This document shows, piece by piece, positions 1 to 64,000 of a DNA stretch of 64,000 nt (positions are counted from its first letter, which is position 1; each line of letters begins with the position of its first letter). The stretch comes from Spirochaetae bacterium HGW-Spirochaetae-5 (GTDB lineage Bacteria > Spirochaetota > UBA4802 > UBA5550): NCBI GenBank assembly GCA_002839285.1, contig PGXT01000001.1, positions 79,959 to 143,958 on the forward strand. Reading direction: 5' to 3'. The notes beneath the pieces are model-generated. The model did no database searches and was not told the origin of the DNA. It worked only from the letters and a program-made list of their open reading frames with translations. A program made the translations under genes and the position numbers.

Positions 1-116
1 TTTATGAGTAATTACTATTTTATAAATAATTATATATTTTTTTTTATTGCTTTTAAAAATACCTGTTATATACTTAAAGTATATGGCAACACAAATTTTT
101 ATTCAAGGAAGATAAT

Positions 117-662
117 ATGGCAACAGCAACAGCTCTAATAAAAGCATACATGACCGAGACGATTCCATCTGACGGAGGATTCATAATTACAGCTTTTTTC
201 ACAGGGGGGAGCGGTTATGCTATCTATGAAATTACAGCATACAGGAATGTCAAAGATATTTTCAGGACAGGGGAAGGTGTGACGTTTAAAACTGACGGGA
301 ATAGAACCCATATTCTTGTTGAACCTGCTTCTTTTACGAAAAAATATATAGAACCGGTCAACAGAGAAGCTCTTCATGCAATACCATATAGATTTAATGA
401 AATGACCGTTATTCCCGGTCCGAAAAATGAAAAAATTATGGTTCCGGAAAAACCTATTTCACTCTATTCTTCTTTTACAATACTTGAGCAGCAGAGTGAT
501 TATTTTTCTTATATATTCTTTCCGACTAAAGATGTATATGTTGCAATGAAGAAATTTATAGCGGATAGTTTATACAATGACTGTAATCTAGGGCTCTCTG
601 TTTCCAAAGAGGTTTCTGTAAAAGTTCTTGAAACTATTAAAAAGTTTTCGATATTCGGATAA
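117..662 (+). CDS. hypothetical protein
   Basis: 181-aa ORF preceded by aaggaagata; no recognised motif. Confidence 0.6.
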   Translation: MATATALIKAYMTETIPSDGGFIITAFFTGGSGYAIYEITAYRNVKDIFRTGEGVTFKTDGNRTHILVEPASFTKKYIEPVNREALHAIPYRFNEMTVIPGPKNEKIMVPEKPISLYSSFTILEQQSDYFSYIFFPTKDVYVAMKKFIADSLYNDCNLGLSVSKEVSVKVLETIKKFSIFG

Positions 663-851
663 TTCTTCTGCAAAAATTGATGATTTTTCTGTTTTATCTT
701 TATTCCTATATATAAGAAGGTATTATAGAAACTGATTTTAATGAAACAGTATTACAATAGACACTACCTTATCTGTTGTAATATTGTTGACAAAATACAG
801 CCGGACATTATCAATCTTATAAAATTAAAAAATGAGGTAATTTAAACTGAC

Positions 852-1688
852 ATGCCATCAGACAGTCCCGACCCTTTAAGTAATTCAGTGATGAAGAGAG
901 TCCTAAATATCATCAAAAAACCATTCAAAGCTATCGACGAAAACACTTTTGACGCTGAAGCATACGAACAGCTTGATACCCCCAGAAAAGATATGATTGA
1001 CGGCGTCGTTATGCTCTCCGAACTGAACGCAAAAGATATAATGATACCCAGAGTAGATCTTGTAGCAATCGATTCAGATATTGACCTTAAATCCCTTGTC
1101 AAGGTAATTATAGATGCAGGTCACTCCCGCGTTCCGGTATACGAAGAGACAATCGACAATATTATAGGTATTTTATACGTTAAAGATCTTATTAAACTCA
1201 TCCCTCTCTCTGATAAAGCCAGAAAATTTAATATAAAAAAACTTATACATGAACCGTTTTTCGTTCCTGAAACAATGCCTCTGGATGAACTTCTCCTTGA
1301 GTTTAAACTTAAGAAACTCCACCTTGCAATAGTGGTGGATGAATACGGTGGACTGGGCGGAATTGTTACTCTTGAAGATATTCTTGAAGTTATAGTAGGC
1401 GATATCAACGATGAGTATGACGCCGAGGAACCCCCTGAGTTCGAGAAAACAGGACCGGCTTCTTATGATGTTGACTCACGTATGCTGATTACAGATTTTA
1501 ATGATGAACTGGACCTCGATATACCTACGGATGATTTTGATACAATCGGGGGATTTGTTTTCGACCTCTTCGGCCGTGTCCCGGAAAAAGACGAGACAGT
1601 TAAATACGGGAATATTTCATTTAAGATCAAGGACATATCCGGTATAAAAATAATCCGTATTACAGCTACTATTTTAAAACCGAAATAG
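852..1688 (+). CDS. CBS-domain protein with CorC_HlyC transporter-associated domain
   Basis: Motifs MIPRVDLVAID, GHSRVPVYEETIDNIIGILYVKDL, AIVVDEYGGLGGIVTLEDILEVIVGDI. Confidence 0.9.
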   Translation: MPSDSPDPLSNSVMKRVLNIIKKPFKAIDENTFDAEAYEQLDTPRKDMIDGVVMLSELNAKDIMIPRVDLVAIDSDIDLKSLVKVIIDAGHSRVPVYEETIDNIIGILYVKDLIKLIPLSDKARKFNIKKLIHEPFFVPETMPLDELLLEFKLKKLHLAIVVDEYGGLGGIVTLEDILEVIVGDINDEYDAEEPPEFEKTGPASYDVDSRMLITDFNDELDLDIPTDDFDTIGGFVFDLFGRVPEKDETVKYGNISFKIKDISGIKIIRITATILKPK

Positions 1689-1690
1689 CC

Positions 1691-2437
1691 ATGCCGCAGC
1701 AGAGAGAAACCGGAATTGTGCTTTCGAAACAGAGTTCCGGAGAAGCCGATAATATCTGCACCATCTACACCAAACATTCGGGTAAGGACCGGTTTGTTTT
1801 CCGTGGATTAAAAAAATCCACGAAACGCCCGAGAACAGCATCGGAACCTGGAACAACTCTTGACATGGTTTATTACACAGGGAGAGGTGGCAGTTTCAGC
1901 ACTGTTTCAGAATTCGATATTCTTACGAACTACAGTTCTATAAGAAAAAGCAGCAGTAAGATATTCTCCCTATACTTCATACTTGAACTGGTTGACCGTA
2001 CCACAGGTTTCTCCGATTCAAACAGCAGAGTATTTAATCTTCTTTCTGCAGGGATAGAGACCCTGTCAAACACGGAATTCCCAGGTCACTTTTCACTTTT
2101 TTTCGCCGTTAAATATCTTTTAATGCAGGGAATATTCCCCGATACCGGAAGGTGCTCATGGTGCGGCAATACCGAGCCTGAAAAACTTGTCATAGAAAAC
2201 AGCAGCCTGAGAATTTCCTGCATTAATTGCACCGACATGAAATCGGCCGCAGTAAGAAGCAGCGGAAGGGAATTGATTAATAAATGTGAAAAATTAAAAC
2301 TGGATAAAATTGACTGTATAACATATTCAAACAGGGATGTTTTATCGGCACTAACTGTGATTATAGAATATATCAACTCATACTACAGCATTAAACTTAA
2401 AACAGGCCCAATGCTGCTGAGTGATATTCAGAGTTAA
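1691..2437 (+). CDS. recO: DNA repair protein RecO
   Basis: N-terminal OB-fold pattern GIVLSKQSSGEADNICTIYTKHSGK; Cys pairs CSWC/CINC; follows the CorC-like gene by 2 nt. Confidence 0.8.
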   Translation: MPQQRETGIVLSKQSSGEADNICTIYTKHSGKDRFVFRGLKKSTKRPRTASEPGTTLDMVYYTGRGGSFSTVSEFDILTNYSSIRKSSSKIFSLYFILELVDRTTGFSDSNSRVFNLLSAGIETLSNTEFPGHFSLFFAVKYLLMQGIFPDTGRCSWCGNTEPEKLVIENSSLRISCINCTDMKSAAVRSSGRELINKCEKLKLDKIDCITYSNRDVLSALTVIIEYINSYYSIKLKTGPMLLSDIQS

Positions 2438-2451
2438 ATCATTTTTTTAAT

Positions 2452-2616
2452 TTATTTACCCTTGAGGGTTATCGGGCAGGCAAGTACTCTATAATCTGCA
2501 GTTTTTTCTTCATGAGTTGTCGCCATTGAACTGAGTGATCCTCCATAATTACAGAGAACCTGATAATTCCTTAATTCTATATGGTGTTTGCACTTTTTAC
2601 ATTCTTCGAGTTTCAT
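2452..2616 (-). CDS. small Cys-containing (possible metal-binding) protein, 54 aa
   Basis: Read from sequence, below ORF-track cutoff: MKLEECKKCKHHIELRNYQVLCNYGGSLSSMATTHEEKTADYRVLACPITLKGK; four Cys. Confidence 0.55.
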   Translation of the reverse strand: MKLEECKKCKHHIELRNYQVLCNYGGSLSSMATTHEEKTADYRVLACPITLKGK

Positions 2617-2765
2617 TCATCATCTCCATAAATTCAGCCGAGTATCATCATTAGTCTTTACTATTATGTCACTTTATGATTTCAAGAACGAAGATTATTG
2701 CCATATTGATTATTGTCAATAATTATATTAAATAAAATATTAAATCATTTGGAGGAAGTTTATTT

Positions 2766-2859
2766 CTGAGGGGACAGCGCTACGCGGCGCGTCTGGAATG
2801 GAGGAATACCGGGTATTGCCCATTCCCATCGTAATGAAGCATACACACACCTGAAAACA
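2766..2859. repeat. degenerate copy of dispersed triple-hairpin repeat
   Basis: acagcgctacgcggcgcgtctg / gaatggaggaataccgggtattgcccattcc / gaagcatacacaca resemble the arms of the 59.4-kb copy. Confidence 0.45.
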
Positions 2860-2987
2860 TTTCGCTGAATTCAAAACTGAATTCCGGTTAAAGCGTCTGG
2901 AAACAAAGTAAAATTATGTCATGGTAATTTTTCACAACTGATAAAAAAATTTCTGGACATTTAATCCTGTGAACGGTCTATAAAAAC

Positions 2988-3545
2988 ATGATTAATGATA
3001 ATTTAAAAAATCCTCCATCCGAAGAAGAATGCTTCAGACTTATAAAAGAATATGAAATGCTCCCTAATATAATCGACCACTCAGTTCAGGTGAAAAATGT
3101 AACTGAAGCTATATATCACGGACTGATTGATAAAAGTAAAATTAACATTGAACTTTTAAGAGCCTCTGCACTTCTCCATGATATTACAAAAACAAAGGCA
3201 ATCCTTGAAAACGAACTTCGTCACGATCTGACCGGAGGCGAGCTACTCAGGAGACTGGGATATGAAGAGATCGCCGTTATCGTAGAAAATCACGTGGTCT
3301 TCTCTGACTTTAATTACGATGGACCGCTACTGGAAAAAGAGATTATATACTATGCAGACAAAAGAGTAATGCACGATAAAATTGTAAACATTGACACACG
3401 GGTATCCGACCTGGTTGACCGTTATGGACGGACTGAAAAAATAAGAGAGATGATACTTCATAATAAAAAATTTATTCTTAAACTGGAATCCAAAATACAA
3501 AGCCATATGAACATACCCATTGAAGAAGCGCTTAAGGGAATATGA
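2988..3545 (+). CDS. HD-domain metal-dependent phosphohydrolase
   Basis: H...HD pattern: DHSVQVKN...ASALLHDITKTK...VENHVVF. Confidence 0.8.
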   Translation: MINDNLKNPPSEEECFRLIKEYEMLPNIIDHSVQVKNVTEAIYHGLIDKSKINIELLRASALLHDITKTKAILENELRHDLTGGELLRRLGYEEIAVIVENHVVFSDFNYDGPLLEKEIIYYADKRVMHDKIVNIDTRVSDLVDRYGRTEKIREMILHNKKFILKLESKIQSHMNIPIEEALKGI

Positions 3546-5194
3546 AAAAATACCTGATACTCGACTGCTATGTGGATGAACCTGCCTGTCTTGGAGTACC
3601 CCCCTTTATATCACCATATCCCCGTTATATTTACGGAGCACTTATATCTGCCGGCGTATCTCCGGATGCTATAGTCTACCGGACAATTGATCATCTTCGT
3701 GAGAGCGATTACAATCTGACGGGAAACTTCAACCACGTCTTTCTTATCGGAGGAGCAGCCGTTCCCGGCAAATACCTGGGTGCGCGTATAGGTTCACTTG
3801 CAGAGATAAATAAAATTCTGAATCAGAACAGCAGAACCGGATTTTCCGTGGGGGGACTGATCCATCGTGCGATTACATCTCCGCCGGCTAACACCACAGT
3901 GATCAGCTATGATATAGAAAAATTTGCGTTTACCATGGCACGGGGTAATCCTGAAGACAGCTGCAGGACATCGGAAGAGATAGCGGAATGGGGAGTAAAG
4001 GGCGCCGGCGTGGTAAAGGATCACCCATGGTATCCCGATGTAATCTGCGAAATGGAAACAGGGAGAGGATGTCCCAGGGAGTTTCACTGTTCATTCTGTT
4101 CTGAGGGACTAATAAAAAATGTCGAATTCCGCAGCGCCGGAGATGTTCTTAATGAGGTTGACGCACTTATAAATTCCGGAGTCTCACGCTTTAGAATCGG
4201 GAGGCAGGCGGATATAATACAATATGGGAGCCGCCTTGATGTTTACAATAACGGATTTCCGGAACCGGAACCTTCAGCAGTTAAAGAACTCTTCCTGGAA
4301 CTGAAAAAAAGAAAAGATGCCGGAAAGATAACTGTTCTTAATGTGGACAACGCAAATCCCGGATCTATTGTAAACTGGCCCGATCACTCTTCGGCTATTC
4401 TTGAATCAATTGCCGCCGCAGTAACACCCGGGGACACCCTCCCCTTCGGGATTGAATCTTTTGATGAGACAGTTGTACGGCAGAACAACCTCAAGGTAAC
4501 ACCCGATGAGGCTCTATTTGCAGTAAAACTTGTAAATGAAATATGCGGCTGGAGAGAGGATGGAATCCCCAAACTGCTGCCCGGGATAAATCTTATTCAC
4601 GGGCTGAAAGGCGAAACCGCTGAAACATTCAGAACCAATCACCACTATCTTGAAAAGATAGCGGCGGACGGGCTGCTGGTTAAGAGAATAAACATCCGTA
4701 AACTTCAGCCCTATCCGGGAACACCGCTTTTTAATGAAAGATTTAAAATCAGCGGAACTCTTACAAAAAGATTTGAATATTTCAGAGAGAGAATCCGGGA
4801 CGAAATTGATCATCATATGCTGAAAAAAATCTATCCGGCGGGTACCATTTTAAAAGAAGTTCTCATGCTCGACACCAGAGACGGGTATTCCATGGGGAAA
4901 CAGATTTCCAGTTACTCAATAACAGTAAAAGTTCCCGGGACTTTCGATAATAAAAGTTTTAAAAATGTACTGGTCACTGGACACAGGGAGAGATCTCTCT
5001 TATCGCTCCCTCTGCCATTTACAATTAATACAACTTCGGCTAAAGCATTTGAGATGATACCGGGAGTAAGCAGAGACAGGTCTTCCGATCTGATTCTAAA
5101 AAGACCCTTTGGAACTGTGGATGCGTTCACGGAAGAGATAAAAAATGTTCAGCCCGATCTGCTTAAGATTATCGGGGATAATTCGGAGATTTAG
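3542..5194 (+). CDS. radical SAM protein with C-terminal helix-hairpin-helix
   Basis: METGRGCPREFHCSFCSEGL (CxxxxxCxxC variant); C-terminal IPGVSRDRSSDLILKRPFGTVDAF HhH-like; 4-bp overlap with the HD gene. Confidence 0.8.
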   Translation: MKKYLILDCYVDEPACLGVPPFISPYPRYIYGALISAGVSPDAIVYRTIDHLRESDYNLTGNFNHVFLIGGAAVPGKYLGARIGSLAEINKILNQNSRTGFSVGGLIHRAITSPPANTTVISYDIEKFAFTMARGNPEDSCRTSEEIAEWGVKGAGVVKDHPWYPDVICEMETGRGCPREFHCSFCSEGLIKNVEFRSAGDVLNEVDALINSGVSRFRIGRQADIIQYGSRLDVYNNGFPEPEPSAVKELFLELKKRKDAGKITVLNVDNANPGSIVNWPDHSSAILESIAAAVTPGDTLPFGIESFDETVVRQNNLKVTPDEALFAVKLVNEICGWREDGIPKLLPGINLIHGLKGETAETFRTNHHYLEKIAADGLLVKRINIRKLQPYPGTPLFNERFKISGTLTKRFEYFRERIRDEIDHHMLKKIYPAGTILKEVLMLDTRDGYSMGKQISSYSITVKVPGTFDNKSFKNVLVTGHRERSLLSLPLPFTINTTSAKAFEMIPGVSRDRSSDLILKRPFGTVDAFTEEIKNVQPDLLKIIGDNSEI

Positions 5195-5244
5195 ACGGAC
5201 CTGCTCTTTAAGTATATTAACTGAACTCTCTGTTTACAATACAA

Positions 5245-5357
5245 ATCCCCCCGTTTCGCTTCGCTCAACATCCCCCTTTGTTAAAGGGGGTTATTTAACT
5301 TCAAAAAGTTAAACCCTCTTTAACAAAGGGGGTGGCCGATAGGCCGGGGGATTTTTT
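5245..5357. repeat. intergenic nested palindromic repeat
   Basis: aatccccccg...tccccctttgttaaagggggtt...aaccctctttaacaaagggggt...ccgggggatt, nested inverted repeats. Confidence 0.7.
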
Positions 5358-5380
5358 AGTTTTCGTTATTTAAATACTCA

Positions 5381-6634
5381 TTAAAGATACCCTTTCCGTA
5401 TCTCCTCTGCGATTATTTCGATACCTTTTCTGACGGTCTCTTCACTCTGGGAATAAGTTACCCTTATACATTCATTTTTATGGATCCAGTCATCTGTAAG
5501 TCCAGGGAAAAAATAATGTCCCGGAACTATCAACACTCCCCGCTCCTTGAGCCGTTCGTAAAGAGTATCGCTGTCAATTTTAATCCCCTTCAGCCAGAGC
5601 CAGAGAAAAAATGCACCTTCAGGTTTATGTATATAATAATCAACCCCCTCCAACTTCTCTTTAAATAGATTAACGGCAAGTTCGGCTTTGTTCTTATAGT
5701 GAGGTTTTATTATATCCCTGCTCATGGAGATAATTTCACCTGATTTTACAAGGGACTCTGCAATGACAGCCCCCACACTCCCTGGAGCGAGATTCATCAC
5801 CGCGTTCATCTGTGATACCGCGTTTATCACTTTTTCATTTGCAATAATGATCCCTGTTCGGACACCGGGGAGTCCCAGTTTCGATAAACTCATACAGACT
5901 ATAATCTGCTCATTCCAGTAAGGTCTGGCGTCGGTATATATCATATCGGGAAATGGTATACCGTATGCGCTGTCGATGATTAGCGGTACATCATGCTGTT
6001 CTGCAAGAGAGATAAGCTTCTCGATTTCACTGTCGGATAAAACGTTCCCTGTTGGATTGGTAGGTCTGGAAACACAAATTGCACCTATGCTCTCATCTAT
6101 TGTAAGATTATCGAAATCAATATTGTACTTGAAGGTATGATCATCAAGATGGGTTATCTCCGGACGGATAGATGTGAAGATTTCATCCGATGTAATCCCC
6201 ACATCACTATAACCGATATATTCAGGAGTGAGGGGGAGAAGAATCTTTTTAAATGATCCGTCACGGAATCTGCCTGAAAACATATTAAAGAGCAGGAAAA
6301 AAGCCGACTGGCTTCCGTTGGTCAAAGCGATATTTGAACTCTTTATATTCCAGCCGAATTCTCTGTTGAGCAGTGCGGCCATCTCTTCGATAAATTTGAA
6401 GTTTCCCTGAGGAGCATCGTAATTCCCCACACACTCCTCAAAAAGAGTACCGGAGTCCATAACCTCCATCATGCTGTTCCGGAGTATGCTCTGCACTTCA
6501 GTTATATGTGCAGGATTACCTCCCCCCAGCATAAGCATATTACGATTGACCGCCATGGCGTGGCCCAGATCGTCCATGAGGCTTTTTATTCCCGACTTAC
6601 AGTTTACCTTGTCTCCAAAAATTGAAAAATTCAT
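5381..6634 (-). CDS. avtA: valine--pyruvate transaminase-like aminotransferase (fold type I)
   Basis: FSIFGDKVNCKSGIKSLMDDLGHAM, GGGNPAHI, SRPTNPTGNVLSDSEI, SLSKLGLPGVRTGIIIA PLP-lysine motif. Confidence 0.8.
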   Translation of the reverse strand: MNFSIFGDKVNCKSGIKSLMDDLGHAMAVNRNMLMLGGGNPAHITEVQSILRNSMMEVMDSGTLFEECVGNYDAPQGNFKFIEEMAALLNREFGWNIKSSNIALTNGSQSAFFLLFNMFSGRFRDGSFKKILLPLTPEYIGYSDVGITSDEIFTSIRPEITHLDDHTFKYNIDFDNLTIDESIGAICVSRPTNPTGNVLSDSEIEKLISLAEQHDVPLIIDSAYGIPFPDMIYTDARPYWNEQIIVCMSLSKLGLPGVRTGIIIANEKVINAVSQMNAVMNLAPGSVGAVIAESLVKSGEIISMSRDIIKPHYKNKAELAVNLFKEKLEGVDYYIHKPEGAFFLWLWLKGIKIDSDTLYERLKERGVLIVPGHYFFPGLTDDWIHKNECIRVTYSQSEETVRKGIEIIAEEIRKGYL

Positions 6635-6693
6635 ATAAAGTCCCCTCTTGATAATTACAACATTTCTGAGGGAATATTTCTTCTGTCAATGAA

Positions 6694-8097
6694 TTATATT
6701 TTCCGTGCAGCAATTACAGTAATATCATCACCGGCTTTATTCTTTCCGGTAAAATTATTAAATGAATCCATGATACTGTTTAAAACTGATTCCGCATTAC
6801 TCCGCGAAGATAAAGCAACAGCTTCGGATAAACGGTTTTTACCGAACTGTTCACCCGTGCAACTTCTCGCCTCAGTCAACCCGTCACTGTAAATAATAAT
6901 TAAATCTCCCGGTGAAACTGAAAATTTACAGGACTCATATCCGCTTCTGGGGGAGGAGACTCCAATGGGATGACCTTTGAATAATTCACCGGAATCAACA
7001 ATGGTCATTACAGATTCTGTTAATGCATTAAAATGTAAAAGATCGGGATGACCCGCGTTTACATATTCCACTTCAGTGCCGTTCATCCTGAGAAGAAGGC
7101 CTGTAATATACAGATTAACCTCTTCCAGTTCATCTATCAGCTCAGCGTTTGCCGCTTCAAGAACTTTGCCAAGATGTGAAGACTTATACTTATTAAAATA
7201 ATTATACAATACCGGCTTGGCAAGGATTGTAATCAGGGCCGGAGCCACTCCGTGACCGGAAACATCAAAAAGGGCCAGACCGGAGAGTGAACTTCCGCTG
7301 CAGTAGAAATCATAAAAATCGCCCGATACTGCACCGAAAGGTTTTGTCGTAAAAGCGATATCCCAATCTGTTGTGCGGGGCGGTTTTGCCGGAAATATGG
7401 CAAGCTGTATTTCACTTGCGAGATCCATCTCTATTTCTGACAATTGCTGTTCTTTTTTTAGCATATTATTAGCTTCTATCAAAACTGTATTAAGATTTTC
7501 AAGTTCATATTTAATCCGCTGAAGATCTTTTCTCTTTTTATTCATATAGAAAGCCGCGGAGGATATAAGCATAAAAGCAGGGAGTAGACAGAATGTAAAG
7601 AAGGCCTCTCTTACAATTGAACCGGGTTGGCCTGTTATTTCTATGGAATACCAGGTTACACTGAAATAACAGATCAGAGTGGGCAGAGACATAAGAAGCG
7701 ACTGCAGGACATTTGTATAAGACAGAACAATTGTAACAGCGGTAAGCGCGTTTATAATCCCCAGCATTCGAAGATCGCCAAGCCAGTAAACCCAGAATGA
7801 AAAAGCAATAAGATATGTTACGAGGTAAATTAAGAAGATAGTCCACTCCTGCCAAACCAGCAGATTTTTTGAAAAATATGTTACAGCAATTAAGACAGAT
7901 GTTAGAGATAGAATAGATATTGAGATATATAAAGTGGTTTCATAAGTCAACGGTGTAAGCCCGAGGGATACAGCAATGAGTGTTTCCGTCGTTGCTATAA
8001 TGTACCCGCCGAAAACCAGCAGATTCCCGCGTAAAAAAAGAGAATACCTGTCTGCAGGCACCTTTGACCGGAGGTTTAATCTGCTCATACTGGACAA
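6694..8097 (-). CDS. membrane PP2C/SpoIIE-type serine phosphatase (RsbU-like)
   Basis: 6 TM-like N-terminus; AVSGDFYDFY, FDVSGHGVAPALIT, NAGHPDLLHF, IIYSDGLTEAR, AGDDITVIAAR. Confidence 0.88.
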   Translation of the reverse strand: MSSMSRLNLRSKVPADRYSLFLRGNLLVFGGYIIATTETLIAVSLGLTPLTYETTLYISISILSLTSVLIAVTYFSKNLLVWQEWTIFLIYLVTYLIAFSFWVYWLGDLRMLGIINALTAVTIVLSYTNVLQSLLMSLPTLICYFSVTWYSIEITGQPGSIVREAFFTFCLLPAFMLISSAAFYMNKKRKDLQRIKYELENLNTVLIEANNMLKKEQQLSEIEMDLASEIQLAIFPAKPPRTTDWDIAFTTKPFGAVSGDFYDFYCSGSSLSGLALFDVSGHGVAPALITILAKPVLYNYFNKYKSSHLGKVLEAANAELIDELEEVNLYITGLLLRMNGTEVEYVNAGHPDLLHFNALTESVMTIVDSGELFKGHPIGVSSPRSGYESCKFSVSPGDLIIIYSDGLTEARSCTGEQFGKNRLSEAVALSSRSNAESVLNSIMDSFNNFTGKNKAGDDITVIAARKI

Positions 8098-8209
8098 TCT
8101 TCAACAGGACAATCTTCTGATGTTAAAACATTCAATTTTATCATGTTTTCCTTTTTTTATAATTAAGAATTATCAATTAATATTTTTCTTAATTGAAAAC
8201 CGTAGTCAA

Positions 8210-8257
8210 TTATTTTCAGGGGTGCGTATGCGCGAAGCGCTGTGCCCCCGGAAATAA
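8210..8257. repeat. short (middle-arm-deleted) copy of triple-hairpin repeat
   Basis: ttattttcaggggtgcgtatgcgcgaagcgctgtgcccccggaaataa; outer stem retained. Confidence 0.6.
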
Positions 8258-8276
8258 ACTGCTGTATTGAAAGCTG

Positions 8277-9671
8277 TTATTTCTTACGGGCGACAATTAT
8301 TGTTATATCATCACCCGGTTTTATATAGCCTGCGAAATTATTTAATGAACCGATTATATGGTCAAGCATTTCTCCGGCATCTGATGCATTAGAATTCTCA
8401 ATGGCATCAATAAGCCGGCTTGTACCGTACTGAATGCCCGCAGAGTTCCTGCTTTCGGTTAAACCATCACTGTAGAAAACAAGAAAATCGTCTCTCTTAA
8501 CTTTAAAATTCAGAGAATTAAACTGCTGACAAGCCATAGTAATCCCCAGAGGATGACCCTTAAAACTGCTCAAAGAATCAGTTATTACCCTGACACTCTT
8601 CGATTCAGCCTGATAGTGGAGAAGGTCCGGGTGGCCGGCGTTGACATATTCAACATCTGAATCTGTCATTCTGAGCATCAGACCTGTAATATAAAGATTA
8701 ACAGCCTCAAGTTCATCATGCAGTTCATCATTGGATGATTCGAGAACAGCGCCAAGTTTTAAAGATGAGCATTTTTGAAAATTACTATATATTACAGGCT
8801 TTGCAAGAATTGTAATCAGGGCCGGAGCAACTCCGTGACCTGAAACATCAAAGAGCGATATCCCGTGAAGATTATGATCTTTTGTGTAAAAATCAAAGAA
8901 ATCCCCCGAAACTGCACCATATGGTCTTGTTATAAATGCCATATCCCAATCGGTCACAGCAGGTGTCCTTCTCGGGAAAATCACCTCCTGTATTTCACTT
9001 GCAATGTCCATTTCAATTTCAGACATCAACTGCTCTTTTTTCAGCTGTTCATTTGTAAGGGATAAATCATAATTAAGCTTTTCAAGCTCTGCCTTGACAG
9101 CATGAAGAGCATCTCTTTTTTTATTTATAAAATATGCGGCGGAAGATACAAGTATAAAAGAGGGGAAAATACTGATCGAATAAAAAGCTTCCTGAGCAAT
9201 AGATCCGGTCTGACCGGCAATTATAATAGAATACCATGTAACTAAAATATAGTTTAAAAGAGTACCCGCAGAAATCAGAACAGACTGAACGAGGTTGGTG
9301 TAATACAGTACAATAGTAATGATGGTCAGAGCATTAATTAATGCTAAAAACCTCAGATCTGCAAGCCTGTAAACCCAAAGAGAAAAACCTATCTGACATA
9401 TAATTAGGGTTGTACCGAAAATTGCCCATTCATGCCATACAAGAAATTTTTTTTTAATATATGTTATCAGTATAAGAAGTGAATTCATAACAGTTACAAA
9501 GACTGCAATAAATATGGCATTTCTGTATGTTACGGTATGGAGCCCCAGATATATTGCAGCAAATGTCTCTAAAATCGCTATTGAAGAACCGGCAGTTATA
9601 AGTAAACTTCCTCTAATAAACAGGGCATTTCTTTCAGCCGGAATGGGGGATACCAGATAATTCTTAATCAT
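8277..9671 (-). CDS. membrane PP2C/SpoIIE-type serine phosphatase, tandem paralogue
   Basis: Same motifs and topology as 6694-8097. Confidence 0.88.
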   Translation of the reverse strand: MIKNYLVSPIPAERNALFIRGSLLITAGSSIAILETFAAIYLGLHTVTYRNAIFIAVFVTVMNSLLILITYIKKKFLVWHEWAIFGTTLIICQIGFSLWVYRLADLRFLALINALTIITIVLYYTNLVQSVLISAGTLLNYILVTWYSIIIAGQTGSIAQEAFYSISIFPSFILVSSAAYFINKKRDALHAVKAELEKLNYDLSLTNEQLKKEQLMSEIEMDIASEIQEVIFPRRTPAVTDWDMAFITRPYGAVSGDFFDFYTKDHNLHGISLFDVSGHGVAPALITILAKPVIYSNFQKCSSLKLGAVLESSNDELHDELEAVNLYITGLMLRMTDSDVEYVNAGHPDLLHYQAESKSVRVITDSLSSFKGHPLGITMACQQFNSLNFKVKRDDFLVFYSDGLTESRNSAGIQYGTSRLIDAIENSNASDAGEMLDHIIGSLNNFAGYIKPGDDITIIVARKK

Positions 9672-9750
9672 TTTAAATTTCCCTGTTTTAATATCATGGA
9701 AGCAATACTATAATAATTCAGATTAACCGTGTAAGACTGCAACAATTGCT

Positions 9751-9940
9751 GTGACCGGATAGATTTTCATTAAAATTTTCACACTCACCCCCGGCTATCG
9801 CCGCGCCCCTCTCTTTGATGAGAAAAAGAGGGGCTACGTAAAACAAATTATTCCCTTGAAAAACACAATAAATTCCCTGTTTAAACTCCCCTCTCTTTCT
9901 TTCCAAAGAGAGGGGTGAGTTCGGAAAATTTGCGACTTTA
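9751..9940. repeat. dispersed nested-palindrome repeat, copy A
   Basis: Near-identical reverse complement of 61834-62036: cactcacccccggctatcgccgcgcccctctctttgatga...aactcccctctctttctt..ccaaagagaggggtgagttcg. Confidence 0.8.
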
Positions 9941-10302
9941 TAAATCAATTTTTTAATTAATAATCATCCGGTTACAGCACTAATTTATGATACAATATAA
10001 TTGATTAAGAAATAACAGTATAATAATTTCTATAGTGTATTTATATAATAAAAGTGTACAAAAAAAATCAACCAGAATAGCCTAAACAGGCTTTTTTTTC
10101 ATTTTTTTAGCAATTATTACTGAATAGAATTCTTAGTACAAAAAACAATATATATCCACCTCCTTCGGTGGCGGAGTGAATAGAGCTTTTTAATTTATAA
10201 AGATAATGAATAAATACTTATTCTTTATAAAAATAAAAAATAACCGCTATAAAGTCCAAATAGTTTGACAACAGTCATTTTTAAAAAATATAATGCATCA
10301 CT

Positions 10303-12111
10303 ATGATTATGGATCCTGAAAAAATAAAAGATATGCTGTCCCGTCTCCCTCATGAACCGGGTGTTTACCTTATGCTTGGAAGTGACGGGGCAATTATATA
10401 TATCGGAAAAGCTAATTCCCTGAAAAAAAGGGTCACATCGTATTTCCAGAAAAAAGATCACGATCCGAAAACATCCATACTTGTAAAAAATATTTCGGAT
10501 ATAGAATACATTGTAACAGATACCGAAATCGAAGCGCTCCTCTTTGAGAGCAACCTGATAAAAAAACACAAACCGAAATTCAATGTCCGCCTGAAAGATG
10601 ACAAGAGATATCCATATATTGCAGTAACAATGAATGAAGAGTACCCGAGAGTAATCTACACAAGATATATCAACAGAAATACAGATAAATATTTCGGTCC
10701 ATATACAGATGCACGGGCGGCAAAAAACAGCGCCGCAATGATAAACAATCTTTTTAAACTCAAAACATGCAGACGACCGCTCCCCCTTAAGGATGACGAA
10801 AGGCCATGCATCAATTACCAGATAAAAAAGTGTTCCGGCGCATGCCGGGGGATTATTACTAAGGAAGAGTACCGCTCTCTCATTGATGATGCTGTGAATT
10901 TTCTTGAAGGTAATATCGACCCTGTGATGAACAGTCTAAACAGCAGGATGAAGGAGTATTCTGAGAAAATGAATTTTGAAAAAGCCGCATCGGTCAGAGA
11001 TATTATTTACGACATTCAGAAGATTTCACAGACACAGAGTGTTGATATACCAACGGTTATTGATCAGGACTGCATCAGCACCGGAATCTTCGGCGGTGAG
11101 GCGATTGTTGTACTCTTTGAATTCAGGCACGGAATTCTTACCGGGAGAAAAATCAATATTTTTGACAACGCGGAGTATTCCACTCCTGAAGAAATTCTAC
11201 GGATTTTTATTCTCGATTACTACAGGGATAAAGAAATTCCCGGGAGAGTTGTAACGGAATATGGAGTTCCCGATTATAAACTAATTGCGGAACATCTCTC
11301 GGAGAAGAGCGGAAAGAAAATTTCACTTGTTCAGGCGGGTTCACAGGATGACAAGGGGATTATGAGCATGATACGGAAGAATATCGATATAATTGCGGCT
11401 GACAGGAAGTCGACGGAAGAGAATAATCCTGCGGCAGGTCTTCTGGAGCTTAAAGACACTCTGGCCCTGAATAGTGAACCCGACGTAATGGAGTGTTTCG
11501 ATATTTCAAATTTTCAGGGTACAGATTCAGTTGCGTCAATGGTTCAATTCCGGCTGGGGAGAGCCGACAAGAGCAATTACCGGAGATATAAAATCAGAGG
11601 TTACGAATCATCCAATGATCCGGGGATGATTCACGAAGCAGTTTCAAGGAGACTGCAGTATCTGGTAAACGAAAATCTGGAGCTGCCCGATCTTATTGTA
11701 ATAGACGGCGGTCCCACTCAGCTGACAAGGGCAATTGAAGCGGCGGCAAATTTTAACCTGGATATCAATATTATATCAGTTGCAAAAAGATTTGAAGAGA
11801 TCTATACGGCCCCGGATACCACTCCGATCAGACTGCCCGAGAACTCCCCTGCCCTTAAACTTATTCAGCGGCTGCGCGACGAAGCTCACCGTTTTGCAGT
11901 TACCTATCACAGGAATCTGCGGGACAAAAAACTCACATCTTCAGTACTGGATAAAATTCCCGATATTGGTGATAAAACAAAAAAACTCCTTCTTAAACAT
12001 TTCGGTTCAGTGGAACAGATAAGCGAGGCAACTCTGGAAGAACTGGCATCTGCAGAGGGGATTGGAGATAAAACTGCACGGAAGATTTACGATTTTTTCA
12101 GGAATAGATGA
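10303..12111 (+). CDS. uvrC: excinuclease ABC subunit C (UvrC)
   Basis: GIY-YIG LPHEPGVYLMLGSDGAIIYIGKANSLKKRVTSYF; UvrC RNaseH-like MECFDISNFQGTDSVASMV; C-terminal HhH. Confidence 0.97.
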   Translation: MIMDPEKIKDMLSRLPHEPGVYLMLGSDGAIIYIGKANSLKKRVTSYFQKKDHDPKTSILVKNISDIEYIVTDTEIEALLFESNLIKKHKPKFNVRLKDDKRYPYIAVTMNEEYPRVIYTRYINRNTDKYFGPYTDARAAKNSAAMINNLFKLKTCRRPLPLKDDERPCINYQIKKCSGACRGIITKEEYRSLIDDAVNFLEGNIDPVMNSLNSRMKEYSEKMNFEKAASVRDIIYDIQKISQTQSVDIPTVIDQDCISTGIFGGEAIVVLFEFRHGILTGRKINIFDNAEYSTPEEILRIFILDYYRDKEIPGRVVTEYGVPDYKLIAEHLSEKSGKKISLVQAGSQDDKGIMSMIRKNIDIIAADRKSTEENNPAAGLLELKDTLALNSEPDVMECFDISNFQGTDSVASMVQFRLGRADKSNYRRYKIRGYESSNDPGMIHEAVSRRLQYLVNENLELPDLIVIDGGPTQLTRAIEAAANFNLDINIISVAKRFEEIYTAPDTTPIRLPENSPALKLIQRLRDEAHRFAVTYHRNLRDKKLTSSVLDKIPDIGDKTKKLLLKHFGSVEQISEATLEELASAEGIGDKTARKIYDFFRNR

Positions 12112-12165
12112 CAAATAACGCTATTTTAAGAATGTTACAACATTTTCGATTAAATTGAACAACCT

Positions 12166-12316
12166 TACCCTTCGGCTCCGCTCAGGGAGCGGTATCTGAG
12201 CTGACCGCGCAACATATATTCTGGCTGAGCGGAGCCGAAGCCTGAAATGAGATGATTACCGGGTCGCTGCCTTGATAATACCTCATTTCAGGCGTTTGCA
12301 AAGCATACGCACCTCC
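12166..12316. repeat. copy of triple-hairpin repeat (diverged)
   Basis: cttcggctccgctcag...ctgagcggagccgaag, then cctgaaatgag...ctcatttcagg, then gcgtttgcaaagcatacgc. Confidence 0.6.
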
Positions 12317-12356
12317 GATAAAATTACGCGGCTTACTTATGAGTTACTGAAATTTA

Positions 12357-12431
12357 TAACTGCTCAAAAACTAGTGAAATTCCTCTCCGGCGCGGAGGAA
12401 AGCAATTTCACCACCAATTTATGAGTAGTTA
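12357..12431. repeat. long imperfect hairpin
   Basis: taactgctca...gtgaaatt-cctc..gagg-aatttcac...tgagtagtta. Confidence 0.5.
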
Positions 12432-12505
12432 CTGAAATTTTTTCTTTTGATATACTATTTTTCTTTACAAGCTGAACGGTTCTGTATTATTTGTTTTTAT
12501 TAACT

Positions 12506-12579
12506 CGGGGCGTAGCGCAGCCCGGTAGCGTACTTGAATGGGGTTCAAGTGGTCGGAGGTTCGAATCCTCTCGCCCCGA
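12506..12579 (+). tRNA. tRNA-Pro (anticodon GGG)
   Basis: CGGGGCG acceptor pairs with CGCCCCG; CTTGA-atGGGgt-TCAAG anticodon arm; GGTTCGAATCC T arm; discriminator A. Confidence 0.95.
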
Positions 12580-12582
12580 ATA
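12536..12582 (+). repeat. attL core (47-bp direct repeat)
   Basis: gaatggggttcaagtggtcggaggttcgaatcctctcgccccgaata identical to 53269-53315. Confidence 0.95.
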
Positions 12583-12610
12583 GAAAGCTCTGATTATATC
12601 AGGGCTTTCT
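12582..12610 (+). terminator. phage-borne terminator-like hairpin after tRNA-Pro
   Basis: agaaagctctgattatatcagggctttct followed by cgttttt. Confidence 0.7.
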
Positions 12611-12670
12611 CGTTTTTACGCATAACGCACTGTTAGTCCCACTACTTTCGTTGCACATATATTGCACAGC

Positions 12671-13753
12671 CTAAATAACACGTTTAATCTTTACTACATT
12701 ATCCATTCTACCTGCTTTTTCCTGAAGATCGTGTCTGGAGAACATGGCATATCTTTTTTGTGTTGTCTGAATAGACTCATGCCCTAATAAGCTCTGAATA
12801 TCTTCAAGACTTACACCCTGATCAAGTAGAGTCTGAGCATAAATATGACGCAGGTCATGAAAATGCAGGTCTGTACCATCACTTATTTTTCTGAAAGAAA
12901 TCATATTCAAAAGCTTACCCCACTGTTTCCGGAGAATGTTATCAGTATATTCTCCAACAACCAGAGAACTGTTATTCTTCATAGAAGACAGTATCTCCAT
13001 TGCTGCAGGAGTTATGGGAACAATCCTTGCCTTTTTGGATTTAGTCTTGTGAGCTGAAAGCCTTATAAAGCGCGAATCAAAATGCACTTCAGACCAATCA
13101 AGAGTGAGTATCTCTTTTTTTCTCATACCGGTCAAAAGAGCGATTACAATAACATTATAAAACTGTCTGTCGATTGTTTGCGCCTTGAGTAAAAACTCTT
13201 CAAGCTGCTCCCTTGATATCCTGACTTCGCGCTCGTTATTTTCTTTAAGTTTAGTCAGAGCAACCGGATTGATAGTGTTGATATATTCCTTACGTATGCA
13301 GTATGAAAAGAACGAAGAAAGGCAGGCCAGATCCCGATTGATTGTAGCATTGCTCACCTTACCTTTTACCCTGGTATTAGCATGTAATGCAAAGACCTTA
13401 TTCCTTCTCCACGTAATGAAATCATCAACATGCGATCGTCTGAAATCAGAGAGTAAAATATTCTTAAAGCAGCTTTTAAACCTCAGTATGGATCTTGATT
13501 CGGCATTTAAAGCTTTTGCAGATTTATTTTGCTCCACATGTATTAAATATTCATCTAAAATTTCAAAGAACTTGAACTGCTTTGTTACGCCTAAAAGAAT
13601 TTTACCTTCCCATTCCCTGAAGAGTGCATCCACCGCAGATTTACGGCACGTGACAACCTTCCGAAACTGATCCCCCTTAAATCTGATATAGAACTGATAT
13701 TTTATATAACCCTTTTCTACACCGGACTGGTCTGTTACTTCTTTGTAGCCCAT
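12671..13753 (-). CDS. int: tyrosine recombinase/phage integrase
   Basis: R..HxxR..Y motifs: ALLTGMRKKEILTLDW, LHFHDLRHIYAQTLLDQGVSLEDIQSLLGHESIQTTQKRYA. Confidence 0.96.
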   Translation of the reverse strand: MGYKEVTDQSGVEKGYIKYQFYIRFKGDQFRKVVTCRKSAVDALFREWEGKILLGVTKQFKFFEILDEYLIHVEQNKSAKALNAESRSILRFKSCFKNILLSDFRRSHVDDFITWRRNKVFALHANTRVKGKVSNATINRDLACLSSFFSYCIRKEYINTINPVALTKLKENNEREVRISREQLEEFLLKAQTIDRQFYNVIVIALLTGMRKKEILTLDWSEVHFDSRFIRLSAHKTKSKKARIVPITPAAMEILSSMKNNSSLVVGEYTDNILRKQWGKLLNMISFRKISDGTDLHFHDLRHIYAQTLLDQGVSLEDIQSLLGHESIQTTQKRYAMFSRHDLQEKAGRMDNVVKIKRVI

Positions 13754-13832
13754 TTAAACCCTCCTGTACTGCAAAAGAGGGCACATTGTGATATGGTCAC
13801 AATATGGCCCTCTTATAATGTTTCGTCAATAT

Positions 13833-14015
13833 TTATTTGACCAGGTGATTATGTTTGATTGCTGCAATAACCTCTTCCGGATCGAAGAGATATGACTTTT
13901 TAGACGGTGAGTATGCCGGGATCTTCTTCTCCCTCACCATCTTGCGGATTGTCCAGATGGGAACTCCGATTATTTCTGAAAGTTTATCTGATGTAACCAA
14001 TTGACTCATTGACAC
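13833..14015 (-). CDS. excisionase-like helix-turn-helix DNA-binding protein
   Basis: QLVTSDKLSEIIGVPIWTIRKMVREKKIPAYSPSKKSYLFDPEEVIAAI, HTH_17-type, next to integrase. Confidence 0.8.
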   Translation of the reverse strand: MSMSQLVTSDKLSEIIGVPIWTIRKMVREKKIPAYSPSKKSYLFDPEEVIAAIKHNHLVK

Positions 14016-14366
14016 TCCTCCTGTTTCAATTTATGGACTGATAATCCAATACACTGAAACATGTCAACTTAAATACGGTTAATATAAATATTTTCCAACG
14101 ATAAACCGGTTAAAAATTGGTTTAATATATTTTTAGCAATTAATAACTTTTTTGAAACATTAATTTACCTATTTTTACTGACATTCGACACTATATTTTT
14201 TAATAAAATATTGAATATACAAATATGTTATATTTGTTAACAGTCGGTGAAGCAAGGAGGCTCACCTATCCTAATTTAGTCAGGAGTTAATTCATGGATG
14301 AATTAAAATCAACCAACCCAAAATTAAGCTTTTACCTTGATAAAATAATTGATGTTCTAAAACTAA

Positions 14367-14759
14367 TTAAAGAGAGCGTCTCTCCTCAAGACTCTTCTCC
14401 ATATTTTGCTTGTACTGATCCAGAGTTGACTGCATCATCTCTACTATCTGAAGAACATTCTCCATGATCTTCACCTGGATATCTTCCGGCATATGTTCAA
14501 CGAGCTGAGCAATTGTAATCCATCGCGGATCAACCCCGGTAATATTCTTAAAGTCGGTATCATTTATAAAAAATCGATAAAGCGGTAGTTCCGGTGCGAC
14601 CTTCTCAATATAATTTGCAATAACGTCTATCTGCGGAGAATGATTTCGTTCAATATTTGACAATGTAGTCTGAGGGAGATCCATCATCTTTGCACATACG
14701 GTCTGAGACAGACCTTTATCCTCTCTTAGTTTTCTTAATTTCAAACCATAATGTTCCAT
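14367..14759 (-). CDS. Xre-family (CI-like) repressor
   Basis: LRKLREDKGLSQTVCAKMMDLPQTTLSNIERNHSPQIDVIANYI. Confidence 0.85.
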   Translation of the reverse strand: MEHYGLKLRKLREDKGLSQTVCAKMMDLPQTTLSNIERNHSPQIDVIANYIEKVAPELPLYRFFINDTDFKNITGVDPRWITIAQLVEHMPEDIQVKIMENVLQIVEMMQSTLDQYKQNMEKSLEERRSL

Positions 14760-14900
14760 TCATTTAACCTCTCGATGTATATTCTAATCTTATTTCGGAA
14801 TAAATCAATAAAAATTTAGCTATTTAACCAATTTTTCGTTGACTTTTAACATTATTTCCGCTTAACAGTTTACAAACTAATTTTATAATGGTTAAAATGT

Positions 14901-15065
14901 ATGGATATTAAAATCAAAACACGTAAAGTCACACGCAGTTTCTATATCCCCATCACAATTCTTGATGAGGTCGAGGAGATTACACGACCAGCTAAAGGGA
15001 TGAATGTTAACAAAGCTGTAAACGAAGGTTTAGTATTATGGCTAAAAAAACAAAAGGAGGATTAG
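14901..15065 (+). CDS. small ribbon-helix-helix-like protein, 54 aa
   Basis: Read from sequence: MDIKIKTRKVTRSFYIPITILDEVEEITRPAKGMNVNKAVNEGLVLWLKKQKED; divergent from repressor. Confidence 0.6.
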   Translation: MDIKIKTRKVTRSFYIPITILDEVEEITRPAKGMNVNKAVNEGLVLWLKKQKED

Positions 15066-15072
15066 TATACCA

Positions 15073-15897
15073 ATGAATGACCTTCAAATCTTCAATTACG
15101 AATCAAAACAAATCCGCACAGTAATAATAAACAATGAACCCTGGTGGGTTGCTAAAGATGTATGTGATATTCTTGAATTAAACAATATCACAGAATCATT
15201 AAGAAGAATTGATCCATCCGACCTGACTTCAATTAAATTGAACTCAGGTGGCCAGAATAGGGAAATGATGATTGTTAACGAATCCGGCCTTTATTCTCTA
15301 ATTCTCAGATCAAACAAACCCGAAGCAAAAAACTTTAGAAAATGGATCACCTCTGAAGTTCTCCCCTCCATACGTAAAACCGGACAGTACAACATAGAAA
15401 CAGATCCCTCAAAGTTAATAGCACAGGCCGTACTTGTTGCTAACAGAATCCTGGAAGAACAGAGGCCCCTTGTCGAATTTGCAAAGTCAGTGAGAGAATC
15501 AAAAAACGGAGTACTTGTCCGTCATCTTGCAAAGAACCTACGCCCGGCGACCGGAGAAAAACGTTTATACGAATGGTTAAGGCAGAATAAAATAATTATG
15601 CCTGAGTCTACTGAACCATATCAGCAATACATCGACAGCGGATATTTTGAAATGAGAGAGAATGTCTTCGATGTTCCCGAAGGTGGAAAGCATATCTCAT
15701 ATACCTCGCTTGTAACCGGTAAAGGACAGATCTATATCGAAAAAAAATGGAGAGAACAGCATGAACGACCTTCATTCAGCAATTCAAAACATCCGGAGAA
15801 CTTTAAACATACAGGTTCAGAAAGGGAACCGGAACGCGGAGTTCCTGCTCTTACATCTTCCGGACATAAAAAGATTAAAGAGGAGGCCTTAAACTGA
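15073..15897 (+). CDS. BRO-N domain phage antirepressor
   Basis: IRTVIINNEPWWVAKDVCDILELNN...NESGLYSLILRSNKPEAKNFRKWITSEVLPSIRKTGQY; C-terminal ANT-like region. Confidence 0.93.
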   Translation: MNDLQIFNYESKQIRTVIINNEPWWVAKDVCDILELNNITESLRRIDPSDLTSIKLNSGGQNREMMIVNESGLYSLILRSNKPEAKNFRKWITSEVLPSIRKTGQYNIETDPSKLIAQAVLVANRILEEQRPLVEFAKSVRESKNGVLVRHLAKNLRPATGEKRLYEWLRQNKIIMPESTEPYQQYIDSGYFEMRENVFDVPEGGKHISYTSLVTGKGQIYIEKKWREQHERPSFSNSKHPENFKHTGSEREPERGVPALTSSGHKKIKEEALN

Positions 15898-16055
15898 TGA
15901 ATACACGTTTTGATCGAGGTGCATACAACACATCAAACTCAAAATGTAAAGTATGCAAAAACCCGGCAGTACAGCCTTTTACTGAAGGAAAACCGTATTG
16001 CGTAAGGTGTAATATTTCAATTCCTGAATGGATGATATCCGGGAGGGGACGATGA
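15897..16055 (+). CDS. small zinc-finger-like protein, 52 aa
   Basis: Read from sequence: MNTRFDRGAYNTSNSKCKVCKNPAVQPFTEGKPYCVRCNISIPEWMISGRGR; overlaps upstream stop (TGATG). Confidence 0.5.
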   Translation: MNTRFDRGAYNTSNSKCKVCKNPAVQPFTEGKPYCVRCNISIPEWMISGRGR

Positions 16056-16149
16056 TCATTAAAACAACAATACCTCTTCATGGAGATACACCCAGTCTTA
16101 TTAAACGTGAAAACGGAATTACATATTATTATTACAGGAAGGTGAAGTA

Positions 16150-16974
16150 ATGACCGGAATTGTAAAATCGGAACAGAATGAAATAATTACTCCTGAGAAG
16201 ATTAGTGAATACATGAATGTATTCGGAATAGCTGCAAATCTCACAGACATTGAAAAGAGACAGTTTACCGAAATTGCAACTGCTTATCAGCTGAACCCCT
16301 TCAAGCGGGAGATATACTGCATCCCCTATATGAGCAACGTACAGAAGCCTGATGGCACCTGGGAGAAAGAACGGAAGCTATCAATCATTACCGGGTATGA
16401 AACGTATCTAAAGCGAGCTGAAAGGCTTGGCCGGTTGAACGGGTGGAATGTCCAGGTTGCAGGAGATGGAGACAAGCGCGTTGCCAGGATCACAATTCAC
16501 CGTAAAGATTGGGAACATCCATTCACCCATGATGTACACCTTTCTGAGTACAAAGAGAATAATAAAATGTGGAAAGAGAAACCGATGACCATGCTGAAGA
16601 AAGTGGCAATGGCTCAGGGATTCAGACTTGCCTTCCCGGATGAGATGGGGGGACTTCCATATGCCGAAGAGGAGCTTCCCGATACAATGACAAAAGAAAC
16701 GAAGCTGCCGGAGCCCTCCTCTCCTCCGCCGCCGGATGTTACGCCCGATGCACTGAAGAATAATAAAGGTGAGATTGAGCTTGAAAACGGAGATCATAAA
16801 GAGACCATGAAGAGACTCGGGAAATGTAGAAATGAAATTCACATTCAGACATTTCTTAAGCTTAGAGAGAAACGTATCTGGACCGGGGAGGAACTTAAAG
16901 AGCAGGATAACTTTATCTCAATCCTTAGAGATCAATGGAAAGCTGAAGCAGATGCAGCAAAGAATATGAAATAA
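16150..16974 (+). CDS. bet: Bet/RecT-family single-strand annealing recombinase
   Basis: FTEIATAYQLNPFKREIYCIPY...LSIITGYETYLKRAERLGRLNGW...MLKKVAMAQGFRLAFPDEMGGLPYAEEEL. Confidence 0.9.
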   Translation: MTGIVKSEQNEIITPEKISEYMNVFGIAANLTDIEKRQFTEIATAYQLNPFKREIYCIPYMSNVQKPDGTWEKERKLSIITGYETYLKRAERLGRLNGWNVQVAGDGDKRVARITIHRKDWEHPFTHDVHLSEYKENNKMWKEKPMTMLKKVAMAQGFRLAFPDEMGGLPYAEEELPDTMTKETKLPEPSSPPPPDVTPDALKNNKGEIELENGDHKETMKRLGKCRNEIHIQTFLKLREKRIWTGEELKEQDNFISILRDQWKAEADAAKNMK

Positions 16975-16987
16975 GGAGACATAACCA

Positions 16988-17437
16988 GTGGATACTTTAT
17001 CAGAAATCAGAATAAACAATGTAACCCTGTCCGATTTAGGGAACAATCCAAACACCTTCCCTGAAGAGGTAATATGCGCCGGTCTCGATGTAATCAAAGA
17101 TATCAAATTAAAACTTAGAGAGATTGAACAGAACATGACAGCCAATCTGATCAATCGAATGAGAGAGGACAATGCAACAAAGATCCGATTTATAAACCCC
17201 CGGGGAGAAGAGAGAACTCTTACCCTGAAAAATGCGTCTCCAAAGCTTAACGGTGATATTAAAGATCCTGAAGTATTTATCAGAAATTCAGGATTCATTC
17301 CGGAAGCTCTTGGTGAATATAAATTCGTTCCTTTTTCATGGGGAAAGATCAAGGAGCTGCGGAAACAGGGCGGAAACATTCAGCTGGTATGTGACGAGCT
17401 TTATAAAGCAGGTCAACCGAGTATCGAGATTAAGTGA
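16988..17437 (+). CDS. hypothetical phage early protein
   Basis: 149-aa ORF collinear with early operon; GTG/alternative start possible. Confidence 0.6.
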   Translation: MDTLSEIRINNVTLSDLGNNPNTFPEEVICAGLDVIKDIKLKLREIEQNMTANLINRMREDNATKIRFINPRGEERTLTLKNASPKLNGDIKDPEVFIRNSGFIPEALGEYKFVPFSWGKIKELRKQGGNIQLVCDELYKAGQPSIEIK

Positions 17438-17443
17438 GGATAA

Positions 17444-18091
17444 ATGGACGATAATCGAAAATCATATTACGCCATAATCCCGGCCAATGTGAGATATGAT
17501 AAACGGCTCTCACCAAATGCAAAACTCCTCTACGGGGAGATCACGGCTTTATGCAATGAAAAAGGTTACTGCTGGGCGAGTAATGCTTATTTTGCGAATC
17601 TCTATGATGTATCAAACAGGTCAATAACATCCTGGATGAAGAGTCTTAAAGATCACGGATATATATCTATCGAAATTATATATCGCGAGGGTACGGAAGA
17701 AATTCTCCATAGGTATGTAAGAATTCTTCATGGGGGTATAGAAGAAAAACAGCATACCCCTATAGAAGAAAACTTCCAGGATAATAATACAGTTATTAAT
17801 AATACAATTAATACTACATGTGAAGAGGGGGAAAAGCGTAAACGCTTTATCCCACCCACACATGAGGAAGTTGCAGAATACTGCAACAATAACCCCTACC
17901 CTATAAATATTGAATCATTTATAGATTTTTACGAAGCGAAGGGCTGGAAAGTTGGTAATACTAAAATGTCGGACTGGAAAGCTGCTGTAAGAAATTGGTA
18001 CAGAAGAGATAAAGGTAAGCCGCCATCAAGAGCTAAACCGAGCATCGAGGAAAATCTGGAACGATTCAGGAGGATGAGTGATGAATTATGA
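17444..18091 (+). CDS. phage replication initiator-like (helix-turn-helix, lambda O-type)
   Basis: YYAIIPANVRYDKRLSPNAKLLYGEITALCNEKGYCWASNAYFANLYDVSNRSITSWMKSLKDHGYI (HTH_36). Confidence 0.8.
   Translation: MDDNRKSYYAIIPANVRYDKRLSPNAKLLYGEITALCNEKGYCWASNAYFANLYDVSNRSITSWMKSLKDHGYISIEIIYREGTEEILHRYVRILHGGIEEKQHTPIEENFQDNNTVINNTINTTCEEGEKRKRFIPPTHEEVAEYCNNNPYPINIESFIDFYEAKGWKVGNTKMSDWKAAVRNWYRRDKGKPPSRAKPSIEENLERFRRMSDEL
17689..17774 (+). repeat. four iteron-like repeats inside the O-like gene
   Basis: gggtacggaagaaattct / aggtatgtaagaattct / gggtatagaagaaaaac / ccctatagaagaaaact at 22-23-23 bp spacing, followed by AT-rich tract. Confidence 0.5.
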
Positions 18092-18671
18092 AAAATTCAT
18101 GACTGCTCTTGTGGAAGTTTACGGAGTCTATAATTCACCGATCCTGGAAAAGCTGACATTTAAATATATCAAGGAACGTTGGAGAGAATCAGAACTTGAT
18201 GATGTGTTTAAAAGACTGATACTTGTAAAATCGGCGAAGTTCAAAACTCCCCCTGACCCTGCGGAGCTTGAAGAGCTTTTCTTTGCGAAGTCAGAAAAAG
18301 ACTATGAAGCCGAAGCCCTGGGATGGTGGAGCATGATCACCCGTACAGGGAACAGCCTTGATGATGTGATTATATCAGACATCCGGGCACAGTCAGCCAT
18401 AGAAGATATGGGGGGATGGGCCCTGTTCTGCCAGAGAAACCCGGAGAACGAACACTTTCACCAGGCTAAATTTATTAAGTGGTTTATCATGTATAGTCAA
18501 CACAAACCGGAGAGAGAAATGCAGATCTTAATCGGCGACAGCGTAAAGCGAAAAACTCCGCTGATGTTTGGAGATAAGGAGAAATGCAGACAGTTCTTAC
18601 AGTTAACCGGGCATAACCCTTCACAGGTTTTAAAAATTGCAGATCAAATAACAAAGGAGATGAGAGTATAA
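18078..18671 (+). CDS. phage replication-associated protein (possible helicase loader)
   Basis: Position after the O-like gene (overlap), size and charge; no firm motif. Confidence 0.45.
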   Translation: MMNYEKFMTALVEVYGVYNSPILEKLTFKYIKERWRESELDDVFKRLILVKSAKFKTPPDPAELEELFFAKSEKDYEAEALGWWSMITRTGNSLDDVIISDIRAQSAIEDMGGWALFCQRNPENEHFHQAKFIKWFIMYSQHKPEREMQILIGDSVKRKTPLMFGDKEKCRQFLQLTGHNPSQVLKIADQITKEMRV

Positions 18672-18672
18672 T

Positions 18673-19116
18673 ATGGCAACAGATATAAACAGAGTCCTGA
18701 TCATCGGAAGGCTTACGAGAGATCCCGAAATGAGATACACACCGGCCGGAACAGCGGTATGCAGCTTTGCAGTAGCGAACAGTAAAACATACTCACAGAA
18801 TGGAGAAAAGAAAGAACAGGTTTCTTTTATCGATTGTGTAGCATGGGCTAAGCTTGCAGAGGTAATAGTCGAATACTGCAGAAAAGGTTACAGAGTGGCC
18901 ATTGACGGAAAACTGGTTCAAAGAAGATGGCAGGATGACAGCGGAAATACCAGGTCAAAGCTCGAAGTCCAGGTTGAAAATATACAGTTACTTCAGGGAA
19001 AAACCGGAGAGACACAAAAGCAGCCTGCAGCAGAAACGGGTAATATGTTTAACGGAACCGATGTTTCCGGAGAGGATTTTGAAAATCCTTTTGCAGATGA
19101 TGACATTCCCTTCTGA
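18673..19116 (+). CDS. ssb: single-stranded DNA-binding protein
   Basis: INRVLIIGRLTRDPEMRYTPAGTAVCSFAVANSKTY...DDDIPF C-terminal acidic tip. Confidence 0.97.
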   Translation: MATDINRVLIIGRLTRDPEMRYTPAGTAVCSFAVANSKTYSQNGEKKEQVSFIDCVAWAKLAEVIVEYCRKGYRVAIDGKLVQRRWQDDSGNTRSKLEVQVENIQLLQGKTGETQKQPAAETGNMFNGTDVSGEDFENPFADDDIPF

Positions 19117-19124
19117 GGTACTTA

Positions 19125-19418
19125 ATGAAAATCGAGAAGATTATTATCCGGAGAGGCAAAGGGGATTTTTTAAGAATCCCCGGAGTCTGCCTTATGTCAA
19201 AGGTCAGGTTTGATGACCAGGGTTTACCCTTCAGGGAGTATCATATAGATCCTGCACAGATTGAAACGATCATTGAAGGATATGAAAAACATGCTAAGTA
19301 TTTGAATGACTACATCAAAAAACTTAGCAGAATGCTTGAGGAGAAGCGGCCGGATCAATCAGAAATGAAGAATCAAATAGAAACCGGAAACAGATTCGGC
19401 GGCGGATATGGAGATTAA
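19125..19418 (+). CDS. hypothetical phage protein
   Basis: 97-aa ORF in early operon. Confidence 0.55.
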   Translation: MKIEKIIIRRGKGDFLRIPGVCLMSKVRFDDQGLPFREYHIDPAQIETIIEGYEKHAKYLNDYIKKLSRMLEEKRPDQSEMKNQIETGNRFGGGYGD

Positions 19419-19421
19419 CAG

Positions 19422-19886
19422 ATGAAAATTACACTGCTTAAAAAACCGGTTCTTCCGGAGGATGTTGGAACAGTGGCACTGGTTCCGGTAATGCCTTCTG
19501 ATGTAGATAATGTCAATAAATTCGGCGATGGGGAAATTATCCAGGCGGAGGTTAAGAGGGACCGGTTTTATCCGTTGACGCAGAAGTATTGGGCCCTGTG
19601 TAACCTGGTGGCGAATAATTACCGCCGGGAGGGGCTTGAAATGCTTGATCACAAGAATGTTGTGGATGAATATATTAAGCTAAAATTAAATGTGATTGAG
19701 AGCCGGATTGTTTTTCCGGATGGGCGGATTCATGTCAGAACCGGGAGTATTGCGAATAAGGCGAAAGATAAGGATGAATTTCAGGAGTTTTACGACAGGG
19801 CTGTTGAGGTTATGGAGTGGATCTCGGGGATTCCCAGGTTTGAGTTGGAGTTAAACTGGCATGAGTATGAGTGTGTGGTGCAGTGA
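19422..19886 (+). CDS. phage protein, DUF1367-like
   Basis: KITLLKKPVLPEDVG...VKRDRFYPLTQKYWALCNLVANN...SRIVFPDGRIHVRTGSIA. Confidence 0.55.
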   Translation: MKITLLKKPVLPEDVGTVALVPVMPSDVDNVNKFGDGEIIQAEVKRDRFYPLTQKYWALCNLVANNYRREGLEMLDHKNVVDEYIKLKLNVIESRIVFPDGRIHVRTGSIANKAKDKDEFQEFYDRAVEVMEWISGIPRFELELNWHEYECVVQ

Positions 19887-19895
19887 TTCCAGATT

Positions 19896-19922
19896 AATTG
19901 TGCCACAGCCTGTGGCACAATT
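19896..19922. terminator. perfect 13-bp palindrome between convergent genes
   Basis: aattgtgccacag-c-ctgtggcacaatt; no T-run, so could be an operator instead. Confidence 0.5.
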
Positions 19923-19947
19923 GGATCAAAGAAAGAGCTTGAAATCT

Positions 19948-20024
19948 AAATCTTTTTTAAATCTTTTTTAAATCTCTTTTAAATCTCTTTTAAATCTCTT
20001 TTAAATCTCTTTTAAATCTCTTTT
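19948..20024. repeat. 7 tandem 11-bp units AAATCTYTTTT
   Basis: aaatctttttt x2 then aaatctctttt x5 in exact tandem. Confidence 0.95.
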
Positions 20025-20035
20025 AAAAATCAACT

Positions 20036-21694
20036 TTATGATTTAACCCATTTTGGCTTTGTATCAGTACCAATATTCTTGATTTTATTTGTGATTCGTA
20101 ATTCTGATAAGAGATTCGTTATTTTATTTTTCTTTTGTTTGTCATCCATTAAATCCGGAAGTTTTGTCCACAGAAGATCATCTACATCTTTTCTTTCCAT
20201 AAATTTATGCTGATCAATTGCTTTCATAATAAGATCAAGATAATAGTTTTTATCAAATGCCTTATTCTTTGAATATGCTGCCTTCTGACCTGTTTTTTGA
20301 GCAACTTTCAATGATATATAGTAATTCGGTTTTCGGCCTTCTATGAGTCCTTCAGAACGTAAATGCTTTTCTTCTATATCAGATAGAGATTTATTTTTTT
20401 GAACTTTATCAAGAAGAATTATTTCATCAAGAGTTAGATCGGGATCCCGGGCAAGCAGCCTGGCATATTCTATATCAAGAACTTTACCCGTGATGGTCAA
20501 TTTAACTTTTTCATCTGAAAGATCATAATCCGGCATAGGGAAGAATCTTTGTCTTTGAAAATTGTACATTTTACGGATACCGCCCCCGGCTGTATCGACC
20601 ATTTTAAGATTAAACATAGCTGTTGCTAGAAACCTGTTTCTGTAATACTCTTCAGGGGCATCTTCCCGGACAACACGTTCAACATCACCAGGTATAAAAC
20701 TCCCTAAATTAGTAAATATCAGCTGGTCATCCATTTCAACTACATTGATCATACCACCCTTTGTATAATCCTGATGTGCGATACTATTATTTATTGCTTC
20801 CCTGAGTGTATATGGTTCATACTGGTCTATTTCCTCCGGAAACAGAGTGCCATCTTTGATATATCGATATTTCAAATTTCTAACTTTGGCATATACTTTA
20901 TCAACAGCAAGAAGAAAAGGAAGACCAAATATTGCATAATCCTTATCATTGCCGCGTGAATCTTTCAACAGCCAACGTATCTTAGGATTTGCAGGCTGGA
21001 TAAAATGTTCAGATTCATCTTTTCCGAGAAGAAGTAATGTAGTTCTGGTTATTTTCCCTTTTACAGTAAGTTTTGCTTTATTAAGAAATGTTATAATATC
21101 CCATGAATCTATTTCTACAGCTTTATCAGGAAATTTAGTTTTAAAATTGAGTCTTGCAGTCTGGATTGCATTAATATCAAGATCGTCAACTGTTGCACCC
21201 ATAACTATCTCAGCGCTCCAATCTTCAAGTGTAGCCTGTTGTCTGATTCTTTCTATTTCTTCAATGTTCAAAGGTGAAAGCGATTCACCATTACGGCCGA
21301 AATAATGACCATCAAAATTAATTGGCAAACCCCGAGGAGCAGCTGGAATTTGAAACATGACAACACGACCTTCTGAACGAGGGATTTCATATATTTCAAT
21401 AAACGTTATCCGGTTATTTATCTTGTTGGCAAGTTCATCTTTAAGGCTATCCAGATCTTTACGATTTGAACGATAATTTGACCCAACAATTTTATGGTGC
21501 TTGTCTTCAACTCCAAATACAAGCCAGGCATAGGGTTTTCTTTTAAGGTTTGCCTCATTACTGAGCGCAGAAAAATACTTACCAATTTTTTCAAAGCTAT
21601 AATCATTTTTAGCTTCTTTAAATTCAACAACTTCGGTTTCTGCGGGTAGATTAAGGAGGTTATCTAATATATCATTAAGTTCTTTGGTTTTCAT
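20036..21694 (-). CDS. AlbA_2 (Schlafen-like) DNA-binding plus HATPase_c_4 domain protein
   Basis: ETEVVEFKEAKNDYSFEKIGKYFSALSNEA, WLVFGVEDK, HYFGRNGES, YTLREAINNSIAHQDYTKGG, FTNLGSFIPG, VDTAGGGIRKM. Confidence 0.88.
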   Translation of the reverse strand: MKTKELNDILDNLLNLPAETEVVEFKEAKNDYSFEKIGKYFSALSNEANLKRKPYAWLVFGVEDKHHKIVGSNYRSNRKDLDSLKDELANKINNRITFIEIYEIPRSEGRVVMFQIPAAPRGLPINFDGHYFGRNGESLSPLNIEEIERIRQQATLEDWSAEIVMGATVDDLDINAIQTARLNFKTKFPDKAVEIDSWDIITFLNKAKLTVKGKITRTTLLLLGKDESEHFIQPANPKIRWLLKDSRGNDKDYAIFGLPFLLAVDKVYAKVRNLKYRYIKDGTLFPEEIDQYEPYTLREAINNSIAHQDYTKGGMINVVEMDDQLIFTNLGSFIPGDVERVVREDAPEEYYRNRFLATAMFNLKMVDTAGGGIRKMYNFQRQRFFPMPDYDLSDEKVKLTITGKVLDIEYARLLARDPDLTLDEIILLDKVQKNKSLSDIEEKHLRSEGLIEGRKPNYYISLKVAQKTGQKAAYSKNKAFDKNYYLDLIMKAIDQHKFMERKDVDDLLWTKLPDLMDDKQKKNKITNLLSELRITNKIKNIGTDTKPKWVKS

Positions 21695-21766
21695 TGTTAC
21701 CTGTCACAATTTCAATCTATTTATAAAAATGCCTTCTGGTATTAATTATTAATATAGACAATGATG

Positions 21767-22531
21767 TTACCCGCTAGTTATTTTAACAGTATCTTTTTCA
21801 ATTTCCTGTTTACAACCTTCTTCCCATATTTTTCTACTACGATCAACAAACTCAAGGTATTGTTTAATATGCTTAAAAGATTCGCTATTACGACATACTT
21901 CTATATAGAACTTCTGCAGATGAGAAAGATACCCATTTAAAATGTCATAATACATTTCAAGTCTTAAAACTTCAAATTTTGAATTATGAATAAGTCTAAC
22001 GATGTTTGAAATATGTAATACAAAATTTCTAAAATCATAGAGATATTTTTTATTAGCATCCAGATATTTATCTACATCATGGATTTCAAATCTTTTAACT
22101 TTATCATAATCACGCCATAAATTCTTTAAATTATTAGTAAAGTATGAAGCACCTGACTGGCTATTAAAATCATATAAATTAATAATGTTCGAAATTTGAT
22201 TTAACATGTTAAAAAATGTCGTTTCAAAATTTTGAATGTTCATTATTTCAATCTGATTGCTAACAAGTTTTTTTTGTTCATTTGCTTCTTCTCTTGCAGA
22301 GATCAATTCTTTATGCTGAAGATGAATAGTATATAATAACGCCATAAAGCTCAAAAAAGCAAAAGTTGAACCAAGAACTCCTCCCATGTAATCACCGAAT
22401 ACTCCGGATGTAACTTGATACCCTTGTGAATAACAGATAAATTTATGGTAATATAACCAAATAAATAAAATGAAACCACAGATTAAAAAGATCATCAGAA
22501 TGATCCATTTGTATTTTTTTATAAATTTCAT
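21767..22531 (-). CDS. putative phage abortive-infection membrane protein (putAbiC-like)
   Basis: Two N-terminal TM segments, GSTFAFLSFMALLYTIHLQHKEL, NFETTFFNMLNQISNIINLYDF; overlaps upstream gene by ATGA. Confidence 0.75.
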   Translation of the reverse strand: MKFIKKYKWIILMIFLICGFILFIWLYYHKFICYSQGYQVTSGVFGDYMGGVLGSTFAFLSFMALLYTIHLQHKELISAREEANEQKKLVSNQIEIMNIQNFETTFFNMLNQISNIINLYDFNSQSGASYFTNNLKNLWRDYDKVKRFEIHDVDKYLDANKKYLYDFRNFVLHISNIVRLIHNSKFEVLRLEMYYDILNGYLSHLQKFYIEVCRNSESFKHIKQYLEFVDRSRKIWEEGCKQEIEKDTVKITSG

Positions 22532-25284
22532 ATTGTAGACTCACCATCCACAGCCTTGTTCTTTTTTTTCTTCTCCACTTTAAACATCCCTGCAGTATAC
22601 TTTTCATAAAGCTCAAATAAAAACTCTATCCGCTTTGTTTCATTAACAAACGGCTGGCTACGGTAACAGAGATCAACTGCTTTATCAAGTTCGTTGTGAG
22701 CTTTAACAAGTTTCGGCGGCATAGTCAATGGATCATATAAATCTGCAAGTGAACTGTCAGGGAATTCTTTCCGGACATCAAGGACAGCCTGAGCTTTATC
22801 TTCAACCAGTTTGATATTTTTATCGCTTGGATTTTCCGGCCAGGGGTAGTTGTTATAGACAAGATTAGTATATCTGAAATCACTTTTCATTCGACCACAC
22901 GTATACTTCACCCAAACCATGTGATCTAATGATGATAAAACACCAAAATGATATAAATTTGCATTTGGAATAGCACTCACTAAATCAGTAATTATTGTGT
23001 TTTGATCAAAAAAGCCCATTGGAATATATTTTCTATTTTCACTTGATAATTTAGGAATGACTAAAAAATTGGACTGAGGTTGCCTGTTATCACCGAATAA
23101 ATGAGGTTTGTCAACACAGCTTTTTTTTGACATACCACCATTCTCTCTATCTTCTTTAACAGCTTTTAATCGGCGAAGAATATATTTCATGTTTTTTAAT
23201 TCCGTTGGTGTAGCATCGACTAACCAGAGACAATATCTCTTTTCATTATAAAGAAACTCTCTTGCTCCGATAAGAGGTTTAATAAATTTTCCAGAGAGAG
23301 GTTCATTGTTTAAAAGTTCATCTTTTTCTGATGGGGTCAAGCAAAGATGGCCACCATCTAGTGGTTTACTCCCGATTATAAAAGGTGGGACATCGCAAAT
23401 CGGATTAGGAGTTTTATTAATAAGCACATCTTTTGCATCTACAAGGTATGAATTAATATTTTTTACTTTTAATTCATGCGCTTCGCCTTTTATGTCCTCA
23501 TAATAAAAAATACATTTATTATCGGTATCTATATTTGCAAATCCAATGATCACACAATAAACAGCCGCATTGCCTTTGGCTTCATTACTCCACTTAAAAG
23601 TACGATGTGCAAAATGAATTTTAATACCAAATTTATTTATCAGTTGTCCCCAAAGGATACTTGTTTGTTCACCCTGAACAATTGAGTTGGTGGAAACCAA
23701 ACCCGTTTTAATATTAGTGTTTTGAATATATTTTGCTGCTTTCATATACCAACCAGTAACATAGTCAAGCAATCCACAACCATCTGAATTATTAAAAATA
23801 GTAGTAATTTCCTCACGTTGACTTGCATTCATAAACTTAGAACCGATAAATGGCGGATTCCCTAATATATATGACAGTTCACTCTTTGATACTATGTTCT
23901 CCCAATCAATTCTAAGCGCGTTACCTTGTATTATATTTGCAGATTTCTTAAGAGGAAGTCTTGCAAAGTATTGACCGAATTCGTTGCTTATTAATAAATT
24001 CATCTGGTGGTCTATAAGCCACATCGCAACCTGGGCTATCTGCGCAGGAAACTCTTCACATTCTATACCGTACATCATATCAACATCAAGAAGAACAATT
24101 TCATTAATGTTCAGATATACCTGTCCATGTTTGTTCAGAGTCCGAAGGATTTCCAACTCAAGAAGGCGAAGTTCCCTGTAGGTTATAACAAGGAAGTTTC
24201 CGCATCCGCAGGCAGGATCAAGAAATTTCAATTTGCTTATTTTTACATGCAGCGCTTGAAGTTTATTGTCACTGTTCTTTGACGCTTCAAATTCTTTCCA
24301 CAACTCGTCTAAGAAAAGAGGTCTGATAAGTTTAAGAATATTTTTTTCTGAAGTATAATGTGCTCCGAGGTTTCTCCGTTCTTCCGGATTCATTACACTT
24401 TGGAACATAGCACCGAAAATCGCAGGAGATATTCTGCTCCAATCAATATAACAGCATTCAAGAAGTGATTGCCTCATCTTTGCGTCAAAACTTGCTATAG
24501 CAAGATTTTCTTCAAAAAGCTTTCCATTAACATAAGGGAATGCCTGCAGCTGCTCATCAAGATTTTTAAATCTTTTATCTTCACTTGTATTAAGCACCTG
24601 AAAGAGTTCCTGTAATCTACTTGCAAGATCACTCCCATCTTCACTTGTACGCTGCTCAATATAATCCTGAAACTGCTGCTTATTAAAAATAGCCGTATCT
24701 TCAGCGAAAAGACAGAAAAGAATTCTTACAAGATACAACTCAAGAGCATGGCCCTCATATCCAATTTCCTTTAATCGGTCATGAAATTTACCCATCAGTT
24801 CTGCAGCTTTAATATTTACCGGATCCTGTTCTTTATATATCTTTTTCTGATAGCCTGCTATATATGAAAATCGATCCACATTATGAATTAGTTCGTTGAG
24901 TTTAAAACTGGCTGTTGTCCCCTCTTCAAGATCATAAAGATTAAAGTTTTCAAAATCTGAAATAAGAATCAATTTAGGTAGTTCACTTTGCTTTAAACCT
25001 TGAATATATTCCATCGCCTGGACATAGGCTTTTTCAAGGTCTTTACCCCGGCTTTTCATTTCAACAAGAATATTCTGTTTCCAGAGAAGGTCAATATATC
25101 CATCACGATCATCGAGTTTTTTTACTCTATGTTCAAAAGAACCGAATTTCCGGCTTTCTATCCCAAATACTTTAAAAAAATCTGATAAAAATGGTTTTGC
25201 GTCAGCATCTTCATTTGAAGCATCAGCCCATGTTGTAGAAAACTCAACTGCTTTGTTTTTGATTTCGTTCCAGCTTAATGGCAT
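22528..25284 (-). CDS. MmeI-like fused restriction endonuclease/N6-adenine methyltransferase (Type IIL/IIG)
   Basis: PD-ExK-like DGYIDLLWKQNILVEMKSRGK; MTase motif I FLDPACGCGNFLV; motif IV ILGNPPFIG; NLGAHYTSEKNILKLIRPLF; C-terminal TRD-like region. Confidence 0.93.
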   Translation of the reverse strand: MPLSWNEIKNKAVEFSTTWADASNEDADAKPFLSDFFKVFGIESRKFGSFEHRVKKLDDRDGYIDLLWKQNILVEMKSRGKDLEKAYVQAMEYIQGLKQSELPKLILISDFENFNLYDLEEGTTASFKLNELIHNVDRFSYIAGYQKKIYKEQDPVNIKAAELMGKFHDRLKEIGYEGHALELYLVRILFCLFAEDTAIFNKQQFQDYIEQRTSEDGSDLASRLQELFQVLNTSEDKRFKNLDEQLQAFPYVNGKLFEENLAIASFDAKMRQSLLECCYIDWSRISPAIFGAMFQSVMNPEERRNLGAHYTSEKNILKLIRPLFLDELWKEFEASKNSDNKLQALHVKISKLKFLDPACGCGNFLVITYRELRLLELEILRTLNKHGQVYLNINEIVLLDVDMMYGIECEEFPAQIAQVAMWLIDHQMNLLISNEFGQYFARLPLKKSANIIQGNALRIDWENIVSKSELSYILGNPPFIGSKFMNASQREEITTIFNNSDGCGLLDYVTGWYMKAAKYIQNTNIKTGLVSTNSIVQGEQTSILWGQLINKFGIKIHFAHRTFKWSNEAKGNAAVYCVIIGFANIDTDNKCIFYYEDIKGEAHELKVKNINSYLVDAKDVLINKTPNPICDVPPFIIGSKPLDGGHLCLTPSEKDELLNNEPLSGKFIKPLIGAREFLYNEKRYCLWLVDATPTELKNMKYILRRLKAVKEDRENGGMSKKSCVDKPHLFGDNRQPQSNFLVIPKLSSENRKYIPMGFFDQNTIITDLVSAIPNANLYHFGVLSSLDHMVWVKYTCGRMKSDFRYTNLVYNNYPWPENPSDKNIKLVEDKAQAVLDVRKEFPDSSLADLYDPLTMPPKLVKAHNELDKAVDLCYRSQPFVNETKRIEFLFELYEKYTAGMFKVEKKKKNKAVDGESTI

Positions 25285-25300
25285 TATTTATTCCTTAATA

Positions 25301-26023
25301 TTACATTCTTCTAAATTGTGACCTAGAAGACTCATAACCCTTGATCAAATTTCTTACATCTTTTACGAAATCATTAAATGCATCAATCTTCTGCTTTTCA
25401 CCAACGCAGTGTACTTCAATAAAATATATGCGAGGAATGGACGTAACATATACCATTCCTTTAGAAGACCCATCTAATAACCACCAAAGCGTATCACCTC
25501 CAAAATCAAAGAAAATGGGTGTATTACTATCTTCCCATTCGCGTAGCAACACACACTCATCCGAATGTACTCTCCATACTTTTACATTTGATCCAAATGG
25601 TTTACTCGAATTCAATGTTTTCGAAAATTGTTCAATATCTCTCTTTCTTCTTGTTCCATCAACAACCCATATTGGTTTACCATAAAAAGCATTGCGAGCC
25701 CGACGTTCTTCAGGGTTAAGAAAAGAATGTTGGAATTCTATCACCCATCCATTATTAGTTTTTATATCAGCAATATGCTTTTCACCGTTTTGATCATAAT
25801 GTATCACTTCTTGCCAATCGACAGGAAATTTTTCTTTCCAGGAGCGATGCCATTCCGTTTCGTTCTCCCACCATGGATCACAATTCCTCTTGCCTTTATG
25901 AGACCAATGATGAATTTTTAGTTCCCCACACTTCGAAATCAATTCAGAACCGCAGATAGGGCAAACGCCTTTAGATCCTTTTGTTGCCTCAGCTTTTTCG
26001 TTATTGATTAATGCAAATTTCAT
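25301..26023 (-). CDS. CoiA-like nuclease
   Basis: N-terminal CPICGSELISKCGELKIHHWSHKG; ETEWHRSWKEKFP...HIADIKTNNGWVIEFQHSFLNPEERRARNAFY. Confidence 0.85.
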   Translation of the reverse strand: MKFALINNEKAEATKGSKGVCPICGSELISKCGELKIHHWSHKGKRNCDPWWENETEWHRSWKEKFPVDWQEVIHYDQNGEKHIADIKTNNGWVIEFQHSFLNPEERRARNAFYGKPIWVVDGTRRKRDIEQFSKTLNSSKPFGSNVKVWRVHSDECVLLREWEDSNTPIFFDFGGDTLWWLLDGSSKGMVYVTSIPRIYFIEVHCVGEKQKIDAFNDFVKDVRNLIKGYESSRSQFRRM

Positions 26024-26067
26024 TGTATTTATCCTGCACTATTTAAAACTTAATTCAAAAAAACATT

Positions 26068-26454
26068 TTATTGCAGGTGATAGTATCTTATTGTTGGTTC
26101 CAATGTTCCGTATATCAGCACAAAAGCCACAATATTCTTTTTGTCTATTGTGAACCTGGAAATAAATAGGTCACCGAACACTAAATTGTAATCATTAAGT
26201 TCTTTATGTATTTGATCTAATATTTCGTTTTCAATTTCCTTTTTTGGCTTAAACGGTTCTATTTTAGATAATGTCTTTTTGTTAAATGATTTCTCGAGTA
26301 TCACATCAAAGACCGATTCACCATATGCTTGAATATGTGATCCAAAACTGCCCACGTACTGAAGTGCTGAAATTTTCGTTGTCTCCGAATGCAGAATGTT
26401 ATTTGTTGACACAAATAGTAAAAGCATAATTAAAATCACAGTTATTCTTTTCAT
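26068..26454 (-). CDS. small secreted protein of unknown function, copy 1
   Basis: Likely start MKRITVILIMLLLFVSTNNILHS signal peptide; paralogue of 47275-47661. Confidence 0.8.
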   Translation of the reverse strand: MKRITVILIMLLLFVSTNNILHSETTKISALQYVGSFGSHIQAYGESVFDVILEKSFNKKTLSKIEPFKPKKEIENEILDQIHKELNDYNLVFGDLFISRFTIDKKNIVAFVLIYGTLEPTIRYYHLQ

Positions 26455-26600
26455 TTTAAAAAATACCCCTTTTCTTGTTATTCCAGCATTTAGATAATAT
26501 ATTTTCACAGTCTGTTGTTTCTGGCCACATCCAAATTTTTGTACAATGTTTCTTAGTCGAAAACACTAAACTTTTAATGATTGAAAACCATATTAAAATC

Positions 26601-27458
26601 TTAATTCTCAAATTTTTCAGCTAATTTTCTAATTTGCTCTGGTACTCCCCATGAGTGAGAAACTTGGCTATTTTCGTTTATTGCATCGTTCATCTTCGCA
26701 ATATGTTTACTAGTAACATATTGCGAAAAATTTATAAGCTCTATTAGACGTTTCGATTCATCAAATGAATTTGCATTCATAAGCATTTCAACCAATTTAC
26801 TAGTAACTTTAGGTCCAACTAATGGATTTTGTATACAAAGTTCAAAAATTTCTTTTGCTAACAGTGATGCTGTTTTTCCATGGCCTTGTAATGCTTGATA
26901 TTTACCAATAAAACCGTATGGATCCAAACCTTGTCTTACTGCTATAACTTGTAGCTGTCTCCCTATAGCAACCCCGACTTCCTGATCGCACCAATTACTT
27001 TCCTTGAAACCTGGTGATAACAAAGCTATAAGTGCATCCATAGTTGCTAAAGCTGATTGAATTTCTATTTGCCATTCTTTTGTGGGCTCTATATCTTCAT
27101 GCGCGATAAACGCTGTGATACCAAATTTTCTAAGTTGATTTCGCAACTTAGAAGTTTCTACTTTTGTAGTTGCTAAATGACTCAAAAATATTCTTGCATC
27201 ACTTTCTTCCCAAAAAGAAGGTGATGATGATGTTTCAAGTTCACTAGCTAACCCTAAATGTTTTGCAAGATCAAGAAGTGACTCATCCAGAGCATCATTA
27301 AGCATTTCAACAACATAACGCTCTTTGTCACTGCCCGACCATTGATCTGTCCACGGCAGGCCAAACTGTTTCAAAGTAAGATCCAAAAGACCCCAATCTT
27401 CCTTAGCTAGTTCTTTTGATATTTCTTTTATATGTTTTATTCTTTCTGATGGACTCAT
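26601..27458 (-). CDS. TIR-domain protein with N-terminal helical domain
   Basis: DARIFLSHLATTKVETSKLRNQLRKFGITAFIAHEDIEPTKEWQIEIQSALATMDALIALLSPGFKESNWCDQEVGVAIGR; Glu in SNWCDQE at the TIR NADase catalytic position. Confidence 0.9.
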   Translation of the reverse strand: MSPSERIKHIKEISKELAKEDWGLLDLTLKQFGLPWTDQWSGSDKERYVVEMLNDALDESLLDLAKHLGLASELETSSSPSFWEESDARIFLSHLATTKVETSKLRNQLRKFGITAFIAHEDIEPTKEWQIEIQSALATMDALIALLSPGFKESNWCDQEVGVAIGRQLQVIAVRQGLDPYGFIGKYQALQGHGKTASLLAKEIFELCIQNPLVGPKVTSKLVEMLMNANSFDESKRLIELINFSQYVTSKHIAKMNDAINENSQVSHSWGVPEQIRKLAEKFEN

Positions 27459-27465
27459 GTTATTC

Positions 27466-28431
27466 TTAATCCTTAATTACTTCTTTGCATCTTTCACATA
27501 TCCATCTTGAAGAAACACGTTTTACAACAACTTGCATTTCACAACTATCACAATATGCAAGCTTACCATTCCGTTTCGTGCTGCCAATAATTAACTGAAA
27601 TATACCTATTGCAATCAGTACCCATGAACCAATATTTAAAAAATCAAGTGCTTCTTTTTTAAGATACCATCTATTGTTTTCATATGAATCGTAAGTATTT
27701 AAAAGCGTTTGAAACATATTGTCGGAAATTAAACTGGATTGATCATGTTCCGGAATAAATATTTTTAATATGTACATTCCAAGCCCTATTAATAAAAACC
27801 CAAACATTATCCCGATCGGTCGTATTTCTAATGGTGGTATTTGAGGTATATAAATATTAGCTGGTTCATTAATCTTGATTTCAGGGGATGAAGTCGATTG
27901 TTTTGCATTTTTCATTACAGGGGGTTTTTCTGGTACTGCAATCTTGTTTTTAATTTCACCTTGGTCAATGATTTCGTTCAGTTCGCCTTTAGGAGTGTAA
28001 AGAATATTTTTTATTAATATCAATATTTTTTGTATTATTAAAATAATAGATTTTCTAAAAAAGAGAACCGTTCCGCAAATTAAAAAAACTGCAATTGTTA
28101 ATAATATATAAGAAATATAATTTGTCTTTTCAACGATCGATTCATTTGACAAAAGACCACTAAAAACCCATCCTTGATGAGTTTTATACTTTACTTCAGC
28201 CCAAGGCGCTGTAATACCATAAAATGTGTTTTTAAAATCAGAAAATTTTATTATCGTTACTTTTTCTTTATAAGGTATAAGAGTAATTTTTTCACAATCA
28301 ACACTTGAACATTTCCGTAAATATAGACCTTCTTTAGTTGAAACATAAGCGTTGTTTATATTAGCAGAATACAGATTATTTAATAATAATAGAAAAATTA
28401 AAGATGAAATAATAAGAAGTATTTTTTTCAT
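27466..28431 (-). CDS. membrane protein with secreted SH3b domain, TM helices and C-terminal zinc ribbon
   Basis: Signal peptide; YVSTKEGLYLRKCSSVDCEKITLIPYKEKVTII...WAEVKYKTHQGWVFSGLL (SH3_3); several TM; CDSC...CERC. Confidence 0.85.
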   Translation of the reverse strand: MKKILLIISSLIFLLLLNNLYSANINNAYVSTKEGLYLRKCSSVDCEKITLIPYKEKVTIIKFSDFKNTFYGITAPWAEVKYKTHQGWVFSGLLSNESIVEKTNYISYILLTIAVFLICGTVLFFRKSIILIIQKILILIKNILYTPKGELNEIIDQGEIKNKIAVPEKPPVMKNAKQSTSSPEIKINEPANIYIPQIPPLEIRPIGIMFGFLLIGLGMYILKIFIPEHDQSSLISDNMFQTLLNTYDSYENNRWYLKKEALDFLNIGSWVLIAIGIFQLIIGSTKRNGKLAYCDSCEMQVVVKRVSSRWICERCKEVIKD

Positions 28432-28471
28432 ACTTCACTCCATTGATAGAGATTTACTTAAAAATTACAAA

Positions 28472-28720
28472 ATGCAGAAATCAAAACAGAATCTAATTGA
28501 TATTTGTGAATGCTGCCGCATCCGGAGAGCCGACCACCTACATCACAAACTCTCCCAAACAAAACTTTTCCGGAAAATTTATCCGGAATTCATTGATCAT
28601 CCCGACAATCTACTGCACTACTGTGCAACATGTCACAACAATAAATCAATCATAAAATGGTCTGAGAGTGAATTTTGTGTTCATTTTAATATAAAAATTC
28701 GTAGTAAAAGCGGAAAATGA
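28472..28720 (+). CDS. small HNH-like nuclease
   Basis: CECCRIRRADHLHHKLSQTK...NLLHYCATCHNNK; adjacent to terminase; internal start preferred over 28352. Confidence 0.7.
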   Translation: MQKSKQNLIDICECCRIRRADHLHHKLSQTKLFRKIYPEFIDHPDNLLHYCATCHNNKSIIKWSESEFCVHFNIKIRSKSGK

Positions 28721-28773
28721 TTGACAATTAATTAGTATTTTAGTATCTGCTTTATATCTCTAACTGAATCCTC

Positions 28774-30402
28774 ATGAAAGTCTTTGACACAACTTCTTTT
28801 GTAGCCCTTGCCGAGCCGATACTCCTCCGGCTCGGCATCCATTCTATTGATTTCAGATACGATTACGAAACTCTCTGCATTGAACTTGCAGTACTTGAAA
28901 AGAAAAACTTCCGGGCATATTTAAGACAGGTAAGGCTGATCGCCGAGGATGATTTCTTCTTTTTTGCCTGGTATGTTCTTGGTCTGCCTCTCCTCCACCC
29001 ATATCTGCTTGCCCGGTGTTACGAGATACAGGACACTGTTTCAGAAAAGTATTTATATATATCCGCTGCACGGGATCACTGGAAATCCGTTCTTAATACA
29101 ATAGCGTTTCCAATATGGCAGACAACTATCGATCCTGATCAGACTTTTGCAATCCTAAGCTTCCAGCGTGATAAATCCCTGGGGCAGCTCATGTCTATAA
29201 AGCAGATCCTTGAAACAAACTCTCTGCTTCACCAGCTCTGGCCTAATATATTTTACGAAAGGAAACAGCAGGCCGCTAAGTGGAATATATACAGCGGTCT
29301 TTTTATCAAACGTGAAAGCACAGTAAAAGAAGGTACTTACAGCGCGTGGGGGCTTGTTGAGAATTCCCCTGTTTCGAATCACTTTGACTGGCTATTCGTT
29401 GACGATCCCGTTACCCTTGATAATACCGCAACTGTTGAGCAGATTGAAAAGGTTAAAAAGTCATACCGGATGATGGCCGGTTATGGTACACGAAGGGTAA
29501 GAATCAGGACTATCACCACCAGGTACGATGTAAATGACATTTCAGCTGATCTTTTAAAGGATAAGCGATATAAAAAGATTATTATCCCCTCCGAAGTTGA
29601 TGAATCCGGTAAAGCAAAACTTGACGGTATTCCGGTATTCAAGACCAGGGAGGAGCTTGATAATATCAGACTTGACTTCGGAGACGCCGATTACTGTTCA
29701 CAGATGCTGCAGGACCCGACAGCTTCAAATGAGCGCGGTCTTGATCTTAACTGGATCACTTATTACGAGGCTCTACCCTCTACAATGACAAAATATCTCC
29801 TGTGCGATCCTGCAGGGAGTAAGAATAAAACTTCAGACTCAACGGTAATGGCTGTTATCGGTTGTTCACCCCTTCGAAGATTTTTCCTGGTCGATATGAT
29901 CCGGGATAAACTCGATGTTTATGAACGGTTCCAGATGCTGAAGGATATGTATATCAAACATGATCCTTATGATGTATTTTATGAAGTTCAGGCTTTAAAC
30001 TCCGACCTTGAGGTTTTTGACCGGGAGATGGAAAGAGAGAAGTTTTACTTTCCCATCCAGAAATTCCAGAGCAATATCAATAACTCCAAAAAGAAGCGTA
30101 TAATTTCACTCGGCAGTCTTATCCGGAAGAAAGAATTCCTTATCCCTCATGAGATATTCTACACTGACATTACAGATGTTGAAAGAGAACTTATCTCTGA
30201 ATTCATAAATGAAGAGTACACCAAATTCCCTCATAACAAGGCACACGATGACATGCTCGACTGCATGGCAATGATTCAGAATGTCGATGTTGTTTTCCCT
30301 GGAGAAGTTGAGGAAGAACCTGTTAAAACAGACGGACGTAAACACCCGGCATTTACAAGAACTGAAAAAGGTGCAACCTGGCAATCCTCTTTTGTATGGT
30401 AA
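28774..30402 (+). CDS. terL: terminase large subunit
   Basis: YISAARDHWKSVLNTIAFPIWQ; Walker B FDWLFVDDPVT; nuclease YLLCDPAGSKNKTSDSTVMAVIG; HDDMLDCMAM. Confidence 0.92.
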   Translation: MKVFDTTSFVALAEPILLRLGIHSIDFRYDYETLCIELAVLEKKNFRAYLRQVRLIAEDDFFFFAWYVLGLPLLHPYLLARCYEIQDTVSEKYLYISAARDHWKSVLNTIAFPIWQTTIDPDQTFAILSFQRDKSLGQLMSIKQILETNSLLHQLWPNIFYERKQQAAKWNIYSGLFIKRESTVKEGTYSAWGLVENSPVSNHFDWLFVDDPVTLDNTATVEQIEKVKKSYRMMAGYGTRRVRIRTITTRYDVNDISADLLKDKRYKKIIIPSEVDESGKAKLDGIPVFKTREELDNIRLDFGDADYCSQMLQDPTASNERGLDLNWITYYEALPSTMTKYLLCDPAGSKNKTSDSTVMAVIGCSPLRRFFLVDMIRDKLDVYERFQMLKDMYIKHDPYDVFYEVQALNSDLEVFDREMEREKFYFPIQKFQSNINNSKKKRIISLGSLIRKKEFLIPHEIFYTDITDVERELISEFINEEYTKFPHNKAHDDMLDCMAMIQNVDVVFPGEVEEEPVKTDGRKHPAFTRTEKGATWQSSFVW

Positions 30403-30408
30403 TTCCCC

Positions 30409-32172
30409 ATGGACGAAAAGACATTAATTAAAACTATAAACGAAGCTTCTGCCGAAGCCAAAAGCACCTGGCAGCCTCTGTTAAACAGCATTGAAGAGGA
30501 GAATCATTTCTATGTTGGGAACCAGTGGAATCATAGCGATCTGAAACGGGTTCGTAATGCGGATACAATACCGGTTACTATCAATATAATAAAGAAACAG
30601 GTGGACTCACTTATAGGGAAACGCCTATCCACCCTTACAGATTTAAGAGCATACCCTGTTGAATTCAATGATGATATTATCGCAACTCTGCTCACCCGTA
30701 CTTTAAAATGGGTAACAGATCTGTGCAATGCTCAGAGTATTATTACTTCAGGTCATAAAGACCAGGTAATCGGCGGCCTGGGATGGCTTCATCCTTACAT
30801 TGATTTTTCGAATGATTATGTATCGGGAGATATAAAGATCTCCCACGAATCTCCATTTAATATACTCCCTGATCCGCACTTCAGGAATCTTGATCTGTCA
30901 GACGCGGATTATCTGATTAAGTATAAACTTATTTCAAAAACAGATCTTAAAGCACTCTTCCCCGATAAGGCAAAGGATATCGAAGGTCTTAAGGGGGATG
31001 GTGATTCGATCTTTAAATTCAACCGGGTATCGGATAACCGTAAAAGCCGCGTTGTCGTCAAGGAGTACTGGTATAAATCAAATGTTAAAAAACAGATAAT
31101 AGTAAACAAATATGATCCCACAGACGCGGAGGAATGGGGAGGAGATAAGGACCGGCTTAAAGTATTTCTGAACCTTAACCGTGATTTCATGCTTGTTGAA
31201 AGGAATGTCCAGGAGATCCGGCTTGCTACCCTTGCGGATGGAAAGCTGTTACTGCAGGATGTTCCAAACCCTTATAGTAAAAAGCCTTACTTCCCCTTTA
31301 TTCCCATAATCGGTTATTACAACTCAAGTTCTGAAGATTGGGTTGACAAGATTGCAGGTCATGTCCGGGCGTTAAAATTCCCTCAGATGGAAAAGAATGC
31401 CCGCAGATCGGCAATGTTATCCGTGACGATGAAGTTTCCGCGCATGGCCTGGAATATGGAAGAAGGTGCCGTTAAGGATATAAATGATCTTAAACGACTT
31501 GGCGGTCGTGAAGGTGTAATAACAAGAAGACCTGGAAGAGCTCTCGATTTAATTCAGCAGGCAGGACTTCCCGCCTCAGAAGTTCAGCTTGAACAGATGT
31601 TTTCAGGGGATCTTAACCAGGTGGGGCTTGTGCCGGAGGTAATCGGAGCACCTTCAAATCTTGACAGCGCAAAGGCCATGTCACTTGTCCAGGCTACAGG
31701 TCTTATCCCCGTTGCTGAGCTGAATGAACACCTTAATTTCTCTCTCCGTATGTTGGGCCAGCAGGTTATAGATCTTGCACTTGAACACTTCTCTGATCAG
31801 AAATTCCAGCTCATTGTCGGTGATTCATTCGAAATTGATCCGGCTATTATTGAGAAAGCACGTAAAAGCACACGTTACGATATCAAGATAGATGAGACAA
31901 CACACTCAATCACTTCACAGATGGCATCATACGAGTCGATCATGCAGGGTGTACAGCATGGCATACAGACACCATATATCACACTTGTTGAACAGAATCC
32001 ATATATGCCGGCAGATATTAAAAAATCTGCCATTGAACAGTACCAGCAACAGCAGGCGCAGCAGATGGAGATGATCAAGCAGCAGCAACAGCACGAAATG
32101 AATCTGGAACAGCAGAGACAATTAGGGAAGATCCAGAGTAACAGTCAAATTCAACCACAGGGACAGATGTAA
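30409..32172 (+). CDS. portal protein
   Basis: 587 aa after TerL; NHFYVGNQWNHSDLKR, RNLDLSDADYLIKYKLISKTDLKALFPDKAKDI, Gln-rich C-terminus typical of podovirus portals. Confidence 0.85.
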   Translation: MDEKTLIKTINEASAEAKSTWQPLLNSIEEENHFYVGNQWNHSDLKRVRNADTIPVTINIIKKQVDSLIGKRLSTLTDLRAYPVEFNDDIIATLLTRTLKWVTDLCNAQSIITSGHKDQVIGGLGWLHPYIDFSNDYVSGDIKISHESPFNILPDPHFRNLDLSDADYLIKYKLISKTDLKALFPDKAKDIEGLKGDGDSIFKFNRVSDNRKSRVVVKEYWYKSNVKKQIIVNKYDPTDAEEWGGDKDRLKVFLNLNRDFMLVERNVQEIRLATLADGKLLLQDVPNPYSKKPYFPFIPIIGYYNSSSEDWVDKIAGHVRALKFPQMEKNARRSAMLSVTMKFPRMAWNMEEGAVKDINDLKRLGGREGVITRRPGRALDLIQQAGLPASEVQLEQMFSGDLNQVGLVPEVIGAPSNLDSAKAMSLVQATGLIPVAELNEHLNFSLRMLGQQVIDLALEHFSDQKFQLIVGDSFEIDPAIIEKARKSTRYDIKIDETTHSITSQMASYESIMQGVQHGIQTPYITLVEQNPYMPADIKKSAIEQYQQQQAQQMEMIKQQQQHEMNLEQQRQLGKIQSNSQIQPQGQM

Positions 32173-32642
32173 TGGCAAGACCGCTTACAGTAAAATTTGA
32201 AGATCTGAAAGATGCTAAGTTCACAGTGAGGATCGATGAAGATGACCAGGAACTATCCTGGCAGGAAACCCTTGAAGCACGGGGACGCGATGGAGCCTCC
32301 GATGCCGGTTTATATACAGCAATCAGACTTACCCGTAGAGTCCATGAAAGACTCTATGAAACGGTAGATGAGTACAGAGAGACCTTCGATTTCGCCTCAG
32401 ATCTTGCGAAGTCCTACTGGCTCGACACCATGGGTAAAAAGATATTCAACGACCGGAATCTTAACAGCGCAATATACGCCGTACAGGTACGGAACCGTTA
32501 CGGATGGAGACAATCCGATGATCAGAAGCAGGCTGCACCTCAAGGCGAACCGGACACACCGGTTGATGACCTTGGGGCTAAACACAAAAAGCAGATTATT
32601 AAGAAACCAGAAGTTATAACCGGGCATACTACAACCAATTAA
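32172..32642 (+). CDS. possible terminase small subunit-like protein
   Basis: SYWLDTMGKKIFNDRNLNSAIYAVQVRNRYGWRQ resembles small terminase C-terminal pattern. Confidence 0.5.
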   Translation: MARPLTVKFEDLKDAKFTVRIDEDDQELSWQETLEARGRDGASDAGLYTAIRLTRRVHERLYETVDEYRETFDFASDLAKSYWLDTMGKKIFNDRNLNSAIYAVQVRNRYGWRQSDDQKQAAPQGEPDTPVDDLGAKHKKQIIKKPEVITGHTTTN

Positions 32643-32653
32643 GGTGAATCAAT

Positions 32654-33391
32654 ATGGAAAATGAAAATCAATTAACGGGAGAGCAGGACCAGGCGACTCC
32701 GGCCTTTGATAACCAGACAGACTCCTCATTTGATAAGGGGATGGAGACAGACATAGACAGTGGAGAGGTACAAAGCGACATATCGGACGCACCACAGGGT
32801 AAATATGTACCTCTTGAAGTAGTTGAGTCTATGAAAGAACAGACAAGGGAACTGAAGGAGCAGAACCAGCAGCTTTTACAGCTCATCCTGTCAAACAGAC
32901 AGCAGCAGGAGAGACCGGAACAGCAGACTCAGGAAGAGCAGTTCCAGATCGCCGATGATGAGTTTTTAACCGGAGCGCAGTTAAAGGCGATTCTCGCTCA
33001 GCAGCAGCAGTCATTAAACAGACAGAACGAAGCATATCAGGCAGAACAGAGGCAGGCCTTTATCAATGAACAGAAGCAGGCTTACATCAATCAACACCCT
33101 GATTACAACGATGTTCTGAATACTGTCAATGCCGAAGCACTGAAAGATCCTGCTATTGCAGACATCATCATGCGTTCAAAAAATCCCGTAGAGACAGCCT
33201 ACAGATACGGAAAGCTTCTCCGGGGTGAAAGTTTTGCTGAAGTCAATTCAGTAAAGAAAAAAGTAAACATGGAAAACAAGATTAATCAGAATCTTAACCA
33301 GGCAAAGACATTGAGCAACATCAAAACAAAGTCTCCCGGTAACGGAGATGATGATTTTGACGCTCTCTACAGAAAAATCAAAGGATATTAA
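32654..33391 (+). CDS. scaffolding-like protein
   Basis: Acidic Gln-rich coiled protein immediately before the major capsid gene. Confidence 0.7.
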   Translation: MENENQLTGEQDQATPAFDNQTDSSFDKGMETDIDSGEVQSDISDAPQGKYVPLEVVESMKEQTRELKEQNQQLLQLILSNRQQQERPEQQTQEEQFQIADDEFLTGAQLKAILAQQQQSLNRQNEAYQAEQRQAFINEQKQAYINQHPDYNDVLNTVNAEALKDPAIADIIMRSKNPVETAYRYGKLLRGESFAEVNSVKKKVNMENKINQNLNQAKTLSNIKTKSPGNGDDDFDALYRKIKGY

Positions 33392-33404
33392 AAGGTAAAA
33401 GAAC

Positions 33405-34391
33405 ATGCCAGACAACATAGTAACAATAGCCGATATGAAGAACCCGAACGAATTTTTCCAGAAGGTTCTTCTAAGAAGAATTAAATACGATTCGGTCTTT
33501 GAACAGTTCGCCCTTAAAGGGAGAGTTGAAGGGATGGAATTCGTTTCATGGTTCAGAGTCAACAGAGTAAATCCCGGTACTCCTACCCAGCTTGGAGATA
33601 CAAACCCCTCTCCTCTTGTAATCACTACAGAGAAGATCACCGGTCAGGTGGGATGGTACGGAGCATACGCAAAGATCGGGCGTAAGGCAAAGAAGATAGA
33701 TCCTGTAAAAGCAACTACTGAATACACAGAGGTTGTTGGGGATCACGGACGTGAAACCAGGGAGATGATCATGAGAGACTCGATCCTCTCAGGAGCAACT
33801 TCAGTTTATTATGCCGGAGCCGCAGCAGGGAGAGCGAACGTCTCTTCTGTCATGAACAACAACGATCTAAAAAGGATCTTCAGATCACTTGAAAAACAGG
33901 GAGCGGAGAAGATCACAGATATAGTTGTCGGTGAAGACAGGGACAATACTCACCCCGTGGAAGCCTGCTATATTATGATCATCGATGCAGATCAGGCACT
34001 TGATGTAAGAGCGCTTAACGGCTTTACAAAGTGCGCGGACTATTCAAATCCATCGGTCAGATTCAAGAATGAAATCGGAGCTTGCGAAGGGTTCAGATTC
34101 ATATCTTCAAACTATATGGAAGGGGCAATTGTACAAAACGCAGGTTCAGCAACAATTGCAGGGAAGATCTCTACCGGCGGTACAAACTGTGACATTTACA
34201 GGGCGATAGCACTCGGTAAAGAGGCTTTCGGAATAGCAGATCTTGAGACAATGGAGTCTATCCTCAAATCTGAAAACGAAGCGGGAGGTCCTCTTAATAT
34301 GTTCTCCACAACCGGGTACATAATGGCAATGACTTCAAAAGCCCTTAATCCTGCATGGTTCACAATATACGAAACTGCAGCAACTGAATAA
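33405..34391 (+). CDS. major capsid protein (N4-gp56-type)
   Basis: YDSVFEQFALKGRVEGMEFVSWFRVNRVNPGTPTQLGDTNPSP...ITGQVGWYGAYAKIGRKA; gene order. Confidence 0.8.
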   Translation: MPDNIVTIADMKNPNEFFQKVLLRRIKYDSVFEQFALKGRVEGMEFVSWFRVNRVNPGTPTQLGDTNPSPLVITTEKITGQVGWYGAYAKIGRKAKKIDPVKATTEYTEVVGDHGRETREMIMRDSILSGATSVYYAGAAAGRANVSSVMNNNDLKRIFRSLEKQGAEKITDIVVGEDRDNTHPVEACYIMIIDADQALDVRALNGFTKCADYSNPSVRFKNEIGACEGFRFISSNYMEGAIVQNAGSATIAGKISTGGTNCDIYRAIALGKEAFGIADLETMESILKSENEAGGPLNMFSTTGYIMAMTSKALNPAWFTIYETAATE

Positions 34392-34417
34392 TTAAACTAA
34401 AAAGCAAGGTATGGAAT

Positions 34418-34711
34418 ATGGATAAATATACACACTCAGAAAGTAAAACCGGTACCGGATCCGCAATGGCCTTCAATTGCGGATTCAGGCCGAAGTATGT
34501 TAAAGTCATGAATGTCGGGGCCGGGCTTTCAAGTCTTGAGCATACAGACACCATGGCGTCCGGTGAAGGTTTTAAAGAGATTAACACCGGGATTAAATCT
34601 TTTGTCACCACCGGAGGGATAACAATCACCGATTACGGCTTTATTCTTGGAGCCGATGCAAATGTCAATATTGCCGGTCAGAAAATCCATGCAGTGGCAC
34701 ACCGGATGTAA
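34418..34711 (+). CDS. phage structural protein, unknown
   Basis: Position downstream of capsid. Confidence 0.6.
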   Translation: MDKYTHSESKTGTGSAMAFNCGFRPKYVKVMNVGAGLSSLEHTDTMASGEGFKEINTGIKSFVTTGGITITDYGFILGADANVNIAGQKIHAVAHRM

Positions 34712-34759
34712 TTAAACACTCCGGTGAACCGGAGTTAAAAACCTATATAGAGGATAAAC

Positions 34760-35053
34760 ATGTCAACAGCAGCAACAGATAAAAAAGAAAACACCAAATC
34801 AAAGAAATACAGGATCTTAGCAAAAGAGCCGGGAGCCTCAGTAGATGGGGTTATTACCTGTTATGTAAATGGTGTTAAACATACCATCAGGGAAAATGAA
34901 CCGGTTGAGCTGAAAGATGCGGTTCTTTCATACTTCAAAGACGCAAGAGTCACCACTCATAAAGAGACAGGTGCAGAAGAGGATGACGCGGTTGATATTG
35001 AAAAGGGATTCATGATCAATGTCAAAAAGAAGTTTGAAATACTGGAAGTGTAA
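34760..35053 (+). CDS. phage structural protein, unknown
   Basis: Position in head-tail module. Confidence 0.6.
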   Translation: MSTAATDKKENTKSKKYRILAKEPGASVDGVITCYVNGVKHTIRENEPVELKDAVLSYFKDARVTTHKETGAEEDDAVDIEKGFMINVKKKFEILEV

Positions 35054-35056
35054 AAC

Positions 35057-35599
35057 GTGACGCTTGCTCAGATATATGATGCAGTTGTCAACCTGGTGTA
35101 CGGGGATGTTATCGCATCCCCTGTTCCGGTTGCCGAAGTGCCATTTATTCAGACTCTTGTACTTCAGAAGCATCGTGAAGTTCAGCAGAATTACAACTTC
35201 TGGTTTAACCAGGCAAGAACAGATCTTAACATAATCTCAGGTATTACAATATATCCGCTCCCTGCAGATTATAAAGAACTGATAAACCTTGAATATGAAG
35301 GTCGAGCAGAACTTATCGGGAATGATCTTATATTAACTGATGAACCGTTGGAAAATAAAACTGTAAGATTCGATCTATGGCGGTTCCTCCCTGCTCCACC
35401 TCTCTGGAATCCGGCTCATAGTGATGCGGTTACTCAGTATTGCAGCATGGCTATAGTTTATATGGTAACAGCAATTGTAATGCTGAAGAGAGATGAAAAG
35501 AGTGCTGCAGCATCATATATCGAACTGGCGTCTCAAGCCCTGGAATCTGTATACGCGGAAGATTACCGGAGAAGACAATCACCCGGAGCGATATTTTAA
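35057..35599 (+). CDS. tail tubular protein A-like / head-tail adaptor
   Basis: VLQKHREVQQNYNFWFNQ...IYPLPADYKELINLEYEG; position. Confidence 0.65.
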   Translation: MTLAQIYDAVVNLVYGDVIASPVPVAEVPFIQTLVLQKHREVQQNYNFWFNQARTDLNIISGITIYPLPADYKELINLEYEGRAELIGNDLILTDEPLENKTVRFDLWRFLPAPPLWNPAHSDAVTQYCSMAIVYMVTAIVMLKRDEKSAAASYIELASQALESVYAEDYRRRQSPGAIF

Positions 35600-35848
35600 A
35601 TGGATAATCTAATACTGAAATACTGGCCTGTACTTATTGTAATAATAAGCTTCATTGCCTGGCTGGTCAGACTTGAAAGCAAAGTAAAGGAACATAGCAC
35701 AAGTATCAGCAAAATAGAAGAATCACAGGAAAAGAGCATTGAGAAAATAACCGATAAGCTTGACCGGGTTGACGACAAAATCAGCGCACTTGGAGAAAGG
35801 ATCTCCGAGCTGACAGGATACTTAAAACGATGCGAGGAAGAGAAATGA
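35600..35848 (+). CDS. TM plus coiled-coil small protein (XhlA-like)
   Basis: N-terminal TM and heptad coiled coil SKIEESQEKSIEKITDKLDRVDDKISALGERISEL. Confidence 0.6.
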   Translation: MDNLILKYWPVLIVIISFIAWLVRLESKVKEHSTSISKIEESQEKSIEKITDKLDRVDDKISALGERISELTGYLKRCEEEK

Positions 35849-36378
35849 TAATCAACACAGATAATGACCTTATTCAGACATACGGATCACCACCGTCCAG
35901 GTCTATCGAAGATATAACTGAGATAGTAATTCATCATACAGCAGGCGGTGGGAGCTGGAGAGGACTGAAGAGCTGGTTTACTTCAAAAACATGTGAAAGG
36001 AAGGATCAGTTTAAAAGGTTCATCGGCTTTACCCATTATTATATAGAAAAGAACGGCACAATATTTCAACCCTTCAATCTCGATTCATGGATGTATCATT
36101 CATGTTCAGGGAAGCATGATAAGAAGACTATCGGAATTGAACTTATTCATAATACCGGGGAATTCCCGGAGGAGCAGATTGATGCACTGGTTAACCTTGT
36201 AGAGCATATATACAAGACCTGCCCCATAATGCAGATAGTCAGTCATGATTATAACTATATGTATTACTCAGGTAAAGCAAAGGGATGTCCCTCAAAGTGG
36301 TTCAACTGGTCCGAATTTGAATCCAAGCTCGAAGAGAAAGGTATTAAACCGGTAATTAAATCATTCAGCGGAGCATAA
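35830..36378 (+). CDS. N-acetylmuramoyl-L-alanine amidase endolysin
   Basis: ITEIVIHHTAGGGSW...FTHYYIEKNGTIFQP...KKTIGIELIHNTGEFPEEQIDALVNLVEHIY; CPSKWF. Confidence 0.93.
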   Translation: MRGREMIINTDNDLIQTYGSPPSRSIEDITEIVIHHTAGGGSWRGLKSWFTSKTCERKDQFKRFIGFTHYYIEKNGTIFQPFNLDSWMYHSCSGKHDKKTIGIELIHNTGEFPEEQIDALVNLVEHIYKTCPIMQIVSHDYNYMYYSGKAKGCPSKWFNWSEFESKLEEKGIKPVIKSFSGA

Positions 36379-36379
36379 T

Positions 36380-36568
36380 ATGAAAAAGCCTGAATCGTAT
36401 ATCAATAAAATAGGAAGCAGAAAATTCCAGGTGCTTTTAATCGGGATAGTTCTGTTTCTCTTTAAACCAATGGCATTTACCGGGGATCATGTTGTAATAC
36501 TCATGAGTGTTTACATGGGAGTAAATGTCGCGGGTAAATTTGCAAACAACAACAGAGGTGAAGAATGA
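36380..36568 (+). CDS. holin-like small membrane protein
   Basis: Two TM segments directly after endolysin. Confidence 0.6.
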   Translation: MKKPESYINKIGSRKFQVLLIGIVLFLFKPMAFTGDHVVILMSVYMGVNVAGKFANNNRGEE

Positions 36569-36828
36569 AACGTTTATCAGTCTTAATAGTTATTATAATT
36601 CTGCTTTTTGCGTCCTGTCAAAAGGCACCGGTAATGCAGAAGGATGAACTATATCCATGCTACAAAGCAAGGGATTGTCATTACCGTAATCCAAAGAATC
36701 CCGAGAAATGCACAGACGATGACAAGGAGTGCAGAGCTAGAGAAAGATACGTTTACTGCAAAGATCCTGTCAACAGATGGGAGAACTGTAAAGAACAGGA
36801 ATGCTGGGATAAACTGAATAGTAAGTAA
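36565..36828 (+). CDS. Cys-rich lipoprotein (possible outer spanin or surface moron)
   Basis: Lipobox LLFASC; Cys-rich mature region. Confidence 0.6.
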   Translation: MKRLSVLIVIIILLFASCQKAPVMQKDELYPCYKARDCHYRNPKNPEKCTDDDKECRARERYVYCKDPVNRWENCKEQECWDKLNSK

Positions 36829-36832
36829 CGCA

Positions 36833-38047
36833 ATGTTAAACGAATACAATACATCAAGGCCATTACCCTCTGATTATTTCAGAGATATATATTCTAATCT
36901 AAGAATGGCTAAACTGCTATTTAAAGAGAGGTTTATTTTAGATCATCACTTCAGTAATAATATAGATACCTCTCTTCAAACAGCGGATGGTTTTCACAAT
37001 GTAATATCAATGCCTGAATATTCATATATCAATGCGTTGAATCAGACAATATATGAACCAGATTCAATGGCAGACAGCTGCATACTGTTTTGTAAAAAAA
37101 TAAACGGCATTGTTGAGTTATGTGTAAGAAAAAATGACGGTGTATATCAAATCACTGAAAATGGGCAATTATCATTTTTCAAAGATTTTACATACGCTCA
37201 TTATACTTCGCTATATCCGAATTATCCATATATATGCGGAGCATTTATAAATGGTAACTATTATATCATATCAGAATATGGTAGATTTCACAAGTCCTCT
37301 GATATGAAAACATGGACAACAAATGTTTACTGGAATGAATATCATACACCAACATCCTTACGATGTGTAAATGGAATGATTGCAGTAACCACTTACCAGG
37401 GTTATATCTATTTATCACCAGATGGGATAACATGGCCTTATAGCAGCAAGGCAGGAGTTGGATTTCAATCAATAACATATGGTAACGGGAAGTATGTCGC
37501 TGTCGGAAGTTATATAAATAATAAAAATATATCTATATCGTCTAACGGTGCGGCATGGACAACGATATCTTCGGGTATTTCAGAAGAATTCAAAAGTGTA
37601 ACATTCGGTAATGGTTTATTTGTAGCCGTAAGTTCTTCCGGGAATATAAGTACATCTGCAGATGGAATAACATGGACTTCAAGAACTGCAAATAAAACAC
37701 CATTACTATCGGTAGCATTCGGAAACAATATTTTTATAGCAGTCGGTAACTCAGGTCTAATAATGCGATCAGTGGATGGTTTAACTTGGACAGTAATAAA
37801 CATTGGTATAACCTTTATAATCCTAGGTGTAGATTATTTGCGAAACACCTTTGTTGCCTTTGGACGATATTCAGATAATCATTATTTCATTTCATCTGAC
37901 GGTTTAACATGGATAATGAAGACAAGAGCTGCTAATAATTATTCAAGTATAAAAAACATATTTTACGCAGATTGTGCAATGTATGAAGTTTCCGGCGATG
38001 GAAGTGGATCGTATATAAATAAATCAACATTCAAAAAAATAGGATAA
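36833..38047 (+). CDS. tail fibre/receptor-binding protein with beta-propeller repeats
   Basis: Repeated SxDGxTW...SVTFGNGxFVAVGxxG blades; N-terminal ERFILDHHFSNNIDTSLQTADGFH module shared with 38052 ORF. Confidence 0.75.
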   Translation: MLNEYNTSRPLPSDYFRDIYSNLRMAKLLFKERFILDHHFSNNIDTSLQTADGFHNVISMPEYSYINALNQTIYEPDSMADSCILFCKKINGIVELCVRKNDGVYQITENGQLSFFKDFTYAHYTSLYPNYPYICGAFINGNYYIISEYGRFHKSSDMKTWTTNVYWNEYHTPTSLRCVNGMIAVTTYQGYIYLSPDGITWPYSSKAGVGFQSITYGNGKYVAVGSYINNKNISISSNGAAWTTISSGISEEFKSVTFGNGLFVAVSSSGNISTSADGITWTSRTANKTPLLSVAFGNNIFIAVGNSGLIMRSVDGLTWTVINIGITFIILGVDYLRNTFVAFGRYSDNHYFISSDGLTWIMKTRAANNYSSIKNIFYADCAMYEVSGDGSGSYINKSTFKKIG

Positions 38048-38051
38048 CATC

Positions 38052-38345
38052 ATGTCTCATACTCGAATATTTGACCCGACATTACCCCTTGACACTGAGC
38101 TAGCCGGAGATGGTGACGATAAGATCAGAGAGCTTCTTGTCGATATAAAAGAGAGATTTGAACTTGATCACAATATGGACGGGATACTCGATACATCACT
38201 CCCCACTGCTGACGGCTATCATAAAAAAGTGACTCTACCTATACTTGAAAATGATCCTGCTTTATTAACCAATAGTGGTGTTTTATATCAAAAGTCAGAT
38301 GGTCTTTACTTCAAGAACAGTGCTGGAGTTGTAAGAATAATATAA
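38052..38345 (+). CDS. short tail-fibre-like protein
   Basis: DDKIRELLVDIKERFELDHNMDGILDTSLPTADGYHKKVTLP. Confidence 0.7.
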   Translation: MSHTRIFDPTLPLDTELAGDGDDKIRELLVDIKERFELDHNMDGILDTSLPTADGYHKKVTLPILENDPALLTNSGVLYQKSDGLYFKNSAGVVRII

Positions 38346-38503
38346 TGAAGTCATTCATTTCTCTTCCTCAAATTCCAAAAAATATAAATCCGGAACTTAG
38401 TGAATTTCTAACTTCACTACTCAGAGTAATTACGGAAAAGCAGACTGATGATTACTCAGCTATTGATGAACTTAAAAAAGAGATCGAGAGTTTAAAAAAA
38501 TAA
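38345..38503 (+). CDS. small coiled-coil phage protein, 52 aa
   Basis: Read from sequence: MKSFISLPQIPKNINPELSEFLTSLLRVITEKQTDDYSAIDELKKEIESLKK; overlaps previous stop. Confidence 0.6.
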   Translation: MKSFISLPQIPKNINPELSEFLTSLLRVITEKQTDDYSAIDELKKEIESLKK

Positions 38504-38504
38504 C

Positions 38505-40517
38505 ATGTATCACACAGATCCATTAACATTCAATTCAGTTTTAAAAGATATACCTGCAAGAAAACTCCCAGAGAGTATTCTTCAAAACGGTGAAAATATA
38601 ATTTTTGATAATGGCGTCATCCGGACAAGATATGGAGTTTCAGATTTCGGAAGTGAATCACTGAATGATAATATAACAGGAATCAGTCTTTATAAAAAAC
38701 TCCGTAAAACAGACCGGTTTATTGTAGCCTTTACAAACAGAGATATATATGTCTATAATCCATCTAAAGGGATTTTTAATCTCAAAACAAGAAATTATAA
38801 TACCGGTAGAGTCACAACATCAGGATCAGGAAACAAAACTGTAACTTTAACCGGCGGGACATGGCAAGGTTCGTGGAATCAGTTTAACCTTTATCAGATC
38901 TCTTTTGATTCAGCTACTATGGAGAACTGTATCAACTGGTATACTGTAGAATCAATTACAGATACTGAGCATATTAAACTTGTAGAAGAAGCTCCGGTAA
39001 TTACATCTTCTGCATATTGTCTTAGATTGTGTTACGCCGGAGACAGTGACGATTCCTGGCATACATGCTATCCCTATTCAAATAATTCACAGGATAGAAT
39101 TATACTCGCCACAAACGGGATAGATATCATTCAGCAGTGGGATTCAACGGGATACTTCAAAGATTTTACTGCATATCCTCATAGAGCCAAGTTTGTCGGC
39201 TTCTTTGGTTCGGTCGGTTGGGAGCATGTTGTATTTGCAAATTATTTTGACACTGGTTCACAAACATCATTTGAACAGACAATGCAGTGGCTTGATGCTG
39301 GCGGTGATCTGGCCTGGTCAGGTAATTATGCGGAGTTGCTAGACAGCACAGATCCAATAACAGGGATTGTTCCTTTAGCTGGTAGACTAATGATATATAA
39401 ATCCGGTTCAATATCAATTGCTGACATTAATCCAGTAGGCGGTAATGCTGCGGCATATTTCATACAACAGAATATCGTTGAGTTTGGAACTCCCGCGATC
39501 AGGACAGTGTGTAATATAGGTACATACCATATTATTTTTACCGGTAATGATATCCGGAAATTTGATGGACATAATTTTGATATTATCTCTGAAGGTAACA
39601 CACAGTTCATAGTAAATAACTTAAACAAGGAATACCAGCACAGAGCCTTTGCATTTATACTCCCGGAGCAGTCTTTATACTGCCTGTTCCTCCCATTTAA
39701 ACCTTCAAAATACTGCAATATATGTCTGGTTTATAATTACAAAACCGGTTCCTGGTCATACTGGACAATGAAAGATCTAAACGGGAATACCCTTTATCCC
39801 ATGTCAAAGGGTAAATATTCAAGGACATACGCACCGACATGGCAGAGTCTGATACTTTCACCAACCGGAAATTTAATTATAAATAGTAATCAGATTCAAT
39901 CTGTATATCCGATTTCAGGAATTGAAATCGGCATGAAGGTTACCGGTGATAACATACCTGAAGAATCATACATAACTAATATTACCGGTTCAGTTATAAG
40001 CCTGAATAATAACTCAACAGCTACGGTAAACGGAGTTAATCTGAAAATCGGATGGACTGCTGCACAGATGGAACAGCGTTGGACAGACCTTATTGTTGAT
40101 GAAAGATACACAAGAATACTTTTAGGTGATGCAAATGGGAATCTTTACAACTATTCAATTGATTTTAACAATGATAATAATAACAGCATAGATTCCGGTT
40201 TCACTACAAAGGATTATGATTTAAACAGAGCTGGCTTTGACTTCCGATTGCTTGAATGTACTCTGGCCTTACAGCTTAAAGACGGCTTTACCCCTGCTGT
40301 ATTAGATATCCGCGCGAGTATCGACTTTGGAAGGAACTGGACATCATGGAATACAGTACCCCTCGATGGGAATCAATCATACATGGAAAAGAAAGTTAAT
40401 TTCAACATCGTAGGTAAGCAGGCAAGATTTGAAATCAGAATGAGCAATCCGCTTGTTTTTGAATCTATGACTATCGGTTTTAACGCACAATATAAATCAA
40501 TGAAATTTGATAATTAA
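38505..40517 (+). CDS. tail tube B-like / stabilisation protein
   Basis: 670 aa; ENIIFDNGVIRTRYGVSDFG...VTTSGSGNKTVTLTGGTW; podovirus tail order. Confidence 0.65.
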   Translation: MYHTDPLTFNSVLKDIPARKLPESILQNGENIIFDNGVIRTRYGVSDFGSESLNDNITGISLYKKLRKTDRFIVAFTNRDIYVYNPSKGIFNLKTRNYNTGRVTTSGSGNKTVTLTGGTWQGSWNQFNLYQISFDSATMENCINWYTVESITDTEHIKLVEEAPVITSSAYCLRLCYAGDSDDSWHTCYPYSNNSQDRIILATNGIDIIQQWDSTGYFKDFTAYPHRAKFVGFFGSVGWEHVVFANYFDTGSQTSFEQTMQWLDAGGDLAWSGNYAELLDSTDPITGIVPLAGRLMIYKSGSISIADINPVGGNAAAYFIQQNIVEFGTPAIRTVCNIGTYHIIFTGNDIRKFDGHNFDIISEGNTQFIVNNLNKEYQHRAFAFILPEQSLYCLFLPFKPSKYCNICLVYNYKTGSWSYWTMKDLNGNTLYPMSKGKYSRTYAPTWQSLILSPTGNLIINSNQIQSVYPISGIEIGMKVTGDNIPEESYITNITGSVISLNNNSTATVNGVNLKIGWTAAQMEQRWTDLIVDERYTRILLGDANGNLYNYSIDFNNDNNNSIDSGFTTKDYDLNRAGFDFRLLECTLALQLKDGFTPAVLDIRASIDFGRNWTSWNTVPLDGNQSYMEKKVNFNIVGKQARFEIRMSNPLVFESMTIGFNAQYKSMKFDN

Positions 40518-40529
40518 CGAGGTGATAAT

Positions 40530-41087
40530 ATGAGTTTTAGTGACATGATTTTCGGTGGTACAAAGCAGGCTTCAACATTAACACCTGCACAGAAATCACT
40601 CCTCAGCCAGCTTGGAGGGCTTCAGCAGCAATACAATCCCGGTACATTCGCCGCATTAAGCAGTATCGGACGCAATCCTTCAAGTTCTTATGAGTATAAC
40701 GCAGACAATGGCGCAGCAGCATTCAATTCAGGTGTTGTTAATCCTGCACTACAAAAGTTGAATGAACAGCTTGGGAACAGTCAGCACAGTTCTATGCTTC
40801 ATTCTTCGGCGAACAGACAAGCGCAGGATAAGTTAAAGTCTGATACGCTGAACAACATAAACAATCTGCAATATCAGAATGTATTAAATCAGCAGCAGTT
40901 AAAGCAGCAGGGACAGGATAACGCATATAGCCGTCAGCTAAACGCTCTCGCTTCACTCATGGGGGGTAATCAGTCTGTACTCGGAACCCAGGGAACAGCT
41001 TTACAGAAAACCGGCGGACTTCTTGATTTCCTCTCCGCGGGCGGTACTGCAGCAATGGGAATCGGATCTTTAATGGCCGGGATGTAA
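40530..41087 (+). CDS. internal virion protein-like (T7 gp14-type)
   Basis: Gln/Ala-rich with hydrophobic C-terminus, between tail and large internal protein. Confidence 0.55.
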   Translation: MSFSDMIFGGTKQASTLTPAQKSLLSQLGGLQQQYNPGTFAALSSIGRNPSSSYEYNADNGAAAFNSGVVNPALQKLNEQLGNSQHSSMLHSSANRQAQDKLKSDTLNNINNLQYQNVLNQQQLKQQGQDNAYSRQLNALASLMGGNQSVLGTQGTALQKTGGLLDFLSAGGTAAMGIGSLMAGM

Positions 41088-41096
41088 GAGGTAAAT

Positions 41097-42314
41097 ATGT
41101 ATATTGATACAATAAATCCGTCTCTACAAAACTTTAACGATTCAATGCGCGGACTTCAGCAGATGAAGCAGAATTCCATAGCTCAAAGAATGCAGCAGGC
41201 AGCCCTTCTCAGAGACATGGGTTATAACGCAGAAGCGGAGAAGATGATTCATTCTGCAAAGAATTATGGCTTATCATCATTGTTTGCTGATGATCCGAAA
41301 GAATGGGAAGCAAAGGGGATATTTGATGAATATAATCCTCAAGCTAAAGAACTGATCAAAAACCCTGAACTGACTGCTCAACAACAGATCCTTAAAGAGC
41401 TGCAGGCTTTATATGGTGATGATAAGCAGGGGCAAAAAGATTACAACAAAAATGTTCAGCTCCTGGGAGCTGAGATGTCCAACAGAAAGATTCAGGAGAC
41501 CGGTGCCGGGATGAAGGAGATGCCTGGTATTCTTAAATCAACCCTCACAGGATTGAGAGACAATGAAAAAGCAGTTAAGAATTCCGCTTCTATAGAAAAG
41601 CAGAATGAGCAGATCAAACAGTCTAATTCATCATTAAAGCCGCTTTATAAAACTACATATACTGGAAACGAAGTGGATCAGCAGAGGGATCTGACTAATG
41701 ATACGATGAAAGTAATTCAAAATGGCGGAGGCCTTGCAGCTTATAATAAATACATAACTACAGGACAGGCCATAGCTGATCATTACGGTCATGATTTTAA
41801 AGCACTCCCGCCGGAATATTTCGGTTTAAACAAAAATAAAGGGGGATCCGGCCGCGGTAAAACTGAAAAGGTTTATCTTTACAACAAGGCAACCGGTAAA
41901 GTAATTACCGGAGGAATGGCTACTGAGAATGAATTATCATCATCTGACCCGACCACTACCCTTTTTAAAAAGTTCGGTAAGGCAATGGAGAGATCAGGTA
42001 TCAAGGATCCTTCAGAAATTGAAGTTCAATACGGAACTGGTGAAAATACCGGTGCAATGAATGACCTGGAAAAAGAGAAACTTAAAGAAACAAAAGCAAT
42101 GAATGAGGCAATGGCAAAATCTCAAGCTCTGGCTGCCTGGAATGAAGCAGATCCCGCCGGACTCGACCTTGGTATAGGGAAGAAAACCGAAAGAGCGAAA
42201 CTTGCAAACTCAGCACTTTCGGCAGATAATCCCTACAGATTTGATGAAAACGGTGAACTGATTTATAGCGGTGGTTCTTCAAATGTTGCAACCACAAAAA
42301 AACCATGGAAGTAA
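41097..42314 (+). CDS. internal virion/ejection protein-like
   Basis: 405 aa helical, position preceding the 1369-aa protein. Confidence 0.55.
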   Translation: MYIDTINPSLQNFNDSMRGLQQMKQNSIAQRMQQAALLRDMGYNAEAEKMIHSAKNYGLSSLFADDPKEWEAKGIFDEYNPQAKELIKNPELTAQQQILKELQALYGDDKQGQKDYNKNVQLLGAEMSNRKIQETGAGMKEMPGILKSTLTGLRDNEKAVKNSASIEKQNEQIKQSNSSLKPLYKTTYTGNEVDQQRDLTNDTMKVIQNGGGLAAYNKYITTGQAIADHYGHDFKALPPEYFGLNKNKGGSGRGKTEKVYLYNKATGKVITGGMATENELSSSDPTTTLFKKFGKAMERSGIKDPSEIEVQYGTGENTGAMNDLEKEKLKETKAMNEAMAKSQALAAWNEADPAGLDLGIGKKTERAKLANSALSADNPYRFDENGELIYSGGSSNVATTKKPWK

Positions 42315-42317
42315 TAT

Positions 42318-45300
42318 ATGAAGTGGGAAGAAGTCATTAAAAATCCTGACTACCAGAAACTTTCCTCTGCTGAAAAACTGCAGTGGAGGAAGGAATATTT
42401 TGATGATATAGTTAAACCGCAAATCAATGCTGAAGATTATGATTCAACCTGGAATGAATTCACATCGGATGCTGACCAGATGGAGAATATTAAGTCTGAT
42501 TTTAAAAATACTCTGCATGTTGATGTGAATAAAATTATGGGGTATAATGATTCAGGTCAGAAGAATTGGGATGAAGCTATTGCCAAGTTTGGACCGGTAA
42601 AAGAAAGAAAAGGCGCCGGTTTTGTCGATGCAATTCTTAAAGGGAGATACGGTTCAGCAACGGCAGCTCTTACAAAGGCATATCTTCCCGATACTGATGC
42701 AGCAAAGGGCGTTAAACAGGCTGAAGAAGAAGCATGGCAGCCGGCAACAAGATCCGAAAAAATCGGTCACAATGTCGGAGCAATTGCTGCAGATCTCCCC
42801 TTGTTTGCTATTGGCGGCGTGATCGGCGGCCCGGGGGGAGCCTTCGCGCTACCTGCCGGACTTAAAAAGATGACAGAAGAAAAAGAGAGACTCGGCGGAA
42901 AGATCACACTTGAAAACAGTGTTGAAGCGGGTATCAATGTTTTAGAAGAACTCCCTAAAGAGTGGATAAAGGGTGAATTGCTTGGACTTGCTGGGAAAAC
43001 ATCCGGCGTTATCGCTGATAAACTTGGCGGTGGAGTAATTGCAAAAACCACAGGAGAAATCGCAGCTCTTCCGGTTGAAACAGCAGCACTTGTCGGAGCT
43101 GAGAGAGTATTAAACGATACTCCCATCACCGCAGATACAATCCTTGAAACTCTTGGAACAATCGGCATACTTAAACTTTCAGGCTCATTCCCCGGAGCTG
43201 TTAAGACTGCTTTCAATACAGCAGTAAAGGAGAGAGGAATACCGGCGGAAAAGATTGCTGAAAACCTTAAATCTGAAACAGTCAAAACCATGCAGGATCC
43301 TGTTACTGGCAAAGAAGCCATTGAACGGGCTATAGTATTAACGGAAAAACAGATTGAAGCAGAAAGAGTTTCAAAAATACAGAATGAAATAATTGATAAA
43401 CAGATCCGGGCAAACTATAAAGATGGGAAAAGTCCGGAACAGATAATACAGATCAACCAGATCCCAAAAGAATACAGAACGTACATTCTGGATCAGACTG
43501 AAACCGGAGGATACAAATTTAAACCTGATATCCTCAAAACGATTGATGATATTGTAAATCTTAAAGATCCATTCATCGCGCAAAAGTATGAAAACATTCT
43601 GCCGAATCCAATCAGAGATATGGCAATCCGGGATGGACAGAGACTTGAAAATCAGTTTAAAGAACTTAACACAGAGCTTATTGATGCTAAACGGAACCTG
43701 AAGCAATGGGAAGCACAAAAAGAATCTCTTCATGAACAGTATATCAAAGAGGAGATAGATAAACTCACAGGTAATTACCGCAGATTCGAAAATCAGGGAG
43801 AGATACGCGATAAAATGGATCAGGTAATTGATCATGCTCTATCAGTATTAAAGCCTGAAGAACAATTCCGTGTAGCAGCTGAACCGACAACACTGATGGA
43901 TCATATCGATTCTAAAGAATCGGGATTTCATTCACTTAAAAAACCACACCAGGATGCGGTACAGAAAGAGATAATTGCAAAAATAATCCAGAAAACCGGC
44001 TTTATTCCTCCCCACATTATAGAAACCGCAATGAAGAAAGCTGACAATAAAGTTAACCGGGATGGAAAGCCATTCAATGACGCTGTATTGTCTTATGAAT
44101 CAGGCATAAAATCATTACAGAATAACTCTGAATATCAGAATCATTTAAAAAGAATTTCAGAATCAAAAAAATCGGATAATCAAATTGAATCAGAAATATT
44201 ATCAAACCTTCATAAAGTCGAGATATGGACACATGAAGCTAAAAAACAGCACCAGGTTAATCTTCAGAAAGCTTTAGGTGAATCTTCAGAGTTTGGAGAG
44301 CTTAACCGCAGTAATTCAGAATATTTCGGGAAAGATCATTTGAACGATCTTATGGAATTTGCAGTTAAAAGCCCGGAGGAACTCTCCGCCATATTTGAAA
44401 AAGCAAACTTTCTGGAAAGAGAGTTTAAACAGAAAGGAGCAAGCATTGATCTCTTTCTCAATAAATCCCGTTTTATAGCCAACAAGCTCGGTGAGAAAGT
44501 ATTTAAAAATTTTGTTCGCCCATTAAGACAAGCTGAGCATAATTTTGTAGTGGAGAGTCAGAAGTATAAAGACTGGATTAAAGATAACAGAAAAAAGTTT
44601 ACTGCCAAAGAACGGGAGGAGATCGGGGCACACCTTATTTCACAAATGGAACAGGGTAAAACCACACTGAACGAAATGGGGATAAAATCGAAAACTTTTG
44701 AAGAACTTTCACCCTCTCAGCAGGGAGCAATTACAGAAATACGCAAAGTTCTTGATGTAATGTTTGAACGTATTAATGCAGCTCGTACAGAATCTGGCCT
44801 TGAACCGCTTTCAAAAGTTGATGATTACTTTACATTCCTTCGTAAATTTTCTCTTCTTGAAGAGCTTGGATATGATCCATTAAGAATCAGCAAAGAGCAA
44901 TTTGAATCATCAGAGATATCAGATTTCAAAACAAGAGGACTTGCATTCCAATTCGGTAAAGAACGAATTCAAAGTACAAGGGCACTTGAAACAGATGCAT
45001 ATTATGTACTGGATAAATACTTAACAACAGCTATCCGTACAACGCATATGACTCCGATTATCGGAAAACTCCGCAATGCACTGGACATAAACGACAAGAT
45101 GGCACTGACCAATCCTCATGCACATAAATATCTCCATGATACTCTTGATTATGTATCAGGAAAAAAACTGACAGATGTTTCAAGCTGGATAAATGCTGTG
45201 GCCAACAAAGTTAATCATAATCTCGGGACATTTATTCTGACATATAACTTTCGTTCAATCGGTGTTCAGCCCTCTGCAATAGTTAATACTATCGGGCAGC

Positions 45301-46427
45301 TTGGCCCTCACGCAGTCAGTAAAGGATTGAATGATTTTCTATCTTCAGACAAACGTAAATTCGCAATGGAGAAGAGCAAGGTTTTAAAAGCCAGAATGCA
45401 CGATGTAACTATTGAAGAGATGACAAAGGGTTTTACCGGGAAAATAGGTAAAATCAAATCTTCCGCCGCAGAAATTGGAACTCTTCCGCTCCGGTACCTG
45501 GATCTTAAAACAGCTCAGATATCCTGGCTATCCGGATTCAGATATGGTAAAGAGCAGCTGAAACTCAGAGACAAAGAAGCGGTTGTATTTGCTGACGATA
45601 TAGTTATCAATACACAAGGTTCAGCTTCCAGGATAGATCTTGCACCGGTACAGCATACACCACTGGGGAAATCGTTAACTCTGTTCAACACATTTGTAAT
45701 AAACAACATGAACTTTCTTACAAGCGATATTATGGGGATCACAAAAACAAACAACCTAATAGCAGAAGGGATCCCGAAGAACCAGACAGGCAAGTACACC
45801 GCCGATAACCAGGTTACACGGATCACCGGCAAAGATCAGTATAATGTCTATGAGAGAAACAGACTCCTTAGTACAAGTGAAGGACTTGAAAAGCTCATGA
45901 CTCTTACTGCAGCAGGATTCGTCTGTAATTCCATATACGAACTAATGGGTGTTAAATCCCCTCTCCCTGCCCCATTATCCGCGGCTTATGAAGGATTTAC
46001 GGGTCAATCCTGGGTTGATGCCCTGCAGGGAAAACAGCCTACAAAGAAGGAAGAACAGCTTGCAGGAGCCTTGAAAGAATCGATGAGGGAGTTTTTAAGC
46101 TTGATCCCGGTAATGGGTGGTTCTTTCAGATATGGTGGCGATTCAGCCTTCGGAGCAGTCGGTGGACTTGTTGGAGAAACATTTGATACTCTAGCAGAGA
46201 AACCTTCGAGCAAGCCCTTGGCATATATTGTGGCAAAATGGGCCGGAGTTCCCGGAGGTCAGCAGATATACAAGATCCTGAAACAGTTATCCAGGGAACG
46301 TAAAGAGGATGAAAAGGCAGCGCGGAGGGCATTAAATCCTGCAGATTATATCCGTAGGGACATGCAGAAAAGAAATCCCTACTACCAGCAGAAGCAGGAA
46401 ATGAAAAAACAATTAATGGGTTATTAA
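42318..46427 (+). CDS. large internal virion/DNA-ejection protein
   Basis: 1369 aa, last gene of structural operon; GAIAADLPLFAIGGVIGGPGGAFALPAGLKKM glycine-rich hydrophobic segments. Confidence 0.65.
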   Translation: MKWEEVIKNPDYQKLSSAEKLQWRKEYFDDIVKPQINAEDYDSTWNEFTSDADQMENIKSDFKNTLHVDVNKIMGYNDSGQKNWDEAIAKFGPVKERKGAGFVDAILKGRYGSATAALTKAYLPDTDAAKGVKQAEEEAWQPATRSEKIGHNVGAIAADLPLFAIGGVIGGPGGAFALPAGLKKMTEEKERLGGKITLENSVEAGINVLEELPKEWIKGELLGLAGKTSGVIADKLGGGVIAKTTGEIAALPVETAALVGAERVLNDTPITADTILETLGTIGILKLSGSFPGAVKTAFNTAVKERGIPAEKIAENLKSETVKTMQDPVTGKEAIERAIVLTEKQIEAERVSKIQNEIIDKQIRANYKDGKSPEQIIQINQIPKEYRTYILDQTETGGYKFKPDILKTIDDIVNLKDPFIAQKYENILPNPIRDMAIRDGQRLENQFKELNTELIDAKRNLKQWEAQKESLHEQYIKEEIDKLTGNYRRFENQGEIRDKMDQVIDHALSVLKPEEQFRVAAEPTTLMDHIDSKESGFHSLKKPHQDAVQKEIIAKIIQKTGFIPPHIIETAMKKADNKVNRDGKPFNDAVLSYESGIKSLQNNSEYQNHLKRISESKKSDNQIESEILSNLHKVEIWTHEAKKQHQVNLQKALGESSEFGELNRSNSEYFGKDHLNDLMEFAVKSPEELSAIFEKANFLEREFKQKGASIDLFLNKSRFIANKLGEKVFKNFVRPLRQAEHNFVVESQKYKDWIKDNRKKFTAKEREEIGAHLISQMEQGKTTLNEMGIKSKTFEELSPSQQGAITEIRKVLDVMFERINAARTESGLEPLSKVDDYFTFLRKFSLLEELGYDPLRISKEQFESSEISDFKTRGLAFQFGKERIQSTRALETDAYYVLDKYLTTAIRTTHMTPIIGKLRNALDINDKMALTNPHAHKYLHDTLDYVSGKKLTDVSSWINAVANKVNHNLGTFILTYNFRSIGVQPSAIVNTIGQLGPHAVSKGLNDFLSSDKRKFAMEKSKVLKARMHDVTIEEMTKGFTGKIGKIKSSAAEIGTLPLRYLDLKTAQISWLSGFRYGKEQLKLRDKEAVVFADDIVINTQGSASRIDLAPVQHTPLGKSLTLFNTFVINNMNFLTSDIMGITKTNNLIAEGIPKNQTGKYTADNQVTRITGKDQYNVYERNRLLSTSEGLEKLMTLTAAGFVCNSIYELMGVKSPLPAPLSAAYEGFTGQSWVDALQGKQPTKKEEQLAGALKESMREFLSLIPVMGGSFRYGGDSAFGAVGGLVGETFDTLAEKPSSKPLAYIVAKWAGVPGGQQIYKILKQLSRERKEDEKAARRALNPADYIRRDMQKRNPYYQQKQEMKKQLMGY

Positions 46428-46428
46428 G

Positions 46429-47226
46429 ATGGAAATTTCAATTAAGCAGAGTCTTGCAATCGCAATCCAGGCGAAATTCGATGTTCCTGAATTTCTGATC
46501 CTGGACTCATTCCCGGAAGATAAGTGCAGAGAAATTCAGGCATCACCAGATTATGAGATAATCGAGAATGTAGCAATACCGGTTTCAGATATGGATATAG
46601 AACAGATATTATACTTCAAAGATGGGAAGTTTCATTACCCTAGCCTTTTTATAAATGACAGATACCTTCTATCCGGCCGCCAGGGAGGAATACTACCTGC
46701 AAATCTTGTCACTGCATTTCCCGGACAGATCGTAAAGTCACGCCAGTTACAGGCCCTTCAGGGCATAATATCTGAATACTCCGGATTCATCACAATATCA
46801 CAATCAATCATAGATAACAAAATGTATTTCAAGGATCTTAAATTCGGTATACTCCCTGATTATATCCCCCACCTTGAAGCACTTCATGGCGAAGAATCAC
46901 CGGACTGGTTCAGTCATAACCTGGAAGATCTTAAACTTAAAGCAGCAAAAGGAATGACAGCTTCATGCAGACTATATTCATATCCATATGATGAAGATAA
47001 TCTAAAAGTCGTAGAACAGTTCCCGGAGATAGACGCTATCCTCATTGAGAGCTGCTATATGACACTGAAGTATTCACCAAAAGCCCATATCAAGGATTTA
47101 TGGAAGGAGCTATATAAACCGCTGCAGGATCCCTATTACGCCCATAATGGACTTGTATTTAATCCTGAAGGCGGAATTAAGGCACGGAAAGTATATTCTA
47201 TAATCAGAAAATCCCGAATTTTGTGA
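46429..47226 (+). CDS. hypothetical phage protein
   Basis: 265 aa; no firm motif. Confidence 0.6.
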   Translation: MEISIKQSLAIAIQAKFDVPEFLILDSFPEDKCREIQASPDYEIIENVAIPVSDMDIEQILYFKDGKFHYPSLFINDRYLLSGRQGGILPANLVTAFPGQIVKSRQLQALQGIISEYSGFITISQSIIDNKMYFKDLKFGILPDYIPHLEALHGEESPDWFSHNLEDLKLKAAKGMTASCRLYSYPYDEDNLKVVEQFPEIDAILIESCYMTLKYSPKAHIKDLWKELYKPLQDPYYAHNGLVFNPEGGIKARKVYSIIRKSRIL

Positions 47227-47274
47227 TTTCACTACCGGGTGTACATTATACTTTAATGATTTTAATAAATCTTA

Positions 47275-47661
47275 TCATTTCATATGATAGTATCTAATTG
47301 TTGGCTTTAATGTTCCATATATTAACACGAAGGCTACAATTTTTTTATTGTCTGTTATGAATTTCCCAATAAACAAATCGCCAAACGATAGATTGTAATC
47401 ATTAAGTTCATTTTTTATTTGATCTATTATGGCGTTTTCAATATCCTTTTTTGGCTTAAACGGTTCTATCTTGAGTAATGTCTTCTTGTCGAAAGATTGC
47501 TCGAGTATAGCATCAAAAACTGATTCTCCGTAGGTTTGAATAAGTGAGCCAAAACTACCAGCATACTGAAGTGTAGAAACTTTTGTTGTCTCAGCATGCA
47601 AAATGTGATTTGTCGATCCTGTCAGCAAAATTACAGTTAAAAACAAAGCTATTCTTTTCAT
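47275..47661 (-). CDS. small secreted protein of unknown function, copy 2
   Basis: MKRIALFLTVILLTGSTNHILHAETTKVSTLQYAGSFGSLIQTYGESVFDAILEQSF; close paralogue of 26068-26454. Confidence 0.8.
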   Translation of the reverse strand: MKRIALFLTVILLTGSTNHILHAETTKVSTLQYAGSFGSLIQTYGESVFDAILEQSFDKKTLLKIEPFKPKKDIENAIIDQIKNELNDYNLSFGDLFIGKFITDNKKIVAFVLIYGTLKPTIRYYHMK

Positions 47662-47725
47662 TATAACATTACACTCCTTTATTGTAATTGCAATAATATT
47701 CAATGTAGTATGGCCCTAACATCTT

Positions 47726-47810
47726 GCTTAACGACGTTGCGCGGCCTTTTGCGCAATGTGGCGAATCCCAAGTGAGGTACTCCGAACGCCGCGGGTAAGC
47801 TTTGTTAAAC
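47726..47810. other. candidate attC-like (integron cassette) site
   Basis: RYYYAAC GCTTAAC and GTTRRRY GTTAAAC 85 bp apart, with inner pairing boxes cgcggc/gccgcg. Confidence 0.4.
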
Positions 47811-48010
47811 GATGCAGCCACATTACTATATGTTTTTTAACTTTGAGGCACGGACGCCGAAAAGTTCACGATATGTTTGTTTTACAAAAAATATATTCAA
47901 AGTTTAATTCAAATTCATTTCAGTTAACGGATCATAATGGACCTTCTCAGTAGAAACATCTTTCTTGACAATAAGTATTCAATGCGCCCTGTTTATATTA
48001 AACTTTAAGA

Positions 48011-49675
48011 TTACGAAACATTTAATTTGGTTCGTATGTTGTTAATTTCAAATGTCAGGAAACTCCTTGTCCCATTATTACTTTCAATAGAATATGATGT
48101 AGATAAGACCTTAAGTATCATAGAACCAAAACCGGATGTTTTATTTATGTCATAACCATCTTTCAGTCCAACACCATCATCTTGAACAGAAAGATTCACT
48201 TGATTACCAATCCTGTCTATATGAATCAATATATGACCACTATCTCTTCCTATGAAAGCATATTTAAAAGCGTTTGTGAGTATTTCATTCAAAGCCATGC
48301 CAATTGACACAAGCTTATCTGCTTCAAGATCAAAATCATTAATTCGCTGTTCAATGGTTACTTTTTTATCAGAAAAAACTCCAACTATCGAATCGACAAG
48401 TGACTCAATATAATTTTTAACAGAAACTTCCTGATAATCATTACCAAGCAGTAATTTTTCATAAAGAATACACATACTGTCCACATGAGAAATAGCAGTA
48501 TGAAGTCTTGATTTAACCTCTGCATTTGTTGAATCTTCTGCTTGTAAATAAAGCAATGAGCTAATAGAGGCGATATTGTTTTTCACGCGATGATGAACTT
48601 CCTTGAGAAGATTTTCTTTTTCTGCAAGTAGGGATTTTATTTTTTCTTCTTTAAGCTTATGATCTGTTATATCATTAATTATAACTTGAACTGCTGTTTG
48701 CCCGCTATATAAAATTGGCGTGCTCTGAACATCAGCAACTATCGTCGTACCATCCAGCTTGTTTAATTTTTCTTCAACTTTCGGATTGGTTTCACCAGTC
48801 ACAAGGGCAGATTGTATTCTCATCAGGACGGAGTTGTGTATGTCCGGATTAACAAAGTCAAGAAAAGACTTACTGAGCAAATCTTGTGCAGAGTTTGCCC
48901 CAAGCATCTTAATGGTTGCCGGATTGACATAGCAAATCCTGTCATCATAAAGAACCAGCATTGGTGCTGGCGACAATTCGATCATGGTGCGGTATCGTTG
49001 TTCACCAGCAATGAGCAAACGATGTGTTCTTCCGAATACCAGTAAGGGTAATCCAATAGCGAGAACCAGTCTGAGACCTATCTCACTGATAAAAAATATG
49101 GCCTGGATCATTCCGCCCGCTGCCATCAGGTTCTGGTTTGTCGGCCCCATAAATAGATTAGATACTCCGCGAATGACCATGAAAATTGCAGTTATAATAT
49201 ATCCCATAGCAACAAACCAGTGTACCAATCTGTCCTGGCCGTCTTTCGGCCGCAATACTATATAGGCAATTGCGAATCTGAGGGTAGTAGCTATTATTGA
49301 GTATGCCACTATTCGTACCGATAAGTTTGGCATAAAGTATGTGAAGTAGATAAACAGGATGGCGGTGAGAGCAGATAGACACCAGTACCATGGAAACGTG
49401 CTCTTTTTGCCCTGAAATGACAAGTTGCCGAGGTATTGAAAACCAATGCCGGTTACCAGCAGTGTGTTAGAAAGAACAATGGATAAATAATCAGGAATAA
49501 AATCACGCAGCCACACTAGTACCATTCCGATGCCAATGACCGTCTCGCCTATCGCCCAGAGCCGTAAGCTTGTATCTTTTTTTATGACATAATTGACGAT
49601 CTGCAAACCTATCGCCAACAGCAGGCTGCTGAGCATGACAAGAAAACTCAAGGTGCGAATGTCGAAGCTTATCAT
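48011..49675 (-). CDS. membrane sensor histidine kinase (PAS, HisKA_2, HATPase)
   Basis: Multi-TM N-terminus; PAS SPAPMLVLYDDRICYVNPATIKMLG; LLKEVHHRVKNNIASISSLLYLQA; MALNEILTNAFKYAF; DDGVGL; GFGSMIL. Confidence 0.92.
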   Translation of the reverse strand: MISFDIRTLSFLVMLSSLLLAIGLQIVNYVIKKDTSLRLWAIGETVIGIGMVLVWLRDFIPDYLSIVLSNTLLVTGIGFQYLGNLSFQGKKSTFPWYWCLSALTAILFIYFTYFMPNLSVRIVAYSIIATTLRFAIAYIVLRPKDGQDRLVHWFVAMGYIITAIFMVIRGVSNLFMGPTNQNLMAAGGMIQAIFFISEIGLRLVLAIGLPLLVFGRTHRLLIAGEQRYRTMIELSPAPMLVLYDDRICYVNPATIKMLGANSAQDLLSKSFLDFVNPDIHNSVLMRIQSALVTGETNPKVEEKLNKLDGTTIVADVQSTPILYSGQTAVQVIINDITDHKLKEEKIKSLLAEKENLLKEVHHRVKNNIASISSLLYLQAEDSTNAEVKSRLHTAISHVDSMCILYEKLLLGNDYQEVSVKNYIESLVDSIVGVFSDKKVTIEQRINDFDLEADKLVSIGMALNEILTNAFKYAFIGRDSGHILIHIDRIGNQVNLSVQDDGVGLKDGYDINKTSGFGSMILKVLSTSYSIESNNGTRSFLTFEINNIRTKLNVS

Positions 49676-50316
49676 TGGTCCTCCAAATTTTGATACAGGA
49701 ATCTTTGATAATATCCGGAGAGTTTTAAGTCAACTCTTGGGGCATAAAGATAAAGATTGCCCATTATCCGAAGTATAAAATAGTTATATGCTTTAATTCT
49801 TAATATATTAGAATAATGAATAAGAAAATATATTTTTTCTCTCTTTCCGGCACGGATGCCGGGTTTTGTAGTTTGCGGCTGTTTCGTTTAACTTTTATTT
49901 ATACGTATTTCTTATATATGATATAAATGGAACGAATAACGAAATATTTCGTATGATGGATCTATCTATTAAAATCAATACTGCCTTTAAAACTGTAAAT
50001 AGCAAGTCATAAACATTGTGAAGTTTTATATTTTTTATAAAGTATATGTGTGGGCTTATACATACTTCCAGCAACCAGCAGCATCCCTAGCCCCCCCCCA
50101 CGGTGTATCAGCTAATGATGTGAAATCAGAGGGGGGAAGATGTGGGTGAGCTTCTCTCTCGAATAATTATTCTATAATAGATATATCCCTTCAATCAGTC
50201 TGAATAATATATATTGCTCATTGCAATGAATAGAATCAATAAAGCTGTTACAGTTTAAAATGTGTGAGCATTACCACAACTGGACAGCGCGAGCCGTTAA
50301 GCATTTTCTAAAATAC

Positions 50317-50520
50317 TTAATCTTCATCATATCGCTGTATAAATTCAATACAAGCCCTTCTAATAATTGCCGATCTATCAACATTATACCCGGTCTTTTC
50401 TCTCTCCTCTGCTGCTATCTCATCTAATCTTTTAGTCAATGATTCATCTATTCTTATAGAGTAAGCTTTTACTGCTCCTCCCTCTTTATGTGGCCTTCCC
50501 TTCTTCTTTGTATCTGTCAT
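50317..50520 (-). CDS. ribbon-helix-helix DNA-binding protein
   Basis: KAYSIRIDESLTKRLDEIAAEEREKTGYNVDRSAIIRRACIEFIQRY. Confidence 0.85.
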   Translation of the reverse strand: MTDTKKKGRPHKEGGAVKAYSIRIDESLTKRLDEIAAEEREKTGYNVDRSAIIRRACIEFIQRYDED

Positions 50521-50612
50521 TGTATATGCTCCATTATGCGCCTTTCGGCGCCTGTTTTATAGTCCACGGATTTATCATAAAATTAACTGACTTGTCAATA
50601 CTCATGTTTAAA

Positions 50613-50715
50613 AAAAACACAAAAAAACAAATAAATAATTATAAAAAACACGATTAAACACAAAAATGCTTGACAATTTTATTTAACGTGTTACATTATA
50701 TATAACATTAAACAC
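50613..50715 (+). promoter_or_regulatory. divergent promoter/operator region
   Basis: TTGACA at 50670-50675, CATTAT at 50694-50699 (18-bp spacer), repeated aaacac boxes and tgtta..taaca inverted repeat. Confidence 0.5.
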
Positions 50716-50747
50716 AACAAATATATAATTCTCAATGAGGTTAAACA

Positions 50748-51254
50748 ATGGCTACAAAAACACAACAAAAAACAAACTTTCTTAATGACTGTAAATCTAT
50801 GGAAGAGGCCAAAAAACTCTTCCACTCACTTCTCAAAAAGTATCATCCAGATTTAAACCCAGACGGAGAAGAGATCTGTAAAATGCTTATTAACGAATAC
50901 AGATCTTTTTCTCTATCTTCTTTCAATCGTCAAGCTGAAGACTTCTTCAAGTCTGACAAATGGACTTCAAAGGATCCTGTCGATTTAACACCATTCACAG
51001 ACATTCTTGAAAAGATCCTGATGTTTGATTGTGACATTGAAATAATAGGTTTCTGGATTTACTGCTTCAATGCTTACAACTGCAAAGACCAGTTAAAAGA
51101 ACTCGGTTTCTTCTACTCCGGAAAACATAAGGCTTGGATATACTCCGGAACAGCAAAAAAAAGATTCTGCACCAAAAACACCACAGACGACAACCGCGCG
51201 ACATGGGGAGCGGTAAATGTCGAAAAATCAAAACAGGCAAAGCTTACAGCTTAA
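50748..51254 (+). CDS. J-domain protein
   Basis: AKKLFHSLLKKYHPDLNPDGEEICKMLINEYRSF (HPD motif). Confidence 0.82.
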   Translation: MATKTQQKTNFLNDCKSMEEAKKLFHSLLKKYHPDLNPDGEEICKMLINEYRSFSLSSFNRQAEDFFKSDKWTSKDPVDLTPFTDILEKILMFDCDIEIIGFWIYCFNAYNCKDQLKELGFFYSGKHKAWIYSGTAKKRFCTKNTTDDNRATWGAVNVEKSKQAKLTA

Positions 51255-51268
51255 GAAGAGGTTAACCA

Positions 51269-51733
51269 ATGACAGCAACCAAAATTAAAAAATCAAGCTC
51301 TCTCTATGTGAGAGAGCTTACAACTAAATATAAAACTCTGAACACTGAAAGAATACATGTCAGTGATCCGGGGAAAGTAGCAAATTTTATCCGGGAGCAG
51401 ATCGGAGAGGAGAACAGAGAACATTTTTCTGTTCTTGGAATCAATACAAAGAATGTCGTTGTTATATATCACAATGTCAGTATCGGAACGGTTGATCAAT
51501 CAATCGTACACCCGAGAGAAGTTTTTACAGCTGCTTTATTGTCCGGATGTTCTGGAATTATTGTCACACATAACCACCCTTCCGGAATTGTCGCACCATC
51601 AAAACAGGACATCGAAGTTACAAGGAGAATATCAGAAGCCGGTAAAGTAATGGGAATCCCCTTGGTAGATCATATCATAGTCGGCTTTGATAATCCAGAA
51701 TATTACAGCATGAAAGAAAACGGATATTTATAA
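51269..51733 (+). CDS. RadC-family JAB/MPN protein
   Basis: REHFSVLGINTKN...HPREVFTAALLSGCSGIIVTHNHPSGIVAPSKQDIEVTRRI. Confidence 0.93.
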   Translation: MTATKIKKSSSLYVRELTTKYKTLNTERIHVSDPGKVANFIREQIGEENREHFSVLGINTKNVVVIYHNVSIGTVDQSIVHPREVFTAALLSGCSGIIVTHNHPSGIVAPSKQDIEVTRRISEAGKVMGIPLVDHIIVGFDNPEYYSMKENGYL

Positions 51734-51746
51734 AAGGAGATATGTC

Positions 51747-52052
51747 ATGTTTCAATCAATTACAGATAAATTCAATCCCGGTACACTATTAATGACAAGA
51801 GCGGTAAATGACCGTGTCGCTGATGATTCACAGTTTGCAAAGTTTGTTCTAAGATCAATCAAAAGACATTTAAAGTGTGATTGGGGAGAACTATGTCAGG
51901 AGGATAAAGATTTAAATGATTTATCTCTATCCAGCGAGGATCCCGGCAGACTCTTTTCCGCTTATGAGTTTAACGGCAAAGAGGACCGGATCTATATAAT
52001 TACTGAATGGGATAGATCATACACAACAATACTTTACCCGAACGAATACTAA
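51747..52052 (+). CDS. conserved plasmid/ICE-type accessory protein
   Basis: KFNPGTLLMTRAVNDRVADDSQFAKFVLRSIKRHLKCDWGELCQEDKDLND...YIITEWDRSYTTILYPNEY. Confidence 0.65.
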   Translation: MFQSITDKFNPGTLLMTRAVNDRVADDSQFAKFVLRSIKRHLKCDWGELCQEDKDLNDLSLSSEDPGRLFSAYEFNGKEDRIYIITEWDRSYTTILYPNEY

Positions 52053-52093
52053 ATCAAATCATCCGGGGAGAAATCCCCGGAAAGGAGTATAAA

Positions 52094-52369
52094 TTGAAAA
52101 CATTGAATGAAATTGAAGAGTTGAAAAAGAACTGGTTTAATGATCCATGCTATGATATAGAAATGACAGAAGGCTTCGAGGATCACAAAGAAGAACTATT
52201 AAATTACCGTCTTCAGTGTGAAAATAAATGGCGTGAAGGTTTTCAGAACAGACTTAAATTAAAAGCGGAGAAACTCAATTGTTCTGTCGAGCTTGCCGGT
52301 TACATAAACACACTGGAATGGCAGCTTCAGGATATGCAGAAGAAAATTGATATTATGTATTTTGGTTGA
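52094..52369 (+). CDS. hypothetical protein
   Basis: 91-aa ORF with RBS aaaggag upstream. Confidence 0.55.
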   Translation: MKTLNEIEELKKNWFNDPCYDIEMTEGFEDHKEELLNYRLQCENKWREGFQNRLKLKAEKLNCSVELAGYINTLEWQLQDMQKKIDIMYFG

Positions 52370-52477
52370 CGTAAAATTATTAAACGCTATACTTACAACG
52401 TTTAACTTCATGAAACCAGAGTCGGAGCAATCTGGCTTCTGGTTTCTCTTTTTCATTGTAACTCCGGAAAGGATCCC

Positions 52478-52978
52478 ATGATTAAGATTATAAACTTCCT
52501 GAATAGAAGAGACCTTCAAAAACTGAAAAGCCGGGCTGATGTGTCAGGCTGGCTGCTTATAATAATATTATCTCTTGATATACATAGATTTGGTGCCTGG
52601 TACACGGGAAATCAGGCTCATATACGGCCTTATATTTTCCCCTTCCTGTGTCTTGCCGGGATCCCGATCATTATATTTGTCATGGCTGGAGCAGTTCAGT
52701 ATTGTGTCAGGCGGCAATGGTTTACACTACTCTATCTGTCAGGGATTTATGTCTGCGCTCTTCCCTTCTCAATCTTTAATTTTGATGCATTGAAATATAT
52801 CTTTAAAAAACCGTTATGGTATAATGCTTCAATATTCGAGCCCATTGATCTGAATTTCTTTAAAGGTGTCGGATTGCTGATGCTTACTTCCGCTGGGATC
52901 ACAGCAGGATTATGTATTTTAGGACTCTTCTACAAAGTAATAAATTCTCTCACTGAAAAAATGATGATAAAAAAATGA
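52478..52978 (+). CDS. membrane protein of unknown function
   Basis: About four hydrophobic segments. Confidence 0.6.
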   Translation: MIKIINFLNRRDLQKLKSRADVSGWLLIIILSLDIHRFGAWYTGNQAHIRPYIFPFLCLAGIPIIIFVMAGAVQYCVRRQWFTLLYLSGIYVCALPFSIFNFDALKYIFKKPLWYNASIFEPIDLNFFKGVGLLMLTSAGITAGLCILGLFYKVINSLTEKMMIKK

Positions 52979-53268
52979 CATTTATAAAATACTGTTCACC
53001 GCATAACGCACAACACAGACCACTTGACCGCAGTCATGTGGTCGTCTATATAATTTTACATATAAAAACACCCATTTATGGTAACAAATGACGCTTTTCG
53101 TTGCACGTATGTTGCACAGAAATTATAAATTAAGTTATTTTATCACAATGTAACCCAATTTTTGCGTGTTTTTATAGTCATTAAATTATGAATGTACATC
53201 AATTTACTACAATATAATGTTATTTATCGCAATCAATTGCAACTTGTAGAGTTTGAAGCACTTCTACC

Positions 53269-53315
53269 GAATGGGGTTCAAGTGGTCGGAGGTTCGAATC
53301 CTCTCGCCCCGAATA
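53269..53315 (+). repeat. attR core (47-bp direct repeat)
   Basis: Identical to 12536-12582. Confidence 0.95.
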
Positions 53316-53317
53316 TT

Positions 53318-53348
53318 AAAAAAGCTCTGATAATATCAGAGCTTTTTT
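53318..53348 (+). terminator. Rho-independent terminator (original tRNA-Pro terminator)
   Basis: aaaaaagctctgataatatcagagctttttt. Confidence 0.85.
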
Positions 53349-53429
53349 AATTGGCAAAATTGATCATTTTTACAGATTATTAATCATAGATACAATATTG
53401 AACATTCAACATTTTAAAACTTCTAAAAT

Positions 53430-53765
53430 CTACGCCTTAACCAGTATATTAAACAGCTTCACATCAGTTAAAGCCTCTACTCCGTAATTTATTCCCGATT
53501 CCAGGGCAATTACATCACCGGCATTTACTATTACTTCATCCGATTCTTTATAAACTATTTTTGCACTCCCTTCAATCATAACAAAAAGGGTTTCCATGCT
53601 GTAATACTCTTTATCAATACTTTCGCCTTTTGCATATGAGAAGAAACGTATCTCGGTATTGTCGTTATCGATCAAAGCTTTACTCGCTATTTTGCTCCCT
53701 GTGTGCTGAATCATATCGGTCATTGCAACAGGCTCATAGGGAATTATATTTCTTAAGTACTTCAT
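53430..53765 (-). CDS. cupin-domain protein
   Basis: ETLFVMIEGSAKIVYKESDEVIVNAGDVIALESGINYGVEAL. Confidence 0.8.
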   Translation of the reverse strand: MKYLRNIIPYEPVAMTDMIQHTGSKIASKALIDNDNTEIRFFSYAKGESIDKEYYSMETLFVMIEGSAKIVYKESDEVIVNAGDVIALESGINYGVEALTDVKLFNILVKA

Positions 53766-53767
53766 CT

Positions 53768-54106
53768 CTACTCCTCTTTAACAACTATCAAAAGCATCTT
53801 CATATCCTCTTTTGCTGTTACCTGATGGGGTATATTAGCAGGCATAACAACGAACTGGCCCTTAACAGCCTCCATTACCTCATCTCCGATTTTTACTGTT
53901 GCTGTTCCGTGATGAATATATATTAATGCGTCACCCTTTGCTGCATGGGGGCCCACACCTTCACCTTTTCCGAATGCCAGCGCCGTTAATCCCACACCCT
54001 TTTTCTGCGCCAGAGTTACGGTCTCTATCTGCCCCTCTTTACAGCTTACAAGACTATCCAGATCTATACTTTTTGCTTTTTCTACGTTTTTAATTAATTC
54101 CTGCAT
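53768..54106 (-). CDS. cupin-domain protein
   Basis: [51 protein letters not shown]. Confidence 0.85.
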
Positions 54107-54256
54107 CTTTACACACTCCTTTTATTTTAGACTAAATGCTTCATTCAGAAATATTCATTGTTTATGAATCTATAATATATAATTAAAATTATGATTCAAA
54201 TGACTCAGGTCAATTTCATTAAAAAAGATGGAGTATTTACCGCATAAATTTTTTAA

Positions 54257-54364
54257 GCGGCAGGGGTGCGTATGCTTCGCATACGCTTTAAATTGGGGGA
54301 TTACGGGGGTTCCCCCCGTAATCCCCCAATTTAAGGCTCAGCGCGAAGCGCTGAACCCACACAA
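54257..54364. repeat. triple-hairpin repeat copy
   Basis: gcgtatgcttcgcatacgc / ttaaattgggggattacggggg..ccccccgtaatcccccaatttaa / ctcagcgcgaagcgctga. Confidence 0.85.
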
Positions 54365-54372
54365 ATAAATCG

Positions 54373-55449
54373 TTACTGTTTAAAATCTCTGTTGTAGTTC
54401 TTTATAATTTTCGACAGGGTCTTCTCCTTCGCTTTCCTTGCCATCCTACCCTTTTCGCTCTTCATCATACTGAAAGATTCAATCTCACCCCTTATGGTTA
54501 TATAGCTCTGATACCTTTCGTATTCAATCAGACCCTCACTGACAAGTCCAAGAACACCGCAGCCCGGCTCATCTGTATGGGTACAATCCTTAAATCTGCA
54601 GCTGTCGGCAGCATGGGCAATTTCTGTAAAAGCCGCATCGAGCGATTCAGTATCCCCGTAGGGACGCAGTTCCCGTAGACCGGGAGTATCAATCACCATG
54701 GCTCCGCTCCCTAACAGAAAGAGCTCTTTGCGGGTTGTAGTATGCCGTCCGCGCTTATCATCTTCACGAAGTGAGCCGGTTTTCTGAACACCTCTCCCCA
54801 TAAGCTGATTGATAAGAGCCGATTTCCCCGCTCCGGAGGGACCGGTAAAAGCGGCAGTAACCCCCTGAACCAGAAGACCGTTCATCTGCTCAATACCCTC
54901 CCCGGTCAGAGCGCTAACCATAAACACCGGTATATTGCCCGAAACTGAAGCTGCCATGGTTTTAAATTCGGCCCTTTCGCTTTCAGAACAGAGGTCGCAC
55001 TTGTTAAGTATAATTACAGGCTCTGCGCCTCCGTCACTTACCATTACTATATATCGTTCAAGACCGCGCTGTGTAAAATTCCGTCCTCCGTCGAGTGCTG
55101 CGACTATGAACATTATATCAATGTTTGCCGCAATAACCTGTTCATCGCTCCGCTTACCCGCAGCACGCCTTGAAAAAACGCTTCCCCTTTCGAGAATTTT
55201 TTCAATAATCATGGGATCACTTTCACTGCGCATAAGTACCCAGTCACCAACCGCCGGGTAGTCACCCGGTCCGGCAGCTGTGTACTGAAAATGCCCGGAT
55301 ATTCTCGCATCAGATCTCCCTTTTTCTGTTTCTACAGAATAGAGATGTCCGGCTTCACCGGTAACCCGTCCGGGTATAAGTCCTGACCCGCTCCAGACAG
55401 CATACTGATCTTCAAAAAAACTGTTCCATCCTATATCTTCAAGTTTCAT
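54373..55449 (-). CDS. rsgA: ribosome small subunit-dependent GTPase A
   Basis: ILNKCDL, FTGPSGAGKSALINQLMG, DDKRGRHTTTRKELFLL, VIDTPGLREL, CRFKDCTHTDEPGCGV. Confidence 0.96.
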   Translation of the reverse strand: MKLEDIGWNSFFEDQYAVWSGSGLIPGRVTGEAGHLYSVETEKGRSDARISGHFQYTAAGPGDYPAVGDWVLMRSESDPMIIEKILERGSVFSRRAAGKRSDEQVIAANIDIMFIVAALDGGRNFTQRGLERYIVMVSDGGAEPVIILNKCDLCSESERAEFKTMAASVSGNIPVFMVSALTGEGIEQMNGLLVQGVTAAFTGPSGAGKSALINQLMGRGVQKTGSLREDDKRGRHTTTRKELFLLGSGAMVIDTPGLRELRPYGDTESLDAAFTEIAHAADSCRFKDCTHTDEPGCGVLGLVSEGLIEYERYQSYITIRGEIESFSMMKSEKGRMARKAKEKTLSKIIKNYNRDFKQ

Positions 55450-55844
55450 TTTATCGCCTCAGCTATTATAATTTCGATCTTTTCATATACGCCCGTGTTA
55501 TCCGGAAACGGGAACATTTTAACAGGTTTAACTGCAATATGCATCAGCCGGGTCTGATTGTCATCTCCGGCAATTCTATTGGATCTGATAAACCCGCACT
55601 TAACACACCTGTGAATAAGAGCCCATTCACCATCCAGCCTTACCCAAATGCCTATGGGCTCCATCATTCCTCTGCATACAGACATTCTGTCACCGGTACG
55701 AAGATCTACATGTCTGCTCCAGAGACATTCGGGACAATGATTTCTGTTCAAAGTACCCGAGATGGCTGTTACCACAGATCTGCCGCATTTTTCACAAATA
55801 AAAGCATTATGCTCATTTATATATTTCCTGTCACTTCTGGACAT
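55446..55844 (-). CDS. RNHCP-domain protein
   Basis: FICEKCGRSV...RNHCPECLWSRHVD...CVKCGFIRSNRIAGDDN. Confidence 0.9.
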   Translation of the reverse strand: MSRSDRKYINEHNAFICEKCGRSVVTAISGTLNRNHCPECLWSRHVDLRTGDRMSVCRGMMEPIGIWVRLDGEWALIHRCVKCGFIRSNRIAGDDNQTRLMHIAVKPVKMFPFPDNTGVYEKIEIIIAEAIK

Positions 55845-56151
55845 TTTATTCCTCTATAATATTGTAGAATTTCAGAAAATGACGGTAACCGGATAAGAAT
55901 ATTAATTAATGAATATCCGGAATTCCGCTTATCTGAGTTAAATTATTGTAATTATGGAATACGATGACCCGCTCTGTGCACACAGAGTGTAACTGAAGGA
56001 TAGACTTGAAGTAAATAATTTGCGGAAAAAATTTTTAAAATAAAAAAATTGTCCGAAGTCAATCCCTGAGCAGGAACATCCCTCTAACAAAATCCAGCAT
56101 CCTGGCCGCCTTTAAAATTTAATTGGAGCAAAGAAAACTATAAAAAAAAGA

Positions 56152-59100
56152 TTAATATATCCGTTTCTGAATCGTTACAAGTGTAAAGTCATCGCCATAG
56201 TCGGGAGAACCGCTATGCTCTGTCACAGCCTGTATTATCTGGCGATTAAACTGTTCAAGTGGTTTTTTATGATAATTATTTTGAACCAGTTTTTTAAGCA
56301 GCGGAATAAGCCTTTCGTAACCGAACTCTATCTCTTTTGAATCGGTCTCTTCTATAATACCATCTGTAAAAAGGAGCAGAATGTCCCCCGGTTTAAATGC
56401 GACGCGTCCCGGTTCATATCTCGAATCATCTATAAAACCGATCAGCCTCCCGGGCTTATTAAGAAGCTCTACCTCGCCGGTGTCATGATGCAGAAGTATC
56501 TGCTCGGGATGCCCGGCTGATGCAAAAACAATCTCTTCAGTGGTAATATTACAGAGGAATGATGTAAAAATATTTTTCCCCTTCAGGTTGTGATAGGTAA
56601 AATTATTAATGTAATACAGACGTTTATCGGGATCGACAAGTTTAAGGCTCTGGTTATTAACGATGTCTATCTGCATAGTGAAAAGTGCAGCCTGGATTCC
56701 GTGACCGGTGGCATCGGCTACCATCACTGACAGTGCTCCGTTGTCCAGAACTTCGACATTGTAATAATCACCGCCGACTTTTTTATTATGGGGAATATAC
56801 GAAACTTCGATGTTGAAATTCTCAAGTGAAGAGTAAAATTCTTTGTCAGTGAGTACTCCCCGGAGCATGGTGTTTACCCTGGCAAGCAGTTCGCGTTTAT
56901 CGAATGGTTTTACAAGGTAATCGTTTGCACCCGATTCGAATCCCTGAATAAGATCGTTGATGAGCCTCTTTGCCGTAAGCATAATCACCGGGAGCTCATT
57001 GGGATTATATTTTTTACGTATCTCTCTGCAGACTTCATATCCCGAAAGGCGTGGCATCATTACGTCGAGAAGAACAAGATCCGGTTTACCCTTCTCCATT
57101 ATCTGGTCAAGTGCCTCCATCCCGTTTGAAGCTTCAGTCACATGATATTTGAAGGGCATAAAATGATTACGTAAAACCTGAAGGTTTACAGGATCATCAT
57201 CAACTATCAGGATATTAAAAGATGAGAGCTCATTATTTTTTTCATCAATGTCATTAACCGATGTCCGGTTAAAATTTATATTTTCAAGATCATATTCAAG
57301 TTTTGAAACAACACGCTGCGTATTAACCTGGTGATGTTCCGAGACAGGTATTGTAAATGTAAACGAAGAACCTTTTCCGGTTTCAGATACTAAACCTATT
57401 GTTCCGCCATGCAGCTCAACCAGTTTTCTGGTTATTGCCAGTCCCAGTCCGGTTCCGCCATATTCCCGCTCTGTGGAACCGTCACCCTGCTCAAAGGAGT
57501 TGAAAATAATCTCATGCTTGTCACTGGGTATTCCTATGCCGGAGTCTTTTACAGTGACTGCGATCATATCCCGCCCTTTCTCCTGTATTATTTCAGCGGA
57601 GACTTCAACGGTTCCCTCTTTTGTAAACTTTATGGCGTTCCCTACAAGATTATAAAGAATCTGCTGAAGCCGGTTTTCATCACCAAGGGCCGGAGGTAGA
57701 TTATAATCAATCCGGTTAAACAGAGTTATCGGCCTTGTTCCTGTTAAAGTGCGGGATAATATAAGAACATGATCAACCATTGAATAGATGTCGATTGACT
57801 GCCGCATTATTTCAATGTCGCTGTTTTTCATTTTTGCAAAATCGAGAATATCATTAACCAGATTCGAAAGTCGTCGTGCGCTTGACTCTATGAGTTTGAG
57901 GTTATACTTATGTGTATCGCTCAACTCCCCCATGGAACCATCCCCCATGGATTCAGTAAGGCCTATTATTCCATTAAGAGGGGTCCGCAATTCATGAGAT
58001 GTGTTGGCCAGAAATTCATCCTTCAGCTGATCCATGGCTATAAGCTGCCGGTTCGCCTGCTGCAGTTCGGCGGAAAGAGTCTCCGCTGTTTCAAATGCCA
58101 TGGTAAAGCGATGAGCCAGCAGATAAGACTGGGATAATATATAGAAGACAAGTCCATATGATGCCGTATTCATGGTATTGATAACCTGACTGTTATACAG
58201 GATATCATTAATTCCAGTAAGATATAGTACGGCCATCCCAATAAATGCAACTATAGCACCGTCACGTTTCCTGTAAACCGCAATTGAAAGTACCGCCAAT
58301 ATCAGAAGTCCGCCCAGGAGTATAAATAGATCATAAAAAATTTTCCCTTCACTGTAGTATTTAAGAGGAAGCGAAATTATAAGCGCTGCAATTATCAGTG
58401 CAATGGAGATAATTGGAATCATTATCTTTTTTTTCATTTCATAGGGGAATACTGTATAAAAAAACAGAACAATCAAAGGTATCATTCCGTAGGATGAGAG
58501 ATATTCTATTTTACTGTACATCTCCCAGTTTATAGAAGGGAACCACGCTGCCAGATATCTCTCCCCCATAACCATGGAGCGCATACCCATTGACATGGTT
58601 AAAATTGAAAAAACCAGTGCGGATTTTTCACGCGGCCTGAGAAAAAAAATTCCCAGATGATACAGCATCATAATTAATATAACGCCCAGTACGAGAAAAG
58701 CGAGCTGTGTGTTCCGCTCACGTTCCGCTTTAATCAGAACTTCAGGTCCGAGATGAATACTCTCCCACAATCCCCCTTTTTTATGATGAAAATTTGAAAC
58801 CTGCACAACAATATCAACGGTCCCTTTATTGCTGCCTTTATCAGCCGGATTATGAAAAAATACAGTACGGGGGAGATACTGAGGCACACCTCTCTCTGCA
58901 GAGACTTCACCGTTTTCAGAAAGGAGTTCACCATTTACCCAGAGCTTATAGGCCGTTGCCGCGTCAAGGATCTTTAATCCGATAAAGGGGGAACTTCCCG
59001 ATACAATTACCTTCAGACGGTAAGTGGCGTATCCATTACCGGGGAGCGGCGCCATGGGATGTTCAATATCATTCCATATAGAAGGGACTTGAACAAAAAC

Positions 59101-59319
59101 AGGATTATCAAGTCTGTTCCCGCCGGAGAAATCTGAAGGAGTATAGAGCTTCTTCCAGTAAAATTCCCATTCCCCATCAAGGGCATAGTTGCGATGGGGC
59201 GCTGCCTGTGAAAGGTCAAGGACACCCATCTCAGCCCGATAAACCGGGAAATCACGGGAACAGGAGAATAACAATAAAAAGATTAATATATATAACGGGA
59301 TGAGGTTTCTTTTATTCAT
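56152..59319 (-). CDS. 7TM hybrid histidine kinase with receiver and PP2C/SpoIIE output
   Basis: 7TMR-DISM-like N-terminus; FLANTSHELRTPLNGI; GTGLGLAIT; LIVDDDP..LLDVMMPRLSGYE..MLTAK; KVGGDYYNVE..VADATGHGIQAALFT..LLFTDGIIEETD. Confidence 0.93.
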   Translation of the reverse strand: MNKRNLIPLYILIFLLLFSCSRDFPVYRAEMGVLDLSQAAPHRNYALDGEWEFYWKKLYTPSDFSGGNRLDNPVFVQVPSIWNDIEHPMAPLPGNGYATYRLKVIVSGSSPFIGLKILDAATAYKLWVNGELLSENGEVSAERGVPQYLPRTVFFHNPADKGSNKGTVDIVVQVSNFHHKKGGLWESIHLGPEVLIKAERERNTQLAFLVLGVILIMMLYHLGIFFLRPREKSALVFSILTMSMGMRSMVMGERYLAAWFPSINWEMYSKIEYLSSYGMIPLIVLFFYTVFPYEMKKKIMIPIISIALIIAALIISLPLKYYSEGKIFYDLFILLGGLLILAVLSIAVYRKRDGAIVAFIGMAVLYLTGINDILYNSQVINTMNTASYGLVFYILSQSYLLAHRFTMAFETAETLSAELQQANRQLIAMDQLKDEFLANTSHELRTPLNGIIGLTESMGDGSMGELSDTHKYNLKLIESSARRLSNLVNDILDFAKMKNSDIEIMRQSIDIYSMVDHVLILSRTLTGTRPITLFNRIDYNLPPALGDENRLQQILYNLVGNAIKFTKEGTVEVSAEIIQEKGRDMIAVTVKDSGIGIPSDKHEIIFNSFEQGDGSTEREYGGTGLGLAITRKLVELHGGTIGLVSETGKGSSFTFTIPVSEHHQVNTQRVVSKLEYDLENINFNRTSVNDIDEKNNELSSFNILIVDDDPVNLQVLRNHFMPFKYHVTEASNGMEALDQIMEKGKPDLVLLDVMMPRLSGYEVCREIRKKYNPNELPVIMLTAKRLINDLIQGFESGANDYLVKPFDKRELLARVNTMLRGVLTDKEFYSSLENFNIEVSYIPHNKKVGGDYYNVEVLDNGALSVMVADATGHGIQAALFTMQIDIVNNQSLKLVDPDKRLYYINNFTYHNLKGKNIFTSFLCNITTEEIVFASAGHPEQILLHHDTGEVELLNKPGRLIGFIDDSRYEPGRVAFKPGDILLLFTDGIIEETDSKEIEFGYERLIPLLKKLVQNNYHKKPLEQFNRQIIQAVTEHSGSPDYGDDFTLVTIQKRIY

Positions 59320-59402
59320 ATAATATTTATTTACAGTAATTTTTCATGAAAGTCAAGACCTTTATTTACTCTTAATTGAACTTCAAAAGATAACGGATTA
59401 TT

Positions 59403-59515
59403 TTTTCAGGCACAGCGCTTCGCGCTGTGCCTGAAATGGGGGATTACGGGGGCAGCGCCCCCGTGATCCCCCAATTTCAGGCGTATGCGGAGCATACGCA
59501 GCCCCGAAAATAATT
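59403..59515. repeat. triple-hairpin repeat copy (opposite orientation to 54.3 kb)
   Basis: attatttttt-caggcacagcgcttcgcgctgtgcctg / gaaatgggggattacgggggcagcgcccccgtgatcccccaatttc / gcgtatgcggagcatacgc-gaaaataat. Confidence 0.85.
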
Positions 59516-59650
59516 TACTACCCTGATAATTTTAAAAAAAAAGGTTTTTGATTAAAATTTTATAATAAAGACTTGTTATGTCACTGAAATTTTGTACTAT
59601 ATTATTATAACTTTATGCAAATTAAATAATGGAGCACCGGTACAACTGAT

Positions 59651-60010
59651 ATGCCGAAAATACTGATTGTTGAAGATGAAGAGATGTTAAGAGATCTCTA
59701 CGAGGAAGAGCTTCTTGACGAGGGATATGAAGTAGTAAAAGCTGCGAATGGTTCCGAAGCCTTAAAAATTGTTGAGAGTGAAGAGATTGACCTTATTATG
59801 ATGGATATCAGTATGCCGGAAATGGACGGGATTCAGGCTCTCGGAAAAGTTGCTTCAAGAGAAAGGAAAATACCGGTAATTATCTATACCGCCTATTCAA
59901 ACTATAAAAGTAATTTTATGACATGGACCGCAGATGCTTATCTTACAAAATCATCAAACCTTGACGAACTTAAAAAAAAGATCAACAACCTTCTTGCCAG
60001 AGATTTATAG
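59651..60010 (+). CDS. single-domain response regulator
   Basis: ILIVEDEEMLRDLYEEEL...IDLIMMDISMPEMDGIQAL...PVIIYTAY...AYLTKSS. Confidence 0.93.
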   Translation: MPKILIVEDEEMLRDLYEEELLDEGYEVVKAANGSEALKIVESEEIDLIMMDISMPEMDGIQALGKVASRERKIPVIIYTAYSNYKSNFMTWTADAYLTKSSNLDELKKKINNLLARDL

Positions 60011-60137
60011 TATCTGAAAACTCCTCTGATTTTATAGATTGACTTTTTATAAAGACGAATCTATACTTTGCCCCGGCAGGTCTCATTAAAATTATTCACC
60101 CGTTTAATTCCGTAAAACATATCCGGAGGAGTTTACC

Positions 60138-61790
60138 ATGAATCCGCACTGGAAAAATACTGTTGTTTATCAGATATATCCTAAAAGTTTTCAGGACAGC
60201 AATGGCGACGGGATCGGCGACATTCCCGGAATAATCAGCCGTCTTGAATTTCTGAAAGAGCTTGGCGTAAACTGCATCTGGCTCTCCCCTGTTTACCGGT
60301 CACCCAATGACGACAACGGTTACGACATAAGCGATTACCGCGATATCAATCCGGAATACGGAACCATGACAGATATGGACAACCTTATCTCCAGCGCAAA
60401 AAAACTCGGCATCGGAATTATTATGGATCTTGTCATAAATCATACCTCCGATGAACATGAGTGGTTTGTAAAAAGCCGTGACAAGTCGAGTCCGTACCGC
60501 GATTACTATTTCTGGCGTGAAGGTAAAAAGGGAAAACTCCCCAATAACTGGACCTCTTTTTTTGCCGAGGATGCATGGTCAAAAGATGAAGCTTCCGGTG
60601 AATACTATCTCCACCTTTTTTCAAAAAAGCAGCCCGATCTGAACTACCATAATCCCAGGGTACTGGATGAAATAAAAGATATTATGCGTTTCTGGCTCGA
60701 TAAAGGTATTTCCGGTTTCCGCTGCGATGTTATAAATATAATCTGGAAATCTTCACTTGAAAACGGCAGGAAGAGACTGATTCTCACAGGGAAGGAACAC
60801 TACCTGACCCAGGAGGGGATGCACCGGATTCTAAAAACTCTGCGGAAGGATGTGCTTGATAATTATGACTGCTTTACCGTAGGCGAAACTGTTTTTGTAA
60901 CACCAAAAGATGCCAATGATCTCTGTAGTGAGGAATCAAAAGAACTTGATATGATTTTCTGTTTCGAACATATGGAGTGCGACCAGATAATTGTAAAGTG
61001 GTTCACACGTAAGTTTAAACCGAAACGCCTGTTCAAAGTCCTGACTAAGTGGCAGAACGGGATAACATGGAATGCCCTGTATTTCGAAAATCACGATCAG
61101 CCGCGGAGTATTTCAAGATTCATTAAAGACAGAAAATTTATGAGCCAAGGTGCCAAAGCCCTGGCCATGATGCTGTTTACACTCCGGGGGACCCCTTTTG
61201 TTTTTCAGGGTCAGGAGATTGGAATGACAAATTTTGATATAGAATCACTGGACCAGATACAGGATATAGAATCACACAATGTTTACAAACTTGCAAGAAG
61301 ACTCCACTTCCCTGAATGGTACGCATGGAGAATGATTCAGCTTAAAAGCAGAGATAATGCCCGCACACCAATGCAGTGGAACAATACAGAAAATGCCGGA
61401 TTTTCAACGGGGAATCCATGGATAAAAGTAAACGAAAACTTTCATCAGATTAATGTAGAATCTCAAATCTCCTCTGCAGAATCTGTTCTGGCATTCTACA
61501 GGAAGCTCATTGATCTACGAAAAACCTCGCCGTTGCTTATTGACGGAAATTTCAGAAAAATAAAAATTACAAAATCGATATTTGTATACGAACGGTTTAT
61601 CGATGAAAAATCAGAGAATATAAATCTTTCTCAATACAAACAGATGAGAGTTATAATCAATCTGAGCAATAAAACAAAAAAATATAAATCCGGAGATAAA
61701 GTTTTACTCTCGACTTACGAGAGAGATTCATATGACGGGAATCTTTTCCCTTATGAGGGGATTATACTATATGAATCTGTTAACGATTGA
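60138..61790 (+). CDS. GH13 alpha-glucosidase / oligo-1,6-glucosidase
   Basis: WKNTVVYQIYPKSFQDSNGDGIGDIPGII, MDLVINHTSDEHEWF, GFRCDVINII, FENHDQPRSISRF. Confidence 0.95.
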   Translation: MNPHWKNTVVYQIYPKSFQDSNGDGIGDIPGIISRLEFLKELGVNCIWLSPVYRSPNDDNGYDISDYRDINPEYGTMTDMDNLISSAKKLGIGIIMDLVINHTSDEHEWFVKSRDKSSPYRDYYFWREGKKGKLPNNWTSFFAEDAWSKDEASGEYYLHLFSKKQPDLNYHNPRVLDEIKDIMRFWLDKGISGFRCDVINIIWKSSLENGRKRLILTGKEHYLTQEGMHRILKTLRKDVLDNYDCFTVGETVFVTPKDANDLCSEESKELDMIFCFEHMECDQIIVKWFTRKFKPKRLFKVLTKWQNGITWNALYFENHDQPRSISRFIKDRKFMSQGAKALAMMLFTLRGTPFVFQGQEIGMTNFDIESLDQIQDIESHNVYKLARRLHFPEWYAWRMIQLKSRDNARTPMQWNNTENAGFSTGNPWIKVNENFHQINVESQISSAESVLAFYRKLIDLRKTSPLLIDGNFRKIKITKSIFVYERFIDEKSENINLSQYKQMRVIINLSNKTKKYKSGDKVLLSTYERDSYDGNLFPYEGIILYESVND

Positions 61791-61833
61791 TTTAGTAGTA
61801 GTGATTAGACCGGATGATTAATTAAAAAAAACA

Positions 61834-62036
61834 TATAAAGCCGCAAACTTTTCGAACTCACCCCCGGCCCCTCTCTTTGGTAAGAAAGAGAGGGGAGTTT
61901 AAAAGAGGAAATTTATTGCGTATTTCAGGGGAATATTTTGTTTTACGAAGCCTCTCTTTTTTTCATCAAAGAGAGGGGCGCGGCAGTAGCCGGGGGTGAG
62001 TGTTAAGAGTTTTAATGAAAATTTACCCGATCACGG
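61834..62036. repeat. dispersed nested-palindrome repeat, copy B
   Basis: Reverse-complement near-match of 9751-9940. Confidence 0.8.
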
Positions 62037-62067
62037 AACTGGTCATTCGAATCTGGAGATATTACAA

Positions 62068-64000
62068 ATGATTGAATTTAATGAAAAAGAAAAAATCTTT
62101 TACCTTAATACAGAAAACTCAAGCTATATCTTCCGTGTAACTGAATTTAATCACCTGGAGAGTGTCTACTATGGAAGCCCTGTCCCGGCTGGTGAAATAG
62201 ATTCTCTCAGACTTAAACACACCGTTCCAATCGGGAGCAGTGTTGCTTACTCTCCGGAAAATGATATCTACTCTCTGGATAATCTGACTCTTGAATATTC
62301 CGGGATCGGTAAAGGTGATTACAGGCATTCACCAGTTGAAATCCGCATGCCCGACTCTACCTTTGTATGCGACTTTGTTTATCGAAGCCACAAAATTTAT
62401 GATGGATCTTCAACTTCGGAAAAACTTCCGCTTTCGTATGGTGACAACAAAGAATGCACTACACTTGAAATCACTATGGAAGATATTCCGAATAGCGTAC
62501 TTCTTACAATGTTTTACACAGTATTCCCTGCATCTGATGTTATTACACGTCGTGTAGTTCTGAAAAATAATAATACGGCAAGTCTCCAGATAAGAAAACT
62601 GATGAGCTTTATGCTTGATCTTAATCTCCCCGGAGCTGTCATGCTCACTCTCGACGGCGGATGGATTAAAGAAGCGAACAGTCATACACGAACTCTAACC
62701 TATGGACTTTATGTTAACGAATCCAACACAGGCGCTTCAAGCAACAGGCATAATCCCGGTATAATTCTGCATGATAAAAAAACCAGTGAAGATCATGGCA
62801 ATGCCTACGGATTCAATCTTGTCTACAGCGGCAATCACTACGAGGGGGTTGAAGTAAGCAACCACGATCTTATCAGAGTAATGTCCGGAATAAACCCCCA
62901 CTGTTTTGAGTGGGAACTTAAAACAGATGAGTCTTTCGAAACTCCCGAAGCGATTATGACTTTCTCTTCCGGCGGACTTAACGGAGTAAGCGGTCATTTC
63001 CATGATTTTATAAATAATCATATTGTCCGCGGCGTATATAAGGGGAAAGACCGGCCGGTGCTTCTTAACAACTGGGAGGCGCACTTTTTCAAATTCAATC
63101 AGAGAAAACTCCTTGGTCTTGCAAAACGTGCAAAAAAAATCGGAGTGGAACTCTTCGTTCTTGATGACGGATGGTTCGGGAAACGTAACGATGACAAGGC
63201 CGGGCTTGGCGACTACAATGTAAACAGGAAGAAGTTCCCCCGCGGACTGGCACCCTTCGCCCGGAAGATAAACCGTATGGGGATGAAATTCGGACTATGG
63301 TTTGAACCTGAAATGGTTAATGAAGACAGCGAACTCTTCCGCAAACACCCGGAATACGCGGTAAAGATAAACGGAAGAAAACCATCCTACGGCAGAAACC
63401 AGCTGGTTCTCGATCTCTGTAATGACGAAGTCCGGGATTATATAGTAAACAATGTAAGAACAGTTCTTGAAAGCGCAGAAATTTCATATGTGAAATGGGA
63501 CATGAACCGGCATATCAGCGATATGTTTTCCAGCCATGTTCCGCTGCAGGGGATGTTCTTTCACAGTTATATTCTGGGCCTCTACGATATCTTTAAAAGA
63601 ATCTTTCATGATAAGCCTCACATTCTTCTTGAGAGCTGCTCAAGCGGAGGGAACAGATTCGATCTTGGGATGTTGTGTTACTCGCCGCAGATCTGGGCTT
63701 CCGATGATACGGACCCGATTGAACGATTAAGGATTCAGAAAGGTCTCAGCTACTTCTACCCCTTATCGACTATTGGCGCCCATGTTTCATGCGCTCCCCA
63801 TCAGCAGACGCTAAGAGCAACACCGCTCTCATCACGTTTTAATACGGCATCTTTCGGGGATTTGGGATACGAGCTGGACCTTAAATACCTTTCATGGATC
63901 GAAAAGCGCGAGGTTAAAAAGCAGATTGAGTTTTACAAGGAGCACCGGAGAGTTTTTCAGTTCGGCAGATTTTACCGCTTTGACAGCAAAAAAGACAATA
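62068..64000 (+). CDS. GH36 alpha-galactosidase (3' truncated by window end)
   Basis: Open frame MIEFNEKEKIFYLNTENSSYIF...LLNNWEAHFFKFNQRKLLGLAKRAKKIGVELFVLDDGWFG...YVKWDMNRHISD...LLESCSSGGNRFDLGML. Confidence 0.95.
   Translation, partial: MIEFNEKEKIFYLNTENSSYIFRVTEFNHLESVYYGSPVPAGEIDSLRLKHTVPIGSSVAYSPENDIYSLDNLTLEYSGIGKGDYRHSPVEIRMPDSTFVCDFVYRSHKIYDGSSTSEKLPLSYGDNKECTTLEITMEDIPNSVLLTMFYTVFPASDVITRRVVLKNNNTASLQIRKLMSFMLDLNLPGAVMLTLDGGWIKEANSHTRTLTYGLYVNESNTGASSNRHNPGIILHDKKTSEDHGNAYGFNLVYSGNHYEGVEVSNHDLIRVMSGINPHCFEWELKTDESFETPEAIMTFSSGGLNGVSGHFHDFINNHIVRGVYKGKDRPVLLNNWEAHFFKFNQRKLLGLAKRAKKIGVELFVLDDGWFGKRNDDKAGLGDYNVNRKKFPRGLAPFARKINRMGMKFGLWFEPEMVNEDSELFRKHPEYAVKINGRKPSYGRNQLVLDLCNDEVRDYIVNNVRTVLESAEISYVKWDMNRHISDMFSSHVPLQGMFFHSYILGLYDIFKRIFHDKPHILLESCSSGGNRFDLGMLCYSPQIWASDDTDPIERLRIQKGLSYFYPLSTIGAHVSCAPHQQTLRATPLSSRFNTASFGDLGYELDLKYLSWIEKREVKKQIEFYKEHRRVFQFGRFYRFDSKKDN

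Follow-up and report, generated by a model that had tools for sequence, protein, structure and literature searches.

A TIR protein in the variable cargo slot of a spirochaete prophage, encoded directly downstream of an SH3-domain membrane protein

In the genome of Spirochaetae bacterium HGW-Spirochaetae-5, a gene for a TIR protein follows a gene for a membrane protein that carries a bacterial SH3 domain, and this arrangement raises the question of whether the two form one system, with a sensor in the envelope and an effector in the cytoplasm, or are separate genes that share a site. We analysed a window of 64,000 nucleotides around the pair, and coordinates are positions in this window unless a locus is named. 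Both open reading frames are real and lie on the minus strand with a gap of 7 nucleotides from the SH3_3 gene to the TIR gene, as an earlier note on this DNA had it, and their features go far beyond what chance would produce. They stand at the head of a block of seven genes (20036-28431) and are probably co-transcribed. The block reads, from its head:

27466-28431, minus strand: SH3_3 (bacterial SH3) protein, 321 aa, with a signal peptide, an extracytoplasmic SH3b domain (residues 35-95), a transmembrane (TM) segment, a Pro-rich linker, two more TM segments and a C-terminal CxxC pair
26601-27458, minus strand: TIR protein, 285 aa, with an N-terminal helical domain (1-75), the TIR domain (~88-210) and a C-terminal helical domain (215-284)
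26068-26508, minus strand: exported protein, 146 aa, with a signal peptide from a later ATG (~26454)
25301-26023, minus strand: CoiA-like protein with a CoiA_N zinc domain and a nuclease domain below cut-off
22528-25284, minus strand: MmeI-type IIG restriction enzyme-methyltransferase, 918 aa (MmeI_Mtase, 5.1e-92; REase_MTase_IIG, 1187 bits)
21767-22531, minus strand: membrane protein, 254 aa (phrog_8999, function unknown), overlapping the restriction-modification (RM) gene by 4 nucleotides
20036-21694, minus strand: AlbA_2/Schlafen and HATPase_c_4 protein, 552 aa, assigned by domain matches

The 918-aa enzyme has N, helicase-spacer, MTase, TRD and C domains. No relatives of the 146-aa protein were found, including in a search of viral contigs. 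The AlbA_2/Schlafen protein weakly matches the PADLOC candidate PDC-S50.

The block sits inside a complete-looking prophage of ~40.7 kb that is bounded by an exact repeat at a tRNA gene and also encodes an anti-repressor, RecT, replication proteins, SSB and portal and head proteins. The features that place the block within it are:

12536-12582, plus strand: attL, a 47-bp repeat at the 3' end of tRNA-Pro, adjoining the integrase gene
12671-13753, minus strand: integrase, next to tRNA-Pro
19422-19886, plus strand: NinB-like recombination gene, the left border of the slot, collinear in related phages
19875-28490, no strand: variable cargo slot, with DNA homology to related phages on both sides and none inside (blastn against L055, L058 and L138)
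28469-28720, plus strand: small HNH-like gene, the right border, conserved before the terminase gene in related phages, its start inferred from these relatives
28774-30402, plus strand: terminase large subunit, TerL (phrog_38, 1e-47)
53269-53315, plus strand: attR, an exact copy of the 47-bp repeat

The related phages, one of them in a genome of the same family (G016), have terminases that are 74-83% identical. Homology with L055 runs to the end of the NinB-like gene (19874) and restarts at 28502; with L058 and L138 it restarts at 28491. In L055 the slot is occupied by genes for a IIG-type enzyme other than ours (Eco57I/TaqI_C) and a further CoiA_N protein, plus unknown genes; in L058 and L138 it holds two methyltransferase-like genes. 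All of this cargo is antisense. The cargo genes have a GC content of 27-37% versus 42-45% for the flanking phage genes. The slot is thus a variable cargo and defence hotspot, with conserved borders and cargo that differs between related phages. Hotspots of P2 and P4 prophages and satellites likewise have conserved borders and swapped defence cargo that includes TIR proteins (PMC9122126), but belong to another phage lineage and another slot position. In our prophage and in L055 alike, a IIG-type restriction enzyme has a CoiA_N protein next to it (L055:5526-6395), and the two CoiA_N proteins have no direct similarity by phmmer.

We then asked what kind of TIR protein the slot carries. The 285-aa protein matches TIR_2 (PF13676; E 6.9e-15, 56.1 bits, Pfam cut-off 28) and TIR (PF01582; E 5.3e-7, 30 bits, cut-off 21.3). 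The glutamate that the earlier note had placed at the position used for NAD+ cleavage is E160 in the motif WCDQE; this putative catalytic residue is invariant across an alignment of 12 relatives, and in an alignment with the structure of a plant TIR (RPP1 TIR, 5teb) the motif falls on WC..E. AlphaFold2, run with the 12-sequence alignment, predicted a helical domain before the TIR (1-75) and another after it (215-284), both at pLDDT ~80-90; the first had been described previously and the second had not. The TIR core itself was modelled at low confidence (pLDDT ~35-60), and Foldseek consequently found nothing in the PDB at E<=0.001, with SARM1 as the best weak match. The prediction thus speaks neither for nor against the active site, and the TIR assignment therefore rests on the HMMs, the invariant WCDQE and the alignment with the plant WC..E. 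These data support an intact, defence-like TIR of the NADase type, which is predicted to cleave NAD+.

Relatives of this protein are rare and scattered. We found them in 7 other genomes among 393 in the phylum and at 12 loci in GTDB contigs, where the best is 63% identical over its full length; the nearest full-length relatives are in an Oxalobacter MAG (63% identity) and another genome (46%). Further relatives are present on 6 plasmids, in 3 genomes of another class and, by a profile search with the TIR alignment, in 9 viral contigs. Searching the viral contigs with the TIR protein alone as query, 50,697 phage records for a relative and plasmids with the N-terminal domain alone returned nothing. 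Each relative is encoded by a single gene, and the contexts are unrelated to one another: plasmids, chromosomes, prophages and a site beside a P4-like primase. At this last site (L147:5546-8933), a P4-like primase-helicase gene is followed directly by the TIR gene; this member of the family is probably carried by a satellite.

Restriction genes recur near these TIR genes, an observation that we give as a description and not as a test of association. MmeI-type genes are found in our prophage, in L054 (where the gene overlaps the TIR gene), in L040 and, as a remnant, in L053; a type I RM operon contains or adjoins the TIR gene in L141, L142 and L156; Dcm/Vsr lies nearby in L144 and GmrSD_N in L155. 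Within the type I RM operon of L156 (4341-10158), genes for a reverse transcriptase, a TIR protein and HsdR are consecutive. The L156 TIR matches the PADLOC candidate PDC-S66 over a longer stretch than our prophage TIR, which resembles it weakly (E 0.0095) and in the TIR region only.

Among named systems, we considered Thoeris. A weak, below-cut-off match to the HMM ThsB_TIR (18.7 bits, cut-off 21.2) suggests a TIR fold like that of ThsB; the ThsB model of PADLOC also matched weakly, and the type III model ThcB4 gave 42 bits against a cut-off of 220. No ThsA-type effector domain is present among the scanned neighbours, unlike in Thoeris. By these tests the protein is not Thoeris, since it has no ThsA-type partner and the ThsB model stays below cut-off.

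The product of the upstream gene agrees with its earlier description in having a signal peptide, an SH3_3 domain, TM helices and a Pro-rich linker (residues ~168-206); its C-terminal zinc ribbon is a reading by eye of CDSC (294) and CERC (312), which are compatible with a small ribbon, and was reported by no Pfam model. The SH3_3 match (PF08239; E 9.5e-7, 29.4 bits) is just above the Pfam cut-off of 27. Hydropathy segments lie at residues 4-22 (the signal), 106-124, 128-146, 201-219 and 264-282, and the charge pattern fits an SH3b domain outside and a C terminus inside the cell. A single-sequence fold was unusable (pLDDT 49). SH3_3 matches are common in the phylum (85 of 393 genomes), and SH3b matches were found on Leptospira plasmids. 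The membrane and zinc-ribbon half is without relatives in the 393 phylum genomes, and a search of viral contigs with the protein found none.

Several of these properties would suit a factor for superinfection exclusion or lysogenic conversion that is unconnected with the TIR protein, whether or not the latter acts in defence. The topology places the protein in the envelope, the gene is in a prophage and has a lower GC content than the TIR gene (28% versus 35%), and half of the protein has no relatives. This last point is, however, uninformative on function, and none of the known exclusion proteins proved homologous to it in our searches. We consider this specific role unlikely; it is compatible with the explanation of the locus that we favour below.

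To determine whether the SH3_3 gene belongs with the TIR gene, we checked 28 other TIR loci for an adjacent SH3_3 gene, 21 of them as whole genomes or records with the Pfam SH3_3 model and the others by scanning neighbouring genes and by eye. The Pfam model was used because a home-made SH3 HMM scored the one positive gene poorly (E 0.033) whereas Pfam recognised it clearly (2.9e-10). That gene is in G159, a genome of the same taxonomic order, where the TIR gene is followed after 4 nucleotides by a gene for a 366-aa protein with one predicted TM segment and a C-terminal SH3_3 domain (L140:4104-6290, G159:C137). The other 27 loci have no adjacent SH3_3 gene, and the closest TIR relatives (L043 and L155) have neither an SH3b nor a membrane partner. 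The G159 protein is not an orthologue of ours: nothing detectable is shared beyond the SH3 domain, the gene order is inverted, and the protein has no relatives elsewhere in what we searched, viral contigs included. Homologues of both genes side by side in several genomes, the check proposed in the earlier note, were therefore not what we observed; the outcome comes close to what that note had named as refuting the pair, neighbourhoods in which the two genes never co-occur. As SH3_3-type proteins are common in the phylum, roughly 0.04 adjacencies would be expected by chance at its other TIR loci, a figure inferred from ~11 SH3_3 matches in G159; against this, the G159 case is suggestive, not decisive.

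These counts bear on the original proposal of an SH3b sensor coupled to a TIR effector, and on a more detailed form of it in which SH3b would sense wall damage or phage entry from outside and TIR activation would proceed through the cytoplasmic linker or the zinc ribbon. The shared strand and 7-nucleotide gap, a topology with the zinc-ribbon-like end inside, and a second adjacency in a genome of the same taxonomic order, again with a TM-bearing SH3 protein, are what such a module would look like. The lack of an SH3_3 neighbour at nearly all other loci, the unrelated architectures and reversed order of the two cases, and the abundance of SH3_3 proteins in the phylum make it distinctly improbable. 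Taken more broadly, with either gene as the sensor, a true module of TIR and SH3b proteins is still rather unlikely. We would put forward just as tentatively the idea that SH3b-TM and TIR proteins were joined more than once in this bacterial order, in our prophage and in G159, with differing architecture and gene order, as an envelope-coupled TIR system in which the extracytoplasmic SH3b domain either governs a cytoplasmic NADase or is governed by it.

A pair that resembles Thoeris with the roles reversed, in which the TIR protein converts NAD+ into a nucleotide signal and the effector is the membrane protein, which breaks the membrane, has a published precedent. The P2-like prophage AC1 carries TIR and TM genes, three in all, in a variable defence slot; they are reported to be protective, and a TIR-made nucleotide signal with a membrane-breaking effector has been proposed for it (PMC9122126). 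Our locus is alike in combining TIR and TM genes in such a slot and differs in gene number, phage lineage and slot position (before TerL); we compared the two by description, not by sequence. The prophage TIR gene adjoins that of a multi-TM protein, and a small TM protein also lies beside some TIR relatives, but TM neighbours are not significantly enriched (8/32 versus 15%, p=0.13), the closest relatives lack one, and domain and defence-model scans of the SH3b protein found no ligand-binding domain (SLOG, Macro or CARF). We regard this arrangement as very unlikely.

The explanation that we favour, and consider probable, is a standalone, prophage-borne TIR effector of abortive infection, while the SH3b membrane protein is encoded by a cargo gene of its own, which lies upstream and is probably on the same transcript. 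The helical flanking domains would hold the TIR inactive as long as no component of a competing phage is recognised; once triggered, the protein would assemble and cleave NAD+ using E160, and the cell would die or stop before the incoming phage multiplies. The TIR gene would be one item of an antisense cargo, with the type IIG RM enzyme, the CoiA-like and AlbA/Schlafen proteins and membrane proteins, between recombination and packaging genes. A published parallel for both the trigger and the killing is SpbK of Bacillus ICEBs1, an NADase with an N domain and a TIR, for which a phage portal protein serves as the trigger (PMC11984713). SpbK, compared here by description and not by sequence, is also borne on a mobile element, is of similar size, has an N-terminal non-enzymatic domain and a TIR with a catalytic glutamate, and works as one gene; its TIR is C-terminal, whereas the prophage protein has a further helical domain after the TIR. 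Counting against independent cargo are the 7-nucleotide gap at our locus and the 4-nucleotide gap in G159, which pure independence does not predict. Of the defence pair proposed originally, the supported part is a defence-like TIR of the NADase type, carried as prophage cargo together with the IIG enzyme and the CoiA-like and AlbA/Schlafen proteins; a system of SH3b and TIR is not supported.

The TIR protein is thus best read as a known kind, a standalone abortive-infection gene in prophage cargo. What the locus contributes is a prophage lineage whose variable defence slot lies ahead of the terminase gene, together with a TIR family of helical-TIR-helical architecture that recurs near restriction genes and on phages and satellites. 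Were the coupling to SH3b true, two genes would connect a bacterial TIR immune effector with a sensor in the envelope. For the present, the TIR protein is an ordinary and useful defence candidate, and its pairing with the SH3b protein is a lead.
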